DNA of 64,000 nt from Amnibacterium sp. Its GTDB lineage: Bacteria > Actinomycetota > Actinomycetes > Actinomycetales > Microbacteriaceae. Each line of letters opens with the position of its first letter. Positions within the stretch are counted from its first letter, which is position 1. Of this stretch, positions 1 through 64,000 are shown in pieces. The notes under the pieces are model-generated. The model made no database searches and was not told the origin of the DNA. It saw nothing but the letters and a program-made list of their open reading frames with translations. The position numbers and the translations under genes are program-made. The stretch is taken from assembly GCF_025463795.1 (NCBI RefSeq), contig NZ_JAODBE010000070.1:1-64000 (forward strand). The letters are read 5' to 3'.

Positions 1-1160
1 CAGACGTCGCCGAACCCGTCGAGCACATTGCCGCGGAGGTACCCGAGGTCCATCTCGATCCCCAGTCCCGGCTCGCCTGTGACGTGGAGGCGTCCGCCGG
101 AGTTGTCCAGCGGGTGCGTGAGGAACCGCTCGTAGGCGCTGAGATCGTAGGCGGCCGTCTCCATCCGGTAGAAGTTCGGCACGGTCAGCATCACCTGCGC
201 GGCCGCCATGAGGTTCACGGGCCCGCTCGCATCGTGCGGCGTGATCGGCACGAAGTACGTCTCGGCCAGCGATGCGATCTTCCTCATCTCCGAGATACCG
301 CCGGTCCAGGTGACATCCGGCATGACGTACTCAGCCAGACCGTCGTGCAGCACCTCGGCGAAGTCCCATCGGGTGTGCATGCGCTCGCCGACCGCGATCG
401 GCACCGACACCTGCTCCCTCACCTGCCGCAGCGCGCCCAGGCTCTCCGGCGGCACCGGCTCCTCGAACCAGTCGATGCAACCCGCTTCCTGGAGCGCGTT
501 GCAGAGCCGCACCGCGGTCGGGACGTCGAAGCGGGCGTGAGCGTCGATCAGCAGCTCCACGTCCGGGCCGATCACCTCCCGGATCGCAGCAGTCAGCTCC
601 ACCGCCGTCCGCTCGCCCGCTCGGCTCAGGCCACCGTCCAGGTAGCGATCGTTCGCGGGTCGCGCACCGTCCAGATGCGGAAACGGGTCCACCTTTATGG
701 CGTCGTGCCCCGACTCCACGATCGCTCTCAGCTCCTGCTCCAGGCCGTCTCGCGTGACGAAGCGGGACTGATCGGGGTGGGTGTAGATCGCCAGCTCGTC
801 GCGGACTGCGCCGCCCAGCAGCGTTGCGACCGACACACCCAGACGTTTGCCCTGCAGGTCCCACAGCGCGATGTCGATCGCGCTCGTCACCAGGGTCGCG
901 ACGCCGCGGCTCCCCGCGTAGGTGAATGCGCGGAACACCTTGTTCCAGGTGTCCTCGATGCGGCGGGGGTCGTCGCCGAGCACGAGGTCCTCGACCTGCC
1001 GCAACGTCGCCGCCACCGCGCGGTCGGCTGCGTGCGTCGTCGTGGTGACCTCGCCCCATCCCGACAAGCCCTCGTCGGTCCGCACCTCCACGAAGAGGTA
1101 CTCGCCCCAGAACGTGCCAGGTGCGCGCACCAGCCAGGGCACCACCGCAGTGATCCTCAC
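1..1160 (-). CDS. Mandelate racemase/muconate lactonizing enzyme (enolase superfamily) family protein, partial at window edge
   Basis: Reverse-strand reading from GTG at 1160 gives VRITAVVPWLVRAPGTFWGEYLFVEVRTDEG...LIDAHARFDVPTAVRLCNALQEAGCIDWFEEPVPPES...ITPHDASGPVNL, typical of the MR/MLE superfamily. It runs off the left edge, so the ORF track omits it. Confidence 0.88.
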   Translation of the reverse strand, partial: MRITAVVPWLVRAPGTFWGEYLFVEVRTDEGLSGWGEVTTTTHAADRAVAATLRQVEDLVLGDDPRRIEDTWNKVFRAFTYAGSRGVATLVTSAIDIALWDLQGKRLGVSVATLLGGAVRDELAIYTHPDQSRFVTRDGLEQELRAIVESGHDAIKVDPFPHLDGARPANDRYLDGGLSRAGERTAVELTAAIREVIGPDVELLIDAHARFDVPTAVRLCNALQEAGCIDWFEEPVPPESLGALRQVREQVSVPIAVGERMHTRWDFAEVLHDGLAEYVMPDVTWTGGISEMRKIASLAETYFVPITPHDASGPVNLMAAAQVMLTVPNFYRMETAAYDLSAYERFLTHPLDNSGGRLHVTGEPGLGIEMDLGYLRGNVLDGFGDV

Positions 1161-1930
1161 GAGGCACTCCTTCGCCGCTCCGCATGCTGTCCACGCCACG
1201 CGTCGTACTCGGGGCGAGCGGCGTCCGAGAGCGGGTAGTAGCGCTGCAGGTCGCCGCCCTCCGCCAACCGGGTGCGCGAGAACTCCTCCCAGTCCGCATG
1301 CTCGCCGCCCGCGTTCGCGACCGCCTGGGCGAGGCCGATGGGCACCACGATCGCGCCGTCGTCGTCCGCCACGATGATGTCTCCAGGCACGACAGTGGTT
1401 CCACCGCATGCGATCGTCGTGTTCACGGCGTGTGGGACGACGTTCGTCTGCGAATGGAAGTTCGGCGTGGCGCCGCGGACCCACAGGCCCAGCGGCAGCC
1501 TGCTCGCGGCCCCGAAGTCGCGGATGCAGCCGTCGACGACGACTCCTATCCCGCCGCGGCCGACGAAGTACGTCAGCATCATCTCGCCGAATATGCCGCT
1601 GGTCATGTCCCCCCGCGCGTCCACGACGACGACGTCGCCGGGGCGCGTGTGGTACAGCACGTGCCGGTGCAGCTGACGCTCCGGGTCGGCGTACTCGTCC
1701 ACCGGGTAGAGGTCCTCCCGCTTCGGCAAGCACTGCAGGGTGAGCGCCGGACCCGCCACGACCGCGCCCGGCGTGCGTGGCACGGGACCGGTGATCGCCG
1801 CACTACGGACACCCAAGCGGTTCAGCTCTCCGCTGATCGTGGCGCTGCCGATCGCACGCAGACGATGGACCAGCTCTGCGGGCGGGCGAACGATGTCCCG
1901 GGTCTCGATCGCGGCTGCATGCTCGGGCAC
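1157..1930 (-). CDS. RraA-like family protein (aldolase/decarboxylase-type, dimethylmenaquinone methyltransferase-like fold)
   Basis: GDVVVVDARGDMTSGIFGEMMLTYFVGRGGIGVVVDGCIRD and PGDIIVADDDGAIVVP are RraA-family signatures; overlaps the next gene by 4 bp. Confidence 0.88.
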   Translation of the reverse strand: MPEHAAAIETRDIVRPPAELVHRLRAIGSATISGELNRLGVRSAAITGPVPRTPGAVVAGPALTLQCLPKREDLYPVDEYADPERQLHRHVLYHTRPGDVVVVDARGDMTSGIFGEMMLTYFVGRGGIGVVVDGCIRDFGAASRLPLGLWVRGATPNFHSQTNVVPHAVNTTIACGGTTVVPGDIIVADDDGAIVVPIGLAQAVANAGGEHADWEEFSRTRLAEGGDLQRYYPLSDAARPEYDAWRGQHAERRRSAS

Positions 1931-2205
1931 GAGAACCTCCCCTTCACAGCGAGGCAGGACCGTCGGGCCCGCCTGAGCTCGACGCTAGACCTGCGGTCCA
2001 TGGGGCGGAGGACACGCCGTCTCCTGGTGTCGACCCACCCTTCAGGGACGGCAGTGCCGCCGGCTCGACCCGTGGCTCCTCCTGATGCATCGCGGTCGCC
2101 AGGATGGCCGACATCTCTCGCCCCTGCCGTGGTGACCGGTCCGCAGGCGCTTGTTCTCATCGAGCGCGTCGATCGCGGCCATCTCATCGGGGGTCGAGGG
2201 CCGAC

Positions 2206-3378
2206 CTACAGCACTCCGGCAGGGATCGGGACGGGCGCGGGTTCGCCGACGTAGCGCGCGGATGGTCGGATGATCTTGGGGTCGCGGGCTTGCTCGAGGA
2301 TGTTCGCGGCCCAGCCGAGCGCACGGGCACAGGCGAACGTCGAGGTGAACAGCTCGGGTGGGATGCCGCAGATCTCCATGACGATCGCGGCGTACCACTC
2401 GACGTTGGCGTGGAGGTGCCGGCCGGGCTTGAGCTCGGCGAGAAGACCGGTGACGCGCTCTTCGACCTGGACGGCGAACCGGACTCGAGGGCTGTCGAAC
2501 CGGAGCGCGACCTCCTTCATCAAGGCGGAACGGGGGTCCTCCGTCCGGTACACGGGATGGCCGAACCCCATGATCCGCTTGCCGTCCGAGATCTGTGCGG
2601 TGACCCAGGCGTCGATGTTGTCCGGGTGACCGATCGCGTCCAGGGTCTCGAGCGCCCGGCTCGGCGCCCCGCCGTGGAGCGGTCCCGAGAGCGCACCGAG
2701 CGCGCCGAGGAAGCATGAGGTCGCATCTGCTCCTGTCGACGCGATGACGCGGGCGGTGAAGGTCGAGGCGTTGAACCCATGGTCGATGGCTGCGACCAGG
2801 TATGCCGAGAGCGCGGCGACATGCTCGTCCGCGGCCTCGGATCCGGTGAGCATGAAGAGGTAGTCGGCCACGTAGCCGAGATCACCCCGCGGGGCGACCG
2901 CCGGCAGGCCTCTCCGCAGGCGCCAGAGGGCGGCGGTGAGGGTCGGGAACTCGGCGGCCACCGCGATCACCGCGTCTCGCCGCTCGCCGGGCTCCTGGTC
3001 GTACAGCGGTGGCGTCTTGCGTTGCGCTCCGTCGAGCGCGAGCGCCGTCTTCAGCAGGGCGATGGGATCCCCGTCTGAAGCCGACCGGGCGAGGCCCGGT
3101 AGATGGGAGCTCAGGCTGGACGACAACGCGGAGGCGGAGCGCACCGAATCGCTGAAGGGATGCATGTGACCGGGCGCGAGCAACTCGCCGTCGAGCAGCA
3201 GGCCCCACACCTGCTCGATCGTGCACTGCCGGGCGAGGTCGGTGGCGGAGTACTGGCGGTAGTGGAAGAAGCCCTCCTGACCGCGGACGTCGCTGAGCTC
3301 CGTCTCTGTGACGACCACATTGGTCAGACCGCGCGGGACCTCGATCGGGGTGTTGTCCATCCGGTCCACGAGCCGCAT
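2206..3378 (-). CDS. Citrate synthase/2-methylcitrate synthase family protein
   Basis: LSGPLHGGAPSRALE, GFGHPVYRTEDPR and FTSTFACARALGWAANILEQ are citrate synthase motifs. The usual NVDFYSG segment reads NVEWYAA. Confidence 0.88.
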   Translation of the reverse strand: MRLVDRMDNTPIEVPRGLTNVVVTETELSDVRGQEGFFHYRQYSATDLARQCTIEQVWGLLLDGELLAPGHMHPFSDSVRSASALSSSLSSHLPGLARSASDGDPIALLKTALALDGAQRKTPPLYDQEPGERRDAVIAVAAEFPTLTAALWRLRRGLPAVAPRGDLGYVADYLFMLTGSEAADEHVAALSAYLVAAIDHGFNASTFTARVIASTGADATSCFLGALGALSGPLHGGAPSRALETLDAIGHPDNIDAWVTAQISDGKRIMGFGHPVYRTEDPRSALMKEVALRFDSPRVRFAVQVEERVTGLLAELKPGRHLHANVEWYAAIVMEICGIPPELFTSTFACARALGWAANILEQARDPKIIRPSARYVGEPAPVPIPAGVL

Positions 3379-3417
3379 TGGAGCCTCCTTCCACGATGGG
3401 AGCGAAGCCCAGCAGAT

Positions 3418-3457
3418 ATGTTGATCAGGAGCAACCGGATATTGATCCGATCAACAT
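3418..3457. promoter_or_regulatory. Candidate operator between the divergent citrate synthase genes (three TTGATC half-sites)
   Basis: ATGTTGATC at 3418-3426 and its exact inverse GATCAACAT at 3449-3457; the internal palindrome TTGATC-C-GATCAA is at 3442-3454. Confidence 0.55.
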
Positions 3458-3469
3458 GCGAGGGCCACG

Positions 3470-4702
3470 ATGAGCGATGCGCTGCCGAGGCTGACGACGG
3501 CTCAAGCAGCGGCGCGCCTCGGAGTGAAGCGGGCGACGCTGTACGCCTACGTGGCGCGCGGCCTCATCGCCAGCGTGCGTGGCGAGGCCGGTGGATCGAC
3601 GTTCGATCCGCTGGAGATCGAGTCGTTCGCAGCGAACGGCTCCGCGAGGCGCGCCCGCGCGCCCGGCCAGGCGATGCCCGGACGCCCGCTGATGGTGCTC
3701 GATTGGGATCTCACCCTGCTCACCCAGGACGCGCTCCACTTCCGAGGCGTCCCGGCGGCGGAGTTGGCCCGCCGTCCGTTCGAGGAGGCAGTGACCTTCT
3801 TCTGGAGCGGAGGGGTCCCTCCCGAGCCTCTCGGCGCGGCGGAGACACAACGTCGGCCCAAGGCATCGCCCGACACCGACGCGCTCCTCGGCACCGAGCG
3901 CAGCGCGCTGGATCGACTGATCGTGGCGACGGTGCTGGCGGCCACGCAGGACGCCCATCGCCAGGAGCTCGAGCGTGACGCCGTCTTGCGTGCCTCCCGG
4001 GGACTCCTCAAACGCTTCGCGGAGACGTTGAACCGGCCGGCGTCGCGGACCGCGGCCGGGACGATCGCCGACAGCCTGTGGCTGAGCATCGCCGGCCGGG
4101 CGCCAGAGCCGGGCGACATCGCGTTGCTCAACGCGGCGCTGGTGCTCTGCATCGACCACGACCTCGCCGCCTCGACCATGGCAGCGCGGGTGGCCGCGTC
4201 GGCCCGCGCGGACCTGTACGGGTGCGTCATCGCTGCCCTCGGCGCCTTGAGCGGCACTCTGCACGGGTCGGTCAGCATCGCTGCGTGGGAGCTGATCGCC
4301 GAGACGATGCGGACCGGGCGCCCGGCGGCCGCCCTGTCGCGGCAGGTCGCGGCAGGCCGAGGAACGCCCGGGTTCGGGCACCTCGTCTACACGGGGGAGG
4401 ATCCGCGCGCCACAGCGTTGTTCGAGCGGATGCGGGAGCTGTCCCACTACCGGGACGTGATGCAGGCGGTCGATCAGTTGCGTGGAGTCGTCCGAGCGCG
4501 ACTCCACCGCGACGCCAACGTCGATCTCGCCCTGGCGGCACTGAGCGTCGGTGCGGGAGGGACGCATGGCGCAGCCCAGGCCGTCTTCGCGATCGGCAGG
4601 ACGGCCGGGTGGACAGCCCACGTTCTCGACGAGTACTCGAAGCGGCCGCTCCGCCTTCGACCTGAGTCCCGCTACCGGGGCGTCCCGCCGGAGTCGACCT
4701 GA
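3470..4702 (+). CDS. Citrate synthase-like protein with N-terminal MerR/excisionase-type helix-turn-helix
   Basis: N-terminus LTTAQAAARLGVKRATLYAYVARGLIASVRGEAGGSTFDPLEIESF (HTH) followed by LSGTLHGSVSIAAWE, GFGHLVYTGEDPRA and RTAGWTAHVLDEY (citrate synthase). Confidence 0.85.
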   Translation: MSDALPRLTTAQAAARLGVKRATLYAYVARGLIASVRGEAGGSTFDPLEIESFAANGSARRARAPGQAMPGRPLMVLDWDLTLLTQDALHFRGVPAAELARRPFEEAVTFFWSGGVPPEPLGAAETQRRPKASPDTDALLGTERSALDRLIVATVLAATQDAHRQELERDAVLRASRGLLKRFAETLNRPASRTAAGTIADSLWLSIAGRAPEPGDIALLNAALVLCIDHDLAASTMAARVAASARADLYGCVIAALGALSGTLHGSVSIAAWELIAETMRTGRPAAALSRQVAAGRGTPGFGHLVYTGEDPRATALFERMRELSHYRDVMQAVDQLRGVVRARLHRDANVDLALAALSVGAGGTHGAAQAVFAIGRTAGWTAHVLDEYSKRPLRLRPESRYRGVPPEST

Positions 4703-4746
4703 AGGGCGTCGGGGCAAGGGCTCCGGCTACCCCGCCCTCGAGCCGA

Positions 4747-5182
4747 TCACCGCCCCGATCCGCGCTGCAGCGGCCGTGGCGGGAGACCCGCATCGGATGG
4801 ATCCGGGGGCCGGGATCCGTTCGAGGCGGGGACATCGTGGTAGCCGGCCGAGCGGTACAGAGCTTCGTCCGGGTGGGCGTTCGACTCGTCCCGAACTGGT
4901 GCCCACCTGAACGAGCCCATCGTCCTCGAGCGCGCGCAGGACGCGGATGAGGTGTCCGGGATCGAGGCCCGATCGCGCCCCCAGGTCGCGCACGTCGACG
5001 CTCCGGTCACCGAACTCCCGAGCCACCCGAGCGCGGCCGAGCGGACGGGAGCGTGCCGGAAATGCACGCCGAAGGGCGCGGATCCTCTGGATCAGCGCCC
5101 GGTTGAAGCGACACACCACGGCCACCGTGGCGTCCTGCATCATCGGAGCCGAGTCAGGGAATGCGGCCAGCGGGGGCGCCAT
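4747..5182 (-). pseudogene. Remnant of a MarR-GNAT (HTH regulator/N-acetyltransferase) gene
   Basis: ORF 5182->4727 carries a MarR N-terminus (DATVAVVCRFNRALIQRIRAL...DVRDLGARSGLDPGHLIRVLRALEDDGLVQVGTS). A different reverse frame then gives a GNAT-like tail (ALYRSAGYHDVPASN), with the middle missing. Confidence 0.55.
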
Positions 5183-5249
5183 GAGCGCGGTCCTGCCCGG
5201 GTTGCCGTTCTCGTGAAGGGCCTCGCCGCGGGCGGCGCTGCCCGCTCAC

Positions 5250-6647
5250 GTGGTCATGCGGCCGACAGAAGGCGTGCTGGAGCCTGCGACCATGCCCAAG
5301 ACCCTGGCGCCACCCATGCGCCCCGTCCGCCTGACCCGGGCGCTCGACGCGTTGGCGGCCCGGCCGTGGCCCGCCCTCCTCGTCGTTCTGCTGGCGACCG
5401 CATTCGCCCAAGCTCTCATCGCCCCCACCTTCGCGTCCTGGCAGTACATCCGGGTCGGATCGACCGTCCTGTTCTCGCCCCAGGGTCTGCACTTCTACGC
5501 GCTGCACCCCGAGGTGCAGATGGGCCCGCTCACCCTGGTGGTGTCGGCGCCCTTCGTCCTGCTGCTGACCGGCATCACGGGCAAAGGGGCTGCGATGGTG
5601 ATGCTGCTCGTCATCGGGCTGTTCACCGTCCGGGAACTCCGGCTCCTCCTCGACCCGGGCGACCGCCTCGGACAGCGCCGGTGGTTGGTCACCAGTGCCG
5701 GCCTGCTGATCGGATGGAGCGTCGTCGCGGTCCACAACGGTCACGTGGACGACGCGTTCGCGCTCGCAAGCTCCGCTGCTGCGCTTCGTCTTCTGCGAAA
5801 CGGCCGGCCCGAGGCGGCTGCCCTCGCGCTCGGGATCGGAGTCGACTTCAAGCCCTGGGTGCTGCCGTTCGCCGCCGTCCTGCTGGTCGCCGATCGTCGC
5901 CATCGACTCGCCGCGGCCGCCGTGCTCGCCGTCACCGTGGCGGTCGCCTGGGCGCCGTTCTTCCTCGCCGACCCGCATACGGTGAACGTCCTGCACTTCC
6001 GGTTCCCGATCGATCCGCGATCGACCCTTCGCCTCCTCGGCGTGCCCGACCGTCTCACCCCCGCCTGGTGCCGGTCGGTCCAGTTCGCGGGCGGGGTGGC
6101 GCTCGCCGCGCTCGCTGTGCGTCGAGGGCGATGGCCGAGCGCGGTGCTGGTCGTCGTCGCCTTCCGCCTGCTCCTGGATCCGGGGGTCAGGGGCTACTAC
6201 GACGCCGGCCTCCTGCTCGGCGCGGTACTCGTCGACGTCACCGCGGTCGTTCCGGTGGCCACGCTGATCGTGCTGGTGCTCGTGCACGCGCCGCAGTACC
6301 TCCCGCTGCACTCGCCGACGCCGGTCGCGATCGTACGGACGATCGCGCTGCTCGCACTCGTCGTCTGGCCGCTCGTCGCGCCGCAGCGGCCCGGTCACGC
6401 ACTCGTCGCCCCTGCGCCTGCGCTCAACGAAGCGGCGGGCCGCCGCACCGATGCAGCCCCCTCCCCCGTGCGTCGGGAGCGACGGTCATCCGCGCGTCCG
6501 TCGCGTGACGCTCACGGGGACAGCGCCGTCCGACCGGCCGGGCGGTGGACCGGCCGCCGGCTTCGCTGGGCTCGGTGGCTCCGCCTTCGGGAGCGACTGC
6601 CGCGTCCGCCGTACGCCGGCTCGTCGGCGCTCCCAGCTCGAGGCTGA
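5250..6647 (+). CDS. Polytopic membrane protein, GT-C/DUF2029-like glycosyltransferase (start and C-terminal end uncertain)
   Basis: Many hydrophobic helices (ALLVVLLATAFAQALIAPTF, FVLLLTGITGKGAAMVMLLVIGLF) and ALALGIGVDFKPWVLPFAAVLL, reminiscent of GT87-type mannosyltransferases. Confidence 0.6.
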   Translation: MVMRPTEGVLEPATMPKTLAPPMRPVRLTRALDALAARPWPALLVVLLATAFAQALIAPTFASWQYIRVGSTVLFSPQGLHFYALHPEVQMGPLTLVVSAPFVLLLTGITGKGAAMVMLLVIGLFTVRELRLLLDPGDRLGQRRWLVTSAGLLIGWSVVAVHNGHVDDAFALASSAAALRLLRNGRPEAAALALGIGVDFKPWVLPFAAVLLVADRRHRLAAAAVLAVTVAVAWAPFFLADPHTVNVLHFRFPIDPRSTLRLLGVPDRLTPAWCRSVQFAGGVALAALAVRRGRWPSAVLVVVAFRLLLDPGVRGYYDAGLLLGAVLVDVTAVVPVATLIVLVLVHAPQYLPLHSPTPVAIVRTIALLALVVWPLVAPQRPGHALVAPAPALNEAAGRRTDAAPSPVRRERRSSARPSRDAHGDSAVRPAGRWTGRRLRWARWLRLRERLPRPPYAGSSALPARG

Positions 6648-6756
6648 GCCCGATGCGCGCTTCCCCGGGAGGGTCTTCACGTGCGCCGGACCTCATGGCG
6701 CGTGCGTCCTGCGTCTGGGAGCGCGCCCTCTGTTCCCGCCTCGCGGGCGGGCGCGC

Positions 6757-7119
6757 CTATTCGCCGGGCGCGAGGACGACGCGGACGCCGCCCGTCCGCC
6801 GGGCGACGAACGTGTAGAACAGCGGAACCAGGACACTTGCGAGAACCGCGAGCACGGCGGCGGACAGCCCGATCAGCGCGGACACGACGAGGCCCTGGCC
6901 CGGGCCGAGCACACCGCCCAGCAAGGCCCGTGACCCCGCGAACGCAGCGTCGACGGCTTGCAGCACGGCCGGCACGATCATCTGCCATCCGAGGAACGTC
7001 ACGAGGAACACCACGATCCCGATACCCGCCCCGGCGATGACCCCGACCCGGAGGCAGGACGCGACCCCGAGACTCCGTACGGTGAGTCGGGCGTCCTTCG
7101 ACTGCTCCGCGTCATCCAT
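6757..7119 (-). CDS. Small membrane protein of unknown function
   Basis: 120 aa with two or three hydrophobic segments (VGVIAGAGIGIVVFLVTFLGWQMIV; LSAAVLAVLASVLVPLFYTFVA); DUF3566-like feel only. Confidence 0.45.
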   Translation of the reverse strand: MDDAEQSKDARLTVRSLGVASCLRVGVIAGAGIGIVVFLVTFLGWQMIVPAVLQAVDAAFAGSRALLGGVLGPGQGLVVSALIGLSAAVLAVLASVLVPLFYTFVARRTGGVRVVLAPGE

Positions 7120-7551
7120 CGGTCACCTCGCCCGGCGGGTTGCTGTGGGCGGCCGAGCGAGCCCCCGAGATGCCGCCGACCTCGACCAGCTGCCGGCCCG
7201 GCGAGGGCGGCGACTGCCCTTGCCCGGAGGCGGATGAGGCGTAGGAGGCGTTCATGACGTCCTTGCTATCGACCGGGCGCTGAGACTTCAGCAAGGTGCT
7301 CGCCTCCGGGCGACGCACACATCTCGATGCCCAGCGGTCTCGGAGCTTGTCCCGCTTCGGGATCGCCTGAGGCCGCCTTCCTGAATCGAACCTGGCCAGA
7401 AACCTCATTCGCCCGCCTAACAGCCGGAAGTCAGAGGGGTCTTAGCGGAACGGGCGCAGCGTGGTGGGGTGCGCTCATCCTCGACCTCCGGCGTCCTCCT
7501 CTCAGCGGGGCGTCGCGCGTGACGGCCGTGGTCGCCGCACGGCGGCCGATG

Positions 7552-9063
7552 TCGCGGGTCAGCGCACCCGTGGCGGCGGGTCTCGCCCTGCCGCGGTGGT
7601 TCTGGGTCGTCGCTGTGGTCGGCGTGGCCGGGATCGCATTCTTCGTCCGGGTGCGGCTGCTCATCCAGACCGGCGGTCTGGACGGGGCGGACGGGTATGA
7701 CGACGGCGTCTACTACGCGGCGGCCGACGCGCTCGTCCACGGCCGGCTGCCCTATCGCGACTTCCTGCTCCTCCAACCTCCCGGCACGATCGTCGCATTG
7801 GCACCGTTCGCCTGGTTCGGTTCGATCACGCACGATCCGTACGGCGTCGTCGCGGCCCGGCTGTGCTTCATCGGCATCGGTGCGCTGAACGCGTGTCTGG
7901 CCATGGCGATCGTCCGCCGGTTCGGTCTCGTGGCCTCGGCGCTCGCAGGAATCGGCTACGCCGTCTACTTCCCGGCCGCATTCACGGAGCGGAGCACCCT
8001 CCTCGAACCGCTGGGAACCTGCGGCCTCCTCGTCGCCGTGCTCCTCGCTGATCGGGCCTGGAGGAGACCACAGGTCGGGATGATGCTCGCCGGGGCCGCC
8101 GCCGGCGTGGCGATCGGGATGCGGATCTGGTACGTCGTGCCGGTCGCCCTGATCGCCGCCTTCCACTGGCGTTCGGCGCTCCGCTTCCTCGCCGGGGTCG
8201 CCATCACCGCGTCCGCCATCTACCTGCCGTTCCTCATCGGCAGTCCCGCGAACATGGTCCGACAGGTCGTGCTCGACCAGCTCGGGCGTCCGCGGGACAC
8301 GGCTCACTCGCCGTTCAAGCGGGCCTCGACGTACCTCGGCGCGACGAACCTGCATCTCAGCGAGCCCTGGTCCGCGCTCTTGAGCGTTCACAAAGTCGGC
8401 CTCGGCCTCCTCCTCGGAGTCATCGTCTGCGCAGCAGTGGCACTGACGGTCCGCGGGGCGCGACTGTTCCCGGTCACCGGGATCGTCACCGGGGTGGTGC
8501 TCCTGGTCAGCCCGTCGTTCTTCCTGCACTACGCAGCCTTGTCGGCGCCGTGGGTCGTCCTCACCGTCGCCGTCGGTGTCTCGCGCATGCTCAGGGCGGT
8601 CCGATCTCGTCGGGTGAGGGCGCTTCTCGCGATGGTGCTCCTAGCGGCACTCGTGACGTTGAACCTGCGCGAGGTGCAGCTCTCTCGGCCCAGCTCGCCG
8701 ATCCCCGCCGCCGCGCTCCGGCCGGCGGCGCAGCAGGTGGCCGGCTGCGTCGTGTCCGACGATCCGCAGATCCTGGCGGCGCTCGACGTGCTCTCGCGGG
8801 ATCTCTCCCACCACTGCACGGTGTGGCCCGATGTCACCGGGTACACCTACGACCGCGATTCGGTCCGCGTCGCGGGTCACGTGGTCGTGCGGAAGCAGAA
8901 CGCGGCATGGCAGGCGGACGTGACCCACTACCTGTTGTCGGGCGAGGCGGTCGTCATCCACCGGAGCGCGACCGAGCTCGATGCAGCGAGCACGCGCTCG
9001 GTGGACTCGGGGCGCGTGCTCGCCCGGTCGGGGTCCTGGACTCTTCACGCCGTCACCCACTGA
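7552..9063 (+). CDS. Polytopic membrane protein, PMT/ArnT-like (GT-C) glycosyltransferase; paralogue of 53445-54989
   Basis: DGADGYDDGVYYAAADALVHGRLPYRDFLLLQPPGTIVALAPFAWFG resembles the first lumenal loop of GT39/GT-C enzymes. The ORF opens at 7327; a start near 7519-7552 is more plausible. Confidence 0.65.
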   Translation, partial: SRVSAPVAAGLALPRWFWVVAVVGVAGIAFFVRVRLLIQTGGLDGADGYDDGVYYAAADALVHGRLPYRDFLLLQPPGTIVALAPFAWFGSITHDPYGVVAARLCFIGIGALNACLAMAIVRRFGLVASALAGIGYAVYFPAAFTERSTLLEPLGTCGLLVAVLLADRAWRRPQVGMMLAGAAAGVAIGMRIWYVVPVALIAAFHWRSALRFLAGVAITASAIYLPFLIGSPANMVRQVVLDQLGRPRDTAHSPFKRASTYLGATNLHLSEPWSALLSVHKVGLGLLLGVIVCAAVALTVRGARLFPVTGIVTGVVLLVSPSFFLHYAALSAPWVVLTVAVGVSRMLRAVRSRRVRALLAMVLLAALVTLNLREVQLSRPSSPIPAAALRPAAQQVAGCVVSDDPQILAALDVLSRDLSHHCTVWPDVTGYTYDRDSVRVAGHVVVRKQNAAWQADVTHYLLSGEAVVIHRSATELDAASTRSVDSGRVLARSGSWTLHAVTH

Positions 9064-9085
9064 AGCCTCACCCGAAAGGCCCTTC

Positions 9086-9886
9086 ATGTCCTCCGATGCG
9101 GAGATCTCGACGAGCACGCTCGTGTGCGTGCCGACCTACAACGAAGCCGAGTCGCTCCCGGTCCTGCTTCCGAGGATCGCTGCCGTGGCGCCGGAGGTCG
9201 AGGTGCTCGTCATCGACGACAACAGTCCTGACGGAACGGGTGCGATCGCGGATGGGTTCGCTGCTCGTGACCCGCGGGTGCATGTGCTGCACCGGACGGG
9301 CAAGGGCGGTCTCGGTGCGGCCTACCTGGCGGGATTCCGCTGGGGCCTCGACCACGGGTTCGACGTCGTCGTCGAGATGGACGCCGACGGCTCGCATCGG
9401 CCCGAAGATCTTCCGCGCCTGCTCGCGGCCCTGCAGGAGGCCGACGTCGTGCTCGGCACGAGATGGATGGAGGGCGGCGAGACCGTCAACTGGCCTTGGC
9501 CCCGCCGGCTCCTGTCACGGGCGGGCAATCTGTATGCGCGGGTGATGCTGCGGGTCGCCTGGCGGGACATCACCGGCGGGTTCCGCGCGTACCGATCGAC
9601 TGCGTTGCAGGCGCTCGACCTGGCCACGGTCCGCAGCGAGGGGTACTGCTTCCAGGTCGAACTCGCCCTTCGGGCAGGTGATGCCGAGCTGCTGGTTCGA
9701 GAGGTGCCGATCACCTTCGTCGAACGGGAACAGGGCTCGAGCAAGATGAGCCGCTCGATCGTGGTCGAAGCCATGCGACGGGTCACCGTATGGGGCGTCA
9801 TCCGAGCGTTCCGTGGTCTCTCCGGCAGACGGCGCCGGAAGGCGGCCGCTGCTGTGGGGCCGCGGCCGGGCGCGCTCGGCTCATAG
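9086..9886 (+). CDS. Polyprenol monophosphomannose synthase (GT2 family)
   Basis: VCVPTYNEAESLPVLLPRI...VLVIDDNSPDGTGAIADGFA...VVVEMDADGSHRPEDLPRLLAAL...DITGGFRAYR is diagnostic of dolichol/polyprenol-P-mannose synthases. Confidence 0.9.
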   Translation: MSSDAEISTSTLVCVPTYNEAESLPVLLPRIAAVAPEVEVLVIDDNSPDGTGAIADGFAARDPRVHVLHRTGKGGLGAAYLAGFRWGLDHGFDVVVEMDADGSHRPEDLPRLLAALQEADVVLGTRWMEGGETVNWPWPRRLLSRAGNLYARVMLRVAWRDITGGFRAYRSTALQALDLATVRSEGYCFQVELALRAGDAELLVREVPITFVEREQGSSKMSRSIVVEAMRRVTVWGVIRAFRGLSGRRRRKAAAAVGPRPGALGS

Positions 9887-9918
9887 TCTCCGGGTCCGGC
9901 GCTCCAGGCCGTCCTGCC

Positions 9919-10701
9919 ATGAGTGAGCCCTTCGCCTTCGGTCGCGACGACGCGACGGACGGCCGCCCGAGTCGGGTGCCATCCGCGACGCGGTCCTTCT
10001 GGGTGCTCACGGTGCTGACGATGGGATTCGGTGAGACGGCGTCCGACTTCCTCGTCGGCGTCGCCCCGGCACCGGGCCTCGTGCTGATCACCGTGGCCGT
10101 CGCCGGCGCGATGCTGGCACTGCGGATCCGCGGTCCTCGCGTCGCGTGGGTGTACTGGGCGGCCACGTTGGCAGTGAGCGTGGCCGGGGCGACCGGTGCC
10201 GGCGTGCTGCGCCGGTCGCTCGGGCTCTCGGACAGCCTTCTCAGCGCGGAGCTCGCGGTCGTCCTCGGCGTCGTCCTCCTGATCTGGCGTCGCAGCGAGG
10301 GCACCGTGGCGGCGGGACAGGTCTCCACGGTCCGAAGGGAGCTGTACTTCTGGGGTGCGGGGCTGGCAACGGTCGCACTCGGGACGGTGGTGGCCGACTG
10401 GACGGCGGTGGCGCTGCAGCTCGGGTACGTGGATTCCGGCATCGCGTTCGCGGCCCTGCTCCTGCTGCCCGTGATCACCCGCCGCGCACTCGGCCTGGAT
10501 CCCGTGGTGGCGTTCTGGTGCGCGTACGTGCTCGCTCGACCGCTCGGAGCATCGCTTTCGGACTGGATCGCTCTGCCCACCGGCCGAGGAGGCCTCGGGT
10601 CGGGTGACGGTCCCGTGGCACTGATCGAACTGGTGGTCGTGGGCCTCCTGGTCGCACGGCTTCGGCGGTGTGGGATCGGCGGGGTGGTCGCGACCCGCTG
10701 A
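9919..10701 (+). CDS. DUF347/COG4705-like membrane protein
   Basis: FWVLTVLTMGFGETASDFL and ELYFWGAGLATVALGTVVADW are the repeated motif of this family; several TM segments. Confidence 0.7.
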   Translation: MSEPFAFGRDDATDGRPSRVPSATRSFWVLTVLTMGFGETASDFLVGVAPAPGLVLITVAVAGAMLALRIRGPRVAWVYWAATLAVSVAGATGAGVLRRSLGLSDSLLSAELAVVLGVVLLIWRRSEGTVAAGQVSTVRRELYFWGAGLATVALGTVVADWTAVALQLGYVDSGIAFAALLLLPVITRRALGLDPVVAFWCAYVLARPLGASLSDWIALPTGRGGLGSGDGPVALIELVVVGLLVARLRRCGIGGVVATR

Positions 10702-10853
10702 GTCGCACCGTCCGGGTGCTCCGCGGTCGCTGCTGCGCGGTCCGGACCGCGGTCGGACCGTTTCTTGCCGGATTCTCTGCAGGCCGTCCGTACGGTCGCT
10801 CTCGCCCCGATCGGGATCCCAGCCCCGGTCGGGGCTCGAGCGAGCAGGAGTTG

Positions 10854-11612
10854 ATGCACCGGATGAGCGAGCGAACGTCGGCGGTACGAGCACGCGGGCT
10901 GCGGAAGGTCTACGGCGACGGCGGGGGCGAGGTCGCCGCGCTGCGGGAGGTCGATCTCGACATCGAGGTGGGGCGGCTCACGGCGATCATGGGCCCGAGT
11001 GGTTCGGGCAAGTCGACCCTGATGCACCTGCTGGCCGGTCTGGACAAGCCCACCTCCGGGTCCGTCTGGTACGGCGACCTCGACATCACCGCGATGGACG
11101 ACCACCGGCTCACCGCCCTGCGTCGGACCGAGATCGGGTTCGTGTTCCAGGCGTTCAACCTGGTGCCGACCTTGACCGTTCTCGAGAACGTGCTCCTGCC
11201 GTTCGACCTCGCGGGCACGAAGCTCGACGCGGGACGGCGCCGCTGGATCGACGAGCGGACGGCGGAGCTCGGATTGACGCCCTTGCTCGCCCGGCGGCCG
11301 CACCAGTTGTCCGGTGGCCAGCAGCAGCGCGTCGCGATCGCGAGAGCGCTGGCGATCCGGCCCCGGCTGATCTTCGCGGACGAGCCCACCGGCAACCTCG
11401 ACTCACGGACGGGCCGCGAGGTCCTCTCCATGCTCCAGGCCGCGACCCGCGACCACGGGCAGGCGGTCGTGCTCGTCACGCATGACGCGGCGGCCGCCGC
11501 TCATGCGGACCGGGTCGTCTTCATCTCCGACGGATCGATCGTGCACGACGTCGGGAAGACGGACGCGTCGACGCTGTCCGAGATGGTGCTCGAACTGGCC
11601 GGTCACCGGTGA
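10854..11612 (+). CDS. ABC transporter ATP-binding protein (LolD/MacB-type)
   Basis: Walker A GPSGSGKST, LSGGQQQRVAIARAL signature, Walker B LIFADEPTGNLD. Confidence 0.93.
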   Translation: MHRMSERTSAVRARGLRKVYGDGGGEVAALREVDLDIEVGRLTAIMGPSGSGKSTLMHLLAGLDKPTSGSVWYGDLDITAMDDHRLTALRRTEIGFVFQAFNLVPTLTVLENVLLPFDLAGTKLDAGRRRWIDERTAELGLTPLLARRPHQLSGGQQQRVAIARALAIRPRLIFADEPTGNLDSRTGREVLSMLQAATRDHGQAVVLVTHDAAAAAHADRVVFISDGSIVHDVGKTDASTLSEMVLELAGHR

Positions 11613-13027
11613 TCCGCCTCACGCTGCGTGAGCTGCGGGTCGCCCCCGCACAGTACGTCGCGACCGTGATCGTGACGACGATCGGAGCCGTGCTGGCCAC
11701 CATCGTCATCGAGACGGACCGGGTGCTCGGCAGCCAGTCGTCGGCAGGCGGGTTCACGCGCCACGGATTCGTGCGGCTCCTGCTCGATGTCCTCGGCTCG
11801 GTGTTCCTGTTCGTGGCGATCTTCGTCTCGTGCATCGTCATCGCGAACACCTTCGGCATCGTGATGACCGCCCGTGCACGACGTATCGCTCTGCTCCGTC
11901 TGCTCGGAGCCGAGGGGCGCACGCTGCGCCGGGGCGTGGCGCTGGAAGGCGTCATCGTCGGGGCGGTCGGCGGGGTGCTGGGGACCGCCGTCGGGCTCAC
12001 CGTGGCCGGGATCCTCGTCTCGGCCCTGACTGCAGCCGGCACCTTCGTGCCCGCACCGTCACCGCTGTGGACACCCCTGCTGCTCGCGCCCGTCGGCGTC
12101 TCGATCGTCACGACCGGTGCCGCGGCATGGTTCGGTTCTCGGCGTGTGGCAGCGGTCACCCCGCTGGAGGCGACGGGAACCAGCCAGGAGGCCTCGCAAG
12201 CCGACCTGCGCCGCCGGTCCCACCCATGGATCGGCTACACCTGCCTCGGTGGAGGGCTGCTGATCCTGCTCGCGGGAGTGGCGATCGGGTCGAGGACGCC
12301 GTTCGGACTGTTCGTCGCCGCCCCGGGCGGGGCGTTGAGCTTCCTCGGCTTCGTCCTCGGCTCGTCGAGCTTCCTCCCACCCGTGCTCCGCATCGTCGGC
12401 GGCCTCTTCGGGCGCTCCGCTCCGGTCGCACTGGCCAGAGCGAACGCGTTGCGTCATCCGGCACGCAGCGCACGGTCCACCGTCGGGCTCGTGATCGGCG
12501 TGACGCTGGTCACGATGTTCGCTGTCGCGGCGGCCTGCTTCAACACAGAAGCGGGCGCCGTCGCGGCCTCCGCGCCGCCGCAGGAGGCGGCGAGCGACAA
12601 CAACTTCGTCGCGCTCGTCCTCGGCATCCTCGGCGTGCTGATCGGGTTCTCGCTCGCGATCGCCGCCGTGGGACTGGTCAACAGCCTGTCGCTGAGCGTG
12701 CTCCAGCGGCGTCGCGAGATCGGTCTGCTGCGCGCCCTCGGACTCGACCGGCGCCAGATCCGGGTGATGGTGCTGGTCGAGAGCCTGCAGCTCACCATCG
12801 CCGGCGGCGCCGTCGGTCTCGTGCTCGGCGTCGTCTACGGCTGGGCGGCCGCGCTCACCGCTCTGTCGTCGGATCACCACATCGGCGGCTACTTCCTTCC
12901 GACGATCCCGCTCGTCCTCGTCGTGGTCGTGCTGGTCGCTGCAGCCGTCCTGGCGGTTCTCGCCTCACTCGTGCCCGCTCGGCGCGCCACCGCGGTCTCG
13001 CCGGTGACCGCTCTGGCCGTGGAGTAG
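11609..13027 (+). CDS. FtsX-like ABC transporter permease
   Basis: 4-bp overlap with the ATPase; LQRRREIGLLRALGLDRRQIRVMVLVESLQLTIAGGAVGLVLGV is the FtsX/MacB permease motif. Confidence 0.9.
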   Translation: MIRLTLRELRVAPAQYVATVIVTTIGAVLATIVIETDRVLGSQSSAGGFTRHGFVRLLLDVLGSVFLFVAIFVSCIVIANTFGIVMTARARRIALLRLLGAEGRTLRRGVALEGVIVGAVGGVLGTAVGLTVAGILVSALTAAGTFVPAPSPLWTPLLLAPVGVSIVTTGAAAWFGSRRVAAVTPLEATGTSQEASQADLRRRSHPWIGYTCLGGGLLILLAGVAIGSRTPFGLFVAAPGGALSFLGFVLGSSSFLPPVLRIVGGLFGRSAPVALARANALRHPARSARSTVGLVIGVTLVTMFAVAAACFNTEAGAVAASAPPQEAASDNNFVALVLGILGVLIGFSLAIAAVGLVNSLSLSVLQRRREIGLLRALGLDRRQIRVMVLVESLQLTIAGGAVGLVLGVVYGWAAALTALSSDHHIGGYFLPTIPLVLVVVVLVAAAVLAVLASLVPARRATAVSPVTALAVE

Positions 13028-13093
13028 CGCCCGCGCAGGGCAGGCCCACGATCTGCTCGACGACGGACGGTGGGACCGGCGCGCCGACCGGTC

Positions 13094-13122
13094 GAGGCTC
13101 GGATCGAGCCGATCCGAGCCTC
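13094..13122. terminator. Stem-loop between convergent genes (candidate bidirectional terminator)
   Basis: Perfect 12-bp stem GAGGCTCGGATC-gagcc-GATCCGAGCCTC located between the stop codons at 13027(+) and 13124(-). Confidence 0.65.
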
Positions 13123-13123
13123 C

Positions 13124-13996
13124 CTACTTCCAGACGTCGGTGATCGGAGCGCCGGCGGCACCGATCAGGCCGAGGCGGGAGGCGGCCTCCACCGTGTGCA
13201 ACAGGCGATAGTGATCCACCGTCTCCCCGTACACGCCGGGCCTCACGTTCGCCCCGTAGATCGTCGTGAGGATCCGATTGGGGGACGTCCCGTCGTCTTC
13301 GTCGAAGGTGACGATCAGGAGCGAGTTGTGCGCCGGCGCCCAGTCCCTGTATGCGGAGAGATGGGCGGCCAGCCACGTGTCGCCGGCAGACACGGAACCG
13401 TCGTGCATGTCGTGATCGAGGTTCGGGACCACCATCGAGACCGACGGAAGATCGGCGAAGTTCGTCGGGAAGGCACGGAACGGCAGATTGTGCTTCGCGC
13501 CACTCGTCGCTCTGAAGTCCGCGAGGGGATTGTGCTTGCGCACGTACCGGCCGGAGGCGCACCCGGTGTATCCCGGGCGGGGAAGGCCCTCGGAGTAGAT
13601 GCTCACGGAGCGTCCCGCGGCGAGCAGCTGAGATCCGAGCGACGGCTGGTCGCCCAGGTCCACCGGGCACCTGTCGGAATCGACGCCCTGCAACGACCCC
13701 GACCAGAGGGCGAGGTAGTTCGGTTGACTCGGGTGGGTCTCGGCGCGGAAGTCGCTGAACGTGGCTCCGCCCCGTGCCAAGCCGGAGAGGAAGGGCATCC
13801 CTTCGACCTGGCTGCGCGCCTTGTTCTCCTCCACGACGATGACGATGTGATCGAACCGTGGTACCCGCGCGGCTGCCGCCGAGTCCGAAGGCGAGGGTCC
13901 CTGCGGTGCGCAGCCGGTCAGGGCCGCCACGAGCACGAGTGCCAGGCCGACGGCCGGGCGCCGGCGGGCCCTCCTGGTCGAGGTCATCGACCTCAT
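13124..13996 (-). CDS. Phosphoesterase (acid phosphatase/phospholipase C-like) family lipoprotein
   Basis: Signal/lipobox LVLVAALTGCAPQ; FDHIVIVVEENKARSQVEGMPFL...SQPNYLALWSG...VMPNLDHDMH-like motif...IVTFDEDDG. Confidence 0.82.
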   Translation of the reverse strand: MRSMTSTRRARRRPAVGLALVLVAALTGCAPQGPSPSDSAAAARVPRFDHIVIVVEENKARSQVEGMPFLSGLARGGATFSDFRAETHPSQPNYLALWSGSLQGVDSDRCPVDLGDQPSLGSQLLAAGRSVSIYSEGLPRPGYTGCASGRYVRKHNPLADFRATSGAKHNLPFRAFPTNFADLPSVSMVVPNLDHDMHDGSVSAGDTWLAAHLSAYRDWAPAHNSLLIVTFDEDDGTSPNRILTTIYGANVRPGVYGETVDHYRLLHTVEAASRLGLIGAAGAPITDVWK

Positions 13997-14400
13997 GGTC
14001 GGCCCGTGTGAGCCGGACGTGGCGAGGACGTGGATGCACGACGCGCGTGAACCCGGCGGCCCCTCGGCCTGCCGTGCGGGCTCTCGACCCGACCGAGTCC
14101 GGCCACGACCCACTTCCTCACGATCGGTGAACGCCATCGCCGCTGGACCGGCCCCTCGACCGCGCAAGCGCGTGCTGAGAGGACACCCGAGCGGTGGCAC
14201 CTCGGTGCCGGTTCCATGATGGAAGGGCGGTACTGATCAACCCTTGAGGAAGTGGACGGCCGAGCGGGCGGTGAGGCCTCCGGCGACAGGTGGTGCGCCT
14301 GCGTCATCGACGGCTGCCCGTCGCCGGGGTCGCCGCTGATCGGTCAGGCGAAGGGCCTCGGGTGTCCCGACGGCCGGCTCACCGAGCCCCCCTCGCGGGT

Positions 14401-15696
14401 TCACAGCAGCAAGCGGAGCGGCTCCTCGATCCGCTGCACGAAGGCAGCCGTCCATCGCGCCGCGACGGCGCCGTCGATCACGCGATGATCGGCGGAGAGC
14501 GTCACCGTCATCACACTGCCGACGCCGAGCGCACCGTCGTCGACCACGGGCCGCTGTGCGACGGCGCCGACGGCCAGGATGCCGGCCTGGGGTGGATTGA
14601 TGATGGCGCTGAACTCCTTCACGCCGTACATCCCGAGGTTCGAGATGGCGAAGCTCCCACCCTCGAGCTCGTGCTGCTTCAGCCGGCCCGCTTTGGCTCG
14701 CGCGACGAGGTCCGCTGCTGCGGCGCTCACCTGGGTGAGGGACATGCTCTCCACTCCACGGAGCACGGGCGTCACGAGCCCGTTCGGCACCGCGACAGCC
14801 ATGGCCACATCGGCGGTGGCGAAGCGGCGGACCGCGGTCCCGGCCCACGCCACGTTGGCCTCCGGCACGTCCATGAGGGCGCCGGCAGCGGCTTTGACGA
14901 CGAGGTCGTTCACCGAGATGTGGACCTCGTCGAACGCGTTCAGCTGACGACGGAGGTCGAGCAGCCCGTCCACTCGGCAGTCCGCGACGACGTAGAAGTG
15001 CGGGATGGTCGTCTTGCTCTCGGTGAGCCGTCGGGCGATGGCGCGGCGCATCCCGCTGAGTGGCAGATCGACGAAGGCGGCGGGTGGGCCGCCGGGGCCG
15101 GCCTGGACGGCCGGCGAAGGCGCTGGCTGCTTCGGCGAGCCTGTCGGCGTCCTCGTCTCCGATGCGGCGGCCCCTTGCCCGGCGGCCGTCGCTTCGAGGT
15201 CGCGCCGGACGATGCGACCGTCGGGCCCGGTTCCGGTGAGGAGCGCGAGGTCGATACCCCGTTCGCGAGCGAGTCGCCGCACGATCGGGCTCGCGAAGCG
15301 CCGCTCCGCGGCCCGGTGCCCGCCCCGCTCGCTCGGCAGCAGGTCAGGGGCGTCGGCGAGCGGGGACGGCTCGGGATCGGGTGCCGTCTCCGGTTCGGGC
15401 GCACGCTGCTGCGAGCCGTCGGCCGGTCCCGGCTCCTCCCGCACCCGCGTGGCCTCGTCCGCCGCACCGATGATCGCGATCGGTTCGCCGACCGCCACCG
15501 GCTGGCCTTCTGAGACGAGCAGCTCGAGAACGACGCCTTCCGTCTCCGCCGCGTACTCGACCACGGCCTTCTCGGTCTCGACCTCGGCGAGCGGTTCTCC
15601 CACCCCGATCGACTGGCCCGGGGTCACCAGCCAGCTCTGGATCGCGGCCTCCGACGCACCTGCGAGCACCTCGGGCATGCGCACCACGGTGGCCAT
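14401..15696 (-). CDS. Dihydrolipoamide acyltransferase (E2) of a 2-oxoacid dehydrogenase complex
   Basis: Lipoyl domain GEPLAEVETEKAVVEYAAETEGVVLELLV, peripheral-subunit binding domain ASPIVRRLARERGIDLALLTGTGPDGRIVRRDLE, catalytic SADHRVIDGAVAARW. Confidence 0.92.
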   Translation of the reverse strand: MATVVRMPEVLAGASEAAIQSWLVTPGQSIGVGEPLAEVETEKAVVEYAAETEGVVLELLVSEGQPVAVGEPIAIIGAADEATRVREEPGPADGSQQRAPEPETAPDPEPSPLADAPDLLPSERGGHRAAERRFASPIVRRLARERGIDLALLTGTGPDGRIVRRDLEATAAGQGAAASETRTPTGSPKQPAPSPAVQAGPGGPPAAFVDLPLSGMRRAIARRLTESKTTIPHFYVVADCRVDGLLDLRRQLNAFDEVHISVNDLVVKAAAGALMDVPEANVAWAGTAVRRFATADVAMAVAVPNGLVTPVLRGVESMSLTQVSAAAADLVARAKAGRLKQHELEGGSFAISNLGMYGVKEFSAIINPPQAGILAVGAVAQRPVVDDGALGVGSVMTVTLSADHRVIDGAVAARWTAAFVQRIEEPLRLLL

Positions 15697-17882
15697 CAGC
15701 GTCCACCCATCCGGCGCACGGCCTCCTCGAGGCCGCGGACGACCTCCTCGGTCCGGGCGATGGCGGCTCGTTCCAGCACCTTGGAGATGCTGGGGCTGGC
15801 TTCGCCGCCGGTGACGCGCAGCACCGGCTGATCCAGCCAGTCGAAGAACCGCCGCTGCACCTCGTCGGCCAGCCACCCGCCGTACGAGGTGCCGAGGGCG
15901 CCCTGCTCGACGATGAGGACCGCGTTGGTCTTCCGGACGCTTTCGCCGATCGTGTCCCAATCGATCGAGGCGCGGTCCAGCCAGCGGAGGTCGATCACCT
16001 CCGCGTCGACGCCCGTCTGCTGCACTGCCTCGAGCGCGTGCCGCACCATCGAGAGATAGCTGAGCACGGTGACGTCCGCGCCCTCTCGTCGGACCGCAGC
16101 CCGTCCGATCGGCAGCCGGTAGTCGAGATCACCGGCCGGGGCCTCCTCCGGGAGGGCGTACAGGTCGACGTGCTCGATCACGAGAACGGGGTCGTCGAGG
16201 GCGAGGGCGGTGTTCATGAGCCCGATGTAGTCCGCCGCGGTCGAGGGGGCGACGATCCGCCACCCGGGTGAGGTCGAGAAGATCCCGGCCGGGTCCATCA
16301 GGTGCTGGGAGCCGTATCCCGATCCCATCGCCACCTTCGTGCGCAGGACGAGCGGGACCGGGTTGACACCGCCGAACATGTGGCGCGCCTTGCCGATCTG
16401 GTTGAACACCTGATCGGCCGCGACCCAGAGGAAGTCGGGGTACATGAACTCGACCACCGGCCGGAACCGGCCGTCGAGGGCCACCCCTCCTGCCAGGCCT
16501 GCGAACGCGTTCTCGCTGATCGGGGTGCCGAGCACCCTGCCCGGGTAGGCCTTGGCCAGGCCCTTCGTCGCGCCGTTCGTGCCGCCGTTCAACCGGTGCA
16601 CGTCCTCGCCGAGCACGATGATCCTCGGATCCTCGGCCATGCGCCGGTCCATCACACCCGCGACGAAGTCGACGAACCTGCCGCTGTCCTTCGGTCCCTC
16701 GTCGTCGAGCGGCTCCAGGAAGCGCCCGCCGGCGAGCTCGCTGCCGTCGCCGCGGATGCCGACGTCGACGAACTCGGGGTCCGGCCAGAGCTCCGGCCGG
16801 ATGCGCCGCTTGCCCGCGGCGTCGGGATCGGGCTCGGTGAGGCGATCGGCGACCTCGCGCATCGCCTCGACCGCCTGGGTGCGCACCGAGGCGATCTCCG
16901 CCTCGCCGATCAGGCCGAGCCCGAGCATCTCGCTCCCGACGCGCTCCAACGGGTCGCGAGCACGCCACTCGGCCTCCTCGGTCTTGGCGCGGTACCCGAA
17001 CGCGCTGCCGTGGTACGGGCCGTTCTGGTGGAAGAACCGGTACACCTCCGCCTCGACGACCGCCGGACCGCCACCGCCTCGGATGCGGTCGCCGACTTCC
17101 GTCATCGCGAGGTGGACGGCCAGTGGATCCATGCCGTCGACCCGCCAGGAGGGGATGCCGAATCCCGGCCCGCGCCCGGAGAGGCGGTGCTCGCCGGTGG
17201 CCTCCGCCACGGTGGTCGACACGGCGTAGAGGTTGTTCTCGATGAAGAAGACGAAGGGGAGCGTCCACGCGGCGGCGAGGTTCATCGTCTCCAGGACGGA
17301 GCCGATGTTCACCGCGCCGTCACCGAAGTAGCTGACGGTGAGATCCGTCGTTCCGGACTGCCGCTGGGCGTAGGAGTTGCCCGCGCCCATCGGCACACCG
17401 CCACCGACGATCGCGTTCGTGCCGAGGGCGCCCGCTTCGAGCCACTGCAGGTGCATCGATCCCCCGCGTCCGGCGCAGAACCCCTGCGCGAGCCCCAGGA
17501 TCTCGGCGAGCGTCCGCTGCAGCACCCGGTCGACGTCGCCGGTGACGAGGGCGCTCAGGTCCAGGTCTCCCCCGGTCACGTGGGTGAGCGCCTTCGCGAG
17601 GAACTGATGGTGCCCCCGGTGCGACCCGTTGACGCCGTCGGACGATCGCAGGCCGATGATCGAGCCGACCGCGCCGCCCTCCTGGCCGATGCTCGAGTGG
17701 GCCGGCCCGTGCACGAGGCCCTCCCCCGCGAGCTCGAGCACGGTCTCCTCGAACGCGCGGATCAGGTGCAGCTCGGCCAGCATGCCCCCGAGCAGCGCCG
17801 GATCGGCCGCCCGCCAGTCCTCCGGGGTGCTTTCGAGACGCACCCACGGCACGGCTGCTTCGAGTCGTTCATGCTTCGGCAT
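15696..17882 (-). CDS. 2-oxoacid dehydrogenase E1, fused alpha and beta subunits
   Basis: TPP motif YFGDGAVNIGSVLETMNLAAAW...FFIENNLYAVST (alpha) followed in the same ORF by RIIVLGEDVHRLNGGTNGATKGLAKAYPGRVLGTPISENAFAGLAGGVAL (beta). Start ATG at 17882. Confidence 0.9.
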   Translation of the reverse strand: MPKHERLEAAVPWVRLESTPEDWRAADPALLGGMLAELHLIRAFEETVLELAGEGLVHGPAHSSIGQEGGAVGSIIGLRSSDGVNGSHRGHHQFLAKALTHVTGGDLDLSALVTGDVDRVLQRTLAEILGLAQGFCAGRGGSMHLQWLEAGALGTNAIVGGGVPMGAGNSYAQRQSGTTDLTVSYFGDGAVNIGSVLETMNLAAAWTLPFVFFIENNLYAVSTTVAEATGEHRLSGRGPGFGIPSWRVDGMDPLAVHLAMTEVGDRIRGGGGPAVVEAEVYRFFHQNGPYHGSAFGYRAKTEEAEWRARDPLERVGSEMLGLGLIGEAEIASVRTQAVEAMREVADRLTEPDPDAAGKRRIRPELWPDPEFVDVGIRGDGSELAGGRFLEPLDDEGPKDSGRFVDFVAGVMDRRMAEDPRIIVLGEDVHRLNGGTNGATKGLAKAYPGRVLGTPISENAFAGLAGGVALDGRFRPVVEFMYPDFLWVAADQVFNQIGKARHMFGGVNPVPLVLRTKVAMGSGYGSQHLMDPAGIFSTSPGWRIVAPSTAADYIGLMNTALALDDPVLVIEHVDLYALPEEAPAGDLDYRLPIGRAAVRREGADVTVLSYLSMVRHALEAVQQTGVDAEVIDLRWLDRASIDWDTIGESVRKTNAVLIVEQGALGTSYGGWLADEVQRRFFDWLDQPVLRVTGGEASPSISKVLERAAIARTEEVVRGLEEAVRRMGGR

Positions 17883-17948
17883 CGTCCAGGTCGTCCCAAC
17901 GTCGTCGGTGGGCCCGCGTCGCGGCGAGCGAGGCCAGTGTATGGACTC

Positions 17949-18023
17949 ATTGGCGACAATCTCAACGGCCCCTCGCCCGAAATACGCGAAATCGGGTACA
18001 GTGGGCCGCACGTTGTATCCAAT
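17949..18023. promoter_or_regulatory. Candidate paired operators ATTGGNNACAA between divergent E1 and VOC genes
   Basis: ATTGGCGACAAT at 17949-17960 (+) and TTGTATCCAAT at 18013-18023, whose reverse complement is ATTGGATACAA. Confidence 0.5.
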
Positions 18024-18036
18024 CAAGGAGGATCGG

Positions 18037-18564
18037 ATGGGGCTTCCCGGCCTGCGCGGCACCGACCACATCGGCTTCACCGTGCCGGATCTGGACGAGG
18101 CCGATCACTTCTTCACCCAGGTCATCGGCTGCGAGCGCGTCTACTCGCTCGGCCCGTTCGAGCACCCGGACGACGACTGGATGCAGGAGCGTCTCGGCGT
18201 GCACCCCCGAACAGTCATGCGACGTCTGCACTTCTACCGCTGCGGACACGGCTCGAACTTCGAGGTCTTCTCCTACGACGCAGCGGACGGGCAGCGCCCG
18301 CAGCCGCGGAACAGCGATCTCGGCGGCCATCACCTCGCGTTCTACGTCGACGACATGGACGCGGGCGTGGCGCACCTGCACGCGAACGGGATCCGCGTGC
18401 TCGGGGAGCCGACGCGCAGCAGCAACGCCAGCGAGGGGCAGCGGTGGGTCTACTTCCTGTCCCCCTGGGGCATGCAGTTCGAGCTGGTGAGCTTCCCCGA
18501 CGGGAAGGCCTACGAGCGGGACGCCCCGGTGCTGCTCTGGCACCCCACCCATCCGGCCGACTGA
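18037..18564 (+). CDS. VOC (glyoxalase/extradiol dioxygenase-fold) family protein
   Basis: GTDHIGFTVPDLDEADHFFTQVIGCE...GHHLAFYVDDMDAGVAHLHANGIRV...WVYFLSPWGMQFELVSFPDGKAYE; RBS aaggagga upstream of ATG. Confidence 0.85.
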   Translation: MGLPGLRGTDHIGFTVPDLDEADHFFTQVIGCERVYSLGPFEHPDDDWMQERLGVHPRTVMRRLHFYRCGHGSNFEVFSYDAADGQRPQPRNSDLGGHHLAFYVDDMDAGVAHLHANGIRVLGEPTRSSNASEGQRWVYFLSPWGMQFELVSFPDGKAYERDAPVLLWHPTHPAD

Positions 18565-18597
18565 CCCCACCGGCTGTCTGAGAACGGGAGGAGCGCG

Positions 18598-19311
18598 GTG
18601 TCCGCGACAGAAGTGCTGCGCGAGGGCGTGACCGGCGCCAGGATCGCCGCCGAGCTGCGCTCGGCGATCCTCACGGGCGAGTACGCGCCGGGCGCCAGGA
18701 TCCGGCAGGAGGACCTGGCCGCCCGCTACGGCGCCAGCCGCGTCCCCGTCCGCGAGGCGCTCCGGATCCTCGAGGCGGACGGCCTCGTCACGCTCGTGGC
18801 CAACACCGGCGCCTGGGTCGCCCGGCTGAGCCTCGCGGAGTGCGAGGAGATGTACCGGATACGGGAGAAGCTCGAGCCCCTGCTGATCGCGACGAGCATC
18901 CCGGGGCTGGGCGACCAGACGATCCGACGGCTCGAGGAGCTTGCCACGGAGATGGAGGCCGGCACCGACGTCGAGGCGTTCCTCCGTCTCGATCGGGAGT
19001 TCCACCTCCTCTCCTACTCCGGGGCCGAGACGACCCTGCTCGGCGATCTCGTCCACCGCCTGTGGAACACCACCCAGCACTACCGGCGCGCGTACACCCT
19101 GCTCCTCGACGGGGGCAGCAACCGGATCGTGCACGACGAGCACCACCTCCTCGTCACCGCGATCGCCGCCCACGACGGCGAGGACGCCGAACGGGTGCTG
19201 ATCGGGCACATCCGTCGCACCCGCCTGCAACTCGAGCTCCATCCCGAGCTCTTCGACGATCTCGGAACGGGGCGGACGCCCGCGAGCCAGAACCGGAAGG
19301 ACCTCCTATGA
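18598..19311 (+). CDS. GntR family transcriptional regulator, FCD subfamily
   Basis: IAAELRSAILTGEYAPGARIRQEDLAARYGASRVPVREALRILEADGLV wHTH plus helical FCD-type C-terminus; GTG start with gggaggag RBS. Confidence 0.9.
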   Translation: MSATEVLREGVTGARIAAELRSAILTGEYAPGARIRQEDLAARYGASRVPVREALRILEADGLVTLVANTGAWVARLSLAECEEMYRIREKLEPLLIATSIPGLGDQTIRRLEELATEMEAGTDVEAFLRLDREFHLLSYSGAETTLLGDLVHRLWNTTQHYRRAYTLLLDGGSNRIVHDEHHLLVTAIAAHDGEDAERVLIGHIRRTRLQLELHPELFDDLGTGRTPASQNRKDLL

Positions 19312-20780
19312 CCACCCTCGCCCCCGGCGCAACGGCCCCTCGCCGGAGCGACCAGTCGCTCTTCGCCGACCTCTACATCGACGGCGCCTGGCGCGCCGGA
19401 TCGGACGGACGCCGCTTCCCGGTCGTCGACCCCTCGGACGGCTCCACCATCACCGAGTTCGCCATCGCCTCGGACTCGGATTGCGATGCGGCCATCGCGG
19501 CCGCCGAGGCCGCGTTCCCGGCGTGGGCCGCGACCGCGCCGCGGGAGCGCTCAGAGATCCTGCGTCGCGCCTACGAGATCCTGACCGACGAGGTCGAGAT
19601 CTTCGCGGAGATCATGGTGCGCGAGAACGGGAAGGCGTGGCCGGACGCGATGGGCGAGGCCGCGTACGCGAAGGAGTTCTTCCGCTGGTTCGCGGAGGAG
19701 GCCGTCCGGATCCCGGGCGACTACCGCCTCTCACCCGCCGGTGACAAGCGCATCGTCGTCACCCGGCAGCCGATCGGCGTCTCCCTGCTGATCACCCCCT
19801 GGAACTTCCCGGCGGCCATGGCGACACGCAAGCTGGCCCCGGCACTCGCCGCCGGCTGCACCATGATCCTGAAGCCCGCGCGCGAGACGCCGCTCACCGC
19901 CGCGTACATGGTCGACGTGCTGGAGCGCGCCGGCGTGCCGCGCGGCGTCGTGAACCTCATCACGCCCGTTCCGACAGGACCGGCGATCGCCCGGATGCTG
20001 CAGCACCCGGCGGTCCGCAAGCTCTCCTTCACGGGAAGCACGGAGGTCGGCCGGGAGCTGCTGCACCAATGCGCCGACACGGTCGTCTCCGCCTCGATGG
20101 AGCTCGGCGGCAACGCTCCGCTCATCGTGCTGCCCGGTGCGGACCTCGACGTCGCCATCGACGGAGCCCTGCTCGCGAAGATGCGCAACGGCGGCTCGGC
20201 GTGCACCGCGGCGAACCGGTTCTACGTCCACTCCTCCCTGCACGATCGGTTCGTGCAGCGGTTCGGCGAGCGCCTGTCGGCACTGCGGATGGGGAAGGGG
20301 CTGGAGCGCACCAACGACCTCGGCGCACTCGTCTCCTTCGCGGAGCGCGACAAGGTCGCGGATCTCGTCGCGACCGCCGTGGACGAAGGGGCGGAGGTGG
20401 CCGTCGGAGGGAAGCCCTCCGAGGTCGGAGCCTTCTACGAGCCCACCCTGCTGACCGGTGTCGCGCACGGCAGCACGATCAACCGCACCGAGATCTTCGG
20501 GCCGGTCACGGCGGTCGTCCGCTTCGACGACGTCGACGACGCGGTGCGGCAGGCCAACGACACGATCTTCGGCCTCATGGCCTACGTCTTCGGGGAGGAG
20601 CGGGCCGCGATGCAGGTCGCGCAACGTCTCGACGCGGGCATGGTCGCCGTCAACCGTGGAGTGGTCAGCGACCCGGCCGCCCCCTTCGGCGGCACGAAGC
20701 AGAGCGGACTCGGCCGAGAGGGCAGCTCCGAGGGCATCCTCGAGTTCCTCGAGGAGAAGTACATCGCCGTCACGGCGTGA
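19308..20780 (+). CDS. NAD(P)-dependent succinate-semialdehyde dehydrogenase-like aldehyde dehydrogenase
   Basis: PWNFPAAMATRKLAPALAAGCTMILKPARETPLTA, SMELGGNAP, FGGTKQSGLGREGSSEGILEFLEEKYI; 4-bp overlap with GntR. Confidence 0.9.
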   Translation: MTTLAPGATAPRRSDQSLFADLYIDGAWRAGSDGRRFPVVDPSDGSTITEFAIASDSDCDAAIAAAEAAFPAWAATAPRERSEILRRAYEILTDEVEIFAEIMVRENGKAWPDAMGEAAYAKEFFRWFAEEAVRIPGDYRLSPAGDKRIVVTRQPIGVSLLITPWNFPAAMATRKLAPALAAGCTMILKPARETPLTAAYMVDVLERAGVPRGVVNLITPVPTGPAIARMLQHPAVRKLSFTGSTEVGRELLHQCADTVVSASMELGGNAPLIVLPGADLDVAIDGALLAKMRNGGSACTAANRFYVHSSLHDRFVQRFGERLSALRMGKGLERTNDLGALVSFAERDKVADLVATAVDEGAEVAVGGKPSEVGAFYEPTLLTGVAHGSTINRTEIFGPVTAVVRFDDVDDAVRQANDTIFGLMAYVFGEERAAMQVAQRLDAGMVAVNRGVVSDPAAPFGGTKQSGLGREGSSEGILEFLEEKYIAVTA

Positions 20781-20783
20781 GCT

Positions 20784-21824
20784 TCAGCCGGGGGCGGCGT
20801 GCACCTGGTCGGGTGGGGCGGTCGATCCCCGAACGACCAGGTGCACCGGGAGCACGATCCGCACGGGTGAGACGCCGGTGGCTTCCGCTTCCAGCTGGCC
20901 GAGCAGGAGCCGGGCCGCCTCTGCACCGAGATCGAAGTGGGGCACACGCACGGTCGTCATCGGCGGTTGGAAGTCGCCGGCGAACGGCATGTCGTTGAAT
21001 CCCACCACCGAGACGTCGTCGGGACAGCGCAGGCCCTCCGCCCGCAGCGCGTGATACGCACCGAGCGCCAGCAGGTCGTTCCCGGCGACGATCGCGGTCG
21101 GCCGGTCGGCCGGATCGCCGAGTACGCCACGGGTGAGGCGCGTCCCCTCGTCGACGGAGTAGGCGGCAGCCGCCACGACCCGGCCCTCGAGCCCGAGCTC
21201 CGCGCAGCGGGTGACGAACGCGGCGGCACGGATCGTTCCGGTGGAGAAGCTGGCGGGGCCGGCGAGGTGGACCACACGGCGATGACCCAACGCGGCGAGG
21301 TGATCCAGCACGTCGCGGATGCCGGCCGCGTCGTCGCCGACCACGGCCGGGAACGGTATGCCGCGTGCGTCCCTGTTCACCATCACCGCCTTGATGCCGC
21401 GCTCGAACACCTCGGCGGCGGCGGCGTGCTCGCTGTGACCGGTCGCGAAGATCAACCCGTCGACCTGCCGTTGCAGGAGCGAGTCGACGAGGAGGCGCTC
21501 GAGGTCGTCCCTCCCGTCGGTGTTCACGATCACCGCCGAGTATCCGCGCGGCGCCAACGCGCTCTCGATGCCGCGCACCATCGGCGGGAAGATGGGATTG
21601 GTGAGGTCGGGGACCACCACGCCCACCGTGAGGGATGAACTCGTCCTGAGGCCCCGGGCGATCGAGTTCGGCGTGTAGCCGAGTTGTTTCGCCGCCCTGC
21701 GCACCCGGGCCACGGTGGCGCGGTTCACGCGCCCCTCGGTCTTGGGATTGAGGGCACGGGAGACGGTTCCCGCGTGGACGCCCGCGAGCCGGGCGACGTC
21801 CGCGATGGTCGCCCGGGTCGTCAC
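20784..21824 (-). CDS. LacI family transcriptional regulator
   Basis: TIADVARLAGVHAGTVSRALNPKTEGRVNRATVARVRRAAKQLGYTPNSIARGLRT and periplasmic-binding-like core. Confidence 0.93.
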   Translation of the reverse strand: MTTRATIADVARLAGVHAGTVSRALNPKTEGRVNRATVARVRRAAKQLGYTPNSIARGLRTSSSLTVGVVVPDLTNPIFPPMVRGIESALAPRGYSAVIVNTDGRDDLERLLVDSLLQRQVDGLIFATGHSEHAAAAEVFERGIKAVMVNRDARGIPFPAVVGDDAAGIRDVLDHLAALGHRRVVHLAGPASFSTGTIRAAAFVTRCAELGLEGRVVAAAAYSVDEGTRLTRGVLGDPADRPTAIVAGNDLLALGAYHALRAEGLRCPDDVSVVGFNDMPFAGDFQPPMTTVRVPHFDLGAEAARLLLGQLEAEATGVSPVRIVLPVHLVVRGSTAPPDQVHAAPG

Positions 21825-21864
21825 GGCGCCACCCTAGCCATGCGGGACGGCTGCATGACGGACG

Positions 21865-23136
21865 TCAGTACTCGTGGGTGACGAACAGCTCCTGGGAGGG
21901 GAACTTCGTGAGGACGTGGGCGCCGGAGGGGGTGACGACGACCTCCTCCTCGATCCGGGCGCCCGAGTAGCCGTCGGATGCAGGGCAATAGGTCTCCAAC
22001 GCGAAGACCATCCCGGACTGCACCTCGATCGGGTTGTCCAGGCTGTTCAGCCGCGAGATGATCGGCCGCTCGTGCAGGCCGAGCCCGAGGCCGTGGCCGA
22101 ACTGCAGGCCGAACGCGGCGAGCTCGTTCGCGAAGCCGAACTCCTCGGCCTTGGGCCACCGACGTGCGATGTCGTCCGTGCCGACGCCCGCCTTCACGGT
22201 CGCGATCGCCGCGTCCATCCACTCGCGGGCCTTCGCGTACGCGTCGCGCTGACTCGAGGTGCTGGCACCGACGGCGAAGGTGCGGTAGTAGCAGGTCCGG
22301 TAGCCGTTGAACGAGTGGATGATGTCGAAGAAGGCCTGGTCTCCTGGCCGGATGATGCGATCGGTGAAGTTGTGGGGGTGGGGGTTGCACCGCTCCCCGG
22401 AGATGGAGTTGATGGCCTCGACCTGGTCCGACCCCATCTCGTAGAGCCGCTTGCTCGCGAGTGCGACGATCTGGTTCTCGCGCACGCCGGGCTTCAACGC
22501 CTCGACGATGTCCTGGTACACCCCGTCGACCATCGCCGCCGCCTGGTTCAGCAGCATGATCTCGTCCGCCGACTTGATCTGCCGGGCGTCCAGCATCAGC
22601 TGCTGGCAGTCGACGACCGTCAGGCCTTGGCGCTGCATCTCGAAGAGGAACGCCGGCTCGACGATGTCCAGCCCGACCGGAAGGTTCGCGACGCCCGCGT
22701 CCTCGAGGAGGCCTTTGATCTCGCGAACGGCGGACTCCATCAGGCCGGCCGACGGCGCGATCGCCCCGCGCATCCCGAGCATGCCCGGCCGGTTGTTCCC
22801 CTCCTCGAGCCAGGGCGAGTACAGCTTGTGGTGGCGAACCGCGGAGCCGAAGTCCCAGAGCATCGGCTCACCGCCCTTCGTGAGCAGCGAGTACCGCGTC
22901 ATCTTGTCCCCGAGCGCCCCTCCTACCCAGGACTGCGTGGTGTACCGGATGTTGTAGAAGTCGAAGAGCAGGAAGGCGCCGCACTCGCTGGACTCGAGGG
23001 CCGCTTTCGCGCGGCCGATCCGGTAGTCGCGGAGCCGGGGGAAGTCGACCCGCATCTCGTAGTCGACCGCCATCTGACCGAGGGCCATCGGCGGCTTCTC
23101 GGTCGCCGTGCTCTGCTCGCGCCACAGCGGCGTCAT
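21865..23136 (-). CDS. M24-fold (Xaa-Pro peptidase/creatinase-like) family protein
   Basis: DFYNIRYTT N-domain; SGERCNPHPHNFTDRIIRPGDQAFFDIIHSFNGYRTCYYRTF...GHGLGLGLHERP...GMVFALETYCP...ARIEEEVVVT (pita-bread fold). Confidence 0.85.
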   Translation of the reverse strand: MTPLWREQSTATEKPPMALGQMAVDYEMRVDFPRLRDYRIGRAKAALESSECGAFLLFDFYNIRYTTQSWVGGALGDKMTRYSLLTKGGEPMLWDFGSAVRHHKLYSPWLEEGNNRPGMLGMRGAIAPSAGLMESAVREIKGLLEDAGVANLPVGLDIVEPAFLFEMQRQGLTVVDCQQLMLDARQIKSADEIMLLNQAAAMVDGVYQDIVEALKPGVRENQIVALASKRLYEMGSDQVEAINSISGERCNPHPHNFTDRIIRPGDQAFFDIIHSFNGYRTCYYRTFAVGASTSSQRDAYAKAREWMDAAIATVKAGVGTDDIARRWPKAEEFGFANELAAFGLQFGHGLGLGLHERPIISRLNSLDNPIEVQSGMVFALETYCPASDGYSGARIEEEVVVTPSGAHVLTKFPSQELFVTHEY

Positions 23137-24104
23137 CGAACGACCTCGCTCACCGCGCGCGCCTCACGGGCCTGCTCCGGCAGTCCGTCATCGACCACCG
23201 CGTGCTCCGATTCGAGCGCGAGTCCGGCACCCCGCGCGACCTCGACGATCAACGTGGCGAAGTCCTCGTCCCGGTGGCCTGCTCCGACCGCGGCGGCCAC
23301 GAGCTGCGCTGTAGCGCTGGCCACGGGCATCGGCACATCGAGGTCGTGCGCCGCCGCGAGGCCGAGGTCGAAGTCCTTCCGAAGCAGAGGCATCGTGAAC
23401 GTCGGGGAGAAGTCGAGGTTCACGAGCGCCGGCGACTTGTAGCGGGTGAAGGTCGAGCCCATCACGGAGTCGTTGAGGAACTCGAGGAACGCCGCCCGGC
23501 TGACACCGCCGCGCTCGGCCAGCACGGTGATCTCGGCGAGCGACTGGGTGACCACGCCGAGGAACACGTTGTGGCAGATCTTCACCAGCCTCGCCACCTC
23601 GCCGTCGCCGACGTAGGTGACGCCACGACCGAAGTGCGCCAGCATCGGCTCGACCTCGTCGAAGGCCTCCCTCGGCCCGGAGACGGCGACCGTCAGCTTC
23701 CCGGCCTTGATCACCTTGGGATTGCCGCTCACCGGAGCGGCCAGGAGCACGGTTCCGAGCTCCGCCGCCCGTCGCCGCACCTCCTCGGAGGCGTCGACCG
23801 ACACGGTGGACGAGTCGACGATGATCCGGGGCCGTCGGCCCGGGTCGGTGAGCAGTCCGTCGTCGCCGGTCATCACGGCGTGCAGATCACTCGACGCGGA
23901 CACCATCGAGAAGACGATGTCGCAGGCGGCGAGCTCGACCGGTCGGTCGACGACGGTCGCGCCGTACTCGGCGAGGGGTTCGGCCTTGCTCCTCGTGCGG
24001 TTGTAGACCGTCACCTCGTAGCCGGCGTCGAGCAGCCGACGACAGAGCTGGAAGCCCATGCGTCCGGTACCGATCCAGCCGACACGTCCAGGATTCTCGG
24101 GCAC
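23133..24104 (-). CDS. NAD(P)-binding beta-hydroxyacid dehydrogenase (3-hydroxyisobutyrate dehydrogenase family)
   Basis: VGWIGTGRMGFQLCRRLLDAGYEVTVYNRTRSKAEPL and LVKICHNVFLGVVTQSLAEITVLAE; 4-bp overlap with the M24 gene. Start taken as GTG at 24104 after a gagagggg RBS; GTG at 24119 is an alternative. Confidence 0.88.
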   Translation of the reverse strand: MPENPGRVGWIGTGRMGFQLCRRLLDAGYEVTVYNRTRSKAEPLAEYGATVVDRPVELAACDIVFSMVSASSDLHAVMTGDDGLLTDPGRRPRIIVDSSTVSVDASEEVRRRAAELGTVLLAAPVSGNPKVIKAGKLTVAVSGPREAFDEVEPMLAHFGRGVTYVGDGEVARLVKICHNVFLGVVTQSLAEITVLAERGGVSRAAFLEFLNDSVMGSTFTRYKSPALVNLDFSPTFTMPLLRKDFDLGLAAAHDLDVPMPVASATAQLVAAAVGAGHRDEDFATLIVEVARGAGLALESEHAVVDDGLPEQAREARAVSEVVR

Positions 24105-24131
24105 GGAGACCCCTCTCACTGCATTGTGAAT

Positions 24132-24143
24132 GCAAACGTTTGC
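24132..24143. promoter_or_regulatory. Candidate LacI-family operator GCAAACGTTTGC
   Basis: Perfect 12-bp palindrome with central CG, 28 bp upstream of the minus-strand start at 24104. Confidence 0.7.
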
Positions 24144-24329
24144 CAGTATCGATGCTTCTCCATCGACCGTCAAGCGACCCGCCCCACGAGGGACGTCCCG
24201 CGCCGTCTGGTGCCCAGAATGCCGGAGGAGTGCACAGATCCAGGTCCCTTCTCCGTGAGGCTCGACCGCCGCGACACGCCATGCCGGCCTCGGTCGATTG
24301 ACACGGACGCACCTGGGTGCCATCGTGTC

Positions 24330-24341
24330 GCAAACGATTGC
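24330..24341. promoter_or_regulatory. Second candidate LacI-family operator GCAAACGATTGC
   Basis: Differs from the palindrome at 24132 at one position; lies downstream of a TTGACA hexamer (24298-24303) and 67 bp upstream of the ABC substrate-binding gene start. Confidence 0.65.
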
Positions 24342-24407
24342 AGCGATGCTCTTCGCACTCCTTCGGGACGCGGGCATCGAGCCTGGATCGCCCCGCGAAG
24401 AGGAGCA

Positions 24408-25667
24408 ATGATGCAACTTCGGTTCGGCAGAGGTCGACGGGCACGCTTCGGCGCGGCCGCCGCGATCACCATCGGTGCGTTGGCGTTGTCCGCGTGCAGC
24501 TCCGGGGGCGGCGGAGGCGGCGGCTCGAGCAGCGGCACCAAGACGCCGCTGAAGATCGGGATCTCGCTCTCCCTCACAGGCGACTTCTCCGACTCGGGAA
24601 AGGCTGCACAGCGCGGCTACGAGCTCTGGCAGAGCGTCGCGAACAAGGCGGGAGGCGTACTCGGCCGGAAGGTGCAGCTCTCGATCGTCGATGACGCGTC
24701 GAACCCCGACCAGGTGGTGACGAACTACACCAACCTGATCACCCAGCAGAAGGTCGACCTCGTCTTCGGCCCGTACTCGAGCCTGCTCACCGTTCCGGCG
24801 TCCCGCGTGGCCAGCCGGTACCACTACAGCTTCATCGAGCCGGCCGGCGGCGGCCCCTCGGTGTTCGCGCAGAAGCTGACGAACCTGTTCTTCGTGCAGC
24901 CGGCCGCGACGACGAAGGGCGGTGACGTCTTCGCGAACTACATCCTGTCCCTGCCCGCCTCGCAGCGGCCGAAGACCGCCGCGTACGCGAAGCTCGACGA
25001 CCCCTTCTCCGCGCCGATCGCCGACAACATCCGCAAGCGCTTCGAAGCGGCGGGCATCAAGACCGTCTACGACCAGACCTATCCGTCGGAGACCGCGGAC
25101 ATGACGCCGATCATCTCCGGCATCGCGGCGAAGAACCCGGACGTGGTCGTCGGTGGCTCGCAGGAGGGTGACGCCTTCGCGCAGATCAAGGCGATGATCC
25201 AGCTGAAGTTCGACCCGAAGTACCTGTTCGAGTCGAACGGGGCGAACTCCCCTGGCGACTTCCCGGCCGCCGTAGGGCTGCCGAACACGAACGGCGTGTT
25301 CTCCAGCGCCGACTGGTACGCCGATTCCACGATCGCGGGCAGCAAGCAGTTCATCGCCGACTACATCGCGAAGTACGGCGGAACGGCCAACAAGATCGAC
25401 CCGACCTCCGCGGAGGCGTACTCGGCCGGGATGCTGCTGCAGGAGGTGGCGAAGAAGACCGGCAAGGTCGACAACGCGACGATCATCAGCACGCTCCACT
25501 CCGGCACCTGGCCGACCCTCGTCGGGAACCTGAAGTGGAACCAGTACGGCGAGCCGCAGGGCGACTACGTGCTCGTGCAGTGGATCGACGGCAAGCTGCA
25601 GACGGTGTTCCCGGCCAACGGCGCGCAGCACACGCCGCTCGCCCCGAAGCCTGCCTGGGCCGGGTGA
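24408..25667 (+). CDS. ABC transporter substrate-binding lipoprotein, branched-chain amino acid (LivJ/K-like) family
   Basis: Lipobox ALALSACSSGGGG; TPLKIGISLSLTGDFSDSGKAAQRGYELWQSVANKAGGVLGRKVQLSIVDDASNPDQVVTNY. Confidence 0.92.
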   Translation: MMQLRFGRGRRARFGAAAAITIGALALSACSSGGGGGGGSSSGTKTPLKIGISLSLTGDFSDSGKAAQRGYELWQSVANKAGGVLGRKVQLSIVDDASNPDQVVTNYTNLITQQKVDLVFGPYSSLLTVPASRVASRYHYSFIEPAGGGPSVFAQKLTNLFFVQPAATTKGGDVFANYILSLPASQRPKTAAYAKLDDPFSAPIADNIRKRFEAAGIKTVYDQTYPSETADMTPIISGIAAKNPDVVVGGSQEGDAFAQIKAMIQLKFDPKYLFESNGANSPGDFPAAVGLPNTNGVFSSADWYADSTIAGSKQFIADYIAKYGGTANKIDPTSAEAYSAGMLLQEVAKKTGKVDNATIISTLHSGTWPTLVGNLKWNQYGEPQGDYVLVQWIDGKLQTVFPANGAQHTPLAPKPAWAG

Positions 25668-25674
25668 CCGGGAC

Positions 25675-26553
25675 GTGCACGCACTGATCCAGGCGATCAT
25701 CCTCGGCATCCTCACCGGCGGCGTCTACGCGTTGATGGCGAGCGGCCAGACGCTGATCTTCGGAATCATGAAGATCGTCAACCTCGCTCAGGGTGCGCTC
25801 GTCGTTCTGGGCGCGTATCTGACGTACACGCTCTTCACGACGTTCGGACTCGATCCGTTCCTCTCGATCGTCATCACCACGCCGCTGCTGTTCCTGGTGG
25901 GCGTCGTCGTGCAGCGGGTGCTCATCCGCCCGCTGCGCGGCAGCGACGTCGCGGAGCTGTCGCTGCTCGTCACGTTCGCGGTGGCGTTGGCGATCGAGGG
26001 AGCCCTGTCGTTCGCGTACGGCTCCACCCTGACCAACGTGCAGCCGGCGTACGCCAACTCGAGCTGGACGGTGCTCGGCTTCCAGGTCAGCGTCGTGCGG
26101 TTCGTCGCGTTCGTGCTGTCGCTCGTCCTGCTGGCGGCCCTGTACTTCATCCTGCAGCGCACGAAGTTCGGCCGGTCGGTCCGGGCGACGGTGCAGAACC
26201 CCGCCTCCGCGGAGCTGCTCGGCGTGAACGCGTCACGGGTGTCCGCCATCGGGTTCGGACTGGGGGCCGCGACCGCCGCGGCCGCCGGTTCGGTGTTCGG
26301 CATGCTGAACGCCTTCAACCCGGGCAGCCACTACGACCTCATCAGCCGCCTCCTCACGGTCGTCGTGCTCGGCGGCCTCGGCAGCATCGGCGGATCGGTC
26401 ATCGCAGCCCTGGTGATGGGCGTCGCCTCCTCCATCGTCTCGGCCGAAGCGGCGCCCATCTGGGGCGACTTCACGTTCTTCGTGGTGCTGCTGCTCGTGC
26501 TGCTGCTGCGCCCTCGCGGCCTGTTCGGCGCCCGGGTCCGGGGAGCGCTGTGA
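25675..26553 (+). CDS. Branched-chain amino acid-type ABC transporter permease (LivH-like)
   Basis: GILTGGVYALMASGQTLIFGIMKIVNLAQGALVVLGAYLTYTL...SVRATVQNPASAELLGVNASRV...GGLGSIGGSVIAALVMGV. Confidence 0.92.
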   Translation: MHALIQAIILGILTGGVYALMASGQTLIFGIMKIVNLAQGALVVLGAYLTYTLFTTFGLDPFLSIVITTPLLFLVGVVVQRVLIRPLRGSDVAELSLLVTFAVALAIEGALSFAYGSTLTNVQPAYANSSWTVLGFQVSVVRFVAFVLSLVLLAALYFILQRTKFGRSVRATVQNPASAELLGVNASRVSAIGFGLGAATAAAAGSVFGMLNAFNPGSHYDLISRLLTVVVLGGLGSIGGSVIAALVMGVASSIVSAEAAPIWGDFTFFVVLLLVLLLRPRGLFGARVRGAL

Positions 26554-27590
26554 AGCCCGTCGGCCGAGCTGGCCTCCTCCGCGCCGGGATCTTCTTCCTC
26601 CTGCTCGCCCTGATCCCCGTGCTCGGGGCCCCCGGATGGCTGCTGACGACCCTGATCTTCACGGTCATGTACGCGGGCCTCGCGAGCTCCTGGAACCTCG
26701 TCGGCGGCTACGCCGGCTACCCGTCGCTCGGCCACGTGGCGTTCTTCGGCATCGGTGCCTATGCGATCGGACTCGTGTTCACGAACAGCGTCGGGAGCGG
26801 TTTCGAGCCGTTCCTCCTGCTGCCGGTGATCGGCGTCGCGGTCGGCCTGCTCAGCATCCCCGTCGGCTGGATCGCGATGCGCACCCGTGCGGACGTGTTC
26901 GCGATCGTCACGATCACGCTGCTGTTCATCACCCAGACCCTGGCCTTCAACCTCAAGGACCTCACCGGTGGTGCGCAGGGGAAGAGCGTCGCTCCCCCGC
27001 CCTTCCCGGTCGAGACCTTCGACTGGCCGTTCTACTACGCGATGGTCGTCATGCTGGCGATCGCCATGGCGATCTCGCTCTACTTCCGGCGGAGCAAGAT
27101 CGGTCTGTCGCTCGCGACCGTCCGCGCCGACGAGGACAAGGCGCACGGCATCGGCGTCCGGGTCACCGCGGTCAAGCTGCTGGCATTCGCGGTCAGCTGC
27201 GGCCTGGTGGCGATGATCGGCGGCGTGTGGGCCTACTACGTCGGCTTCATCTATCCGCAGTTCGCGGTCGATCCGCTGATCACCATCGGGATGGTGCTGA
27301 TGGCGTTCCTCGGCGGACGCGGAACGCTCTGGGGTCCCGTGCTCGGAGCCTTCATCCTCGTTCCTGCGCAGGAGTACTTCGCCCAGACGTTCGGCGCCAG
27401 CGAGCTCTACCTGCTCGCCTACGCGGCCGTGTTCATCGTGATCATGCTGTTCCTTCCCCGCGGCATCCTGCCCTCCGTGTCCGAGAGGCTGGCCCGCCGA
27501 CGTCTGGCGGCACGCGGCCCCGGCGAGTCGCCCGGCACCGACGCGGCCCGACCTGTCGATCCGGCCGTGCGGATGGAGGCGGCCCGATGA
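26550..27590 (+). CDS. Branched-chain amino acid-type ABC transporter permease (LivM-like)
   Basis: SWNLVGGYAGYPSLGHVAFFGIGAYAIGLVF and GMVLMAFLGGRGTLWGPVLGAFILVPAQEY; 4-bp overlap with LivH. Confidence 0.92.
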   Translation: MKPVGRAGLLRAGIFFLLLALIPVLGAPGWLLTTLIFTVMYAGLASSWNLVGGYAGYPSLGHVAFFGIGAYAIGLVFTNSVGSGFEPFLLLPVIGVAVGLLSIPVGWIAMRTRADVFAIVTITLLFITQTLAFNLKDLTGGAQGKSVAPPPFPVETFDWPFYYAMVVMLAIAMAISLYFRRSKIGLSLATVRADEDKAHGIGVRVTAVKLLAFAVSCGLVAMIGGVWAYYVGFIYPQFAVDPLITIGMVLMAFLGGRGTLWGPVLGAFILVPAQEYFAQTFGASELYLLAYAAVFIVIMLFLPRGILPSVSERLARRRLAARGPGESPGTDAARPVDPAVRMEAAR

Positions 27591-28318
27591 CTGCACTGCT
27601 CGAGGTCGAAGGGCTGACCAAGCGGTTCGGCGGCGTGGCCGCCGTCGACGACTGCAGCTTCAGCGTCGAGGCCGGCACCATCACCGCCCTGATCGGACCG
27701 AACGGATCCGGCAAGACGACCGCCTTCAACATGATCACCGGATACCTGAAGCAGGACTCCGGAACGGTCCGGTTCGACGGCGGCGCGGTCGAGCGCGCGC
27801 GTCCCGCCCAGCTCTACCGACGCGGCTTGTCGAGGACGTTCCAGCAGGCGCGGATCTTCCCGGAGCTCACCGCCATCGAGAACCTCGTGGTTGCAGCGGG
27901 CTTCAGCTGGCGAGACCTCTTCGGACGCCGGGTCTCGAAGCGGGACGAGGAACGGGCACGCCGGATGCTCGACGAGTTCCGGCTCAGCCACCTCGCCGAC
28001 CTGCCTGCGGGAGACCTGTCCTACGGCCAGCGCAAGCTGCTCGAGTTCGCCGCCGTGCTGATGAGCTCGCCGAAGCTCGTCCTCCTCGACGAGCCGACCG
28101 CCGGCGTGAACCCGGTGATGATCGACGCGATGGAGCGACACATCCGTGAGCGCAACGCGGCGGGCGTCACCTTCCTGATCGTCGAGCACGACATGCAGCT
28201 CGTGATGAGGCTGTGCGATCCCGTCATCGTGCTCGACCAGGGCGCCCCGATCGCGTTCGGGCCGCCCGCAGCGATCCAGACGGATGAACGAGTCCTGGAG
28301 GCGTACCTCGGTGGCTGA
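27587..28318 (+). CDS. Branched-chain amino acid-type ABC transporter ATP-binding protein (LivG-like)
   Basis: GPNGSGKTTAFNMITGYLKQDSG, LSYGQRKLLEFAAVLM, LVLLDEPTAGVNP. Confidence 0.93.
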   Translation: MTALLEVEGLTKRFGGVAAVDDCSFSVEAGTITALIGPNGSGKTTAFNMITGYLKQDSGTVRFDGGAVERARPAQLYRRGLSRTFQQARIFPELTAIENLVVAAGFSWRDLFGRRVSKRDEERARRMLDEFRLSHLADLPAGDLSYGQRKLLEFAAVLMSSPKLVLLDEPTAGVNPVMIDAMERHIRERNAAGVTFLIVEHDMQLVMRLCDPVIVLDQGAPIAFGPPAAIQTDERVLEAYLGG

Positions 28319-29120
28319 GATCACGACGACCGTCGCCCTGCCCGCGCAGGGTGAAGCGCTGCTGGAGCTCGGCGGGGTCACGGCCGGATACGGTGCAGGC
28401 CTGATCCTCCGGGGTGTCGACCTGACCGTCAACCGCGGTGAGATCGTCTGCCTCATCGGCCCGAACGGCGCCGGGAAGTCGACCGTGCTGAAGACGGTGA
28501 GCGGTCTGCTCACCGCGAAGGACGGCTTCGTCCGCTTCGCCGGCAACGACCTGAACCGCCTCTCGCCGCGGGAGCGACTCGGTCTCGGCATCGTGCACGT
28601 TCCGCAGGACCGGAGCCTCTTCCCCGGCATGACGGTGTGGGAGAACGTCGAGATGGGCGCGTTCGTCCTGAACGACCGCGCACTCGTGCGCCGGCGGCTC
28701 GAGGAGGTCACCGAACGCTTCCCCATCGTCGGTCGGCGGCGCACCTCGCTGGCCGGGTCCCTGTCCGGCGGCGAGCAGAAGCAGGTCGAGCTGGCTCGGT
28801 CGCTCATGCTGGACCCCGCCCTGATCCTGCTCGACGAACCGTCGATCGGTCTCGACCCGAAATCCCGCACCGCCGTGTTCGCGAGCATCGCGCAGCTCAC
28901 CGAAGACGGCAGGACCGTTCTGCTCGTGGAGCAGAACGCCCGATCCGGCCTGGCGGTCGCGCATCGGGGAGCGGTCCTCGAAGCCGGACGGGTCGCCCTG
29001 ACCGGGGCCGGATCAGCCCTTCTGGAAGACCCCGAGGTGGGACGGCTGTACCTCGGTGCGAGCGCAGCGGGCAAGACGCCTCGACTCGACGCGGCCGCTC
29101 CTGCAGCCGCGGCGCCCTAG
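28311..29120 (+). CDS. Branched-chain amino acid-type ABC transporter ATP-binding protein (LivF-like)
   Basis: GPNGAGKSTVLKTVSGLL, LSGGEQKQVELARSLM, LILLDEPSIGLDPK. GTG at 28311 overlaps the LivG stop. Confidence 0.92.
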   Translation: MAEITTTVALPAQGEALLELGGVTAGYGAGLILRGVDLTVNRGEIVCLIGPNGAGKSTVLKTVSGLLTAKDGFVRFAGNDLNRLSPRERLGLGIVHVPQDRSLFPGMTVWENVEMGAFVLNDRALVRRRLEEVTERFPIVGRRRTSLAGSLSGGEQKQVELARSLMLDPALILLDEPSIGLDPKSRTAVFASIAQLTEDGRTVLLVEQNARSGLAVAHRGAVLEAGRVALTGAGSALLEDPEVGRLYLGASAAGKTPRLDAAAPAAAAP

Positions 29121-29199
29121 CCGGCGCTGGACCACCACCGGATCGGCGCAGCACTCGAAGGCGGAACCACGTCGGCTGGAGGGACGCGCGGGAGCGAGC

Positions 29200-29706
29200 T
29201 CAGAGGTTCGCCTTGTCGATGGCCGACTGGAGCGAGCTGAGATAGCCCTCGCAGGTGTACGTGGCGCCGCTGACGGTGTCGATCTTCGCGGACTGCGCGG
29301 AGAGCGCCTCCTGCCGGAGGACCGGCGCGGCGGACTCGCTGATCTGCACCGATCGGGGGTCCTGGTTCGTCAGCTGCAGGGCCTTGACGTCGGTGATCCT
29401 GCTGCGCCTCACGACGATCTCGACCTGCATCGGCCCGTACCGGGTCTGCTCCGTCGTTCCCACGAACGTGCCGCTGACGCCGCTGGCGGTGGCGGTCGGT
29501 GTCGCCGACGGGGTGGCCGAGGCCGAGGCGCTCGCCGACGACGTGGTGGCCGACGATGCGGCGGACGAGGAGGAGGACGATGTCGGGTCCGCCGCTGCAG
29601 CAGCGGCCTGGGCCGCGGGCTGGAGAATCGACTGCCCGATCTCGCCGCCGCCGACGAGGACGGCGGCGCAGCCGGCGAGGGACAGGGCGAGAGCGCGCGG
29701 TCTCAT
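29200..29706 (-). CDS. Exported FMN-binding domain protein with Ser/Ala/Thr-rich linker
   Basis: N-terminal signal-like segment, SASASASATPSATPTATAS linker, then VEIVVRRSRITDVKAL...AKIDTVSGATYTCEGYLSSLQSAIDKA (FMN-binding DxxSGAT motif). Confidence 0.88.
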   Translation of the reverse strand: MRPRALALSLAGCAAVLVGGGEIGQSILQPAAQAAAAAADPTSSSSSSAASSATTSSASASASATPSATPTATASGVSGTFVGTTEQTRYGPMQVEIVVRRSRITDVKALQLTNQDPRSVQISESAAPVLRQEALSAQSAKIDTVSGATYTCEGYLSSLQSAIDKANL

Positions 29707-31157
29707 GAATCGAACCTCTCGAGGTGGATGCGGTAGGCCGGAACGCCCGCCTTGCGGCAGTCGGCGGCGACGAGATCGGCCCAGGACTGCGGGCCGCAGA
29801 TGTAGACGTCGGAGTCGAGCAGGTGGGGGAAGATGCGGCGCAGGGTGACCTGGTGCTCGACGGCAGCCGCCGACATCCACGTCTTCACGCCACGCGGACG
29901 GTGGCCCGTCATCGACCACGCCTTGCCCCCGCCGGCCTGGACCAGGCCGGTCACCTCGTCCCAGAGGTAGGTCGCCCCGTCGTCCCCGGCCCGGAGCAGG
30001 ACCGTCGCCTCGCCGGGTTCCAGAGCCGAGTCCTCGAGGAGCGCCCGAACGGGAGTGACCCCGATGCCCGCGGTGATCGCCGTGAGGTACGGCGCGGTGC
30101 GGGTCCGGTCGGAGAAGACGCCGTACGGTCCCTCGACGCTCACGAAGGCGCCCGTCGGCAGTCGGGTCAGACGATCCGTGCCGCCGCCGAGGACCCGGAC
30201 CGTGAGCCGCAGCCGGTTCCGTGAGGGGGCGCTCGAGAAGGAGATCGGGTGGGCGTGCCACCAGGTGCGGGCGGTCCAGAACCGGAACACCGCGAACTGG
30301 CCGCCGCGCGCCCCGAACCGCTCGAGGTGCTTCCCGCGCAGGTGGATGGAGACGACGTCCGCTGCGATCACCTCGACCCCCTCGACCCGGAACGCGTGCT
30401 CCGCGCTCGTCAGCAGCGGCGTCACGAACCGGTGGATGAGCACCGCCCCGAAGGCGAGCACGTAGAGCGCGATCCAGAACACGCGCTCGGGCGTCCCGGA
30501 CGCGAGCACGGCGCCCGCGGACAGCTCGTGCGGCACGGCCACGAGCACGCCCGCATAGCTGACCAGATGCACGAGATGCCAGATCTCGTACTGCAGCCGC
30601 TTCCGCACCGCGACGAGTGACGTCACGACCACCGCGATCAGCAGCACGAGGCCGAGGTAGGCGAGGGTCATGTCGAGGTTCGCGGTGAGCAGCTGCCACG
30701 TCTCACGGAGCGGGTTCGCCCCATCCGAGAGGCCGTAGCCGAGGGTGAGGAGCACGGCGTGCGCGAGGAGCAGGGAGAGCGCCGGCTTGCCGATCCGCCG
30801 ATGCGCGGCGAGCGCCTTGTCATGCCCGAAGGTGCGGTCGATGAGCGGCACCCGCGCGACGAGCACGAGCATGACGAGCAGCAGGTCGGTCGCGGCGAGG
30901 CCCGCGACGATGCCCGCCGCGGTCACGATCCCGGAGGGGCCGGTGCTGGTCGCAGCGCCGCCTGAAGCGAAGAAGAGGGCGATCGCGGCCGCGACCGAGG
31001 TCCACGCGGCGGCGACGAGCAGGTCGGCGGAGCGCATCCGACGACGTCGGCGAACGGTGCGCTCCTCCTGCGCGAGCGAGTGCCAGGAAGGCGGCTGGGT
31101 GAAGGGTCTGACAGGCTGCGACTGTGGGGCCATCAGATCGGCGGTCGGGGCGGGCAT
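29703..31157 (-). CDS. Ferric reductase-like transmembrane/ferredoxin reductase-type flavocytochrome
   Basis: Heme-b style TM His (AAHRRIGKPALSLLLAHAVLLTLGY, WHLVHLVSYAGVLVAVPHEL), FAD loop WWHAHPISFSSAPS, NAD domain TAGIGVTPVRALLED, VYICGPQSW. Confidence 0.9.
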   Translation of the reverse strand: MPAPTADLMAPQSQPVRPFTQPPSWHSLAQEERTVRRRRRMRSADLLVAAAWTSVAAAIALFFASGGAATSTGPSGIVTAAGIVAGLAATDLLLVMLVLVARVPLIDRTFGHDKALAAHRRIGKPALSLLLAHAVLLTLGYGLSDGANPLRETWQLLTANLDMTLAYLGLVLLIAVVVTSLVAVRKRLQYEIWHLVHLVSYAGVLVAVPHELSAGAVLASGTPERVFWIALYVLAFGAVLIHRFVTPLLTSAEHAFRVEGVEVIAADVVSIHLRGKHLERFGARGGQFAVFRFWTARTWWHAHPISFSSAPSRNRLRLTVRVLGGGTDRLTRLPTGAFVSVEGPYGVFSDRTRTAPYLTAITAGIGVTPVRALLEDSALEPGEATVLLRAGDDGATYLWDEVTGLVQAGGGKAWSMTGHRPRGVKTWMSAAAVEHQVTLRRIFPHLLDSDVYICGPQSWADLVAADCRKAGVPAYRIHLERFDS

Positions 31158-31310
31158 GTCTGCTCCAGACGTCGGTCGGTGTTGTCTCCCATGGTCGAAG
31201 ACCTCTCGATGCGGCCCCGGTGCCGATGCGATGAGCCTCCGATGAGGCGCCCCGCGTTCATTCGAGGTCTCACTTCTTCCGACCCTCCGTTGCCGGAGCC
31301 GGCCCACGTC

Positions 31311-32096
31311 CTAACGGAGCCCCAGCGGCGTCGCGGCCAGCCTCGACGCCTGCTCGGGCGTGAGCGACCCGGTCGCAGCGAGGCGGGACAGCACGTGTGC
31401 GCGCCGGCTGAGGGCGAGCGCCGGATGCGCCGTGGGGTCGTACGCGCTCGGCGCCTGCACCAGGCCGGCGAGGAGTGCCGCTTGCTGCCAGTCGAGGTGT
31501 TCGGGCGACGTGCCGAAGTAGCCCTCCGACGCCGCGGCCAGGCCGTAGTAGCCGTGCCCGAAGTAGGCGGTGTCGAGGTACATCCGGAGGATCTGCGCCT
31601 TCGAGAAGTCGGTGTCCAGCTTCAGCGCGAGCCCCACCTGCTCGAGCTGATCGACCGGCTGCCGCCGGCCGCCCGTGTAGAGCATCTTCGCCAGCTGCTG
31701 CTCGATCGTGGCACCACCGGTGTCCCCGGAGGCACCCGTGACGGTCCCCCGGGCCCACCGCAGCACTCCGGCCGGGTCGATGCCGATGTTCGTGCGGAAC
31801 TGCGCATCCTCGGTGGCGATCAGGGCGTCGGCGACCTTCGGCGGAGTGGGGTCGCTGAACTGCACGACACCACGGCTCGCGGCGAGCTGCGCGGTTCGTG
31901 CCTCCGCGTCCGCCGCGCTCGGCACCACGAGCTCGAGGCCGGCCCAGGCCAGGGCGGCGATGACCACGACGCACAGCACCAGGCCGGCGATCGCGCGCGT
32001 TCCGCGCCGCCGGCGACGGGCTCTGCGGCGGCGCTCGGCGAGCGGACTCGCGGCGTTCCGCCGACCGGGGGCGACGTCGGCACGGACCGTGGACAT
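31311..32096 (-). CDS. Monofunctional biosynthetic peptidoglycan transglycosylase (GT51)
   Basis: ALIATEDAQFRTNIGIDP, GGATIEQQLAKMLYTG, KAQILRMYLDTAYFGHGYYGLAAASEGYFG; no transpeptidase domain follows. Confidence 0.88.
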   Translation of the reverse strand: MSTVRADVAPGRRNAASPLAERRRRARRRRRGTRAIAGLVLCVVVIAALAWAGLELVVPSAADAEARTAQLAASRGVVQFSDPTPPKVADALIATEDAQFRTNIGIDPAGVLRWARGTVTGASGDTGGATIEQQLAKMLYTGGRRQPVDQLEQVGLALKLDTDFSKAQILRMYLDTAYFGHGYYGLAAASEGYFGTSPEHLDWQQAALLAGLVQAPSAYDPTAHPALALSRRAHVLSRLAATGSLTPEQASRLAATPLGLR

Positions 32097-32387
32097 CGGG
32101 CCGCTCCTCTCCACGTCGTTCCCCGGATCCGTTCTGCGGCCGGTCGGCGGCCGGGGCCGGGTTCGGCGAGACGGCCGCCGCCCGGATCCGCCTGCCCGTT
32201 CCGACGGACGACTATCGCGGGCGGGGCCCACCGAGCGATGGTGCCCTGCCGGATGAGCAGGATCTCGGGAGGCGGACAAGGATCGACTGAGGACGCGACC
32301 CCGAGCCGGGGCGACGTCCCCGCGCTGGGGCGTCGCATCCAGGCGCCCGGCTACCGCGCTTCGACGTCACGGCTTATCGTCGCCCTC

Positions 32388-32684
32388 ATGTGCAGGAACA
32401 TCCGCTGCCTCCACAACTTCGAACCGGCGACGACGGACGACGAGGTGCGCGAGGCCGCTCTCCAGTTCGTCCGCAAGGTCAGCGGGTCGACGCACCCGTC
32501 CCGCGCGAACACCCCGGCGTTCGACCAGGCGATCGAGGAGATCGCTCAGGCCACCCGCCGGATGCTCGACCAGCTGGTCACGAACGCGCCGCCCAGGACC
32601 CGCGAGGTCGAGGCGATCAAGGGCCGGCAGCGGCACGAGAAGCGCATGGAGCGCGAGGTCAGGATCCGCACCGCATCGGCGTAG
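32388..32684 (+). CDS. DUF2277 family protein
   Basis: MCRNIRCLHNFEPATTDDEVREAALQFVRKVSGSTHPSRAN...FDQAIEEIAQATRRMLDQL is the conserved DUF2277 pattern. Confidence 0.85.
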   Translation: MCRNIRCLHNFEPATTDDEVREAALQFVRKVSGSTHPSRANTPAFDQAIEEIAQATRRMLDQLVTNAPPRTREVEAIKGRQRHEKRMEREVRIRTASA

Positions 32685-32702
32685 CCCGGCACGGACGTTC
32701 GG

Positions 32703-33704
32703 TCAGGTGTCGATCCCCGCCCGTCGAGCCGCATCCAGGAGCACGGCGGCGGCGACCTCGATTCCCTCGATGCGCCCGAGCGAGACGTCCTCGTGCTCGA
32801 TGTTCACCAGCATGTCGGGATCCACCGCGTGCAGCGCTGCGAGCCAGGTCGACCAGTACGCGACGTCGTGGCCGCGGCCGAGGGCGACGAAGTCCCACGC
32901 CGCGTCCGTGGGCCACTCGTTCACCCACTCGTCGCCGCCGAGGTTGGTCCTGGCTTCGTCCGGCCGCATCCGCCGGAAGCGGTTGTCGAGGACGCCGTGG
33001 ACGGCCGCGGCGGGATTCACGCGGACGTCTTTCGCGGCCGCATGGAACACGAGCTGACCGAGGTCCTGCACGACGGCCGGGTCCATCTGCTGCCAGAACA
33101 GGTGTGATGCGTCGAGCTCGACCCCGATGCTGGTCGCGTCGGTGCGCTCGAGCAGCTCGCGGATGCCGGCCGGGTTGAACACGAGGTTCTGGGGGTGCAG
33201 CTCGAGGGCGACCTTGACGCCGAGATCGGCCGCCTCACGGTCGATCTCGCGCCAGAGCGACTCCGCGACGTGCCACTGGTAGTCCAGGACATCCAGTGCG
33301 GCCGAGTTCCAGGCGTTCACGATCCAGTTCGGCCGGCTCGCCCCGGGCTCCCCGCCCGGCAGGCCCGACATGGTCACGACGCGCTGCTGGCCGAGCCGGT
33401 TCGCGAGGCGGATCGACCGTCGCACGTCCTCCGCGTGCCGGTCGCCGATCGCCTGATCGGGGTGGAGCGGGTTGCCGTTGCAGTTGAGCCCGGCGATCTC
33501 GACGCCGGTGCCGTCGAAGAGCCCGAGGAAGTCGTCCCCGGCGGCGTCCGACTCCAGGATGTCGTCGAAGGTCGGGAGATGCACGGCCGGCAGGAAGCCG
33601 CCGGAGTTGAGCTCGATGCCGGTGAGGCCCAGCCCGCCGATGACCTCGAGGGCCTCGGGCAGCGGACGGTCGCGCAGGATCGCGTTGTAGAGGCCGAACT
33701 TCAC
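32703..33704 (-). CDS. Sugar phosphate isomerase/epimerase (xylose isomerase-like TIM barrel)
   Basis: LGLTGIELNSGGFLP...VALELHPQNLVFNPAGIRELLERT...GVELDASHLFWQQMDPA...NIEHEDVSLGRIEGIE. Confidence 0.88.
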   Translation of the reverse strand: MKFGLYNAILRDRPLPEALEVIGGLGLTGIELNSGGFLPAVHLPTFDDILESDAAGDDFLGLFDGTGVEIAGLNCNGNPLHPDQAIGDRHAEDVRRSIRLANRLGQQRVVTMSGLPGGEPGASRPNWIVNAWNSAALDVLDYQWHVAESLWREIDREAADLGVKVALELHPQNLVFNPAGIRELLERTDATSIGVELDASHLFWQQMDPAVVQDLGQLVFHAAAKDVRVNPAAAVHGVLDNRFRRMRPDEARTNLGGDEWVNEWPTDAAWDFVALGRGHDVAYWSTWLAALHAVDPDMLVNIEHEDVSLGRIEGIEVAAAVLLDAARRAGIDT

Positions 33705-33766
33705 CGGGACACCGCCAGTCGTCGAGAGGAACGGGATGGACCCGCGGCCGCACGCGGCGGCCGCGA

Positions 33767-34528
33767 TCAGTGACCGACGAGCGTGATCTCGAACGAGTAG
33801 AGATCGGGCCGGTAGCAGTGGTGACCGAACTCCGCCGCCTTGCCGCTCGCGTCGTACGCCGTGCGGTCCATCGTGAGCAGCGGGCCGTTGCGATCGATCT
33901 CGAGCAGCTTGCTCTCGGCCGGCGTCGCACGACGGGCGCCGATCCGCTGGCGTGCGACCCGCATGGTCACGCCCCGCATCCGCAGCAGCTGATAGAGACC
34001 GTGCTGGCGGAGCTGCTCCTCGGTCAGATCCGTGAAGTCCTCCGGCAGGTAGTTCTCCAGGATCGAGACGGGAACGCCGTCCGCTCCACGCAGCCGCCGG
34101 AGGTGCAGCACGGGGCTGCCGAGCTCGACGCCGAGCGCGTCCACCATGCGCTGGTCCGCCTCGATCACCTCGCGCCGCAGCAGCGTGGTGGTGGGATGCT
34201 GCCCGGTGCGCTCGAGGTCCTCCCAGAGGCTCGTCAGCTCGACCTGCCGGGTCACGGATCCGTGCACGACCTGGGTGCCGATGCCCCTGCGCCGCACGAT
34301 CAGGCCCTTGTCCACGAGCTCCTGGATCGCGCGCCGGATGGTGGGCCTCGAGAGCCCGAGCCGCTCGCTCAGGGCGATCTCGTTCTCGAGCCGGGCTCCG
34401 GCGGGCAGATCTCCGGAACGGATGGCCTGCTCGATGCCGGTGGCGATCTGGAAGTACAGGGGTACCGGGCCCGACCGGTCCGTGAGCAGGACCGAGTCCG
34501 GGAGCATCGTGATCTCCGTGTTCGGCAC
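33767..34528 (-). CDS. GntR family transcriptional regulator, UTRA/HutC subfamily; candidate iol regulator
   Basis: PLYFQIATGIEQAIRSGDLPAGARLENEIALSERLGLSRPTIRRAIQELVDKGLIVRRRGIGTQVV plus UTRA domain; lies beside the iol operon. Confidence 0.9.
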   Translation of the reverse strand: MPNTEITMLPDSVLLTDRSGPVPLYFQIATGIEQAIRSGDLPAGARLENEIALSERLGLSRPTIRRAIQELVDKGLIVRRRGIGTQVVHGSVTRQVELTSLWEDLERTGQHPTTTLLRREVIEADQRMVDALGVELGSPVLHLRRLRGADGVPVSILENYLPEDFTDLTEEQLRQHGLYQLLRMRGVTMRVARQRIGARRATPAESKLLEIDRNGPLLTMDRTAYDASGKAAEFGHHCYRPDLYSFEITLVGH

Positions 34529-34545
34529 CGCACTCCTCAGCTTTA

Positions 34546-34577
34546 TGTCTTAACAGGCTAGCAAAGTCGCGACTTTG
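34546..34577. promoter_or_regulatory. Candidate operator region upstream of the GntR gene
   Basis: TGTCTTAACA at 34546-34555 and perfect 16-bp palindrome CAAAGTCGCGACTTTG at 34562-34577, directly upstream of the GTG start (34528). Confidence 0.5.
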
Positions 34578-34650
34578 TCCGCATCCCTGAGTGGACCTGA
34601 AAGCGCACGCGCGGTGTGCCGCGGCACGCGCCCTGCAGGCCTGACGCCCG

Positions 34651-35535
34651 TCATGCCGCTCCGCCCGCTCGACGGATCCGTTGCGTGATCTGCTCGAGCT
34701 GGAACCGGGAGACCTCGTCGGCGCGCTCGTCCTCCGCGAAGACGTTCGAGACGATCATCGAGTCGTCGCGGTCGTAGAAGCCGTTCGCGCCCAGAGCGGC
34801 GAAGAACACGTCCCAGTCGACGTCGCCGTCACCGAGCGGGAGGTGCTGGTGGACCCGGGCCGCGTTCCCCGGCGGGTTCGAGATGTAGCGCAGGCCGTGA
34901 CTGCGGTGGTGGTCGAAGCTGTCGGCGACGTACGCCGCGCCGAGCCGGGCGCCGGCGGACGACATGATCCCGGCCGCGTCGCCGCCGTAGTGGAACGTGT
35001 GGGACCCCACGTAGACGAATCCGACCGCCGACGAGTTCAGTCCCCGGATGATTCGGACCGCCTCGAGACCGTCCTCGACGAAGTCGTCGGGATGCGGGTC
35101 GACGTTCACGCGGATGCCCTCGCGCTCGAAGATCGGCAGCAGCTCCTCCATCGAGCGGTAGAAGGCCCGCTCGGACTCCTCCGATCGCTCCGGCCGGCCG
35201 GAGAACTCCGTGTTGATCACCGGCACCTCGAGCTCCACGGCGATCTCGATGATGCGCGTCCAGTTCCGCACGGCGGCGAGCCGCGGCTCCTCGTCGGGCC
35301 ATGACCAGCGCTGCACCGGCAGCAGGGAGGAGATGCCGATCCCGGCGTCCTTCGCCCGCTTCTTCACCGCCGCGAGGAGCTCGTCGTCGACGCGCGGATG
35401 GCGGAAGAACGGCAGGAAGTCCACGTGCGGTGTGAGCTGGTACCACTCGTACCCGAGCTCCGCCGCCTTGTCCGCGAAGTCGAGCAGCCCGTGGGTCGCG
35501 TGGTACGGGGTGGGGTCGAGCGCGATCCTGACCAT
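34651..35535 (-). CDS. Sugar phosphate isomerase/epimerase (IolH-like)
   Basis: MVRIALDPTPYHATHGLLDFADKAAELGYEWYQLTPHVDFLPFFRHPRVDDE; last gene of the minus-strand iol run. Confidence 0.8.
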   Translation of the reverse strand: MVRIALDPTPYHATHGLLDFADKAAELGYEWYQLTPHVDFLPFFRHPRVDDELLAAVKKRAKDAGIGISSLLPVQRWSWPDEEPRLAAVRNWTRIIEIAVELEVPVINTEFSGRPERSEESERAFYRSMEELLPIFEREGIRVNVDPHPDDFVEDGLEAVRIIRGLNSSAVGFVYVGSHTFHYGGDAAGIMSSAGARLGAAYVADSFDHHRSHGLRYISNPPGNAARVHQHLPLGDGDVDWDVFFAALGANGFYDRDDSMIVSNVFAEDERADEVSRFQLEQITQRIRRAGGAA

Positions 35536-35542
35536 GCGTGCC

Positions 35543-36598
35543 TCAGGCGTAGAAGTCGGGCTTGGCGGCGGTGGCGACGTCGACCGGGCCGGTGGTGTGC
35601 TGAGCCGCGACGCCCGCCTCGCAGGCGAGCGCGACGCGGTAGCCGTCCCAGGCCGAGGGCCCGTCGATCGTGCCCCGCGCGGCCGCGTCGACCCAGCGCT
35701 GGATCTGCTCGTCGTACGCGGGGGCGAATCGCGTCGTGAAGGACATGTGCTCGGCGGTGACGACATGGCCGTCGCGCCAGGCGGTCAAGCCGGCCGTGCG
35801 GCCGATCTCGGCGATGCCGTGTTCGAACACCGCCTCGGTCTTCACCTGGTAGCCGAACCCCACGTTCACGTTGATCTCGACGTCGGCGAGCACCCCGTTC
35901 TCGAGCTGCAGCAGCACGAGCGCCGGATCGGCGAAGGCCGACACCGAGTTGCGACGCAGCGGCTTCACCTCGACGGACGCGATGTCCGACCCGGCGAGCC
36001 AGGGGACGACGTCGAACTCGTGCACCACCGAGTCGGTGATCAGCATGGCCTCCGTGTACGACGACGCGACCGACGGGTTGCGGTGGACGCAGTGCAGCCC
36101 GAGGAGCGCGCCGAGATCGGACGTCTCGACGAGGTTCCGGAGCTCCCGGTACTGCGGGTCGAAGCGGCGCATGAAGCCCACCTGGATGTGCGGCCGATCG
36201 AGCCGCTGCTCCACCTCGAGGATGCGGGCGGACGAGTCGCTGTCCTGCGTCAGGGGCTTCTCGCAGAGGATCTCGAGGCCCGCCTCGAGTGCGGGGAGCA
36301 GGACCGGCTCGTGCAGGAAGCCCGGTGTGGCGATCAGCACGGCATCGAGGTCGTCCCGGTCGATGGCCTCCTCGATCCGCGTCCGCGCGACGGATCCGGG
36401 CGCGGCGGCGACCCCGGCAGCCGCTCGGCCCTCGTCGGGCTCGACGACCGCGACGACCGCTGCGCCCCGGATGCGGTTCGTGATCCGGTTGATGTGGTCG
36501 GCGCCCATCATCCCGGCGCCGACGACGGCGACCCGGAGGTCGCGGGCGTCCGCGTCACGGCGGGCGGCGCCGGCGGGCGTCACGGTGGTGCTGCTCAT
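35543..36598 (-). CDS. Gfo/Idh/MocA family oxidoreductase (inositol 2-dehydrogenase-like)
   Basis: RVAVVGAGMMGADHINRITNRIRGAAVVAVVEPDEGRA...ILCEKPLTQDSDSSARILEVEQ...QVGFMRRFDPQYRELRNLV. Confidence 0.9.
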   Translation of the reverse strand: MSSTTVTPAGAARRDADARDLRVAVVGAGMMGADHINRITNRIRGAAVVAVVEPDEGRAAAGVAAAPGSVARTRIEEAIDRDDLDAVLIATPGFLHEPVLLPALEAGLEILCEKPLTQDSDSSARILEVEQRLDRPHIQVGFMRRFDPQYRELRNLVETSDLGALLGLHCVHRNPSVASSYTEAMLITDSVVHEFDVVPWLAGSDIASVEVKPLRRNSVSAFADPALVLLQLENGVLADVEINVNVGFGYQVKTEAVFEHGIAEIGRTAGLTAWRDGHVVTAEHMSFTTRFAPAYDEQIQRWVDAAARGTIDGPSAWDGYRVALACEAGVAAQHTTGPVDVATAAKPDFYA

Positions 36599-36632
36599 GT
36601 CGAGGTCCTCGTGTTCGTCGGGGAGGTGTCGG

Positions 36633-37574
36633 TCACGCGATCCGCGCGTGACGGGTGCACGAGAAGATGTGCTCCCGGGTACGGGTCGCGATCGGTAGCG
36701 GCTGATCGAGACGTGCGACCGGGTACATGTCCTGCTCGACGATCGCGAAGATCTCCGGATCGATCGCGCTGACCGCGTCGATGATCGGGCCGAGCGCGGG
36801 CACGCCGGCGGGGGGCTCGACCATGATCCCCTGCGGGACGGCCTCGGCGAACGGGACGTCGTTCTTCAGCACCTCGAACAGCAGCTCCGGGTCCACCTGC
36901 TTGAGGTGCAGGTACCCGATCCGATCCGGCCGCTCCCGGATGAGGCGCAGGTTGTCGCCGCCGTAGTAGGCGAAGTGTCCGGTGTCGAGGCAGAGGTTCG
37001 TGTACCGCACGTCCGTCTCGTCGAGGAGGCGCGTCACCTCCCGGTAGGTGCCGACGTGGCTGTCCGCGTGGGAGTGGAACTGCTGACGGACGCCGAACTC
37101 GTCGAGGAGGGCCTTGCCGAGCCGGTCGTGACCGGCCGCGAGGCGGCTCCACTGCTCGTCGGTCAGGGTGCGGGACTCCAGGACCTCCGCGGTCGCGTCG
37201 CTGCGCCACAGGTCGGGGATGACCACGAGGTGGTCGGCGCCGAGCTTCGAGGCGAGACCGGCGACGTCGAGCGCCTGGTCCCATGCCCGCTGCCACTGGT
37301 CGTCCCCCTTGTGGAACCCGGTGAAGACGGTTCCGGCCGAGAGCCGGAGTCCTCGCGCGCCGAGCTCGTCCTCCAGGTGGTGGGGGTCCGTCGGCAGGTA
37401 GCCGTACGGGCCGAGCTCGATCCAGGTGTATCCGGCGGCCTGCACCTCGTCGAGGAAGCGGGCCCACGGGATCTGGCGCGGGTCGCTCGGGAACCAGACA
37501 CCCCAGGAGTCGGGAGCGGTGCCGATGCGGAGCGCGGGCTCCGCGGCTCGTTCGGTCGCGGTCGGATCGGTCAC
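36633..37574 (-). CDS. iolE: Inosose dehydratase-like sugar phosphate isomerase family protein
   Basis: RIGTAPDSWGVWFPSDPRQIPWARFLDEVQAAGYTWIELGPYGYLPTDP is characteristic of IolE-like proteins; genomic context agrees. Confidence 0.8.
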   Translation of the reverse strand: MTDPTATERAAEPALRIGTAPDSWGVWFPSDPRQIPWARFLDEVQAAGYTWIELGPYGYLPTDPHHLEDELGARGLRLSAGTVFTGFHKGDDQWQRAWDQALDVAGLASKLGADHLVVIPDLWRSDATAEVLESRTLTDEQWSRLAAGHDRLGKALLDEFGVRQQFHSHADSHVGTYREVTRLLDETDVRYTNLCLDTGHFAYYGGDNLRLIRERPDRIGYLHLKQVDPELLFEVLKNDVPFAEAVPQGIMVEPPAGVPALGPIIDAVSAIDPEIFAIVEQDMYPVARLDQPLPIATRTREHIFSCTRHARIA

Positions 37575-37608
37575 AGCGTCGTTCCCCTCATGGTCGGCCC
37601 GGTTCTTC

Positions 37609-39552
37609 TCAGCCGAGCAGCGGCTTCTGGGCGGCCCGCTGCTCCTCGTACTCGGCCCTCGCGCGGATGGTCGTGTCGAGCGTGGAGACGCCGGCCACGG
37701 GCACGTCCCACCAGCCGCCGCCGTCGGGGGCGTAGAGCAGCGGATCGCTGTTGATGTGCACGACGGTCGTGCGGGCCGAGGCCTTGGCCGCGAGCACCGC
37801 CGTCTTCAGGTCGTCGATCGCGTCGGGGCCCGGCTCGACCTCGATCACGTCGACGCCGTAGCTGCGCGCGTTGGCGGCGAGGTCGACGGGCAGCCGCTGC
37901 TCCCCCTGGAAGTCGAGCGAGTCGGGATCCTGGAACCGGTACTGCGTTCCGTAGCGCTCGGACCCGACCGTCTCGGACAGGTGCCCGATCGAGGCGTAGC
38001 CGTGGTTCTGGATCAGGACGACGATGATCTTGAGGCCTTCCGCGACGGCGGTGACGAGCTCGGTGTGCAGCATCAGGTACGAGCCGTCGCCGACCATCAC
38101 GAGCACGTCCCGGTCCGGCGCGGCCCTGCGCACCCCCAGGCCGCCCGCGATCTCGTACCCCATGCAGGAGAAGGCGTACTCGACGTGGTACCCGAGCGGA
38201 TCCCGCACCCGCCACAACTTGTGCAGGTCGCCGGGCAGCGACCCGGCGGCCTGCACGACGACGTCGCGCGGATCGGAGACGGACTGCACCGCACCGATGA
38301 TCTCCGGCTGGCCGGGCAGGGTGCGACCGGACGGCTCGAAAGCCGCATCGACCAGCCGATCCCACTCCGCCTTGCCGGCCGCGATCTCCTCCGCGTACGC
38401 CGGAGCGACCCGGTGGCCGTCGAGTGCTGCTGCGAGCGCGGTGACGGCCTCCCGGGCGTCGGCGATCACCGGGAGCTGGGTGCCGTGCTTGTAGGCGTCG
38501 AACCCCGCGATGTTGATGTTCACGAAGATCACGCCGTCGCGCTGGAACACGGTCCGGCTCGCGGTGGTGAAGTCGCTGTACCGGGTGCCGATGCCGATCA
38601 CCACGTCGGCGGTCTCGGCGACGCGGTTCGCGGCCGCGGTTCCTGTCGCGCCCACCCCGCCGAGGTACTGGGCGGAGTCCCAGGGCAGCGCTCCGCCGCC
38701 GGCCTGCGAAGTGCCGACGGGGATGCCGGTCGCCTCGACGAATGCGGCGAGCGCTGCTTCCGCCTCGGAGTAGAGCACGCCCCCGCCCGCGATGATCATC
38801 GGCCGGTCGGCACGACGGATCGCGGCCGCGGCACGGTCCAGCGGGCCCCGCTCGGGCAGCGGTCGCCGGATGTGCCAGTCGCGGGGCGCGAGGAACTCGA
38901 CCGGCACCTCGATGGTCTCCGCCTGGACGTCCTCCGGGAGCGCGATCGTCACCGCACCGGTCTCGGCGGGGTCCGTCAGCACGCGGAGTGCGGCGAGGGC
39001 GATCGAGAAGAGCTGCTCGGGCCGCTGCACCCGGTCGAAGAACCGAGACACGGGCCGGAAGGCGTCGGTGACCTGGATGCCGGGGTCGTGCGGGTGCTCG
39101 AGCTGCTGCAGCACGGGGTCCGAGACGCGGGTCGCGAACGTGTCGCTCGGCAGCAGCAGGGCGGGCAGCCGGTTCGCGGTCGCGAGCGCCGCGCCGGTCA
39201 GCATGTTCGCGGCGCCCGGACCCACGGAGGCCGCCGCTGCATAGGTGGCGCGGCGCCGGCGCATGCGGGCGTAGCCCACCGCCTGGTGCACCATCGCCTG
39301 CTCGTTGCGGGCCTGGTGGTAGGGCATGAGCCCCGGGCGGTCGTGGTGCAGCTGCTGGAGGGCCTGGCCGATCCCGGCCACGTTGCCGTGGCCGAAGATG
39401 CCGAAGGTGCCGGCGATCGTGCGCTCGCGCACGTCGCCGTCGACCGTCCACTGGTTCGCGAGGAACTCCACGAGCGCCTGCGCGACCGTCATGGTGCGGG
39501 AGCGCCGAGGCGTGTGGACGGTGCGGGTCTCGGGCTCGACGTCGATGCTCAT
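37609..39552 (-). CDS. iolD: 3D-(3,5/4)-trihydroxycyclohexane-1,2-dione acylhydrolase (TPP-dependent)
   Basis: MTVAQALVEFLANQWT...GTFGIFGHGNVAGIGQALQQ...QVTDAFRPVSRFFDRVQRPEQL...VMVGDGSYLMLHTELVTAVAEGLKIIVVLIQNHGYASIG. Confidence 0.93.
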   Translation of the reverse strand: MSIDVEPETRTVHTPRRSRTMTVAQALVEFLANQWTVDGDVRERTIAGTFGIFGHGNVAGIGQALQQLHHDRPGLMPYHQARNEQAMVHQAVGYARMRRRRATYAAAASVGPGAANMLTGAALATANRLPALLLPSDTFATRVSDPVLQQLEHPHDPGIQVTDAFRPVSRFFDRVQRPEQLFSIALAALRVLTDPAETGAVTIALPEDVQAETIEVPVEFLAPRDWHIRRPLPERGPLDRAAAAIRRADRPMIIAGGGVLYSEAEAALAAFVEATGIPVGTSQAGGGALPWDSAQYLGGVGATGTAAANRVAETADVVIGIGTRYSDFTTASRTVFQRDGVIFVNINIAGFDAYKHGTQLPVIADAREAVTALAAALDGHRVAPAYAEEIAAGKAEWDRLVDAAFEPSGRTLPGQPEIIGAVQSVSDPRDVVVQAAGSLPGDLHKLWRVRDPLGYHVEYAFSCMGYEIAGGLGVRRAAPDRDVLVMVGDGSYLMLHTELVTAVAEGLKIIVVLIQNHGYASIGHLSETVGSERYGTQYRFQDPDSLDFQGEQRLPVDLAANARSYGVDVIEVEPGPDAIDDLKTAVLAAKASARTTVVHINSDPLLYAPDGGGWWDVPVAGVSTLDTTIRARAEYEEQRAAQKPLLG

Positions 39553-39565
39553 CGGTGGTCCCTCC

Positions 39566-40441
39566 TCATGGGGCGTAGGGCAGTCGGGGATCAGGGAACC
39601 GGCCGTCCCAGGTCGAGCGGATCCAAGCGTGCGCGGGGTCGTCGCTGATGCGCCAGGCCCGGTCGGGCCCGGGACCCGCCATGACGTTCAGGTAGTAGAG
39701 GTCGTAGCCGGGAGCCGCGGCGGCCGGCCCGTGGTAGCCGTACGGCACCAGTGCGACGTCCCCCGTCCGCACCATCGCGGCGGTGTCGATCGCGCCCGCC
39801 GGCGAGGAGTAGGTGGCGAAGAAGCCGAACGGATCGCCTCCCTCCGGCGCGGTGGAGCCGCGGGTAGGGGCGGCCTCGAAGTAGTAGATCTCCTCGAGCC
39901 GGCTCTCCGTCGGTCCCGCCTCGTCGTGCTTGTGGGGCGGATACGAGGACCAGTTCTCCGCGGGCGTGATCACCTCGCACACGATGAGCTTCGCCGCGTC
40001 GAGCCCGTCGGGCGTGCCGAAGTTGTGGACCTGCCGGGTGGAGCGGCCGGCGCCGCGGATCTCGAGCGGCACCTCGGCCGCGGGCAGGTGGGCGTCCGGC
40101 AGCACCTGGTCGGTCGGCGCCTCGGCGACGGCGACCCGGCCGGAGCCGGAGATCGTCGCGGCGGAGCCGGCTCCGAGGTAGACGACGTCCGTGGGGCCGT
40201 CGAACACCCCGGCCCTGCCGGTGAGCTCGAAGACGCGCAGCGGGGTGGCGACCCGGAAGGCGCCGCTGAGCGGCACGACCATCCGCTCGACCTCATCGGC
40301 CGGCAGCTCGACCGTCCCGCCGTCGAGGCTCGCCACGCGGAGACCCGTGTGCTGCCAGCCGTCGAGATCCGGCCCCACCACCGTCTCCCAGTCCTCCTGG
40401 GCGAGGCGGTGCCTCGGGAAGAACCAGTCGTTCATCGTCAC
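39566..40441 (-). CDS. iolB: 5-deoxy-glucuronate isomerase
   Basis: CEVITPAENWSSYPPHKHDEAGPTESRLEEIYYFEA...VALVPYGYHGPAAAAPGYDLYYLNVMAGPGPDRAW. Confidence 0.92.
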   Translation of the reverse strand: MTMNDWFFPRHRLAQEDWETVVGPDLDGWQHTGLRVASLDGGTVELPADEVERMVVPLSGAFRVATPLRVFELTGRAGVFDGPTDVVYLGAGSAATISGSGRVAVAEAPTDQVLPDAHLPAAEVPLEIRGAGRSTRQVHNFGTPDGLDAAKLIVCEVITPAENWSSYPPHKHDEAGPTESRLEEIYYFEAAPTRGSTAPEGGDPFGFFATYSSPAGAIDTAAMVRTGDVALVPYGYHGPAAAAPGYDLYYLNVMAGPGPDRAWRISDDPAHAWIRSTWDGRFPDPRLPYAP

Positions 40442-40504
40442 GTCGTCGTGTTCCTCATGCAGGGGCGTCCCGCAGGCCCGGACGGGTGCGGGACGCCGGG
40501 GCGG

Positions 40505-42037
40505 TCAGTTCTGCGGGAAGCCCAGGTCGACCCCGCCGTGGCTCGGGTCCAGCCAGCGGGACGTCACCGCCTTCTGCTGGGTGAAGAACTTCACGCCTTC
40601 GACGCCGTGCGCCTTGGTGTCGCCGAACAGGGATTGCTTCCAGCCGCCGAACGAGAACGTGGCGACGGGGACGGGGATCGGCACGTTGATGCCGATCATG
40701 CCGACCTCGATCTCGTTCTGGAACCGGCGAGCGGCTCCCCCGTCGTTGGTGAAGATCGCGGTGCCGTTGCCGAACGCCCCCGAGTTGATGAGCTCGACGC
40801 CGTCCTCGTAGGTGGCGACGCGGACGACCGAGAGCACCGGGCCGAAGATCTCCTCCGTGTAGGCCTTCGACGTCGTCGGCACCTTGTCGAGCAGGGTCGG
40901 TCCCAGCCAGAACCCGTTGCTGTCGCCGTCGACCTGGACGCCGCGGCCGTCGACGACGACCTCCGCGCCGTCCTCGGCCGCGATGTCGATGTAGGACGCG
41001 ACCTTGTCACGATGCGCCTCGGTGACGAGCGGGCCCATGTCGCAGTTGCGGCGGCCGTCGCCGATCTTCAGGCCGGACATCCGGTCGGTGATCTTCGAGA
41101 TGAGGTCGTCCGCCACCGGCTCCACCGCGACGACGACGGAGATGGCCATGCACCGCTCCCCCGCGGAACCGAAGCCCGCGTTGATCGCCGAATCGGCGAC
41201 GAGGTCGAGATCCGCGTCGGGCAGCACGAGCATGTGGTTCTTCGCCCCGCCGAGGGCCTGCACCCGCTTGCCGTGCTTCGTGCCGGTCTCGTACACGTAC
41301 TGGGCGATCGGCGTCGAACCCACGAACGAGATCGACCGCACGTCGTCGTGGGTGAGAAGGCCGTCGACCGCGACCTTGTCCCCGTTCAGCACGTTGTAGA
41401 CCCCGTCGGGCAGCCCGGCCTCCTGCCACAGCTTCGCGATCCACAGCGACGCGGACGGGTCCTTCTCGCTCGGCTTGATCACCACCGTGTTCCCCGCCGC
41501 GATCGCGATGGGGAAGAACCACATCGGGACCATGGCCGGGAAGTTGAACGGGGAGATGATCCCGACGACGCCCAGCGGCTGCCGCAGGGAGTAGACGTCG
41601 ACGCCCGTGGAGACCTGCTCCGAGAACTCACCCTTCAGGTGGTGCGCCATCCCGGTCGCGAACTCCACGACCTCCTGCCCGCGGCTGATCTCGCCGAGCG
41701 CGTCGGACAGCACCTTGCCGTGCTCGCTCGTGATGATCTCGGCGAGCTCGCCCTTGCGGGCGTTGAGCAGCTCGCGGAAGGCGAAGAGGATGGCCTGCTT
41801 CCGGGCGAGGGAGAGGTCCCGCCACGCCGGATAGGCGGCCTTCGCCGCGGCGACGGCCGCGTCCACGTCCGCCTCGTCGGCGAGGGCGACCTGCTTCGTG
41901 GCGATGCCGAGTGCGGGATCGAACACCGGCGCCCTGCGGGTGCCGGTGCCGGGCACCTCGGCGCCGGCGATCCAGTGCGGGACGACCGGCACGGTGTCGG
42001 ACTCGGCGCGATCGGTGGTGGGGGCGGTGGTGGTCAT
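40505..42037 (-). CDS. iolA: Methylmalonate-semialdehyde dehydrogenase (CoA acylating)
   Basis: ISPFNFPAMVPMWFFPIAIAAGNTVVIKPSEKDPS...LGGAKNHMLVLPDADLD...GFGSAGERCMAISVVVAV are MmsA/IolA signatures. Confidence 0.93.
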   Translation of the reverse strand: MTTTAPTTDRAESDTVPVVPHWIAGAEVPGTGTRRAPVFDPALGIATKQVALADEADVDAAVAAAKAAYPAWRDLSLARKQAILFAFRELLNARKGELAEIITSEHGKVLSDALGEISRGQEVVEFATGMAHHLKGEFSEQVSTGVDVYSLRQPLGVVGIISPFNFPAMVPMWFFPIAIAAGNTVVIKPSEKDPSASLWIAKLWQEAGLPDGVYNVLNGDKVAVDGLLTHDDVRSISFVGSTPIAQYVYETGTKHGKRVQALGGAKNHMLVLPDADLDLVADSAINAGFGSAGERCMAISVVVAVEPVADDLISKITDRMSGLKIGDGRRNCDMGPLVTEAHRDKVASYIDIAAEDGAEVVVDGRGVQVDGDSNGFWLGPTLLDKVPTTSKAYTEEIFGPVLSVVRVATYEDGVELINSGAFGNGTAIFTNDGGAARRFQNEIEVGMIGINVPIPVPVATFSFGGWKQSLFGDTKAHGVEGVKFFTQQKAVTSRWLDPSHGGVDLGFPQN

Positions 42038-42076
42038 GCGGGTCCTCGATCGATGTGGTGGAGGGATGCCGTCCGG

Positions 42077-42976
42077 TCAGCGGACGGGCGAGGTCGAGTG
42101 GACGAGCGACGCGGCCGTGTCGACGGCGGCGGCCACGTCGTCGTCGTCCGGGTAGAGCAGGGTGCGGCCCGCGACGATGCCGCGGACGCCGGGAAGGGCG
42201 AGGGCGTCGGCCCACGCCCCGAAGAGCTGTTCCTGCTCCGTCGCGGAGTCGCCGCCGAGCAGGAGGGTGGGCAGGGTCGTCGCGGCCATGACCTCCTCCA
42301 TCCTGTCGACCACCGGCAGCTTCAGCCAGGAGTAGGCCGAGCTGGCCCCGAGGCCGGAGGCGATCGCGACGGATCGCACGACGGCGTCCGTCGACAGGTC
42401 GTTCACGATACGGCCGTCGTGCCATCCGGTGAGGAACGGTTCGAGCATGATCGGCAGGTGCGCCTCGGCTGCGGCCGTCACGGCACGAGCGGTCGCTTCG
42501 AGGGTGGCGGCGGTGCCCAGGTCCTCGAGGTTGATGCGGATCAGCAGCTTCGCGAAGTCGATCCCGTCGCGGACCATGGTCGGCACGTCGTACCCGGTGA
42601 AGCGGTCGTCCATCTCGAAGGCCGCACCGCGCAGGCCGCCTCGGTTCATGGAGCCGACGACCACGCGCCCGTCGAGCGCGCCCAGGATCGCGAGATCCTC
42701 GATGATGTCGGGCGTGCCGAGGACGCCGTCGACGCCCGGTCGGCGGAGCGCGGTCACGAGTCGCACCAGGAGGTCGTAGCGATCCGCCATCGCGGTCTCC
42801 CGACCGCCGGCGGCCAGTGCACCGCGGGCCGGGTGGTCGGCGGCGACGATGAAGAGCCGGCCGTCGCCCGTCAGCAGGTCTCGGCGGGGTCGTGCCCGGA
42901 GCAGCTCGCCGACGAGGGCGGGCTGCTCGGCGCGGAGCCGGCGCAGCCGGTCGAAGTCGATCGCGTCAGAGGACAT
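42077..42976 (-). CDS. Cgl0159-like (beta/alpha)8-barrel aldolase-family protein of inositol clusters
   Basis: GRLFIVAADHPARGALAAG...LEPFLTGWHDGRIVNDLS...TLLLGGDSATEQEQLFGAWADALALPGVRGIVAGRTLLYP. Confidence 0.75.
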   Translation of the reverse strand: MSSDAIDFDRLRRLRAEQPALVGELLRARPRRDLLTGDGRLFIVAADHPARGALAAGGRETAMADRYDLLVRLVTALRRPGVDGVLGTPDIIEDLAILGALDGRVVVGSMNRGGLRGAAFEMDDRFTGYDVPTMVRDGIDFAKLLIRINLEDLGTAATLEATARAVTAAAEAHLPIMLEPFLTGWHDGRIVNDLSTDAVVRSVAIASGLGASSAYSWLKLPVVDRMEEVMAATTLPTLLLGGDSATEQEQLFGAWADALALPGVRGIVAGRTLLYPDDDDVAAAVDTAASLVHSTSPVR

Positions 42977-43934
42977 CGACCGGCTCCTGCAGCACCGCTT
43001 CGACCTCGTCCGTGGTCGGCATGGCGGTCGAGCATTCGAGGCGACCGGCGACGATGGCACCGGCGATGTTGGCGAACCGGAGCACGCGCTCAAGCGGCCA
43101 GTCCTGCAGCAGCCCGTAGCAGAGCGCCCCGCCGAATCCGTCGCCGGCCCCGAGGCCGTTGACGACATCGATCAGGTAGGCCGCCACCTCCACGCGTTCG
43201 GTCCGCGTCTTCGCGAGCACGCCACGCGGTCCCTGCTTGACCACGGCCAGCTCCACTCCCCGTTCGAGCAGCGCGTCGGCCGCGCGGTCGGGATCGGTCT
43301 CGCCGACGGCGATCGCGCACTCCTCCCGGTTGCCGACGGCGACGGTCACATGGTCGAGGGCGGCGCCGACCGCGCGCCGGGCATGGTCGGGGCTGCGCCA
43401 GAACATCGGCCGGTAGTCGAGGTCCAGGATCGTCAGCGGGCTGCGCCCCCGGGCCTCCCAAGCGGTGTGGTGCGCGGTGCGGCTCGGTTCGTGGCTGAGC
43501 CCGGTGACGGTCGACCAGTAGATGCGGGCTCGGGTGATGGCGTCGAGGTCGAGCTCCGACGCGCTGATCGCCAGGTCGGGCGCGATCGGGTCGCGGTAGA
43601 AGTACAGCGGGAAGTCGTCCGGCGGGAAGATCTCGCAGAACGTGACGGGCGTGTGCAAGCGGTCGACCGCGCTGACGAAGCGGTCGTCCACCCCCAGGCG
43701 CTGGAGCTCCTTGTGCACGAACCGGCCGAACGGGTCGGCGCCGGTGCGCGTGATGACCGCGGTCCGCAGGCCGTGTCGAGCGCCGGCGATCGCGACGTTG
43801 GTCGCGCTGCCGCCGAGGTACTTCCCGAACGTCTCGACGTCCTCCAGGCCCACGCCGGCCTGGAGGGGATACATGTCGACGCCGACCCGGCCGATGGTGA
43901 CCAGGTCGAACCGCGAGCCGGCGCGTCCGGTCAT
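42966..43934 (-). CDS. iolC: 5-dehydro-2-deoxygluconokinase (PfkB family)
   Basis: FDLVTIGRVGVDMYPLQAGVGLEDVETFGKYLGGSATNVAIAGARHGLRTAVITRTGADPFGRFV...VVNGLGAGDGFGGAL. Confidence 0.92.
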   Translation of the reverse strand: MTGRAGSRFDLVTIGRVGVDMYPLQAGVGLEDVETFGKYLGGSATNVAIAGARHGLRTAVITRTGADPFGRFVHKELQRLGVDDRFVSAVDRLHTPVTFCEIFPPDDFPLYFYRDPIAPDLAISASELDLDAITRARIYWSTVTGLSHEPSRTAHHTAWEARGRSPLTILDLDYRPMFWRSPDHARRAVGAALDHVTVAVGNREECAIAVGETDPDRAADALLERGVELAVVKQGPRGVLAKTRTERVEVAAYLIDVVNGLGAGDGFGGALCYGLLQDWPLERVLRFANIAGAIVAGRLECSTAMPTTDEVEAVLQEPVDVL

Positions 43935-44009
43935 GCGGCGATGCGCTTCCGGTCGTGGACTGCCGTCGGAGCGGGACGAGCCGGGAGGCCGCGACGCCAC
44001 CCGCCCATT

Positions 44010-44019
44010 TGTCCTGACA
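44010..44019. promoter_or_regulatory. Candidate GntR operator upstream of iolC
   Basis: TGTCCTGACA (TGTC-CT-GACA inverted repeat), 76 bp upstream of the iolC start. Confidence 0.55.
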
Positions 44020-44061
44020 TATCCGGAAGCGTACGCCCGGGATGCCTCGCGCCGCAAACTT

Positions 44062-44078
44062 TGTACTGACATTGTCAG
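44062..44078. promoter_or_regulatory. Candidate GntR operator upstream of the transaldolase-like gene
   Basis: TGTACTGACA overlapping the perfect inverted repeat CTGACA-T-TGTCAG (44066-44078). Confidence 0.55.
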
Positions 44079-44145
44079 CGGGGGTGATTACCCTGGGCCG
44101 GGCCGCTCACCGCCACGGCTCGCGCGCCGATCGACCGGAGGAATC

Positions 44146-45255
44146 ATGACGATCACTGCTCAGACGCCACAGCCGGCGGGAGCGGGATCACCGCTCCCGC
44201 TCCGCCTGGCGGCGGACACGACGCCCACCGCCCTCTGGAACGACTCGGCGGACCCGATCGAGCTCGCCCGCTCGATCGAGTTCGGCGCGGTCGGCGCCAC
44301 CTGCAACCCGGTGATCGCGTACACGGTCATCAAGTCGCACCTCGCAGAATGGGCTCCGAGGATCACGGCGATGGCGGAGGAGCACCCGACCGCCGGCGAA
44401 TCCGAGCTGGGGTGGATGGTCGTCAAGGAGCTGTCCGTCGACGCAGCGAAGCTGCTCGAGCCGGCGTTCGACGCGTCCGACGGCGTCAACGGGCGACTGT
44501 CGATCCAGACCGACCCGCGCCTGCATCGCGACGCGAAGGCGCTCGCCGACCAGGCGGTCGAGTTCTCGCAGCTCGCCCGGAACATCATCGTGAAGATCCC
44601 GGCGACGAGGACCGGAATCGAGGCGATCGAGGACGCGACCTATCGAGGCGTCAGCATCAACGCGACGGTGTCGTTCACGGTCCCTCAGGCGATCGCGGTC
44701 GCGGAGGCGATCGAGCGGGGATTCAGCCGCCGGGAGGCGGAGGGGCTGCCCACGGAGCACTTCGGCTCCGTCTGCACCATCATGGGCGGCCGGCTCGACG
44801 ACTGGTTGAGGGCCTGGACCGCGCAGCACCGGGTCCTGGTCGATCCCGGCCACCTCGAGTGGGCGGGCGTCGCAGCCTTGAAGAAGGCGTACCGGCTCTA
44901 CAAGGACCGCGGCTATCGCGTCCGCATCCTCTCGGCGGCCTTCCGGAACTCCATGCAGTGGAGCGAGCTGATCGGGGGCGACCTCGTCGTGTCACCGCCG
45001 TTCGACTGGCAGGCACGGATCAATGAGAACCGCATCCCGGTCCGGCCGCACGCGATCGACGAGCCGGTCGACCCGGAGATCATCGCCACCCTTCGGTCGA
45101 AGGTCCCGGAGTTCGTCCGCGCGTACGACGAGGGCGGCATGCGCATCGACGAGTTCGAGCGATTCGGCGCAACGGTGCGCACGCTGCGGCAGTTCCTCGA
45201 GGCCGACGCGCAGCTCGACGCCCTCGTCCGGGACATCCTGCTGCCGGCCGTCTGA
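44146..45255 (+). CDS. Transaldolase-family protein in inositol cluster
   Basis: LAADTTPTALWNDSADPIELARSIEFGAVGATCNPVI...NIIVKIPATRTGIEAIEDATYRGVSINATVSFTVPQAIAVAEAIERG; atg preceded by ggaggaatc. Confidence 0.82.
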   Translation: MTITAQTPQPAGAGSPLPLRLAADTTPTALWNDSADPIELARSIEFGAVGATCNPVIAYTVIKSHLAEWAPRITAMAEEHPTAGESELGWMVVKELSVDAAKLLEPAFDASDGVNGRLSIQTDPRLHRDAKALADQAVEFSQLARNIIVKIPATRTGIEAIEDATYRGVSINATVSFTVPQAIAVAEAIERGFSRREAEGLPTEHFGSVCTIMGGRLDDWLRAWTAQHRVLVDPGHLEWAGVAALKKAYRLYKDRGYRVRILSAAFRNSMQWSELIGGDLVVSPPFDWQARINENRIPVRPHAIDEPVDPEIIATLRSKVPEFVRAYDEGGMRIDEFERFGATVRTLRQFLEADAQLDALVRDILLPAV

Positions 45256-45380
45256 GCGAGTCACCCGAGAGTTCCGGTCGACCCGGATCGTGGCCGACAC
45301 GGCCGCGGCGCAGGACCGTGGAGGTCGTCGTAGGACGACTGCCCCACGCCCAGGCAACCCGACAACCCCGCCCCGAACTT

Positions 45381-45390
45381 TGTTAGGACA
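45381..45390. promoter_or_regulatory. Candidate GntR operator upstream of the MFS transporter
   Basis: TGTTAGGACA within gAACTTTGTtagGACATT, which matches the AACTTTGTNNNGACATT block at 44057-44073. Confidence 0.45.
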
Positions 45391-45507
45391 TTCGGACCAC
45401 CTGCGATACGCTCACCGCGCCGATCGACGTCCCACGAGCGAGAGGGGCGCCGTATCCGGCTTGAGGAAGAGCCGAGCGCGGCCCGCGCAGAACCGAGGGA
45501 GACATCG

Positions 45508-46947
45508 ATGTCCAATTCGCCCGCACCGACCCGCCCCGGCGCCGGGGTCGCGCCGGTTCCCCGCAGCGGCTTCTTCGCGCTGCTGACCGTCATCGCCACC
45601 CTGGGCGGCCTGCTCTTCGGGTACGACACGGGCGTCATCTCGGGCGCGCTGCTCTACCTGCACCAGTCCTCGCTGCACCTCACCGCGGCGGAGCAGGGAA
45701 CGGTCGTCAGCGTGCTGCTCTTCCCCGGCGCCGCGCTCGGCGCGCTCGGCGGGGGGCCCGTCGCCGACCGGCTCGGTCGCAGGGCGGCGCTGTTCGTCTG
45801 CGCCGTGCTGTTCCTGGTCGGTGCAGCGGGTAGCGCCCTCGCCCCCACGTTCGCCTTCATGGTCGTCGCGCGTGTGCTGCTCGGCCTGGGCGTCGGCGCC
45901 GCGTCGGTCATCTGCCCCGTCTATCTCGCGGAGATGGCACCCGCCGGCCGCCGCGGCCGCATGGTCACGATCAACGAGCTCATGATCGTGTCCGGCCAGC
46001 TGCTCGCCTTCGTCATCAACGCGATCCTGTCCGCGACCATCCATTCGGACGAGGTCTGGCGCGTCATGCTCGGCGTCGCCGCAGTCCCGGCGGTCGCCCT
46101 GCTCATCGGTCTCTTCCTGCTCCCCGAGTCGCCGCGCTGGCACGCCGTCCGCGGCGACGTCGACAAGGCGAGGGCGGTGCTCGCACTGGGCCGCCCCCAG
46201 TCGGAGGTGGAGGCCGAGCTGAACGAGATCTCGTACACCGCGGAGATCGCCAGCCGTGAGAAGGGTCACACGATCCGGGACCTCGTCGACAACCCGTGGA
46301 TGCGTCGACTCCTGTTCATCGGCATGGGTCTCGCCGCCGTGCAGCAGGCGACCGGCATCAACACCGTCAACTACTACGCACCGACCATCCTCGAGAGCGC
46401 GGGCCTCGGCACCAACGCGGCCCTGGTCGACACCATCGCCGTCGGCGTGACGAGCGTCACGATGACCCTCCTCGGCATCTGGCTGCTCGGCTTCGTCGGC
46501 CGCAAGAAGATGATGGTCATCGGGTTCACCGGGGTCGCATCGTCCCAGGCGGTGCTCGCACTGGCGTTCCTGCTCCCCGAGTCGGGGTTCCGGGTCGTGC
46601 TGATCCTCGCGGCGATGCTGCTCTTCGTCGCGTTCGTGCAGTGCTTCATCGGCACGGGCGTCTGGCTGCTGCTGTCGGAGATCTTCCCGCTGGCGATCCG
46701 CGGCTTCGCGATGGGCGTCTCGGTGTTCGTGCTGTGGCTCGTGAACGCGCTGATCTCGTTCCTGTTCCCGATCGTGAACGGAGCGCTCGGATCCACCGGC
46801 ACGTTCGCGATCTTCGTGCTGATCAACCTCGTCTCGATCCTGTTCGTGTCCCGGGCGGTGCCGGAGACCAACAAGCGCTCCCTCGAGTCGCTCGAGGCCG
46901 AGTTCCGTGGCGTCTCGACGGGCGCGATCACGACCGTCTACCGCTGA
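45508..46947 (+). CDS. MFS sugar porter, probable myo-inositol transporter
   Basis: TLGGLLFGYDTGVISGALLYL, GGGPVADRLGRRAAL, LLPESPRWHAVRGD, QQATGINTVNYYAPTIL, VPETNKRSLE are sugar porter signatures. Confidence 0.92.
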   Translation: MSNSPAPTRPGAGVAPVPRSGFFALLTVIATLGGLLFGYDTGVISGALLYLHQSSLHLTAAEQGTVVSVLLFPGAALGALGGGPVADRLGRRAALFVCAVLFLVGAAGSALAPTFAFMVVARVLLGLGVGAASVICPVYLAEMAPAGRRGRMVTINELMIVSGQLLAFVINAILSATIHSDEVWRVMLGVAAVPAVALLIGLFLLPESPRWHAVRGDVDKARAVLALGRPQSEVEAELNEISYTAEIASREKGHTIRDLVDNPWMRRLLFIGMGLAAVQQATGINTVNYYAPTILESAGLGTNAALVDTIAVGVTSVTMTLLGIWLLGFVGRKKMMVIGFTGVASSQAVLALAFLLPESGFRVVLILAAMLLFVAFVQCFIGTGVWLLLSEIFPLAIRGFAMGVSVFVLWLVNALISFLFPIVNGALGSTGTFAIFVLINLVSILFVSRAVPETNKRSLESLEAEFRGVSTGAITTVYR

Positions 46948-46974
46948 CCCCGTCACGGAGAGGCCCTCGCAGGC

Positions 46975-47019
46975 GCTCCGCTGCGCTCAGCCGGTTTCCG
47001 GTGCCGAGCGCAGCGGAGC
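46975..47019. terminator. Long stem-loop between convergent genes (candidate bidirectional terminator)
   Basis: Perfect 14-bp stem GCTCCGCTGCGCTC / GAGCGCAGCGGAGC with 17-nt loop, between stops at 46947(+) and 47059(-). Confidence 0.65.
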
Positions 47020-47058
47020 CCTCGCCGCGGCTCCGATCGATCCGCGCGGCCCCTCGGA

Positions 47059-47757
47059 TCACCGCGAGTCGACGAGCCGTGCGCTGCCGTCGAAGCGGAG
47101 CCAGTGGCCGCTCGAGACGACCTCCGGATCGGCCGCAGGGTCGCGCACGATCAGCGCGGACGCGTCGTCGAGGAACCAGATCGGGCCGCCGAGCCGGGCC
47201 GCGCTCCCCGCCGCCCATTCGTCCGTCGTGTGCGGGAAGAACGGGGCGCCGAGGTGCGGCAGCAGGAACCAGTCGAAGAGCGGCACCGCCGGGGCGACGG
47301 ACCCGAGCTGGAACAGCTCGACCTCCTCCTGATCGTCGAACGCCTCGACCGCGGCAGCCTGCAGCCGGGAGAAGATCATCGAGCCGGCGCTCTGCCCGAC
47401 ATAGACCTTCTCGTCGAGCAGGTCTCGAAGCACCGGCGCGAGCCCCGTCGCCGTCCAGGCGTGCGCGAGCCAGTGGTTGCTGCCGCCGTAGCCGAAGACG
47501 GCATCGGCCGACCGGAGCCGGGACTCGACCAGTGAGGGCGGTCCGGAGAACAGGGACATGACGTCGAACTCCGCCCACCCGAGCGAGCGATGCTGCTGCA
47601 GGTGCTCGAGCATCTTCGACTTGTCGCCCGGGAAGGGGAGCATCGCATCGAGCACGACGACCATCCGCGCTTCCGACAGCGGCTTGTCCAGCAGGTCGAC
47701 CAACGCGTCGTGAACCGGACCGGGTCGCACCCCGTTGGACGTGAGCAGCATGCGCAT
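47059..47757 (-). CDS. Type 1 glutamine amidotransferase-like/peptidase S51 family protein
   Basis: MRMLLTSNGVRPGPVHDALVDLL...DAVFGYGGSNHWLAHAWTATGL...LLDEKVYVGQSAGSMIF (GxSAGS nucleophile). Confidence 0.85.
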   Translation of the reverse strand: MRMLLTSNGVRPGPVHDALVDLLDKPLSEARMVVVLDAMLPFPGDKSKMLEHLQQHRSLGWAEFDVMSLFSGPPSLVESRLRSADAVFGYGGSNHWLAHAWTATGLAPVLRDLLDEKVYVGQSAGSMIFSRLQAAAVEAFDDQEEVELFQLGSVAPAVPLFDWFLLPHLGAPFFPHTTDEWAAGSAARLGGPIWFLDDASALIVRDPAADPEVVSSGHWLRFDGSARLVDSR

Positions 47758-47854
47758 GCCCGCATCCTGACACCGCCGGCCGACTCCGCGACGGCGCCGG
47801 GATCCTCCGGGTCACCCGGATCCGCGTCCGCCCCGTCGCTGCGATCATCGGGCT

Positions 47855-48610
47855 GTGCCCCACGCCGTCCTGATCGCGTCGGTCCTGCTCCTCGCAGGCG
47901 TCGCTGCCGGCATCGTCGGCACCGCGGGCGGCATCACGAGCCTCGTCGCCTATCCGGCACTGCTCGCCACCGGCATCCCCCCGCTCGCCGCGAACATCAC
48001 CAACTCGGTCGCACTGCTGGGCAGCGGGATCGGTTCCGCGAGCAGAGCGGCGCCCGACGTCGCCGGGCACGGGGCGACGATCCGCCGATGGGCTGCGGTC
48101 GGCGCGCTGTGCTCGTCGGCCGGCGCGGTCCTGCTCGTCGTCACGCCCGGGCGGGTGTTCGACCGGGTCGTGCCGTTCCTGGTGCTCGCGGGAGCGGCGA
48201 TCCTCCTCCTGCAGCCCGCGATCACCCGGTGGCAGCACCGCAGGCAGCGCCGCTGGAGCCGCACCGCGATCGCCGCGGGCCTCGGAGGCATCACGCTCTA
48301 CAACGGCTACTTCGGCGCCGGCTCGGGGATCCTGCTGATCGCCCTGCTGCTGCTCACCAGGGAGCCGGTGCTGCACCGCGCGAACGCCATGAAGAACGTG
48401 ATCCTGATCGCATCCGATCTCCTGCCCGCCGTGCTGTTCGCCGCCGTCGGCACCGTCGTGTGGTCGGCGGCGGTCCCCTTGGGCGCCGGCGCGGCGATCG
48501 GTGGCCTGATCGGGCCCTCCGTCGCGAGGCGCGTGCCCGCGCGCGCCATGCGGTGGCTCATCGCAGCGTGCGGCGTCGTCCTCGCCGGGTGGCTGTTCCT
48601 GCGCGGATGA
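47855..48610 (+). CDS. TauE/SafE family sulfite exporter-like permease
   Basis: LLLAGVAAGIVGTAGGITSLVAYPALLATGIPPLAANITNSVALLGSG...GGITLYNGYFGAGSGILLIALL. Confidence 0.87.
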   Translation: MPHAVLIASVLLLAGVAAGIVGTAGGITSLVAYPALLATGIPPLAANITNSVALLGSGIGSASRAAPDVAGHGATIRRWAAVGALCSSAGAVLLVVTPGRVFDRVVPFLVLAGAAILLLQPAITRWQHRRQRRWSRTAIAAGLGGITLYNGYFGAGSGILLIALLLLTREPVLHRANAMKNVILIASDLLPAVLFAAVGTVVWSAAVPLGAGAAIGGLIGPSVARRVPARAMRWLIAACGVVLAGWLFLRG

Positions 48611-48651
48611 TCAGCCACCAGGCGCTCCGCTCGGTGCCGGGCGCCCGACCC

Positions 48652-49422
48652 TCAGCGCACGAACGCGACGAGGGCCTCGGCAGCGGGACCCGGCGCGATG
48701 TCGTGGGTCTGGCCCGCGAGCTGCTCGAAGCGACCGCCCGACGCCTCCGCCACCGCCCGGGCACCGTACTGCAGGAAGCCGGGCGACGCGCCGCCCGCGA
48801 GGGCGAGCACCTCGGCGTCGAGCCCGTCGAGCGCCGGCACCCTGCTGTCGCCCATGGCCGCGTCGTCGTAGGCGAGGGTCGGCGCGAGCGCCTCCATGCC
48901 TGCCCAGCCGGGCGAGTGGCGCATGCCCGCGACGGCCTCGGGCGGCATGCCGACGCGGCGCAGGAACGCCTCGACGGCCGCACCCCTGTCGCCCCGGTCG
49001 AGCGTCTCACCCAGCTCGGCGGTGTAGGCGAGGGCGCCCGGGAGCGCCGGCTCAGGCATGAACGGCGGCTCGTAGACGGCGACGCGGTTCACCGCGTCCA
49101 GGGCGGCAGCGGCCCGGAGAGCGAGTGCTCCCCCGGAGGACATGCCGAAGAGCGCCACCGGTCCGCCGGCCGCGGCCGCGATCGCGGCGAGGTCCTCGAC
49201 CTCGCGCTCGACCGCGAAGGGCGCGGTGTCGCCCGAGGCTCCACGCCCCCGGCGGTCGTACAGCACGACCCGCAGCGCGTCGCCGATCGCATCCGCGATG
49301 CCGCGCATGGGGCCGCTGCCGCGGAAGCACATGGCGCCGTCGACGAGCACGACGGTCGGCCCGGTGCCGTGCACCTCGTAGGCGATCGCGGTGCCGTCGG
49401 CGGACTGGACGAACTCGGTCAC
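48652..49422 (-). CDS. Alpha/beta hydrolase
   Basis: GTGPTVVLVDGAMCFRGSGPM...VVLYDRRGRGASGDTAPFAVEREVEDLAAIAAAAGGPVALFGMSSGGALAL (GMSSG nucleophile elbow); GTG start, 4-bp overlap with upstream gene. Confidence 0.87.
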   Translation of the reverse strand: MTEFVQSADGTAIAYEVHGTGPTVVLVDGAMCFRGSGPMRGIADAIGDALRVVLYDRRGRGASGDTAPFAVEREVEDLAAIAAAAGGPVALFGMSSGGALALRAAAALDAVNRVAVYEPPFMPEPALPGALAYTAELGETLDRGDRGAAVEAFLRRVGMPPEAVAGMRHSPGWAGMEALAPTLAYDDAAMGDSRVPALDGLDAEVLALAGGASPGFLQYGARAVAEASGGRFEQLAGQTHDIAPGPAAEALVAFVR

Positions 49423-49931
49423 TGGTGCTCCTTCTGGTGGAGGTCGCGGCGCAGCAGGGCCTCGAGGGTGTCGAGGGCGCGGCCGAGACCGGACTCGATC
49501 CCGAAGCCGATGGCACGGTCCCGGTCGAGGGTGGACTGGTGGCGGATGCGGATCACGAGCTCGGTCGCATCGGCCTCGCCGGCCGGGAGCAGCTCGATGC
49601 GGACGTTGGCGGCCGGTCGCGCCTCGGTGACCGCGCCGGTCGCATCCGACGAGGTCTCGAGGTAGGTGAGCGCGGTGGGCGGCGTGATCTCGCCGTACAC
49701 GGCCCTGGCCCAGAACTCCTCGCCCGTGCGGACGCCGCGGAGGAGGTAGTGCCACACGCCGCCGGGGCGGAAGTCGACGGTGCACCAGGCGACCGGGTAG
49801 TCGGGCGGCCCCCACCAGAGGGCGAGCTCCTCGGGCTCGGAGAGGGCGCGGAAGACCCGCGGCACCGGTGCGGGCAGCGTCCGCACGACGTCCAGCCCGT
49901 GGCGGAGGCGCGTGACCTGGGCGGCGCTCAC
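49419..49931 (-). CDS. SRPBCC (AHSA1) domain protein
   Basis: VVRTLPAPVPRVFRALSEPEELALWWGPPDYPVAWCTVDFRPGGVWHYLLRG; 4-bp overlaps on both sides. Confidence 0.87.
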   Translation of the reverse strand: MSAAQVTRLRHGLDVVRTLPAPVPRVFRALSEPEELALWWGPPDYPVAWCTVDFRPGGVWHYLLRGVRTGEEFWARAVYGEITPPTALTYLETSSDATGAVTEARPAANVRIELLPAGEADATELVIRIRHQSTLDRDRAIGFGIESGLGRALDTLEALLRRDLHQKEHQ

Positions 49932-50269
49932 GGCCGCTCGTCCCGCAGGCGGGCCTCGAGGCGGTCGAGGCTCCCGGTCCAGAGCGACTCGTAGTGGTCG
50001 ACCCAGTCGCGCAGCCGGGCGAACGCGGCGCCCTCGAGCCGGCAGCGGCGCCACTGCGCCTCGCGCTGCCGCGAGACCAGGCCGGCCCGCTCGAGCACGG
50101 TGAGGTGCTTCGAGACCGACGGGGTGGCGACGCCGAGGCGTTCCGCGAGCTGGCCGACGGTCGCGTCCCCGGCCAGCAGCTCGTCCACGAGGCGCCGGCG
50201 GGTGCCGTCGGCGAGCGCGAGGAAGACGGCGTCCATGCCGTCGGACTTTCCTGCTGTCGCAATTGCCAC
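49928..50269 (-). CDS. ArsR family helix-turn-helix regulator
   Basis: MDAVFLALADGTRRRLVDELLAGDATVGQLAERLGVATPSVSKHLTVLERAGLVSRQREAQWRRCRLE. The start may be the ATG at 50236. Confidence 0.88.
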   Translation of the reverse strand: MAIATAGKSDGMDAVFLALADGTRRRLVDELLAGDATVGQLAERLGVATPSVSKHLTVLERAGLVSRQREAQWRRCRLEGAAFARLRDWVDHYESLWTGSLDRLEARLRDERP

Positions 50270-50435
50270 AAGGGGAAACTACTGGACAGCGCGCCATCCT
50301 GTCAACGGGACCGCCCCCGGCGAGGGCTCGATCCGCGTCCAGCGCTCGGTGATCCCGCTTCGGGAGGGGCCTCCCGCCGGGACCGCCGCAGCTCCGGGAG
50401 GCGCCGCCTGGCGGCTCCCGTCGGAGCCGCGGGGA

Positions 50436-51593
50436 TCAGTGGGTGCGGAGCGCGTCCTCGAGGTCCTGCTGCAGGTCGGCCAGGTCCTCGACGCCGACCG
50501 AGAGCCGCACGACGTTCTCCGGCACCGCGAGCGGGGTCCCGCGAACTGACGCGTGCGTCATCAGGCTCGGGTATCCGATGAGGGACTCCACGCCGCCGAG
50601 CGACTCGGCGAGCGCGAAGAGGCGGGTGCGCTCCGCGAGACTCCGCGCGGCCGCCTCACCGCCGGCGAGCGCCACCGAGAGCATCCCGCCGGATCCGCTC
50701 ATCTGCCGCGCCGCGATGTCGTGACCCGGATGATCCGGGAGGCCCGGGTAGTAGACCCGCTCGACCGCCGGGTGCGCCGCGAGCTGCGCCGCGATCGCGC
50801 CGGCGCTCTCCGTGTGGCGCCGCATGCGGAGGTCGAGGGTCTTGATCCCGCGGGTGAGCAGCCACGCCTCGAACGGCGCGAGCACGGCCCCTGCCGCGAA
50901 CTGCAGGAAGCGCACCCGCTCGGCGAGGGCCTCGTCGGAGGTGACGACCACGCCGCCGAGGGCGTCGGAGTGGCCGCCGAGGTACTTCGTGGCGGAGTGC
51001 ACGACGACGTCGGCGCCGAGCGCGAGGGGCTGCTGGAGCGCGGGCGACGCGAAGGTGTTGTCGACGACCACGAGCGCCCCGTTGGCGTGCCCCGCCGCCG
51101 CGAGCGCGACGATGTCGACCACCTTCATCAGCGGATTGGTCGGCGTCTCGATCCAGAGCACCCGGACGGGCTCCGCGAACGCGGCCTCGACGGCAGCCGC
51201 ATCGGTGAGGTCGACCGTCTCGAGCCGCACCCCGGCCGGCTCATGGATCCGCTTCAGCAGGCGGTACGTGCCGCCGTACGCGTCGTCGCCGAGCAGCACA
51301 CGATCCCCCGCAGCGAGCACCGCCCGCAGCAGCCCGTCCTCGGCGGCGAGCCCGGACGCGAACGCGACGGCGTTCGTCCCCTGCTCGAGCGCGGCGACCT
51401 GCTGCTCGAACGCGGTGCGGGTGGGGTTGCCGCTTCGGCCGTACTCGTAGCCCTCCCGGAGTCCGCCGATGCCGTCCTGGACGAAGGTCGACGTCTGATG
51501 GATCGCCGGGGTGATGGATCCGGTGGTGCGGTCGGGCTCCTGGCCGGCATGCACGGCGCGGGTGGCGAAGCCGGGGAGGCGCTGGTCGGGCAT
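50436..51593 (-). CDS. Cystathionine gamma-synthase/lyase family PLP enzyme
   Basis: FATRAVHAGQEPDRTTGSITPAIHQTSTF...YEYGRSGNPTRTAFE...VVHSATKYLGGHSDALGG...LFALAESLGGVESLI. Confidence 0.9.
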   Translation of the reverse strand: MPDQRLPGFATRAVHAGQEPDRTTGSITPAIHQTSTFVQDGIGGLREGYEYGRSGNPTRTAFEQQVAALEQGTNAVAFASGLAAEDGLLRAVLAAGDRVLLGDDAYGGTYRLLKRIHEPAGVRLETVDLTDAAAVEAAFAEPVRVLWIETPTNPLMKVVDIVALAAAGHANGALVVVDNTFASPALQQPLALGADVVVHSATKYLGGHSDALGGVVVTSDEALAERVRFLQFAAGAVLAPFEAWLLTRGIKTLDLRMRRHTESAGAIAAQLAAHPAVERVYYPGLPDHPGHDIAARQMSGSGGMLSVALAGGEAAARSLAERTRLFALAESLGGVESLIGYPSLMTHASVRGTPLAVPENVVRLSVGVEDLADLQQDLEDALRTH

Positions 51594-51607
51594 CGGGCTC
51601 CTTCTGG

Positions 51608-52972
51608 TCACTCGCTGACGAACGCGAGCAGGTCGGATCGGGTGAGCAGGCCCATGGGGCGGCCGCCGGCGGTCACGAGGAGGGCATCCGCGTGGACGAG
51701 CGACGCCCGGGCGGCGGCGATGGAGTCGTGCGCGCCGATCAGGGGCGGCGGCGGCCCGACGAGGGACTCGATCGGGTCGCGGAGGTCGCCCGTCTCGGAG
51801 TAGATGTGGTCGAGCAGCCGGCGCTCGTCGACCGCGCCGACGACCTCGCCCATCGCCAGGGGCGGGTCGGCCGTGAGGACGAGGAGCTGCGAGACGTCGT
51901 AGCGGCGCATCGTGACGATCGCGTCGCGCACCGTGTCGGTGGGCCGGACGGCGAGGAGGTCGGGCAGGCCGTCGTGCTTCGAGCGGAGCACCTGCTCGAC
52001 GGTGGTGCCCTCGCTGGGCTCCTCGAACCCGTAGGAGCGCATCCACCCGTCGTTGAAGATCTTGCCGAGGTAGCCACGACCGCCGTCGGGCAGCAGCACG
52101 ACGACCACGTCCTCCGGCCCGAGCCCCTCCGCGACGCGGAGCGCGGCGACCACCGCCATGCCGCTGGAGCCGCCCACGAGCAGGCCCTCCTCCCTGGCGA
52201 GACGCAGCGTCATCCGGAAGGCGTCCGCGTCGGACACGGCGATGACCTCGTCGGCGACCTCCTGGTCGTACGCGGCGGGCCAGAAGTCCTCGCCGACCCC
52301 CTCGAGCAGATAGGGCCGCCCGGTACCGCCCGAGTAGACGGATCCCTCCGGGTCGGCGCCGATGACCCGGACCCGGCCGGACGAGGCGTCCTTCAGGTAC
52401 CGGCCGGTGCCGCTGATCGTGCCGCCGGTGCCCACGCCCGTCACGAAGTGCGTCAGGCGGCCGTCGGTGTCGCGCCAGATCTCGGGCCCCGTCGTGGCGT
52501 AGTGGCTCAGCGGGCCGTTGGGGTTGGCGTACTGGTTCGGCTTGTAGGCGCCGGGGATCTCCCTCGCGAGGCGGTCCGACACGCTGTAGTACGACTCCGG
52601 GTCGTCGGGTGCCACCGCGGTCGGCGTGACGACGATCTCGGCGCCGTAGGCGGTGAGCACCGCCCGCTTGTCCTCGCCGACCTTGTCGGGCAGCACGAAC
52701 AGGCAGCGGTAGCCCCGCTGCTGGGCGACGAGCGCCAGACCCACGCCGGTGTTGCCGCTCGTGGGCTCGACGATCGTGCCGCCGGGCCGCAGCAGGCCGG
52801 CGCGCTCGGCCTCGTCGATGATCCGAACAGCGATGCGGTCCTTCACGGATCCGCCCGGGTTCAGGTACTCGACCTTCGCGAGCACGGTGGCCGCGGTGCC
52901 TGCCGCGACACGGTTGAGCCGGACGAGCGGGGTGTCGCCGATCAGTTCGACGACGGACTGGGCGTAACGCAC
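51608..52972 (-). CDS. Cystathionine beta-synthase with C-terminal CBS domains
   Basis: LIGDTPLVRLNRVAAGTAATVLAKVEYLNPGGSVKDRIAVRIIDEAERAGLLRPGGTIVEPTSGNTGVGLAL...GTGGTISGTGRYLK, then two CBS-like segments. Confidence 0.9.
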   Translation of the reverse strand: MRYAQSVVELIGDTPLVRLNRVAAGTAATVLAKVEYLNPGGSVKDRIAVRIIDEAERAGLLRPGGTIVEPTSGNTGVGLALVAQQRGYRCLFVLPDKVGEDKRAVLTAYGAEIVVTPTAVAPDDPESYYSVSDRLAREIPGAYKPNQYANPNGPLSHYATTGPEIWRDTDGRLTHFVTGVGTGGTISGTGRYLKDASSGRVRVIGADPEGSVYSGGTGRPYLLEGVGEDFWPAAYDQEVADEVIAVSDADAFRMTLRLAREEGLLVGGSSGMAVVAALRVAEGLGPEDVVVVLLPDGGRGYLGKIFNDGWMRSYGFEEPSEGTTVEQVLRSKHDGLPDLLAVRPTDTVRDAIVTMRRYDVSQLLVLTADPPLAMGEVVGAVDERRLLDHIYSETGDLRDPIESLVGPPPPLIGAHDSIAAARASLVHADALLVTAGGRPMGLLTRSDLLAFVSE

Positions 52973-53109
52973 CTGACTTCTCCTGCACCGGTCATGCGCC
53001 GAGCCCGTGCGCCGGACGGGACCAGGTCGAACCCGACGACACGCGCGCAGGAGCGCGCCTCGACCCTACCCGTCCCCGGCGCGGCGCCTCGATGCGGCGC
53101 CGCAGTCGG

Positions 53110-53292
53110 TCAGTCGAACCCGATGGGCCGGCCGCGCGACTCCCGTGATCGCGATGCCGGACGCGTCGATCGGCGGTCGGCCAGCCGGATGGTGCGCCCC
53201 ACCGCCATGGCGACGGCCCCGGCGCCACCGAGCCACAGCAGACCGCATGCCGGCACCAGGACGGCAGGACCGAGCGCGAGCAGGTGATGCAT
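53110..53292 (-). CDS. Possible small membrane protein
   Basis: 60 aa ORF with one hydrophobic segment (LLALGPAVLVPACGLLWLGGAGAVAMAV); no family recognised. Confidence 0.25.
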   Translation of the reverse strand: MHHLLALGPAVLVPACGLLWLGGAGAVAMAVGRTIRLADRRSTRPASRSRESRGRPIGFD

Positions 53293-53444
53293 CCGTCCTG
53301 GCTACCCCTCCCGGCACTGAGCCGGCACGGAGAATCCGCCGGGGAGCGGCGCCGGGCTGCGCAGAACATGACCGTCTCGGCGGCGGGTGACCCGATCGGC
53401 GTGGCATCAGGGCCGTCTCAGTCCCGGCCGCGGACGTTGAGAGC

Positions 53445-54989
53445 GTGACCACGCTGTCCGCCGACCGTGCCACCGTTCGCCCGGCGCGTGCCGCGGACCG
53501 GGCGGCGACGTCCCCGCCCGGGTGGGTGTGGGGCCTCGTGCTGCTCGCGATCGGCCTGCTGGCGGTCGTCGTTCGTGTGCGCCTCCTCGTCCAGTCCGGT
53601 GGATTCGACGGCTCGGACGGCTACGACGACGGCGTCTACTACGCGGCGGCGGACGCGCTCGTGCACGGCCGCCTCCCCTACCGCGACGTCCTGCTGCTCC
53701 AGCCGCCGGGAACGATCCTCGCGCTCGCTCCGTTCGCCTGGTTCGGCTCGCTCACGCACGACCCCTACGGCGTCATCGCCGCCAGGCTCGCCTTCATCGC
53801 CGTCGGAGGGGTGAACGCGGCGCTCATCATGCGCATCGCGCACCGGTTCGGCGTCGTCGCGGCCCTCACCGCCGGCGTCGGCTACGCGGTCTTCTTCCCC
53901 GCGGCCTACAGCGAACGCAGCACCCTGCTCGAACCGCTCGGCACCTGCGGACTGCTGCTCGCGGTGCTGCTCGCCGACCGGGCGGCGCGCCACCCGCGCA
54001 CCGGCATGCTGCTCGCGGGCGCCGCCGCGGGCGCGGCCATCGGCATGCGGATCTGGTACGTCGTCCCGGCTGCGTTGATCGCCGCGGTCCACTGGCGATC
54101 CGCCGCCCGGTTCGTGATCGGCGCGGGAACCGCCGCAGCCGCGATCTACGGCCCGTTCCTGCTCGTGAGCCCGGCGGCCCTTCTGCAGCAGGTCGTCCTC
54201 GACCAGCTGGGGCGGCAGCGGACGACGACCGTTCCGGTGCAGGAACGGCTCTCGACGCTGCTCGGCGCGATGCCGCTGCACCTGTCCCAACCGTGGTCGG
54301 CGCTGCTCAGCCCGACCAAGGTCGGCCCCCTGCTGCTGATCGGCCTGCTCGCGTGCTGCATCGTCACGCTCGGCGTCCGCGGCGCTCGCCTCCACCCCCT
54401 CGCAGCACTCGCCGGGATCGCCGTGCTGCTCGCGAGCCCCTCCTACTTCCTGCACTACGGCGCGCTCACCGCACCCTGGATCGTCCTCACGGTCGCGATC
54501 GGGTCCGCGCGGATCCTCGCCCGCCTGCGCTCGGTACCCCTGCGCGGGCTGCTCGCCGGGCTGCTGCTCGTCGCCGTCGCAGCGCTGAACCTGCGCGCCG
54601 TCGGCATCGCGCAGCCGAGCGCGCCCATCCCCGTCTCGGTGCTCCGGCCCGCGGCGCTGCGGGTGCCGGGCTGCGTGATGGCCGACGACCAGCAGATCCT
54701 CGCCGCGCTGGACGTGCTGAGCCGCGACCTCGCCCGCGGCTGCCGACTCTGGCCCGATGTCACGGGCTACACCATGGACCGCGACGCGGTCCGTGTGCGC
54801 GGCACGCCCCTGCCGCGACGTGAGGACGAGGTGTGGCAGCAGGACGTCACCCGCTACCTGCTCTCCGGAGATGCGGTCGTCGTGCATCGCGCGGCGACCG
54901 ACCTCGACCCCGACTCGAGTCGCCTCGTCCGGGCCGGTCGTGTGCTCGCGCACGCAGGCACCTGGACGCTCCACGCCGTCGGCCGCTGA
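53445..54989 (+). CDS. Polytopic membrane protein, PMT/ArnT-like (GT-C) glycosyltransferase; paralogue of 7552-9063
   Basis: DGSDGYDDGVYYAAADALVHGRLPYRDVLLLQPPGTILALAPFAWFGSLTHDPYGV is nearly identical to the segment at about 7675-7850. Confidence 0.7.
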   Translation: MTTLSADRATVRPARAADRAATSPPGWVWGLVLLAIGLLAVVVRVRLLVQSGGFDGSDGYDDGVYYAAADALVHGRLPYRDVLLLQPPGTILALAPFAWFGSLTHDPYGVIAARLAFIAVGGVNAALIMRIAHRFGVVAALTAGVGYAVFFPAAYSERSTLLEPLGTCGLLLAVLLADRAARHPRTGMLLAGAAAGAAIGMRIWYVVPAALIAAVHWRSAARFVIGAGTAAAAIYGPFLLVSPAALLQQVVLDQLGRQRTTTVPVQERLSTLLGAMPLHLSQPWSALLSPTKVGPLLLIGLLACCIVTLGVRGARLHPLAALAGIAVLLASPSYFLHYGALTAPWIVLTVAIGSARILARLRSVPLRGLLAGLLLVAVAALNLRAVGIAQPSAPIPVSVLRPAALRVPGCVMADDQQILAALDVLSRDLARGCRLWPDVTGYTMDRDAVRVRGTPLPRREDEVWQQDVTRYLLSGDAVVVHRAATDLDPDSSRLVRAGRVLAHAGTWTLHAVGR

Positions 54990-55048
54990 CCGACCCGTCC
55001 GAGGAACTCCGTGGAGCGCGAGCAGCGCAGGAGCACACGCGGTCCGGA

Positions 55049-57550
55049 TCAGCGCAGGGAGCCCGCCAGCCGGGCGACGTCGGGCAAGGACATGTCGGGG
55101 AGGTAGGCGCGGGCGATCGCGATCCCGATCCCGGGGAGCGCAAGGGGGTCGGGGAACGCGAGCACCACCGGTCGCACCGCCGGCTGGAACTTCTCCTTGA
55201 ATGCGGCGAGGGACCGGAACCCGTAGGCGGGCTCGAGGACTCGGGCGAGGGCCTCGAGCGCCCGCGGCAGCTCGTCCTCCCCCTCGCTCGACGCGGCGAG
55301 GGGCGCGACCGAAAGGCTGAGGAACTCCACGCCCTCCTCCCTCGCCTGCAGCGCCATCGACGCGATGAGGAACTCCATGACGCCGTTCATGCCGTCGGTG
55401 CGGCGTCGCATGAAGTCGAGCGTCCAGCCGATCAGCGCGCTTTCGTGGTACGTCGGCAGCCAGCTGGTGACGCCCTCGACGCGCTCACCGGGCCCGACCG
55501 CGAGGAGCAGTCGGACCTCCGGATCCTTCAGCTCGTCGATGCCGCCGAGCGTGAACTCGAGCTCGGGCAGCCTGCGGTCGGCGACCCACTCCTCCGAGAT
55601 GGCCGTGATCTGCGACCGGAGCCCCAGGGAGCACTGGTCCCAGCTCATCCGCATCGCCCTGACACCGGCGCGCTCGGCCCGGTTGATCGAGGAGCGCACG
55701 TCCTGCCAGCGCTTGCCCTTCATCGAGAAGGCCTGCGGATCGATGACCGTGTCCTCGCCGATACGGATCCACGGCCACGACGGGCCGCCGCCCAGGTCAG
55801 CGGCGAACTCGGGTCGTACGGCGTAGAAGACGGGGGTGAGACCGGCGTCGTCGCAGAACAGGGCGAACTCGCCGGCCGCCCGTCCGCGGCCGTCCTCGGG
55901 TCCCACCGGCTCACCGACGGTGATCGCGACACCGTTCACCTCCCGATAGGCGACCGCGTGGGTGCCGTCGGCGGCGAACCACAGGCGGTTGCCCCGCCAC
56001 AGCGCCATGTGCCCGAGGGACCCGGCGGATCCTCGCCGAAGGATCGCCCGAAGCCGGTCGAGCTCACCGGCGGCGGGCGCCGACCGGCGGGACAGCGCCG
56101 CCACCGCCAGCGCGCCGAGGAGCACGAGCCAGGCGAGAGGTCCCGGCAGGTCGAAGACGCGCTCGGCGGCGTCGGTCGCCGGCACGAAGTCGAGGCGCCG
56201 GAACCGCAGGAAGCCCACCGGCACGTATCGCTCCGGGAGATCGCCGAGCAGGTCGGGCAGGCCGACGTGCGGGGTGAACTGCTGCCGCAGCAGCAGGCCG
56301 ATCCCCACGTAGAGCACTGCCGTCGCGAGCAGGCCGCCCGTGACGGCGACGGCGAACCCGATGGCCGCGCGCCGCGACGGCCTCACGTCGAAGTGCCGGA
56401 GCATCGTGAGCACGGCGATCGCGACGCCCGCGGGCACCCCGACGGCGAGGATCGTCTGCAGGTTCGGCCCCGCGGCACCGCTTCGCGAGATGAGCTCGTC
56501 CGGGTCGAGCACCGCGGGCAGGAATCCGAAGTAGATGCCCGCGAGCACGGCGAGCAGCCCGTTGACGCCGACGGCGACGAGAGCGGCGATCCGCCTGCCC
56601 CGCCACATCGCGAACGACGCCATGAGCAGCACCACCAGAGGGAGCACGGTGAGCAGCACGGCGCCCGGTCCGTTCAGTCGCGCGAACGCGATGTCCCGCA
56701 CGCAGCCCGCGGCCGGGTGGGGCACTCGGCAGGCGGCCCGCAGGCTGCCGAGCGGCGGCAACGTGTCGCGGAAGAGGAGCCCGAGCGGCCGCAGCAGACC
56801 GTAGCCACGCGGCACGACGAGGGCGACCACGGGACCGACCGCGCTCACGGCGACGAGGGACGCCATGAGGCTCCGCGCCTCGTGGTGGGAGCTGCGCGGC
56901 CACGTGAGCGCCGGACGCCTGCGGGCGAGCAGGAGCCCGAGCGCCAGCCCGGTCACCGCGGCGAGCAGTCGGTAGAGGTCGCCGGGCTGGCCGGAGTAGA
57001 GCAGCACGACGACCGCGCCGAAGAGCCCGATCAGCCGGATCCGCCGTCGCCAGAGGGGGCCGCTGACCGCGCTGGCCGTGAGCAGCGCGCCGAGCACCGG
57101 GGTGAGCGGCCCGGCGGCGGGCGCCCCCTCCACCGGAGTCGTCCAGAGGGCGTGCGTCATGACGCCGAGGGATTGGAGGGCCACGCCGGCGATCACGCCG
57201 ACCGACGAGGTGAGCACGTACGCGAGGACGGTCCAGGCCGTGCCGAGGACCCGTTCGACCGGTACCAGCACGACGAGCGCCGCGGCGACGCCCACGGCCA
57301 GTCCAGCGACGGTCCTCGGCACGAAGATCCCGGACCAGAGCGCGATCAGCTCGAGCGGATGGGCGCCTGCGGCCCGCGGGGGCACCTGCGCCAGCAGGGG
57401 CGCCCGCACCAGGGAGCCGTCGGCGATCCCGACGACGATCAGCAGCACGGCGAGACCGCACGCCGCGGGACTCCTACGGACGGTGCGCACCAGGCGGCGG
57501 GCGATGCCGTCGCGGCCGGGGACGGAGGGAACCGCGGCCGGCGCGCTCAT
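55049..57550 (-). CDS. MprF-like protein: multi-TM N-terminus plus DUF2156 (phosphatidylglycerol lysyltransferase-type) C-terminal domain
   Basis: Long TM region, then LGHMALWRGNRLWFAADGTHAVAYREVNGVAITVGEPVGPED...KRWQDVRSSINRAERAGVRAMRMSWDQ...NGVMEFLIASMALQAREEGVEFLSLSVAPLA. Confidence 0.85.
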   Translation of the reverse strand: MSAPAAVPSVPGRDGIARRLVRTVRRSPAACGLAVLLIVVGIADGSLVRAPLLAQVPPRAAGAHPLELIALWSGIFVPRTVAGLAVGVAAALVVLVPVERVLGTAWTVLAYVLTSSVGVIAGVALQSLGVMTHALWTTPVEGAPAAGPLTPVLGALLTASAVSGPLWRRRIRLIGLFGAVVVLLYSGQPGDLYRLLAAVTGLALGLLLARRRPALTWPRSSHHEARSLMASLVAVSAVGPVVALVVPRGYGLLRPLGLLFRDTLPPLGSLRAACRVPHPAAGCVRDIAFARLNGPGAVLLTVLPLVVLLMASFAMWRGRRIAALVAVGVNGLLAVLAGIYFGFLPAVLDPDELISRSGAAGPNLQTILAVGVPAGVAIAVLTMLRHFDVRPSRRAAIGFAVAVTGGLLATAVLYVGIGLLLRQQFTPHVGLPDLLGDLPERYVPVGFLRFRRLDFVPATDAAERVFDLPGPLAWLVLLGALAVAALSRRSAPAAGELDRLRAILRRGSAGSLGHMALWRGNRLWFAADGTHAVAYREVNGVAITVGEPVGPEDGRGRAAGEFALFCDDAGLTPVFYAVRPEFAADLGGGPSWPWIRIGEDTVIDPQAFSMKGKRWQDVRSSINRAERAGVRAMRMSWDQCSLGLRSQITAISEEWVADRRLPELEFTLGGIDELKDPEVRLLLAVGPGERVEGVTSWLPTYHESALIGWTLDFMRRRTDGMNGVMEFLIASMALQAREEGVEFLSLSVAPLAASSEGEDELPRALEALARVLEPAYGFRSLAAFKEKFQPAVRPVVLAFPDPLALPGIGIAIARAYLPDMSLPDVARLAGSLR

Positions 57551-58902
57551 GAGATCCCCCACCAGGGCAGCAGCCTCGGCAGGCCCCAGGCGAATCCTGC
57601 GGAGCCGGTGTTCCAGTTGTGGGCGACGCCGGGCAGCACCGTCGTCTCGGTGCGCATCCCGGCCGCTCGCGAGGCGGCGGCCAGGCGCGGCGTCACCGGC
57701 CCGTACCGGGTGTCCGCGGCGCCCACGGAGTAGAGCGCGAAGGTCTGCCGGTACGGCGCCTTGCGGCGCATGATCGCGATCGGCTGCGCCGCCTTCCATG
57801 CCGCTGTGCTGCCGCGGAACGCCACGTGGACGGTGTGGGCTCGGGTGCCGTCGATCGGACCGATCTCGGACGAGATCGCGAGGTAGGAACCGAACACCGC
57901 CGGGAAGCCGGAACCGAACTGGACGGCGCAGGTGGCCCCTTCGGAGAAACCGGCGACGGTCCACTCGCGCCGGTCCGAGGAGACGGGCAGGTGCTGGAGC
58001 ACCCAGCCGCGCACGTCGTCGAGCACGTAGTCCTGCACGTTGCCCAGCCGCGAGTTCACGCACATCGGATTCGCACGGAACGCGCCGAGCTGGTCGGGCA
58101 CGACCACGACAGGCGCGAGCCCGTGATGGGCGCGGGCGATCCCGTCGAGCGTCGCCTGCAGGCCGCCGGCGAGGAAGACGTCGGAGGGCCCCCCGGGCTC
58201 GCCGGAGAACGCGATCACGACCGGCAGCTTCGGCGGATGGGCCGTCTGCGCCGCGGGCGGGAGGTAGATCCAGGCGGGGCGGGCGTGCCAGTGCGATTCG
58301 GCGCCGGGGATCGTCACCGTGCCGACGGTGCCGGTCGACGGCATGGAGGCAGGCGCGCGCCAGCCGCGCAGGGCTGCCCGGGCCTCGGCGCCCCCCGTCA
58401 CCGACAGAGCCCGGACTCCGGTGATCCCGACCACGTCGCCGAGCTTCGGGAAGTAGGCGACGTCGCGGTTGATCATCAGACCGCCCGCCGCAAGGGCGAG
58501 CGGGATCGCCAGCACCGCGACGACCTTGCGCCACCAGCGGGTGTGGACGAGGTTCGCGATCGCGAGCCCGACGCCGGCGCCCGCGGCCGCTGCGGCCGCC
58601 CGGATGACGGGGGATGCCGGCACGCCGAACAGGTCGTCGACGTCGACGACGACGACCACGACGACGGAGGCGGCGAGCGCCCCCACCCCGGCCGCGAGCA
58701 TCGCGCCGGGCCACCAGACCCGCAGGCGTGCGCGCACCCCGGGGACGGGCACCAGGAGCACCAGCGCCGCCGCCGCAGCGACCGCGTAGACGGCCACGAG
58801 CACCCGCACGGACTCGATGGGCAGCCCCGTCAGCCAGCCGGGCACCGTCGACCCCGTGTCGCGCGGGCGCAGCCGGACGTCGAGCGCTTCATGAGCGACC
58901 AC
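57547..58902 (-). CDS. Membrane-anchored alpha/beta hydrolase (esterase D/antigen 85-like fold); start approximate
   Basis: N-terminal TM helices, then ARPAWIYLPPAAQ...LPVVIAFSGEPGGPSDVFLAGGLQATLDGIARAHHGLAPVVVVPDQ...WTVAGFSEGATCAVQFG; 4-bp overlap with the DUF2156 gene. Confidence 0.8.
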   Translation of the reverse strand: MVAHEALDVRLRPRDTGSTVPGWLTGLPIESVRVLVAVYAVAAAAALVLLVPVPGVRARLRVWWPGAMLAAGVGALAASVVVVVVVDVDDLFGVPASPVIRAAAAAAGAGVGLAIANLVHTRWWRKVVAVLAIPLALAAGGLMINRDVAYFPKLGDVVGITGVRALSVTGGAEARAALRGWRAPASMPSTGTVGTVTIPGAESHWHARPAWIYLPPAAQTAHPPKLPVVIAFSGEPGGPSDVFLAGGLQATLDGIARAHHGLAPVVVVPDQLGAFRANPMCVNSRLGNVQDYVLDDVRGWVLQHLPVSSDRREWTVAGFSEGATCAVQFGSGFPAVFGSYLAISSEIGPIDGTRAHTVHVAFRGSTAAWKAAQPIAIMRRKAPYRQTFALYSVGAADTRYGPVTPRLAAASRAAGMRTETTVLPGVAHNWNTGSAGFAWGLPRLLPWWGIS

Positions 58903-59065
58903 CTCCGTGGGGCCATCCTCACCGCCTCCCGCTGAGGTGGCGCGAAGGATCAGGACGAGGGCGCTGCCCGATCGGTTCGGGCGCTCGTAGCCGCCGTCCC
59001 GCGGACTCCAAGGAGGCGTCCGGGTCGACGCGGGACGATCCCGATCGATCAGAGGGAGGACCTCC

Positions 59066-59668
59066 ATGCCCGACGAGCCCGGCAACCAGACCCCGAACAC
59101 CCCCGACGTGAGCGAGACGGAGCTGCGCGCGGAGAAGGTCGACCAGCTCCGTCGGGAGGCGCGGAACGAGGGTGTCGGCGGCGCCTCCTCGATGCGGAAG
59201 GAGGAGCTGGTGCACGCGGTCGCCGAAGCGCGGTCCGGGAAGGGCGGCTCCGCCGGCGGCGACCAGGACGACTCGTCGCGCGGCGCGGGTCCCGACGGGG
59301 GCCGCATCCGCACCGGCCCCGACACCTCCAAGTCGCTGAAGTACTCGCAGGAGGTCACGTCGACGGACGAGGACCCCGAGCGGCCGGGCCGCAGCCTCGT
59401 CACCACCCACCACGACGTCATCCGCAAGTGGGCCGAGTCGCGGAACGGCACGCCGGCGACCGTGCCGGGCACCGAGCACGGGGACCACCTCGGCGTGCTG
59501 CGCATCGACTTCGGTGACGACGACGACCGGCTCCGCCACGTCTCCTGGGACGAGTGGTTCCGGACGTTCGACGACCGCCGGCTCAACTTCATCTACCAGG
59601 AGGAGCGCTCCGACGGGCACACGTCCACGTTCTTCCGCTTGGAGAGCCCGGACCGCGAGGACGCCTGA
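59066..59668 (+). CDS. Rho-termination-factor N-domain (SAP-like)-containing hypothetical protein
   Basis: ELRAEKVDQLRREARNEGVGGASSMRKEELVHAVAEA resembles the Rho N-terminal helix-extension-helix; charged C-terminus of unknown function; gggaggacc RBS. Confidence 0.7.
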   Translation: MPDEPGNQTPNTPDVSETELRAEKVDQLRREARNEGVGGASSMRKEELVHAVAEARSGKGGSAGGDQDDSSRGAGPDGGRIRTGPDTSKSLKYSQEVTSTDEDPERPGRSLVTTHHDVIRKWAESRNGTPATVPGTEHGDHLGVLRIDFGDDDDRLRHVSWDEWFRTFDDRRLNFIYQEERSDGHTSTFFRLESPDREDA

Positions 59669-59714
59669 CCGGCTTCCCTGGCGCGGACCGGCGCTCCGGC
59701 GTCAGAGTGGGTCC

Positions 59715-60332
59715 GTGATCGACCGGTTCGCGCGGGACGCGTGGGAGCAGCACTGGCGCGAGGCGCAGCGCGACGGGTCGGCCGATGCGGACGCGCCGAA
59801 CCCCTACCTCGACGACGAGACGCTCGGACTCCCGCCGGGGACCGCCCTCGACGCGGGCTGCGGCACCGGCGCCGACGCGGTCCGGCTCGCCGCGTCCGGG
59901 TGGGCGGTCACCGGCGTCGACATCGCTCCCAGCGCCCTGAACGCGGCGGCGCGGCGCGCCGGACGGGCGGCGGTGCCGGTGACGTGGATCGAGGCGGACC
60001 TCACCACGTGGGAGCCGTCGATCCCCTTCGACCTCGTGACCACGGCGTACGCCCACGCGTCGATCCCGCAGCTGCGGCTCTACCACCGGATCGCCGAGTG
60101 GGTCGCGCCGGGCGGCACGCTGCTGATCGTCGGGCACGGCGCTCAGCCGGCCGGCTCGGCTGACGACCACGGGCCGCCGGAGGGGTCGACGGCGACGACC
60201 GCCGACATCACCGGGCTGCTCGAGGCGGCCGGATGGCGCATCCGGACCGCGAGGGAGGGCACCTCGGCCGTACCCGGCCACCCGGTGCGGCATCACGACG
60301 TGGTCGTGCGCGCGGAGCGCCCGGTCGCCTGA
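59715..60332 (+). CDS. Class I SAM-dependent methyltransferase
   Basis: GTALDAGCGTGADAVRLAASGWAVTGVDIAPSALNAAARRA; GTG start. Confidence 0.88.
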   Translation: MIDRFARDAWEQHWREAQRDGSADADAPNPYLDDETLGLPPGTALDAGCGTGADAVRLAASGWAVTGVDIAPSALNAAARRAGRAAVPVTWIEADLTTWEPSIPFDLVTTAYAHASIPQLRLYHRIAEWVAPGGTLLIVGHGAQPAGSADDHGPPEGSTATTADITGLLEAAGWRIRTAREGTSAVPGHPVRHHDVVVRAERPVA

Positions 60333-60536
60333 ACGCCGTTCAGACCCTCACGTCGAGCGTCCGAGGTCGGTGGTCCCGTGGGCACGGTCGCGGTGGCGGG
60401 CCTGCCGCAGGTCGAGGACCACCGCCTCGTCGTGGGCGTGATCCGCGCTCATCTCGGACAGGCGGCCGCCGCGTCCTGACAGCGGCATCGTCGATACGGC
60501 CACCGGGAGCGAACCGCGCGCTCGAGGACCTCGGGG

Positions 60537-61544
60537 TCAGCCGCGTTCGCTCGAGAAGGCCGCGTCGAAGGCGGTCGCCGACGGGGTGAGCGCGTTCGCG
60601 CGCACGAACTCGAGCGCCTGCGGGGCGCCGACGAGCCGGTCCATGCCCGCGTCCTCCCACTCGACCGAGAGGGGGCCGTCGTAGCCGATCGCGTTCAGGG
60701 CGCGGAAGCACTGCTGCCAGGGCACGTCACCGAGCCCGACGGAGACGAAGTCCCAGCCGCGCCGCGGATCCGCCCAGGGGAGGTGCGACGAGAGCCGCCC
60801 GTTGCGGCCGTTGCCCGTCTGCACCTTCGAGTCCTTGCAGTGCACGTGGTAGATCCGGTCGGCGAAGTCGAGGATGAACCCCACCGGGTCGATCTGCTGC
60901 CAGACCATGTGGCTCGGATCCCAGTTCAGCCCGAAGGCCGGCCGGTTGCCGATCGCGTCGAGCATGCGCTTCGCCGTCCAGTAGTCGTACGCGATCTCGC
61001 TCGGGTGCACCTCGAACGCGAAGCGCACGCCGAGCTGGTCGAACACGTCCAGAATCGGGTTGAACCGGTCGGCGAAGTCCTGGAACCCCGCTTCGACCAT
61101 CTCGTCGGGGACGGGCGGGAACATCGCGACGGTCTTCCAGATCGATGAGCCGGTGAAGCCCGTGACCGTGGAGACGCCGAGGGCCTTCGCCATGCGTGCG
61201 GTGTCCTTCAGCTCCTCCGCCGCGCGCTGCCGCACGCCCTCGGGCTCGCCGTCACCCCACACGCGGTCGGGGACGATCCCCCGGTGGCGTGCGTCGATCG
61301 GGTCGTCGCAGACGGCCTGGCCGACGAGGTGGTTCGAGATCGTGAAGACCTGGAGGCCGTTCTTCTCGAGGATCGCCTTCCGCCCGGCGACGTAGTCGGC
61401 GTCGTCGTGGCGGGCGACGTCGAGGTGGTCGCCCCACGAGGCGATCTCGAGGCCGTCGTAGCCCCACTCCCCCGCGAGGCGGGCCACCTCCTCGAACGGC
61501 AGGTCGGCCCACTGGCCGGTGAACAGGGTGACGGGGCGGGTCAT
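60537..61544 (-). CDS. Sugar phosphate isomerase/epimerase family protein
   Basis: [42 protein letters not shown]...[44 protein letters not shown]. Confidence 0.9.
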
Positions 61545-61930
61545 GGAGTCTCCTTCGCGAGCAGGGTGCGGATCAGGACACCGCCGGCGTACCGACCGGC
61601 ATCCGTCCCGCTACCACCTTCGTACTCGCTGCTGGGGGTTCCGCTCCACTCCGGGTGAGGTGCCTCCCCGAAACCGGGGCGCGGCCCCTCGACCGAGCCG
61701 CCCATTCCCCGGGGCCGTCAGCCGCGGCCCTTCTGCCCGCAAGGGTTCAGGAGCGCATCCATGATCCGGTCCGGCACGCCCACCTCGGTGGCCGAGGGCC
61801 GTCTGCCGGTGGGAACGGTTCCGTCATCGACATCGGCATCGCGCCGTTGCGGTGGAAGGCGTTCGGCGGCCTGCAGCAGGTCCCGACGCTGGTCGACCCG
61901 GAACGCGCAGCCTCGCGGACGCGATCCGGG

Positions 61931-62692
61931 TCACCGCCGACCGACCGGTTCCGGAGCACCGAGGTGCCGGGCGAAGAACCGCGTGTCGAAGCGGTCGGCA
62001 GGGACGCGGAAGTGCGATCCGGGGAAGGCGTGGAGCGTCTTGTCCTCGGACGCGAGCGCATCGAAGAGGGCGAACCCCGACGCCCGATCGAGCTCGGGGT
62101 CGTCCCACGGCACCAGGACCTCCACGGGCACCGTCACCCGGCGGGCGGCCTCGAGCAGCCACGGATACGCGAGCGAGCCGCCGACGATCAAGGCGCGGAT
62201 CCGCCGATCCGCCGCGGCGAGCGGGATGCCGATCGCCGTCGCGAGGGTCATGCCCGAGTAGCCGATCCGCGCATCCGCACCGATCTCGGGCAGGCCCTGG
62301 AGGGCGTCGATCACCGCCCGCCACTCCGGCACCGCCCGATCGGCGAGGGACCGGTTGAAGGGACCGAGCACGGGGCCGAGCGGCCGACCCGTCTCGCGGA
62401 CCCGCCGCATCTCGGCGATCCAGCGCCGGTCCTCGTCCGATCGGTCCCGGTCGCCGTGACCGGGGGCGTCGATGGCGACCGCGGAGAAGCCGTCGCGCTG
62501 CACCGCCTCCCGGGCGCGGGCGACGAGGCCCGGGGCGCCCTTGTGGAGGCCACCGCCGTGGCCGAGCAGGAGGAGGGGGGAGCCGGGGGTCGGCGACACG
62601 GGCGACCAGAGCACGCCGGGCACGCCGCCGACCGTGAGGTCCCGTTCGACGACGCCCTCCGACGTCGTCCCCGTGGAGAGGTGGAGCTGCAT
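61931..62692 (-). CDS. Alpha/beta hydrolase (dienelactone hydrolase-like)
   Basis: GSPLLLLGHGGGLHKGAPGLVARAREAVQRDGFSAVAIDAPGHGDRD...RIGYSGMTLATAIGIPLAAADRRIRALIVGG. Confidence 0.82.
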   Translation of the reverse strand: MQLHLSTGTTSEGVVERDLTVGGVPGVLWSPVSPTPGSPLLLLGHGGGLHKGAPGLVARAREAVQRDGFSAVAIDAPGHGDRDRSDEDRRWIAEMRRVRETGRPLGPVLGPFNRSLADRAVPEWRAVIDALQGLPEIGADARIGYSGMTLATAIGIPLAAADRRIRALIVGGSLAYPWLLEAARRVTVPVEVLVPWDDPELDRASGFALFDALASEDKTLHAFPGSHFRVPADRFDTRFFARHLGAPEPVGRR

Positions 62693-62737
62693 GTGATGCC
62701 TTTCGGGAACGCCTCGATCGGGCGCTTCCTGCGGCAG

Positions 62738-62797
62738 CTACTGCGGTCGCCCCGTCGCGGCGACGGGAGGGAGCACCCGGATGGGGATGCTGGTCAC
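62738..62797 (-). other. Possible 19-aa small ORF upstream of the hydrolase
   Basis: Reverse strand GGAGGAGGT-gagacccc-GTG then VTSIPIRVLPPVAATGRPQ-TAG; strong Shine-Dalgarno at normal spacing. Confidence 0.3.
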
Positions 62798-62946
62798 GGG
62801 GTCTCACCTCCTCCGATCGGTCACGAGCGGTCCGACGGTAGCGGCGGGGCGATCCGAGGCACAAGAGCCCGCGCGGGCGGCGCGGTCCCGTGACCGGCCG
62901 ACGTCGTCGGGATGGGCCAGAGTGGACGGGTGCTGAAGGCTGCCCC

Positions 62947-63858
62947 GTGACCCGCCGCGGCTGGCTGCTGTTCGCCGCTCTCGGCCTGATCTGGGGCGTG
63001 CCGTACCTCTTCATCCGCATCGCCGTCGCCGAGCTCGACCCCGTGGTCGTCGCCTTCGCCCGCACGACGATCGGTGCGCTCCTGCTGCTGCCGCTCGCCA
63101 TCCGCGCGAAAGCGCTCCGCCCGCTCGTCACGCACTGGAAGGCGCTGCTCGTCTACACGGTCGTGGAGATCGTCGGCCCGTGGGTGCTGCTCGGGCACGC
63201 GGAGACGAGCCTGAACAGCTCGACGACCGGCCTGCTCATCGCGACGGTGCCGATCGTGACGGCGGTGCTCGTCACGACGCTCGGGCAGGACAGGCTCACC
63301 CCGCGACGGGTGCTCGGGCTGCTCGTCGGGTTCTGCGGCGTCGCGCTGCTCGTCGGCCTCGACTTCCGGCCGAGCGACGGCGTCGCCGTGCTCGAGGTGC
63401 TCGCGGTCGTGATCGGGTACGCGATCGGCCCGATCGTGATCACCCGCTTCCTCGCGGGCCTGCCGTCGATCGGCGTGGTCACCGGATCGCTGATCGTCGC
63501 GACGGTCGTCTACGCCCCGTTCGCCCTCCCGCGCTGGCCGGGCGCGCCCTCCACGGGCGTGATCGTGGCGGTGCTCGTGCTCGCCGTGCTCTGCACCGCG
63601 ACGGCGTTCCTCGTGATGTTCGCCCTCATCGCGGAAGCGGGACCGGCGCGGATGAGCCTCATCACCTACGTCAACCCGGTCGTCGCGGTGTCGCTCGGCG
63701 CCCTCGTGCTGCACGAGCCGATCACGATCGGTCTGGCCGTCGGCTTCCCGCTGATCCTCGTGGGCTCCGTCCTCGGCACGTGGCGGAACCGGCGGCCGAC
63801 CGCCGTGGCGGAGGGCGCCGCGTCCGCCGCCGCCCAGGCGCCCTCGGACGCCCGCTGA
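62947..63858 (+). CDS. EamA/DMT superfamily transporter
   Basis: GWLLFAALGLIWGVPYLFIRIAVAELDPVVVAFARTTIGALLLLPLA...SLITYVNPVVAVSLGALVLHEPITIGLAVGFPLILVGSVLGTWRNRR. Confidence 0.9.
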   Translation: MTRRGWLLFAALGLIWGVPYLFIRIAVAELDPVVVAFARTTIGALLLLPLAIRAKALRPLVTHWKALLVYTVVEIVGPWVLLGHAETSLNSSTTGLLIATVPIVTAVLVTTLGQDRLTPRRVLGLLVGFCGVALLVGLDFRPSDGVAVLEVLAVVIGYAIGPIVITRFLAGLPSIGVVTGSLIVATVVYAPFALPRWPGAPSTGVIVAVLVLAVLCTATAFLVMFALIAEAGPARMSLITYVNPVVAVSLGALVLHEPITIGLAVGFPLILVGSVLGTWRNRRPTAVAEGAASAAAQAPSDAR

Positions 63859-63886
63859 GCGCAGCCGCTGTCCGGGGCGCCGCCGG

Positions 63887-64000
63887 TCAGCGTCGCAGCG
63901 CTCTGCGCGCCAGGGCGTTGCCCGCGAACTGGCCGACCTGCACGAGCACGATGATCGTCGCGACGGTGAGGTAGACGATCGGCCAGTTGTACCGCTGAGC
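63887..64000 (-). CDS. C-terminal fragment of a membrane protein, possibly a MetI-type ABC permease (partial)
   Basis: Reverse reading AQRYNWPIVYLTVATIIVLVQVGQFAGNALARRALRR-stop resembles the last TM helix of MetI-type permeases; truncated by the window. Confidence 0.45.
   Translation of the reverse strand, partial: AQRYNWPIVYLTVATIIVLVQVGQFAGNALARRALRR

Follow-up and report, generated by a model that had tools for sequence, protein, structure and literature searches.

Regulators of the MocR/GntR type, such as PdxR and GabR, join a winged helix-turn-helix (HTH) to a complete metabolic enzyme fold that acts as the sensor, and they are often encoded divergently to the biosynthetic gene that they control. 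A divergent arrangement is also found in B. subtilis, where the minor CitA-type citrate synthase is under the control of CitR, a dedicated regulator transcribed in the opposite direction. To our knowledge, dedicated sensors for entry into the TCA cycle have rarely been described.

A further pair has been reported in S. coelicolor: according to PMC12323332, SCO5831 and SCO5832 (citA3/citA4) are two putative citrate synthase genes whose shared intergenic region is bound by MtrA. Here, we describe a divergent pair from Amnibacterium sp. in which one citrate synthase-like protein carries an N-terminal HTH. Such pairs recur in several bacterial phyla and share a conserved site in the intergenic DNA, which suggests that a metabolic enzyme was turned into the sensor of a small gene switch not described before.

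A citrate synthase-like protein with an N-terminal HTH and its divergent partner

The window (the whole stretch of 64,000 nucleotides analysed) encodes the HTH-citrate synthase fusion, called HTH-CS hereafter, and a CitA-like citrate synthase on the opposite strand (Table 1). The first-pass annotation had placed both genes exactly, in coordinates as well as in reading frame. The fusion that it described is recovered by Pfam, with both matches above cut-off: HTH_17 at residues 8-45 (29.0 bits, cut-off 27) and Citrate_synt, PF00285, at residues 75-392 (175.5 bits, gathering cut-off 27). The MerR and MerR_1 models score just below their cut-offs (24.3 bits for 28.2 and 19.7 bits for 21.6, respectively). 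Across the family, PF00285 is found in 108/108 aligned HTH-CS members and HTH_17 in 105/108.

Table 1. Features of the divergent pair in the window, and loci with an alternative partner gene
Feature	Position in the window, or loci	Strand	Basis or remark
HTH-CS gene (HTH-citrate synthase fusion, 410 aa)	3470..4702	+	ORF, Pfam, AlphaFold2, clade
Winged HTH, MerR/HTH_17-like, residues 8-57	3491..3640	+	Pfam, AlphaFold2, conservation
Flexible linker between winged HTH and citrate synthase body, residues 58-74	3641..3691	+	low pLDDT
Citrate synthase body, residues 75-392	3692..4645	+	PF00285, Foldseek, conserved ligand-site residues
His265 (LHG; E. coli His264)	4262..4264	+	His in 112/114 family members
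His304 (GFGH; E. coli His305)	4379..4381	+	Gln/Met/Gly in 14/114 relatives
Asp352 (NVD; E. coli Asp362)	4523..4525	+	invariant, 114/114
CitA-like (type II) citrate synthase gene, 390 aa, divergent partner, proposed target	2206..3378	-	ORF, PF00285
Glu327 (NVEWYAA) at usual catalytic Asp position, clade signature	2398..2400	-	Glu in 83/83 partners
Core of proposed operator, TTGATCCGATCAA	3442..3454	.	sole TTGATNNNATCAA occurrence in 3.28 Mb genome
Extended imperfect palindrome, CGGATATTGATC-C-GATCAACATGCG	3436..3460	.	corresponds to RTCAAYRTTGAT...ATCAAY in relatives
Third half-site, ATGTTGATC	3418..3426	.	21 bp from second direct copy
HMGL-like partner, actinomycete type	L063, L060, L070, L071, L074, L077, L080, L101, L103	divergent to HTH-CS	
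HMGL-like partner, other phyla	L068, L076, L082, L087, L089	divergent to HTH-CS	

An AlphaFold2 model of HTH-CS, built from the 108-sequence alignment, has a mean pLDDT of 90.7 and a pTM of 0.82. Structure prediction had been named as the check on whether the N-terminal segment is an HTH, and the model gives a confident winged HTH at residues 10-57 (pLDDT about 94), with helices at 10-17, 21-29 and 47-57 and a strand at 43-45. The linker is disordered (about 58-75; pLDDT below 50 at 61-65 and 67-70). The body adopts a citrate synthase fold, for which the top structural matches in Foldseek are citrate and 2-methylcitrate synthases, and the LHG, GFGH and NVD positions are kept as originally noted, with H265, H304 and D352 in place. 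The genome encodes two further canonical citrate synthases elsewhere, so neither protein of the pair need be the housekeeping enzyme.

The partner protein matches Citrate_synt over the full length (357/357, 335 bits); like that of HTH-CS, this match is well beyond chance level. Its best NCBIfam match is PRK12350, narrowly under the cut-off (327.9 bits for 332), and its closest PDB match is B. subtilis CitA (2c6x), which reads NVEFYAA. The first-pass annotation had singled out a Glu at the usual catalytic Asp position of this protein. The substitution is present, as aligning the active sites confirmed together with the three catalytic residues of HTH-CS, but it is no oddity: Glu occupies the NVE motif in 83/83 divergent partners alignable at that position and in 2c6x as well. 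It is a signature of the CitA-type group and not a lesion. Since no member of the partner clade departs from Glu here, the idea that the change marks an inactive enzyme was discarded.

Around the pair, positions 3-1930 (minus strand) hold two genes: one, galactonate-dehydratase-like (MR_MLE), is truncated at the contig edge, and the other encodes an RraA-like aldolase. They lie downstream of the CitA-like gene with a 276-bp gap between. At 4727-5182 (minus strand), a short ORF contains a weak MarR-like stretch below the Pfam cut-off. Its C-terminal part seems to be out of frame, and it is possibly a decayed gene.

Spread of the family and its partner genes

Relatives of HTH-CS are found in 5/59 other sampled genomes, and in 5/5 an opposite-strand CitA-like homologue adjoins. 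A collection-wide scan found at least 522 relatives, the best 80 of which were analysed, and a phylum sample has relatives in 40/397 genomes at E <= 1e-60. The hosts include Actinomycetota, for which the first-pass annotation had already mentioned such proteins, together with Acidobacteria, Myxococcota, Alphaproteobacteria, Anaerolineae, Verrucomicrobiota, Bacteroidota and one Deinococcus plasmid. In RefSeq and other public records, HTH-CS proteins are listed under the name citrate synthase.

In 88/115 loci, the gene next to HTH-CS encodes a CitA-like synthase and is transcribed divergently; this rate is a lower bound because 1.5-kb flanks at some loci could hide partners. The loci share descent, so all counts of loci are phylogenetically non-independent. 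In the tree, HTH-CS proteins form one clade (support 1.0) and the CitA-like partners another (0.94); this separation led us to reject a recent tandem duplication as the origin of the pair. Distances among HTH-CS proteins and among their partners correlate (r = 0.85), a value that carries no evidential weight because species relatedness alone can yield such a correlation.

In 16 of the 26 loci where no CitA-like partner was found, an HMGL-like (PF00682) synthase gene takes the same place. These partners belong to the homocitrate/isopropylmalate/Re-citrate superfamily and are of two distinct types (Table 1). The HMGL-like synthases have a fold unrelated to that of citrate synthase and carry out the same kind of condensation of an acyl-CoA with a 2-oxo acid. 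Re-citrate synthase, a member of this superfamily, frequently carries the wrong annotation of homocitrate synthase (PMC12016533); the second type may comprise Re-citrate synthases that have gone unrecognised. The swap of the putative target enzyme for an unrelated synthase with a similar condensation points to what is controlled.

Other neighbours vary. On plasmid At of Agrobacterium fabrum C58 (L152), the pair adjoins siderophore genes (FecI/FecR-type regulators and a TonB receptor), and on a Tsukamurella plasmid (L153) it likewise adjoins siderophore genes (GNAT genes and a siderophore-binding protein). From this context, the pair may in some hosts help to supply citrate for siderophores. 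In L040, the divergent neighbour of the HTH-CS gene encodes a flavoprotein resembling succinate dehydrogenase/fumarate reductase, and a TTGATCNGATCAA-type site occurs twice nearby. In Pseudovibrio (L086), a TRAP-type dicarboxylate transporter gene set adjoins the HTH-CS gene.

An operator-like site between the divergent genes

In the relatives, the gap between the paired genes contains a conserved operator-like site, RTCAAYRTTGAT, with a third half-site after it. The candidate site GTCAAYRTTGATCSGATCAAYAT was drawn from six Microbacteriaceae-type intergenic regions and then tried on held-out loci. The consensus is RTCAAYRTTGATY, with the third half-site usually 4-7 bases on. Allowing up to one mismatch, TCAAYRTTGA is found in 79/81 held-out divergent regions and in 23/26 partnerless loci, compared to means of 2.05 and 0.70, respectively, in dinucleotide shuffles. 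In a separate collection (Agrobacterium, Tsukamurella, Deinococcus and Azospirillum), 4/4 loci have exactly one intergenic site per ~8 kb.

The site also follows the HTH-CS gene. Upstream of CitA-type genes, the motif is present in 10/11 cases with an HTH-CS neighbour compared to 0/19 without (Fisher p = 3.7e-7, ignoring shared descent), the single failure being the window itself. When other genomes were searched with the full pattern (up to one mismatch), 7/8 matched in one place only, namely at the pair; in two of these seven, that single place matched on both strands. The eighth genome had no match to the longer pattern. HTH-CS proteins have, in short, a conserved operator-like site in their own divergent region and hardly any, or none, elsewhere in the genome.

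Towards the partner gene, one arm of the relatives' operator doubles as a putative TTGAY -35 box. A -10-like hexamer lies at a spacer of 18 or 19 in 50/84 loci, whereas most other spacings give 0-5. Spacers of 11-12 form a second peak (22 matches), which reflects an additional half-site. In L006 and L007, which were read by eye, the -10 hexamer stands 6 bases before the ATG, and this position suggests a leaderless mRNA. On the other side, the operator abuts or precedes the HTH-CS start.

The window itself carries a rearranged version of the site, in which the right-hand dyad TTGATCCGATCAA is intact and the palindrome's left arm has eroded. The exact core form of the window is found in 25/81 held-out divergent loci compared to 0.1 in shuffles. 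The third half-site is a perfect inverted repeat of 3449-3457, and several other Microbacteriaceae-type loci have a half-site at a similar place. There is no exact TCAAYRTTGA in the window's genome; upstream of the CitA gene there, the closest match differs at 3 positions. With the eroded arm and the missing exact consensus, the window is therefore less regular in this respect than its relatives are. A promoter and terminator scan of 3300-3550 found no sigma-70-like promoter and no terminator.

A proposed regulator and its alternatives

The first-pass annotation had ventured that HTH-CS might sense a metabolite and regulate its neighbour. This idea has comparative support from the pairing, the intergenic motif, its dependence on HTH-CS, its near-single occurrence in the genome and the conservation of the HTH. 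We propose that HTH-CS is a dedicated, local and probably autoregulatory one-component regulator with a citrate synthase fold as its sensor, and we give this reading a probability of about 75%. The irregular site of the window, the negative promoter scan there and the intact catalytic residues of the window's HTH-CS count against it.

In the proposed mechanism, the MerR-like winged HTH would bind half-sites (3418-3426, 3439-3447 and 3449-3457) within the 91 bp that separate the divergent genes (3379-3469). The citrate synthase body would dimerise and bind a ligand of the oxaloacetate/citrate type, perhaps along with an acyl-CoA; occupancy of the ligand site would be coupled to DNA binding. HTH-CS would thereby control the divergent CitA-like synthase gene together with its own gene. 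We infer the DNA binding, the identity of the ligand and the allostery from sequence comparison. The position of the operator in relatives, over the partner's putative -35 box and at the 5′ end of HTH-CS, slightly favours repression that is relieved or modified by the ligand. This geometry would fit a regulator that acts on its own gene and on the partner, more likely as a repressor, although it could also be an activator overlapping the -35 box.

Alternatively, HTH-CS could be an active citrate or 2-methylcitrate synthase with DNA-binding ability, in which turnover, through substrate loading, would determine promoter occupancy as in PutA or BirA. In favour of this alternative, the fold matches catalytic citrate and methylcitrate synthases, and the catalytic His-His-Asp set is intact in 99/114 members, the window protein included, which may thus still be catalytic. 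Against it, the GFGH His (H305) is Gln, Met or Gly in 14/114, mostly in Microbacteriaceae-type relatives of the window protein. Ala replaces the Asn of DHxxN in 86/114, and the basic positions that follow GFGH (HRVYK), which we take to be CoA contacts, are often lost, with R in 24/114 and K or R in 38/114. Ligand residues are kept, by contrast: equivalents of E. coli H229, R314, D362, R387 and R407 are present in at least 113/114 HTH-CS proteins, and that of H264 is His in 112/114. This pattern would fit a pocket for an oxaloacetate/citrate-type ligand with a relaxed need for turnover, and we consider a DNA-binding enzyme of this kind unlikely.

That HTH-CS is simply an enzyme, with the HTH as a relic or oligomerisation module and the site owned by another regulator such as MtrA, seems to us very improbable. 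The MtrA binding reported between SCO5831 and SCO5832 speaks for such an owner, but the motif is unlike the published MtrA consensus, a GTAACC repeat. Moreover, the site tracks the HTH-CS gene across phyla even where a CitA partner is lacking, and it is missing at CitA genes without HTH-CS. The HTH helices are also the most conserved segment of the protein, with 71-72% mean pairwise identity compared to 44-50% for the synthase core; the comparison includes a 28-sequence subset that avoids the bias of the collection-wide scan, for which HTH peptides served as bait. We hold it equally far-fetched that the motif is merely a promoter element (a TTGAC -35 box) shared by the divergent promoters. Its left arm can indeed be read as a -35 box of the partner gene, yet such a box explains neither the 12-bp palindrome with its third half-site, nor the once-per-genome occurrence, nor the absence at CitA genes without HTH-CS.

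On balance, we think it probable that HTH-CS proteins are a widespread, undescribed transcription factor family in several phyla, in which the citrate synthase fold senses oxaloacetate/citrate (or an acyl-CoA with an oxo acid) and controls an adjoining condensing synthase, mostly CitA-type and in others HMGL-type, possibly of the Re-citrate or homocitrate kind. If so, the pair would be a compact, testable switch whose DNA site is known and whose sensor fold is well understood in structure; it would be usable as a biosensor part and would help to explain when bacteria run a second citrate synthase. Many proteins annotated as citrate synthases would then be regulators, which would affect metabolic reconstructions.

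Comparison with described regulators

We found no description of an HTH-citrate synthase fusion, of its operator or of its regulatory role in the open-licence literature. SCO5831/SCO5832 is probably the same pair as the one described here, since Streptomyces loci (L018, L019) and Streptomyces-like loci (L093-L098) show the pair. In the accessible part of PMC12323332, both proteins are treated as citrate synthases and neither an HTH nor an operator is described for them, whereas we propose that HTH-CS is a regulator.

The N-terminal winged HTH resembles that of the MerR family (SoxR, CueR), and its best PDB match is SoxR, at a weak E value of 0.11. The coiled-coil dimerisation helix of MerR regulators is not seen in the HTH-CS model, where a disordered linker leads into the citrate synthase fold. 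The operators also differ in position: MerR operators lie inside the 19-20 bp spacer between the -35 and -10 boxes, whereas in HTH-CS relatives an arm of the palindrome is itself the putative -35 box. With no coiled coil and a different operator position, HTH-CS is not a standard MerR protein. CitR, in turn, is LysR-type and lacks any citrate synthase domain, unlike HTH-CS.

The closest likeness is to the MocR regulators, which are one-component regulators with an enzyme fold as the sensor, as proposed for HTH-CS. The modules themselves are different: MocR proteins combine a GntR-type HTH with a fold-type I aminotransferase, and HTH-CS combines a MerR/HTH_17-like HTH with a citrate synthase.
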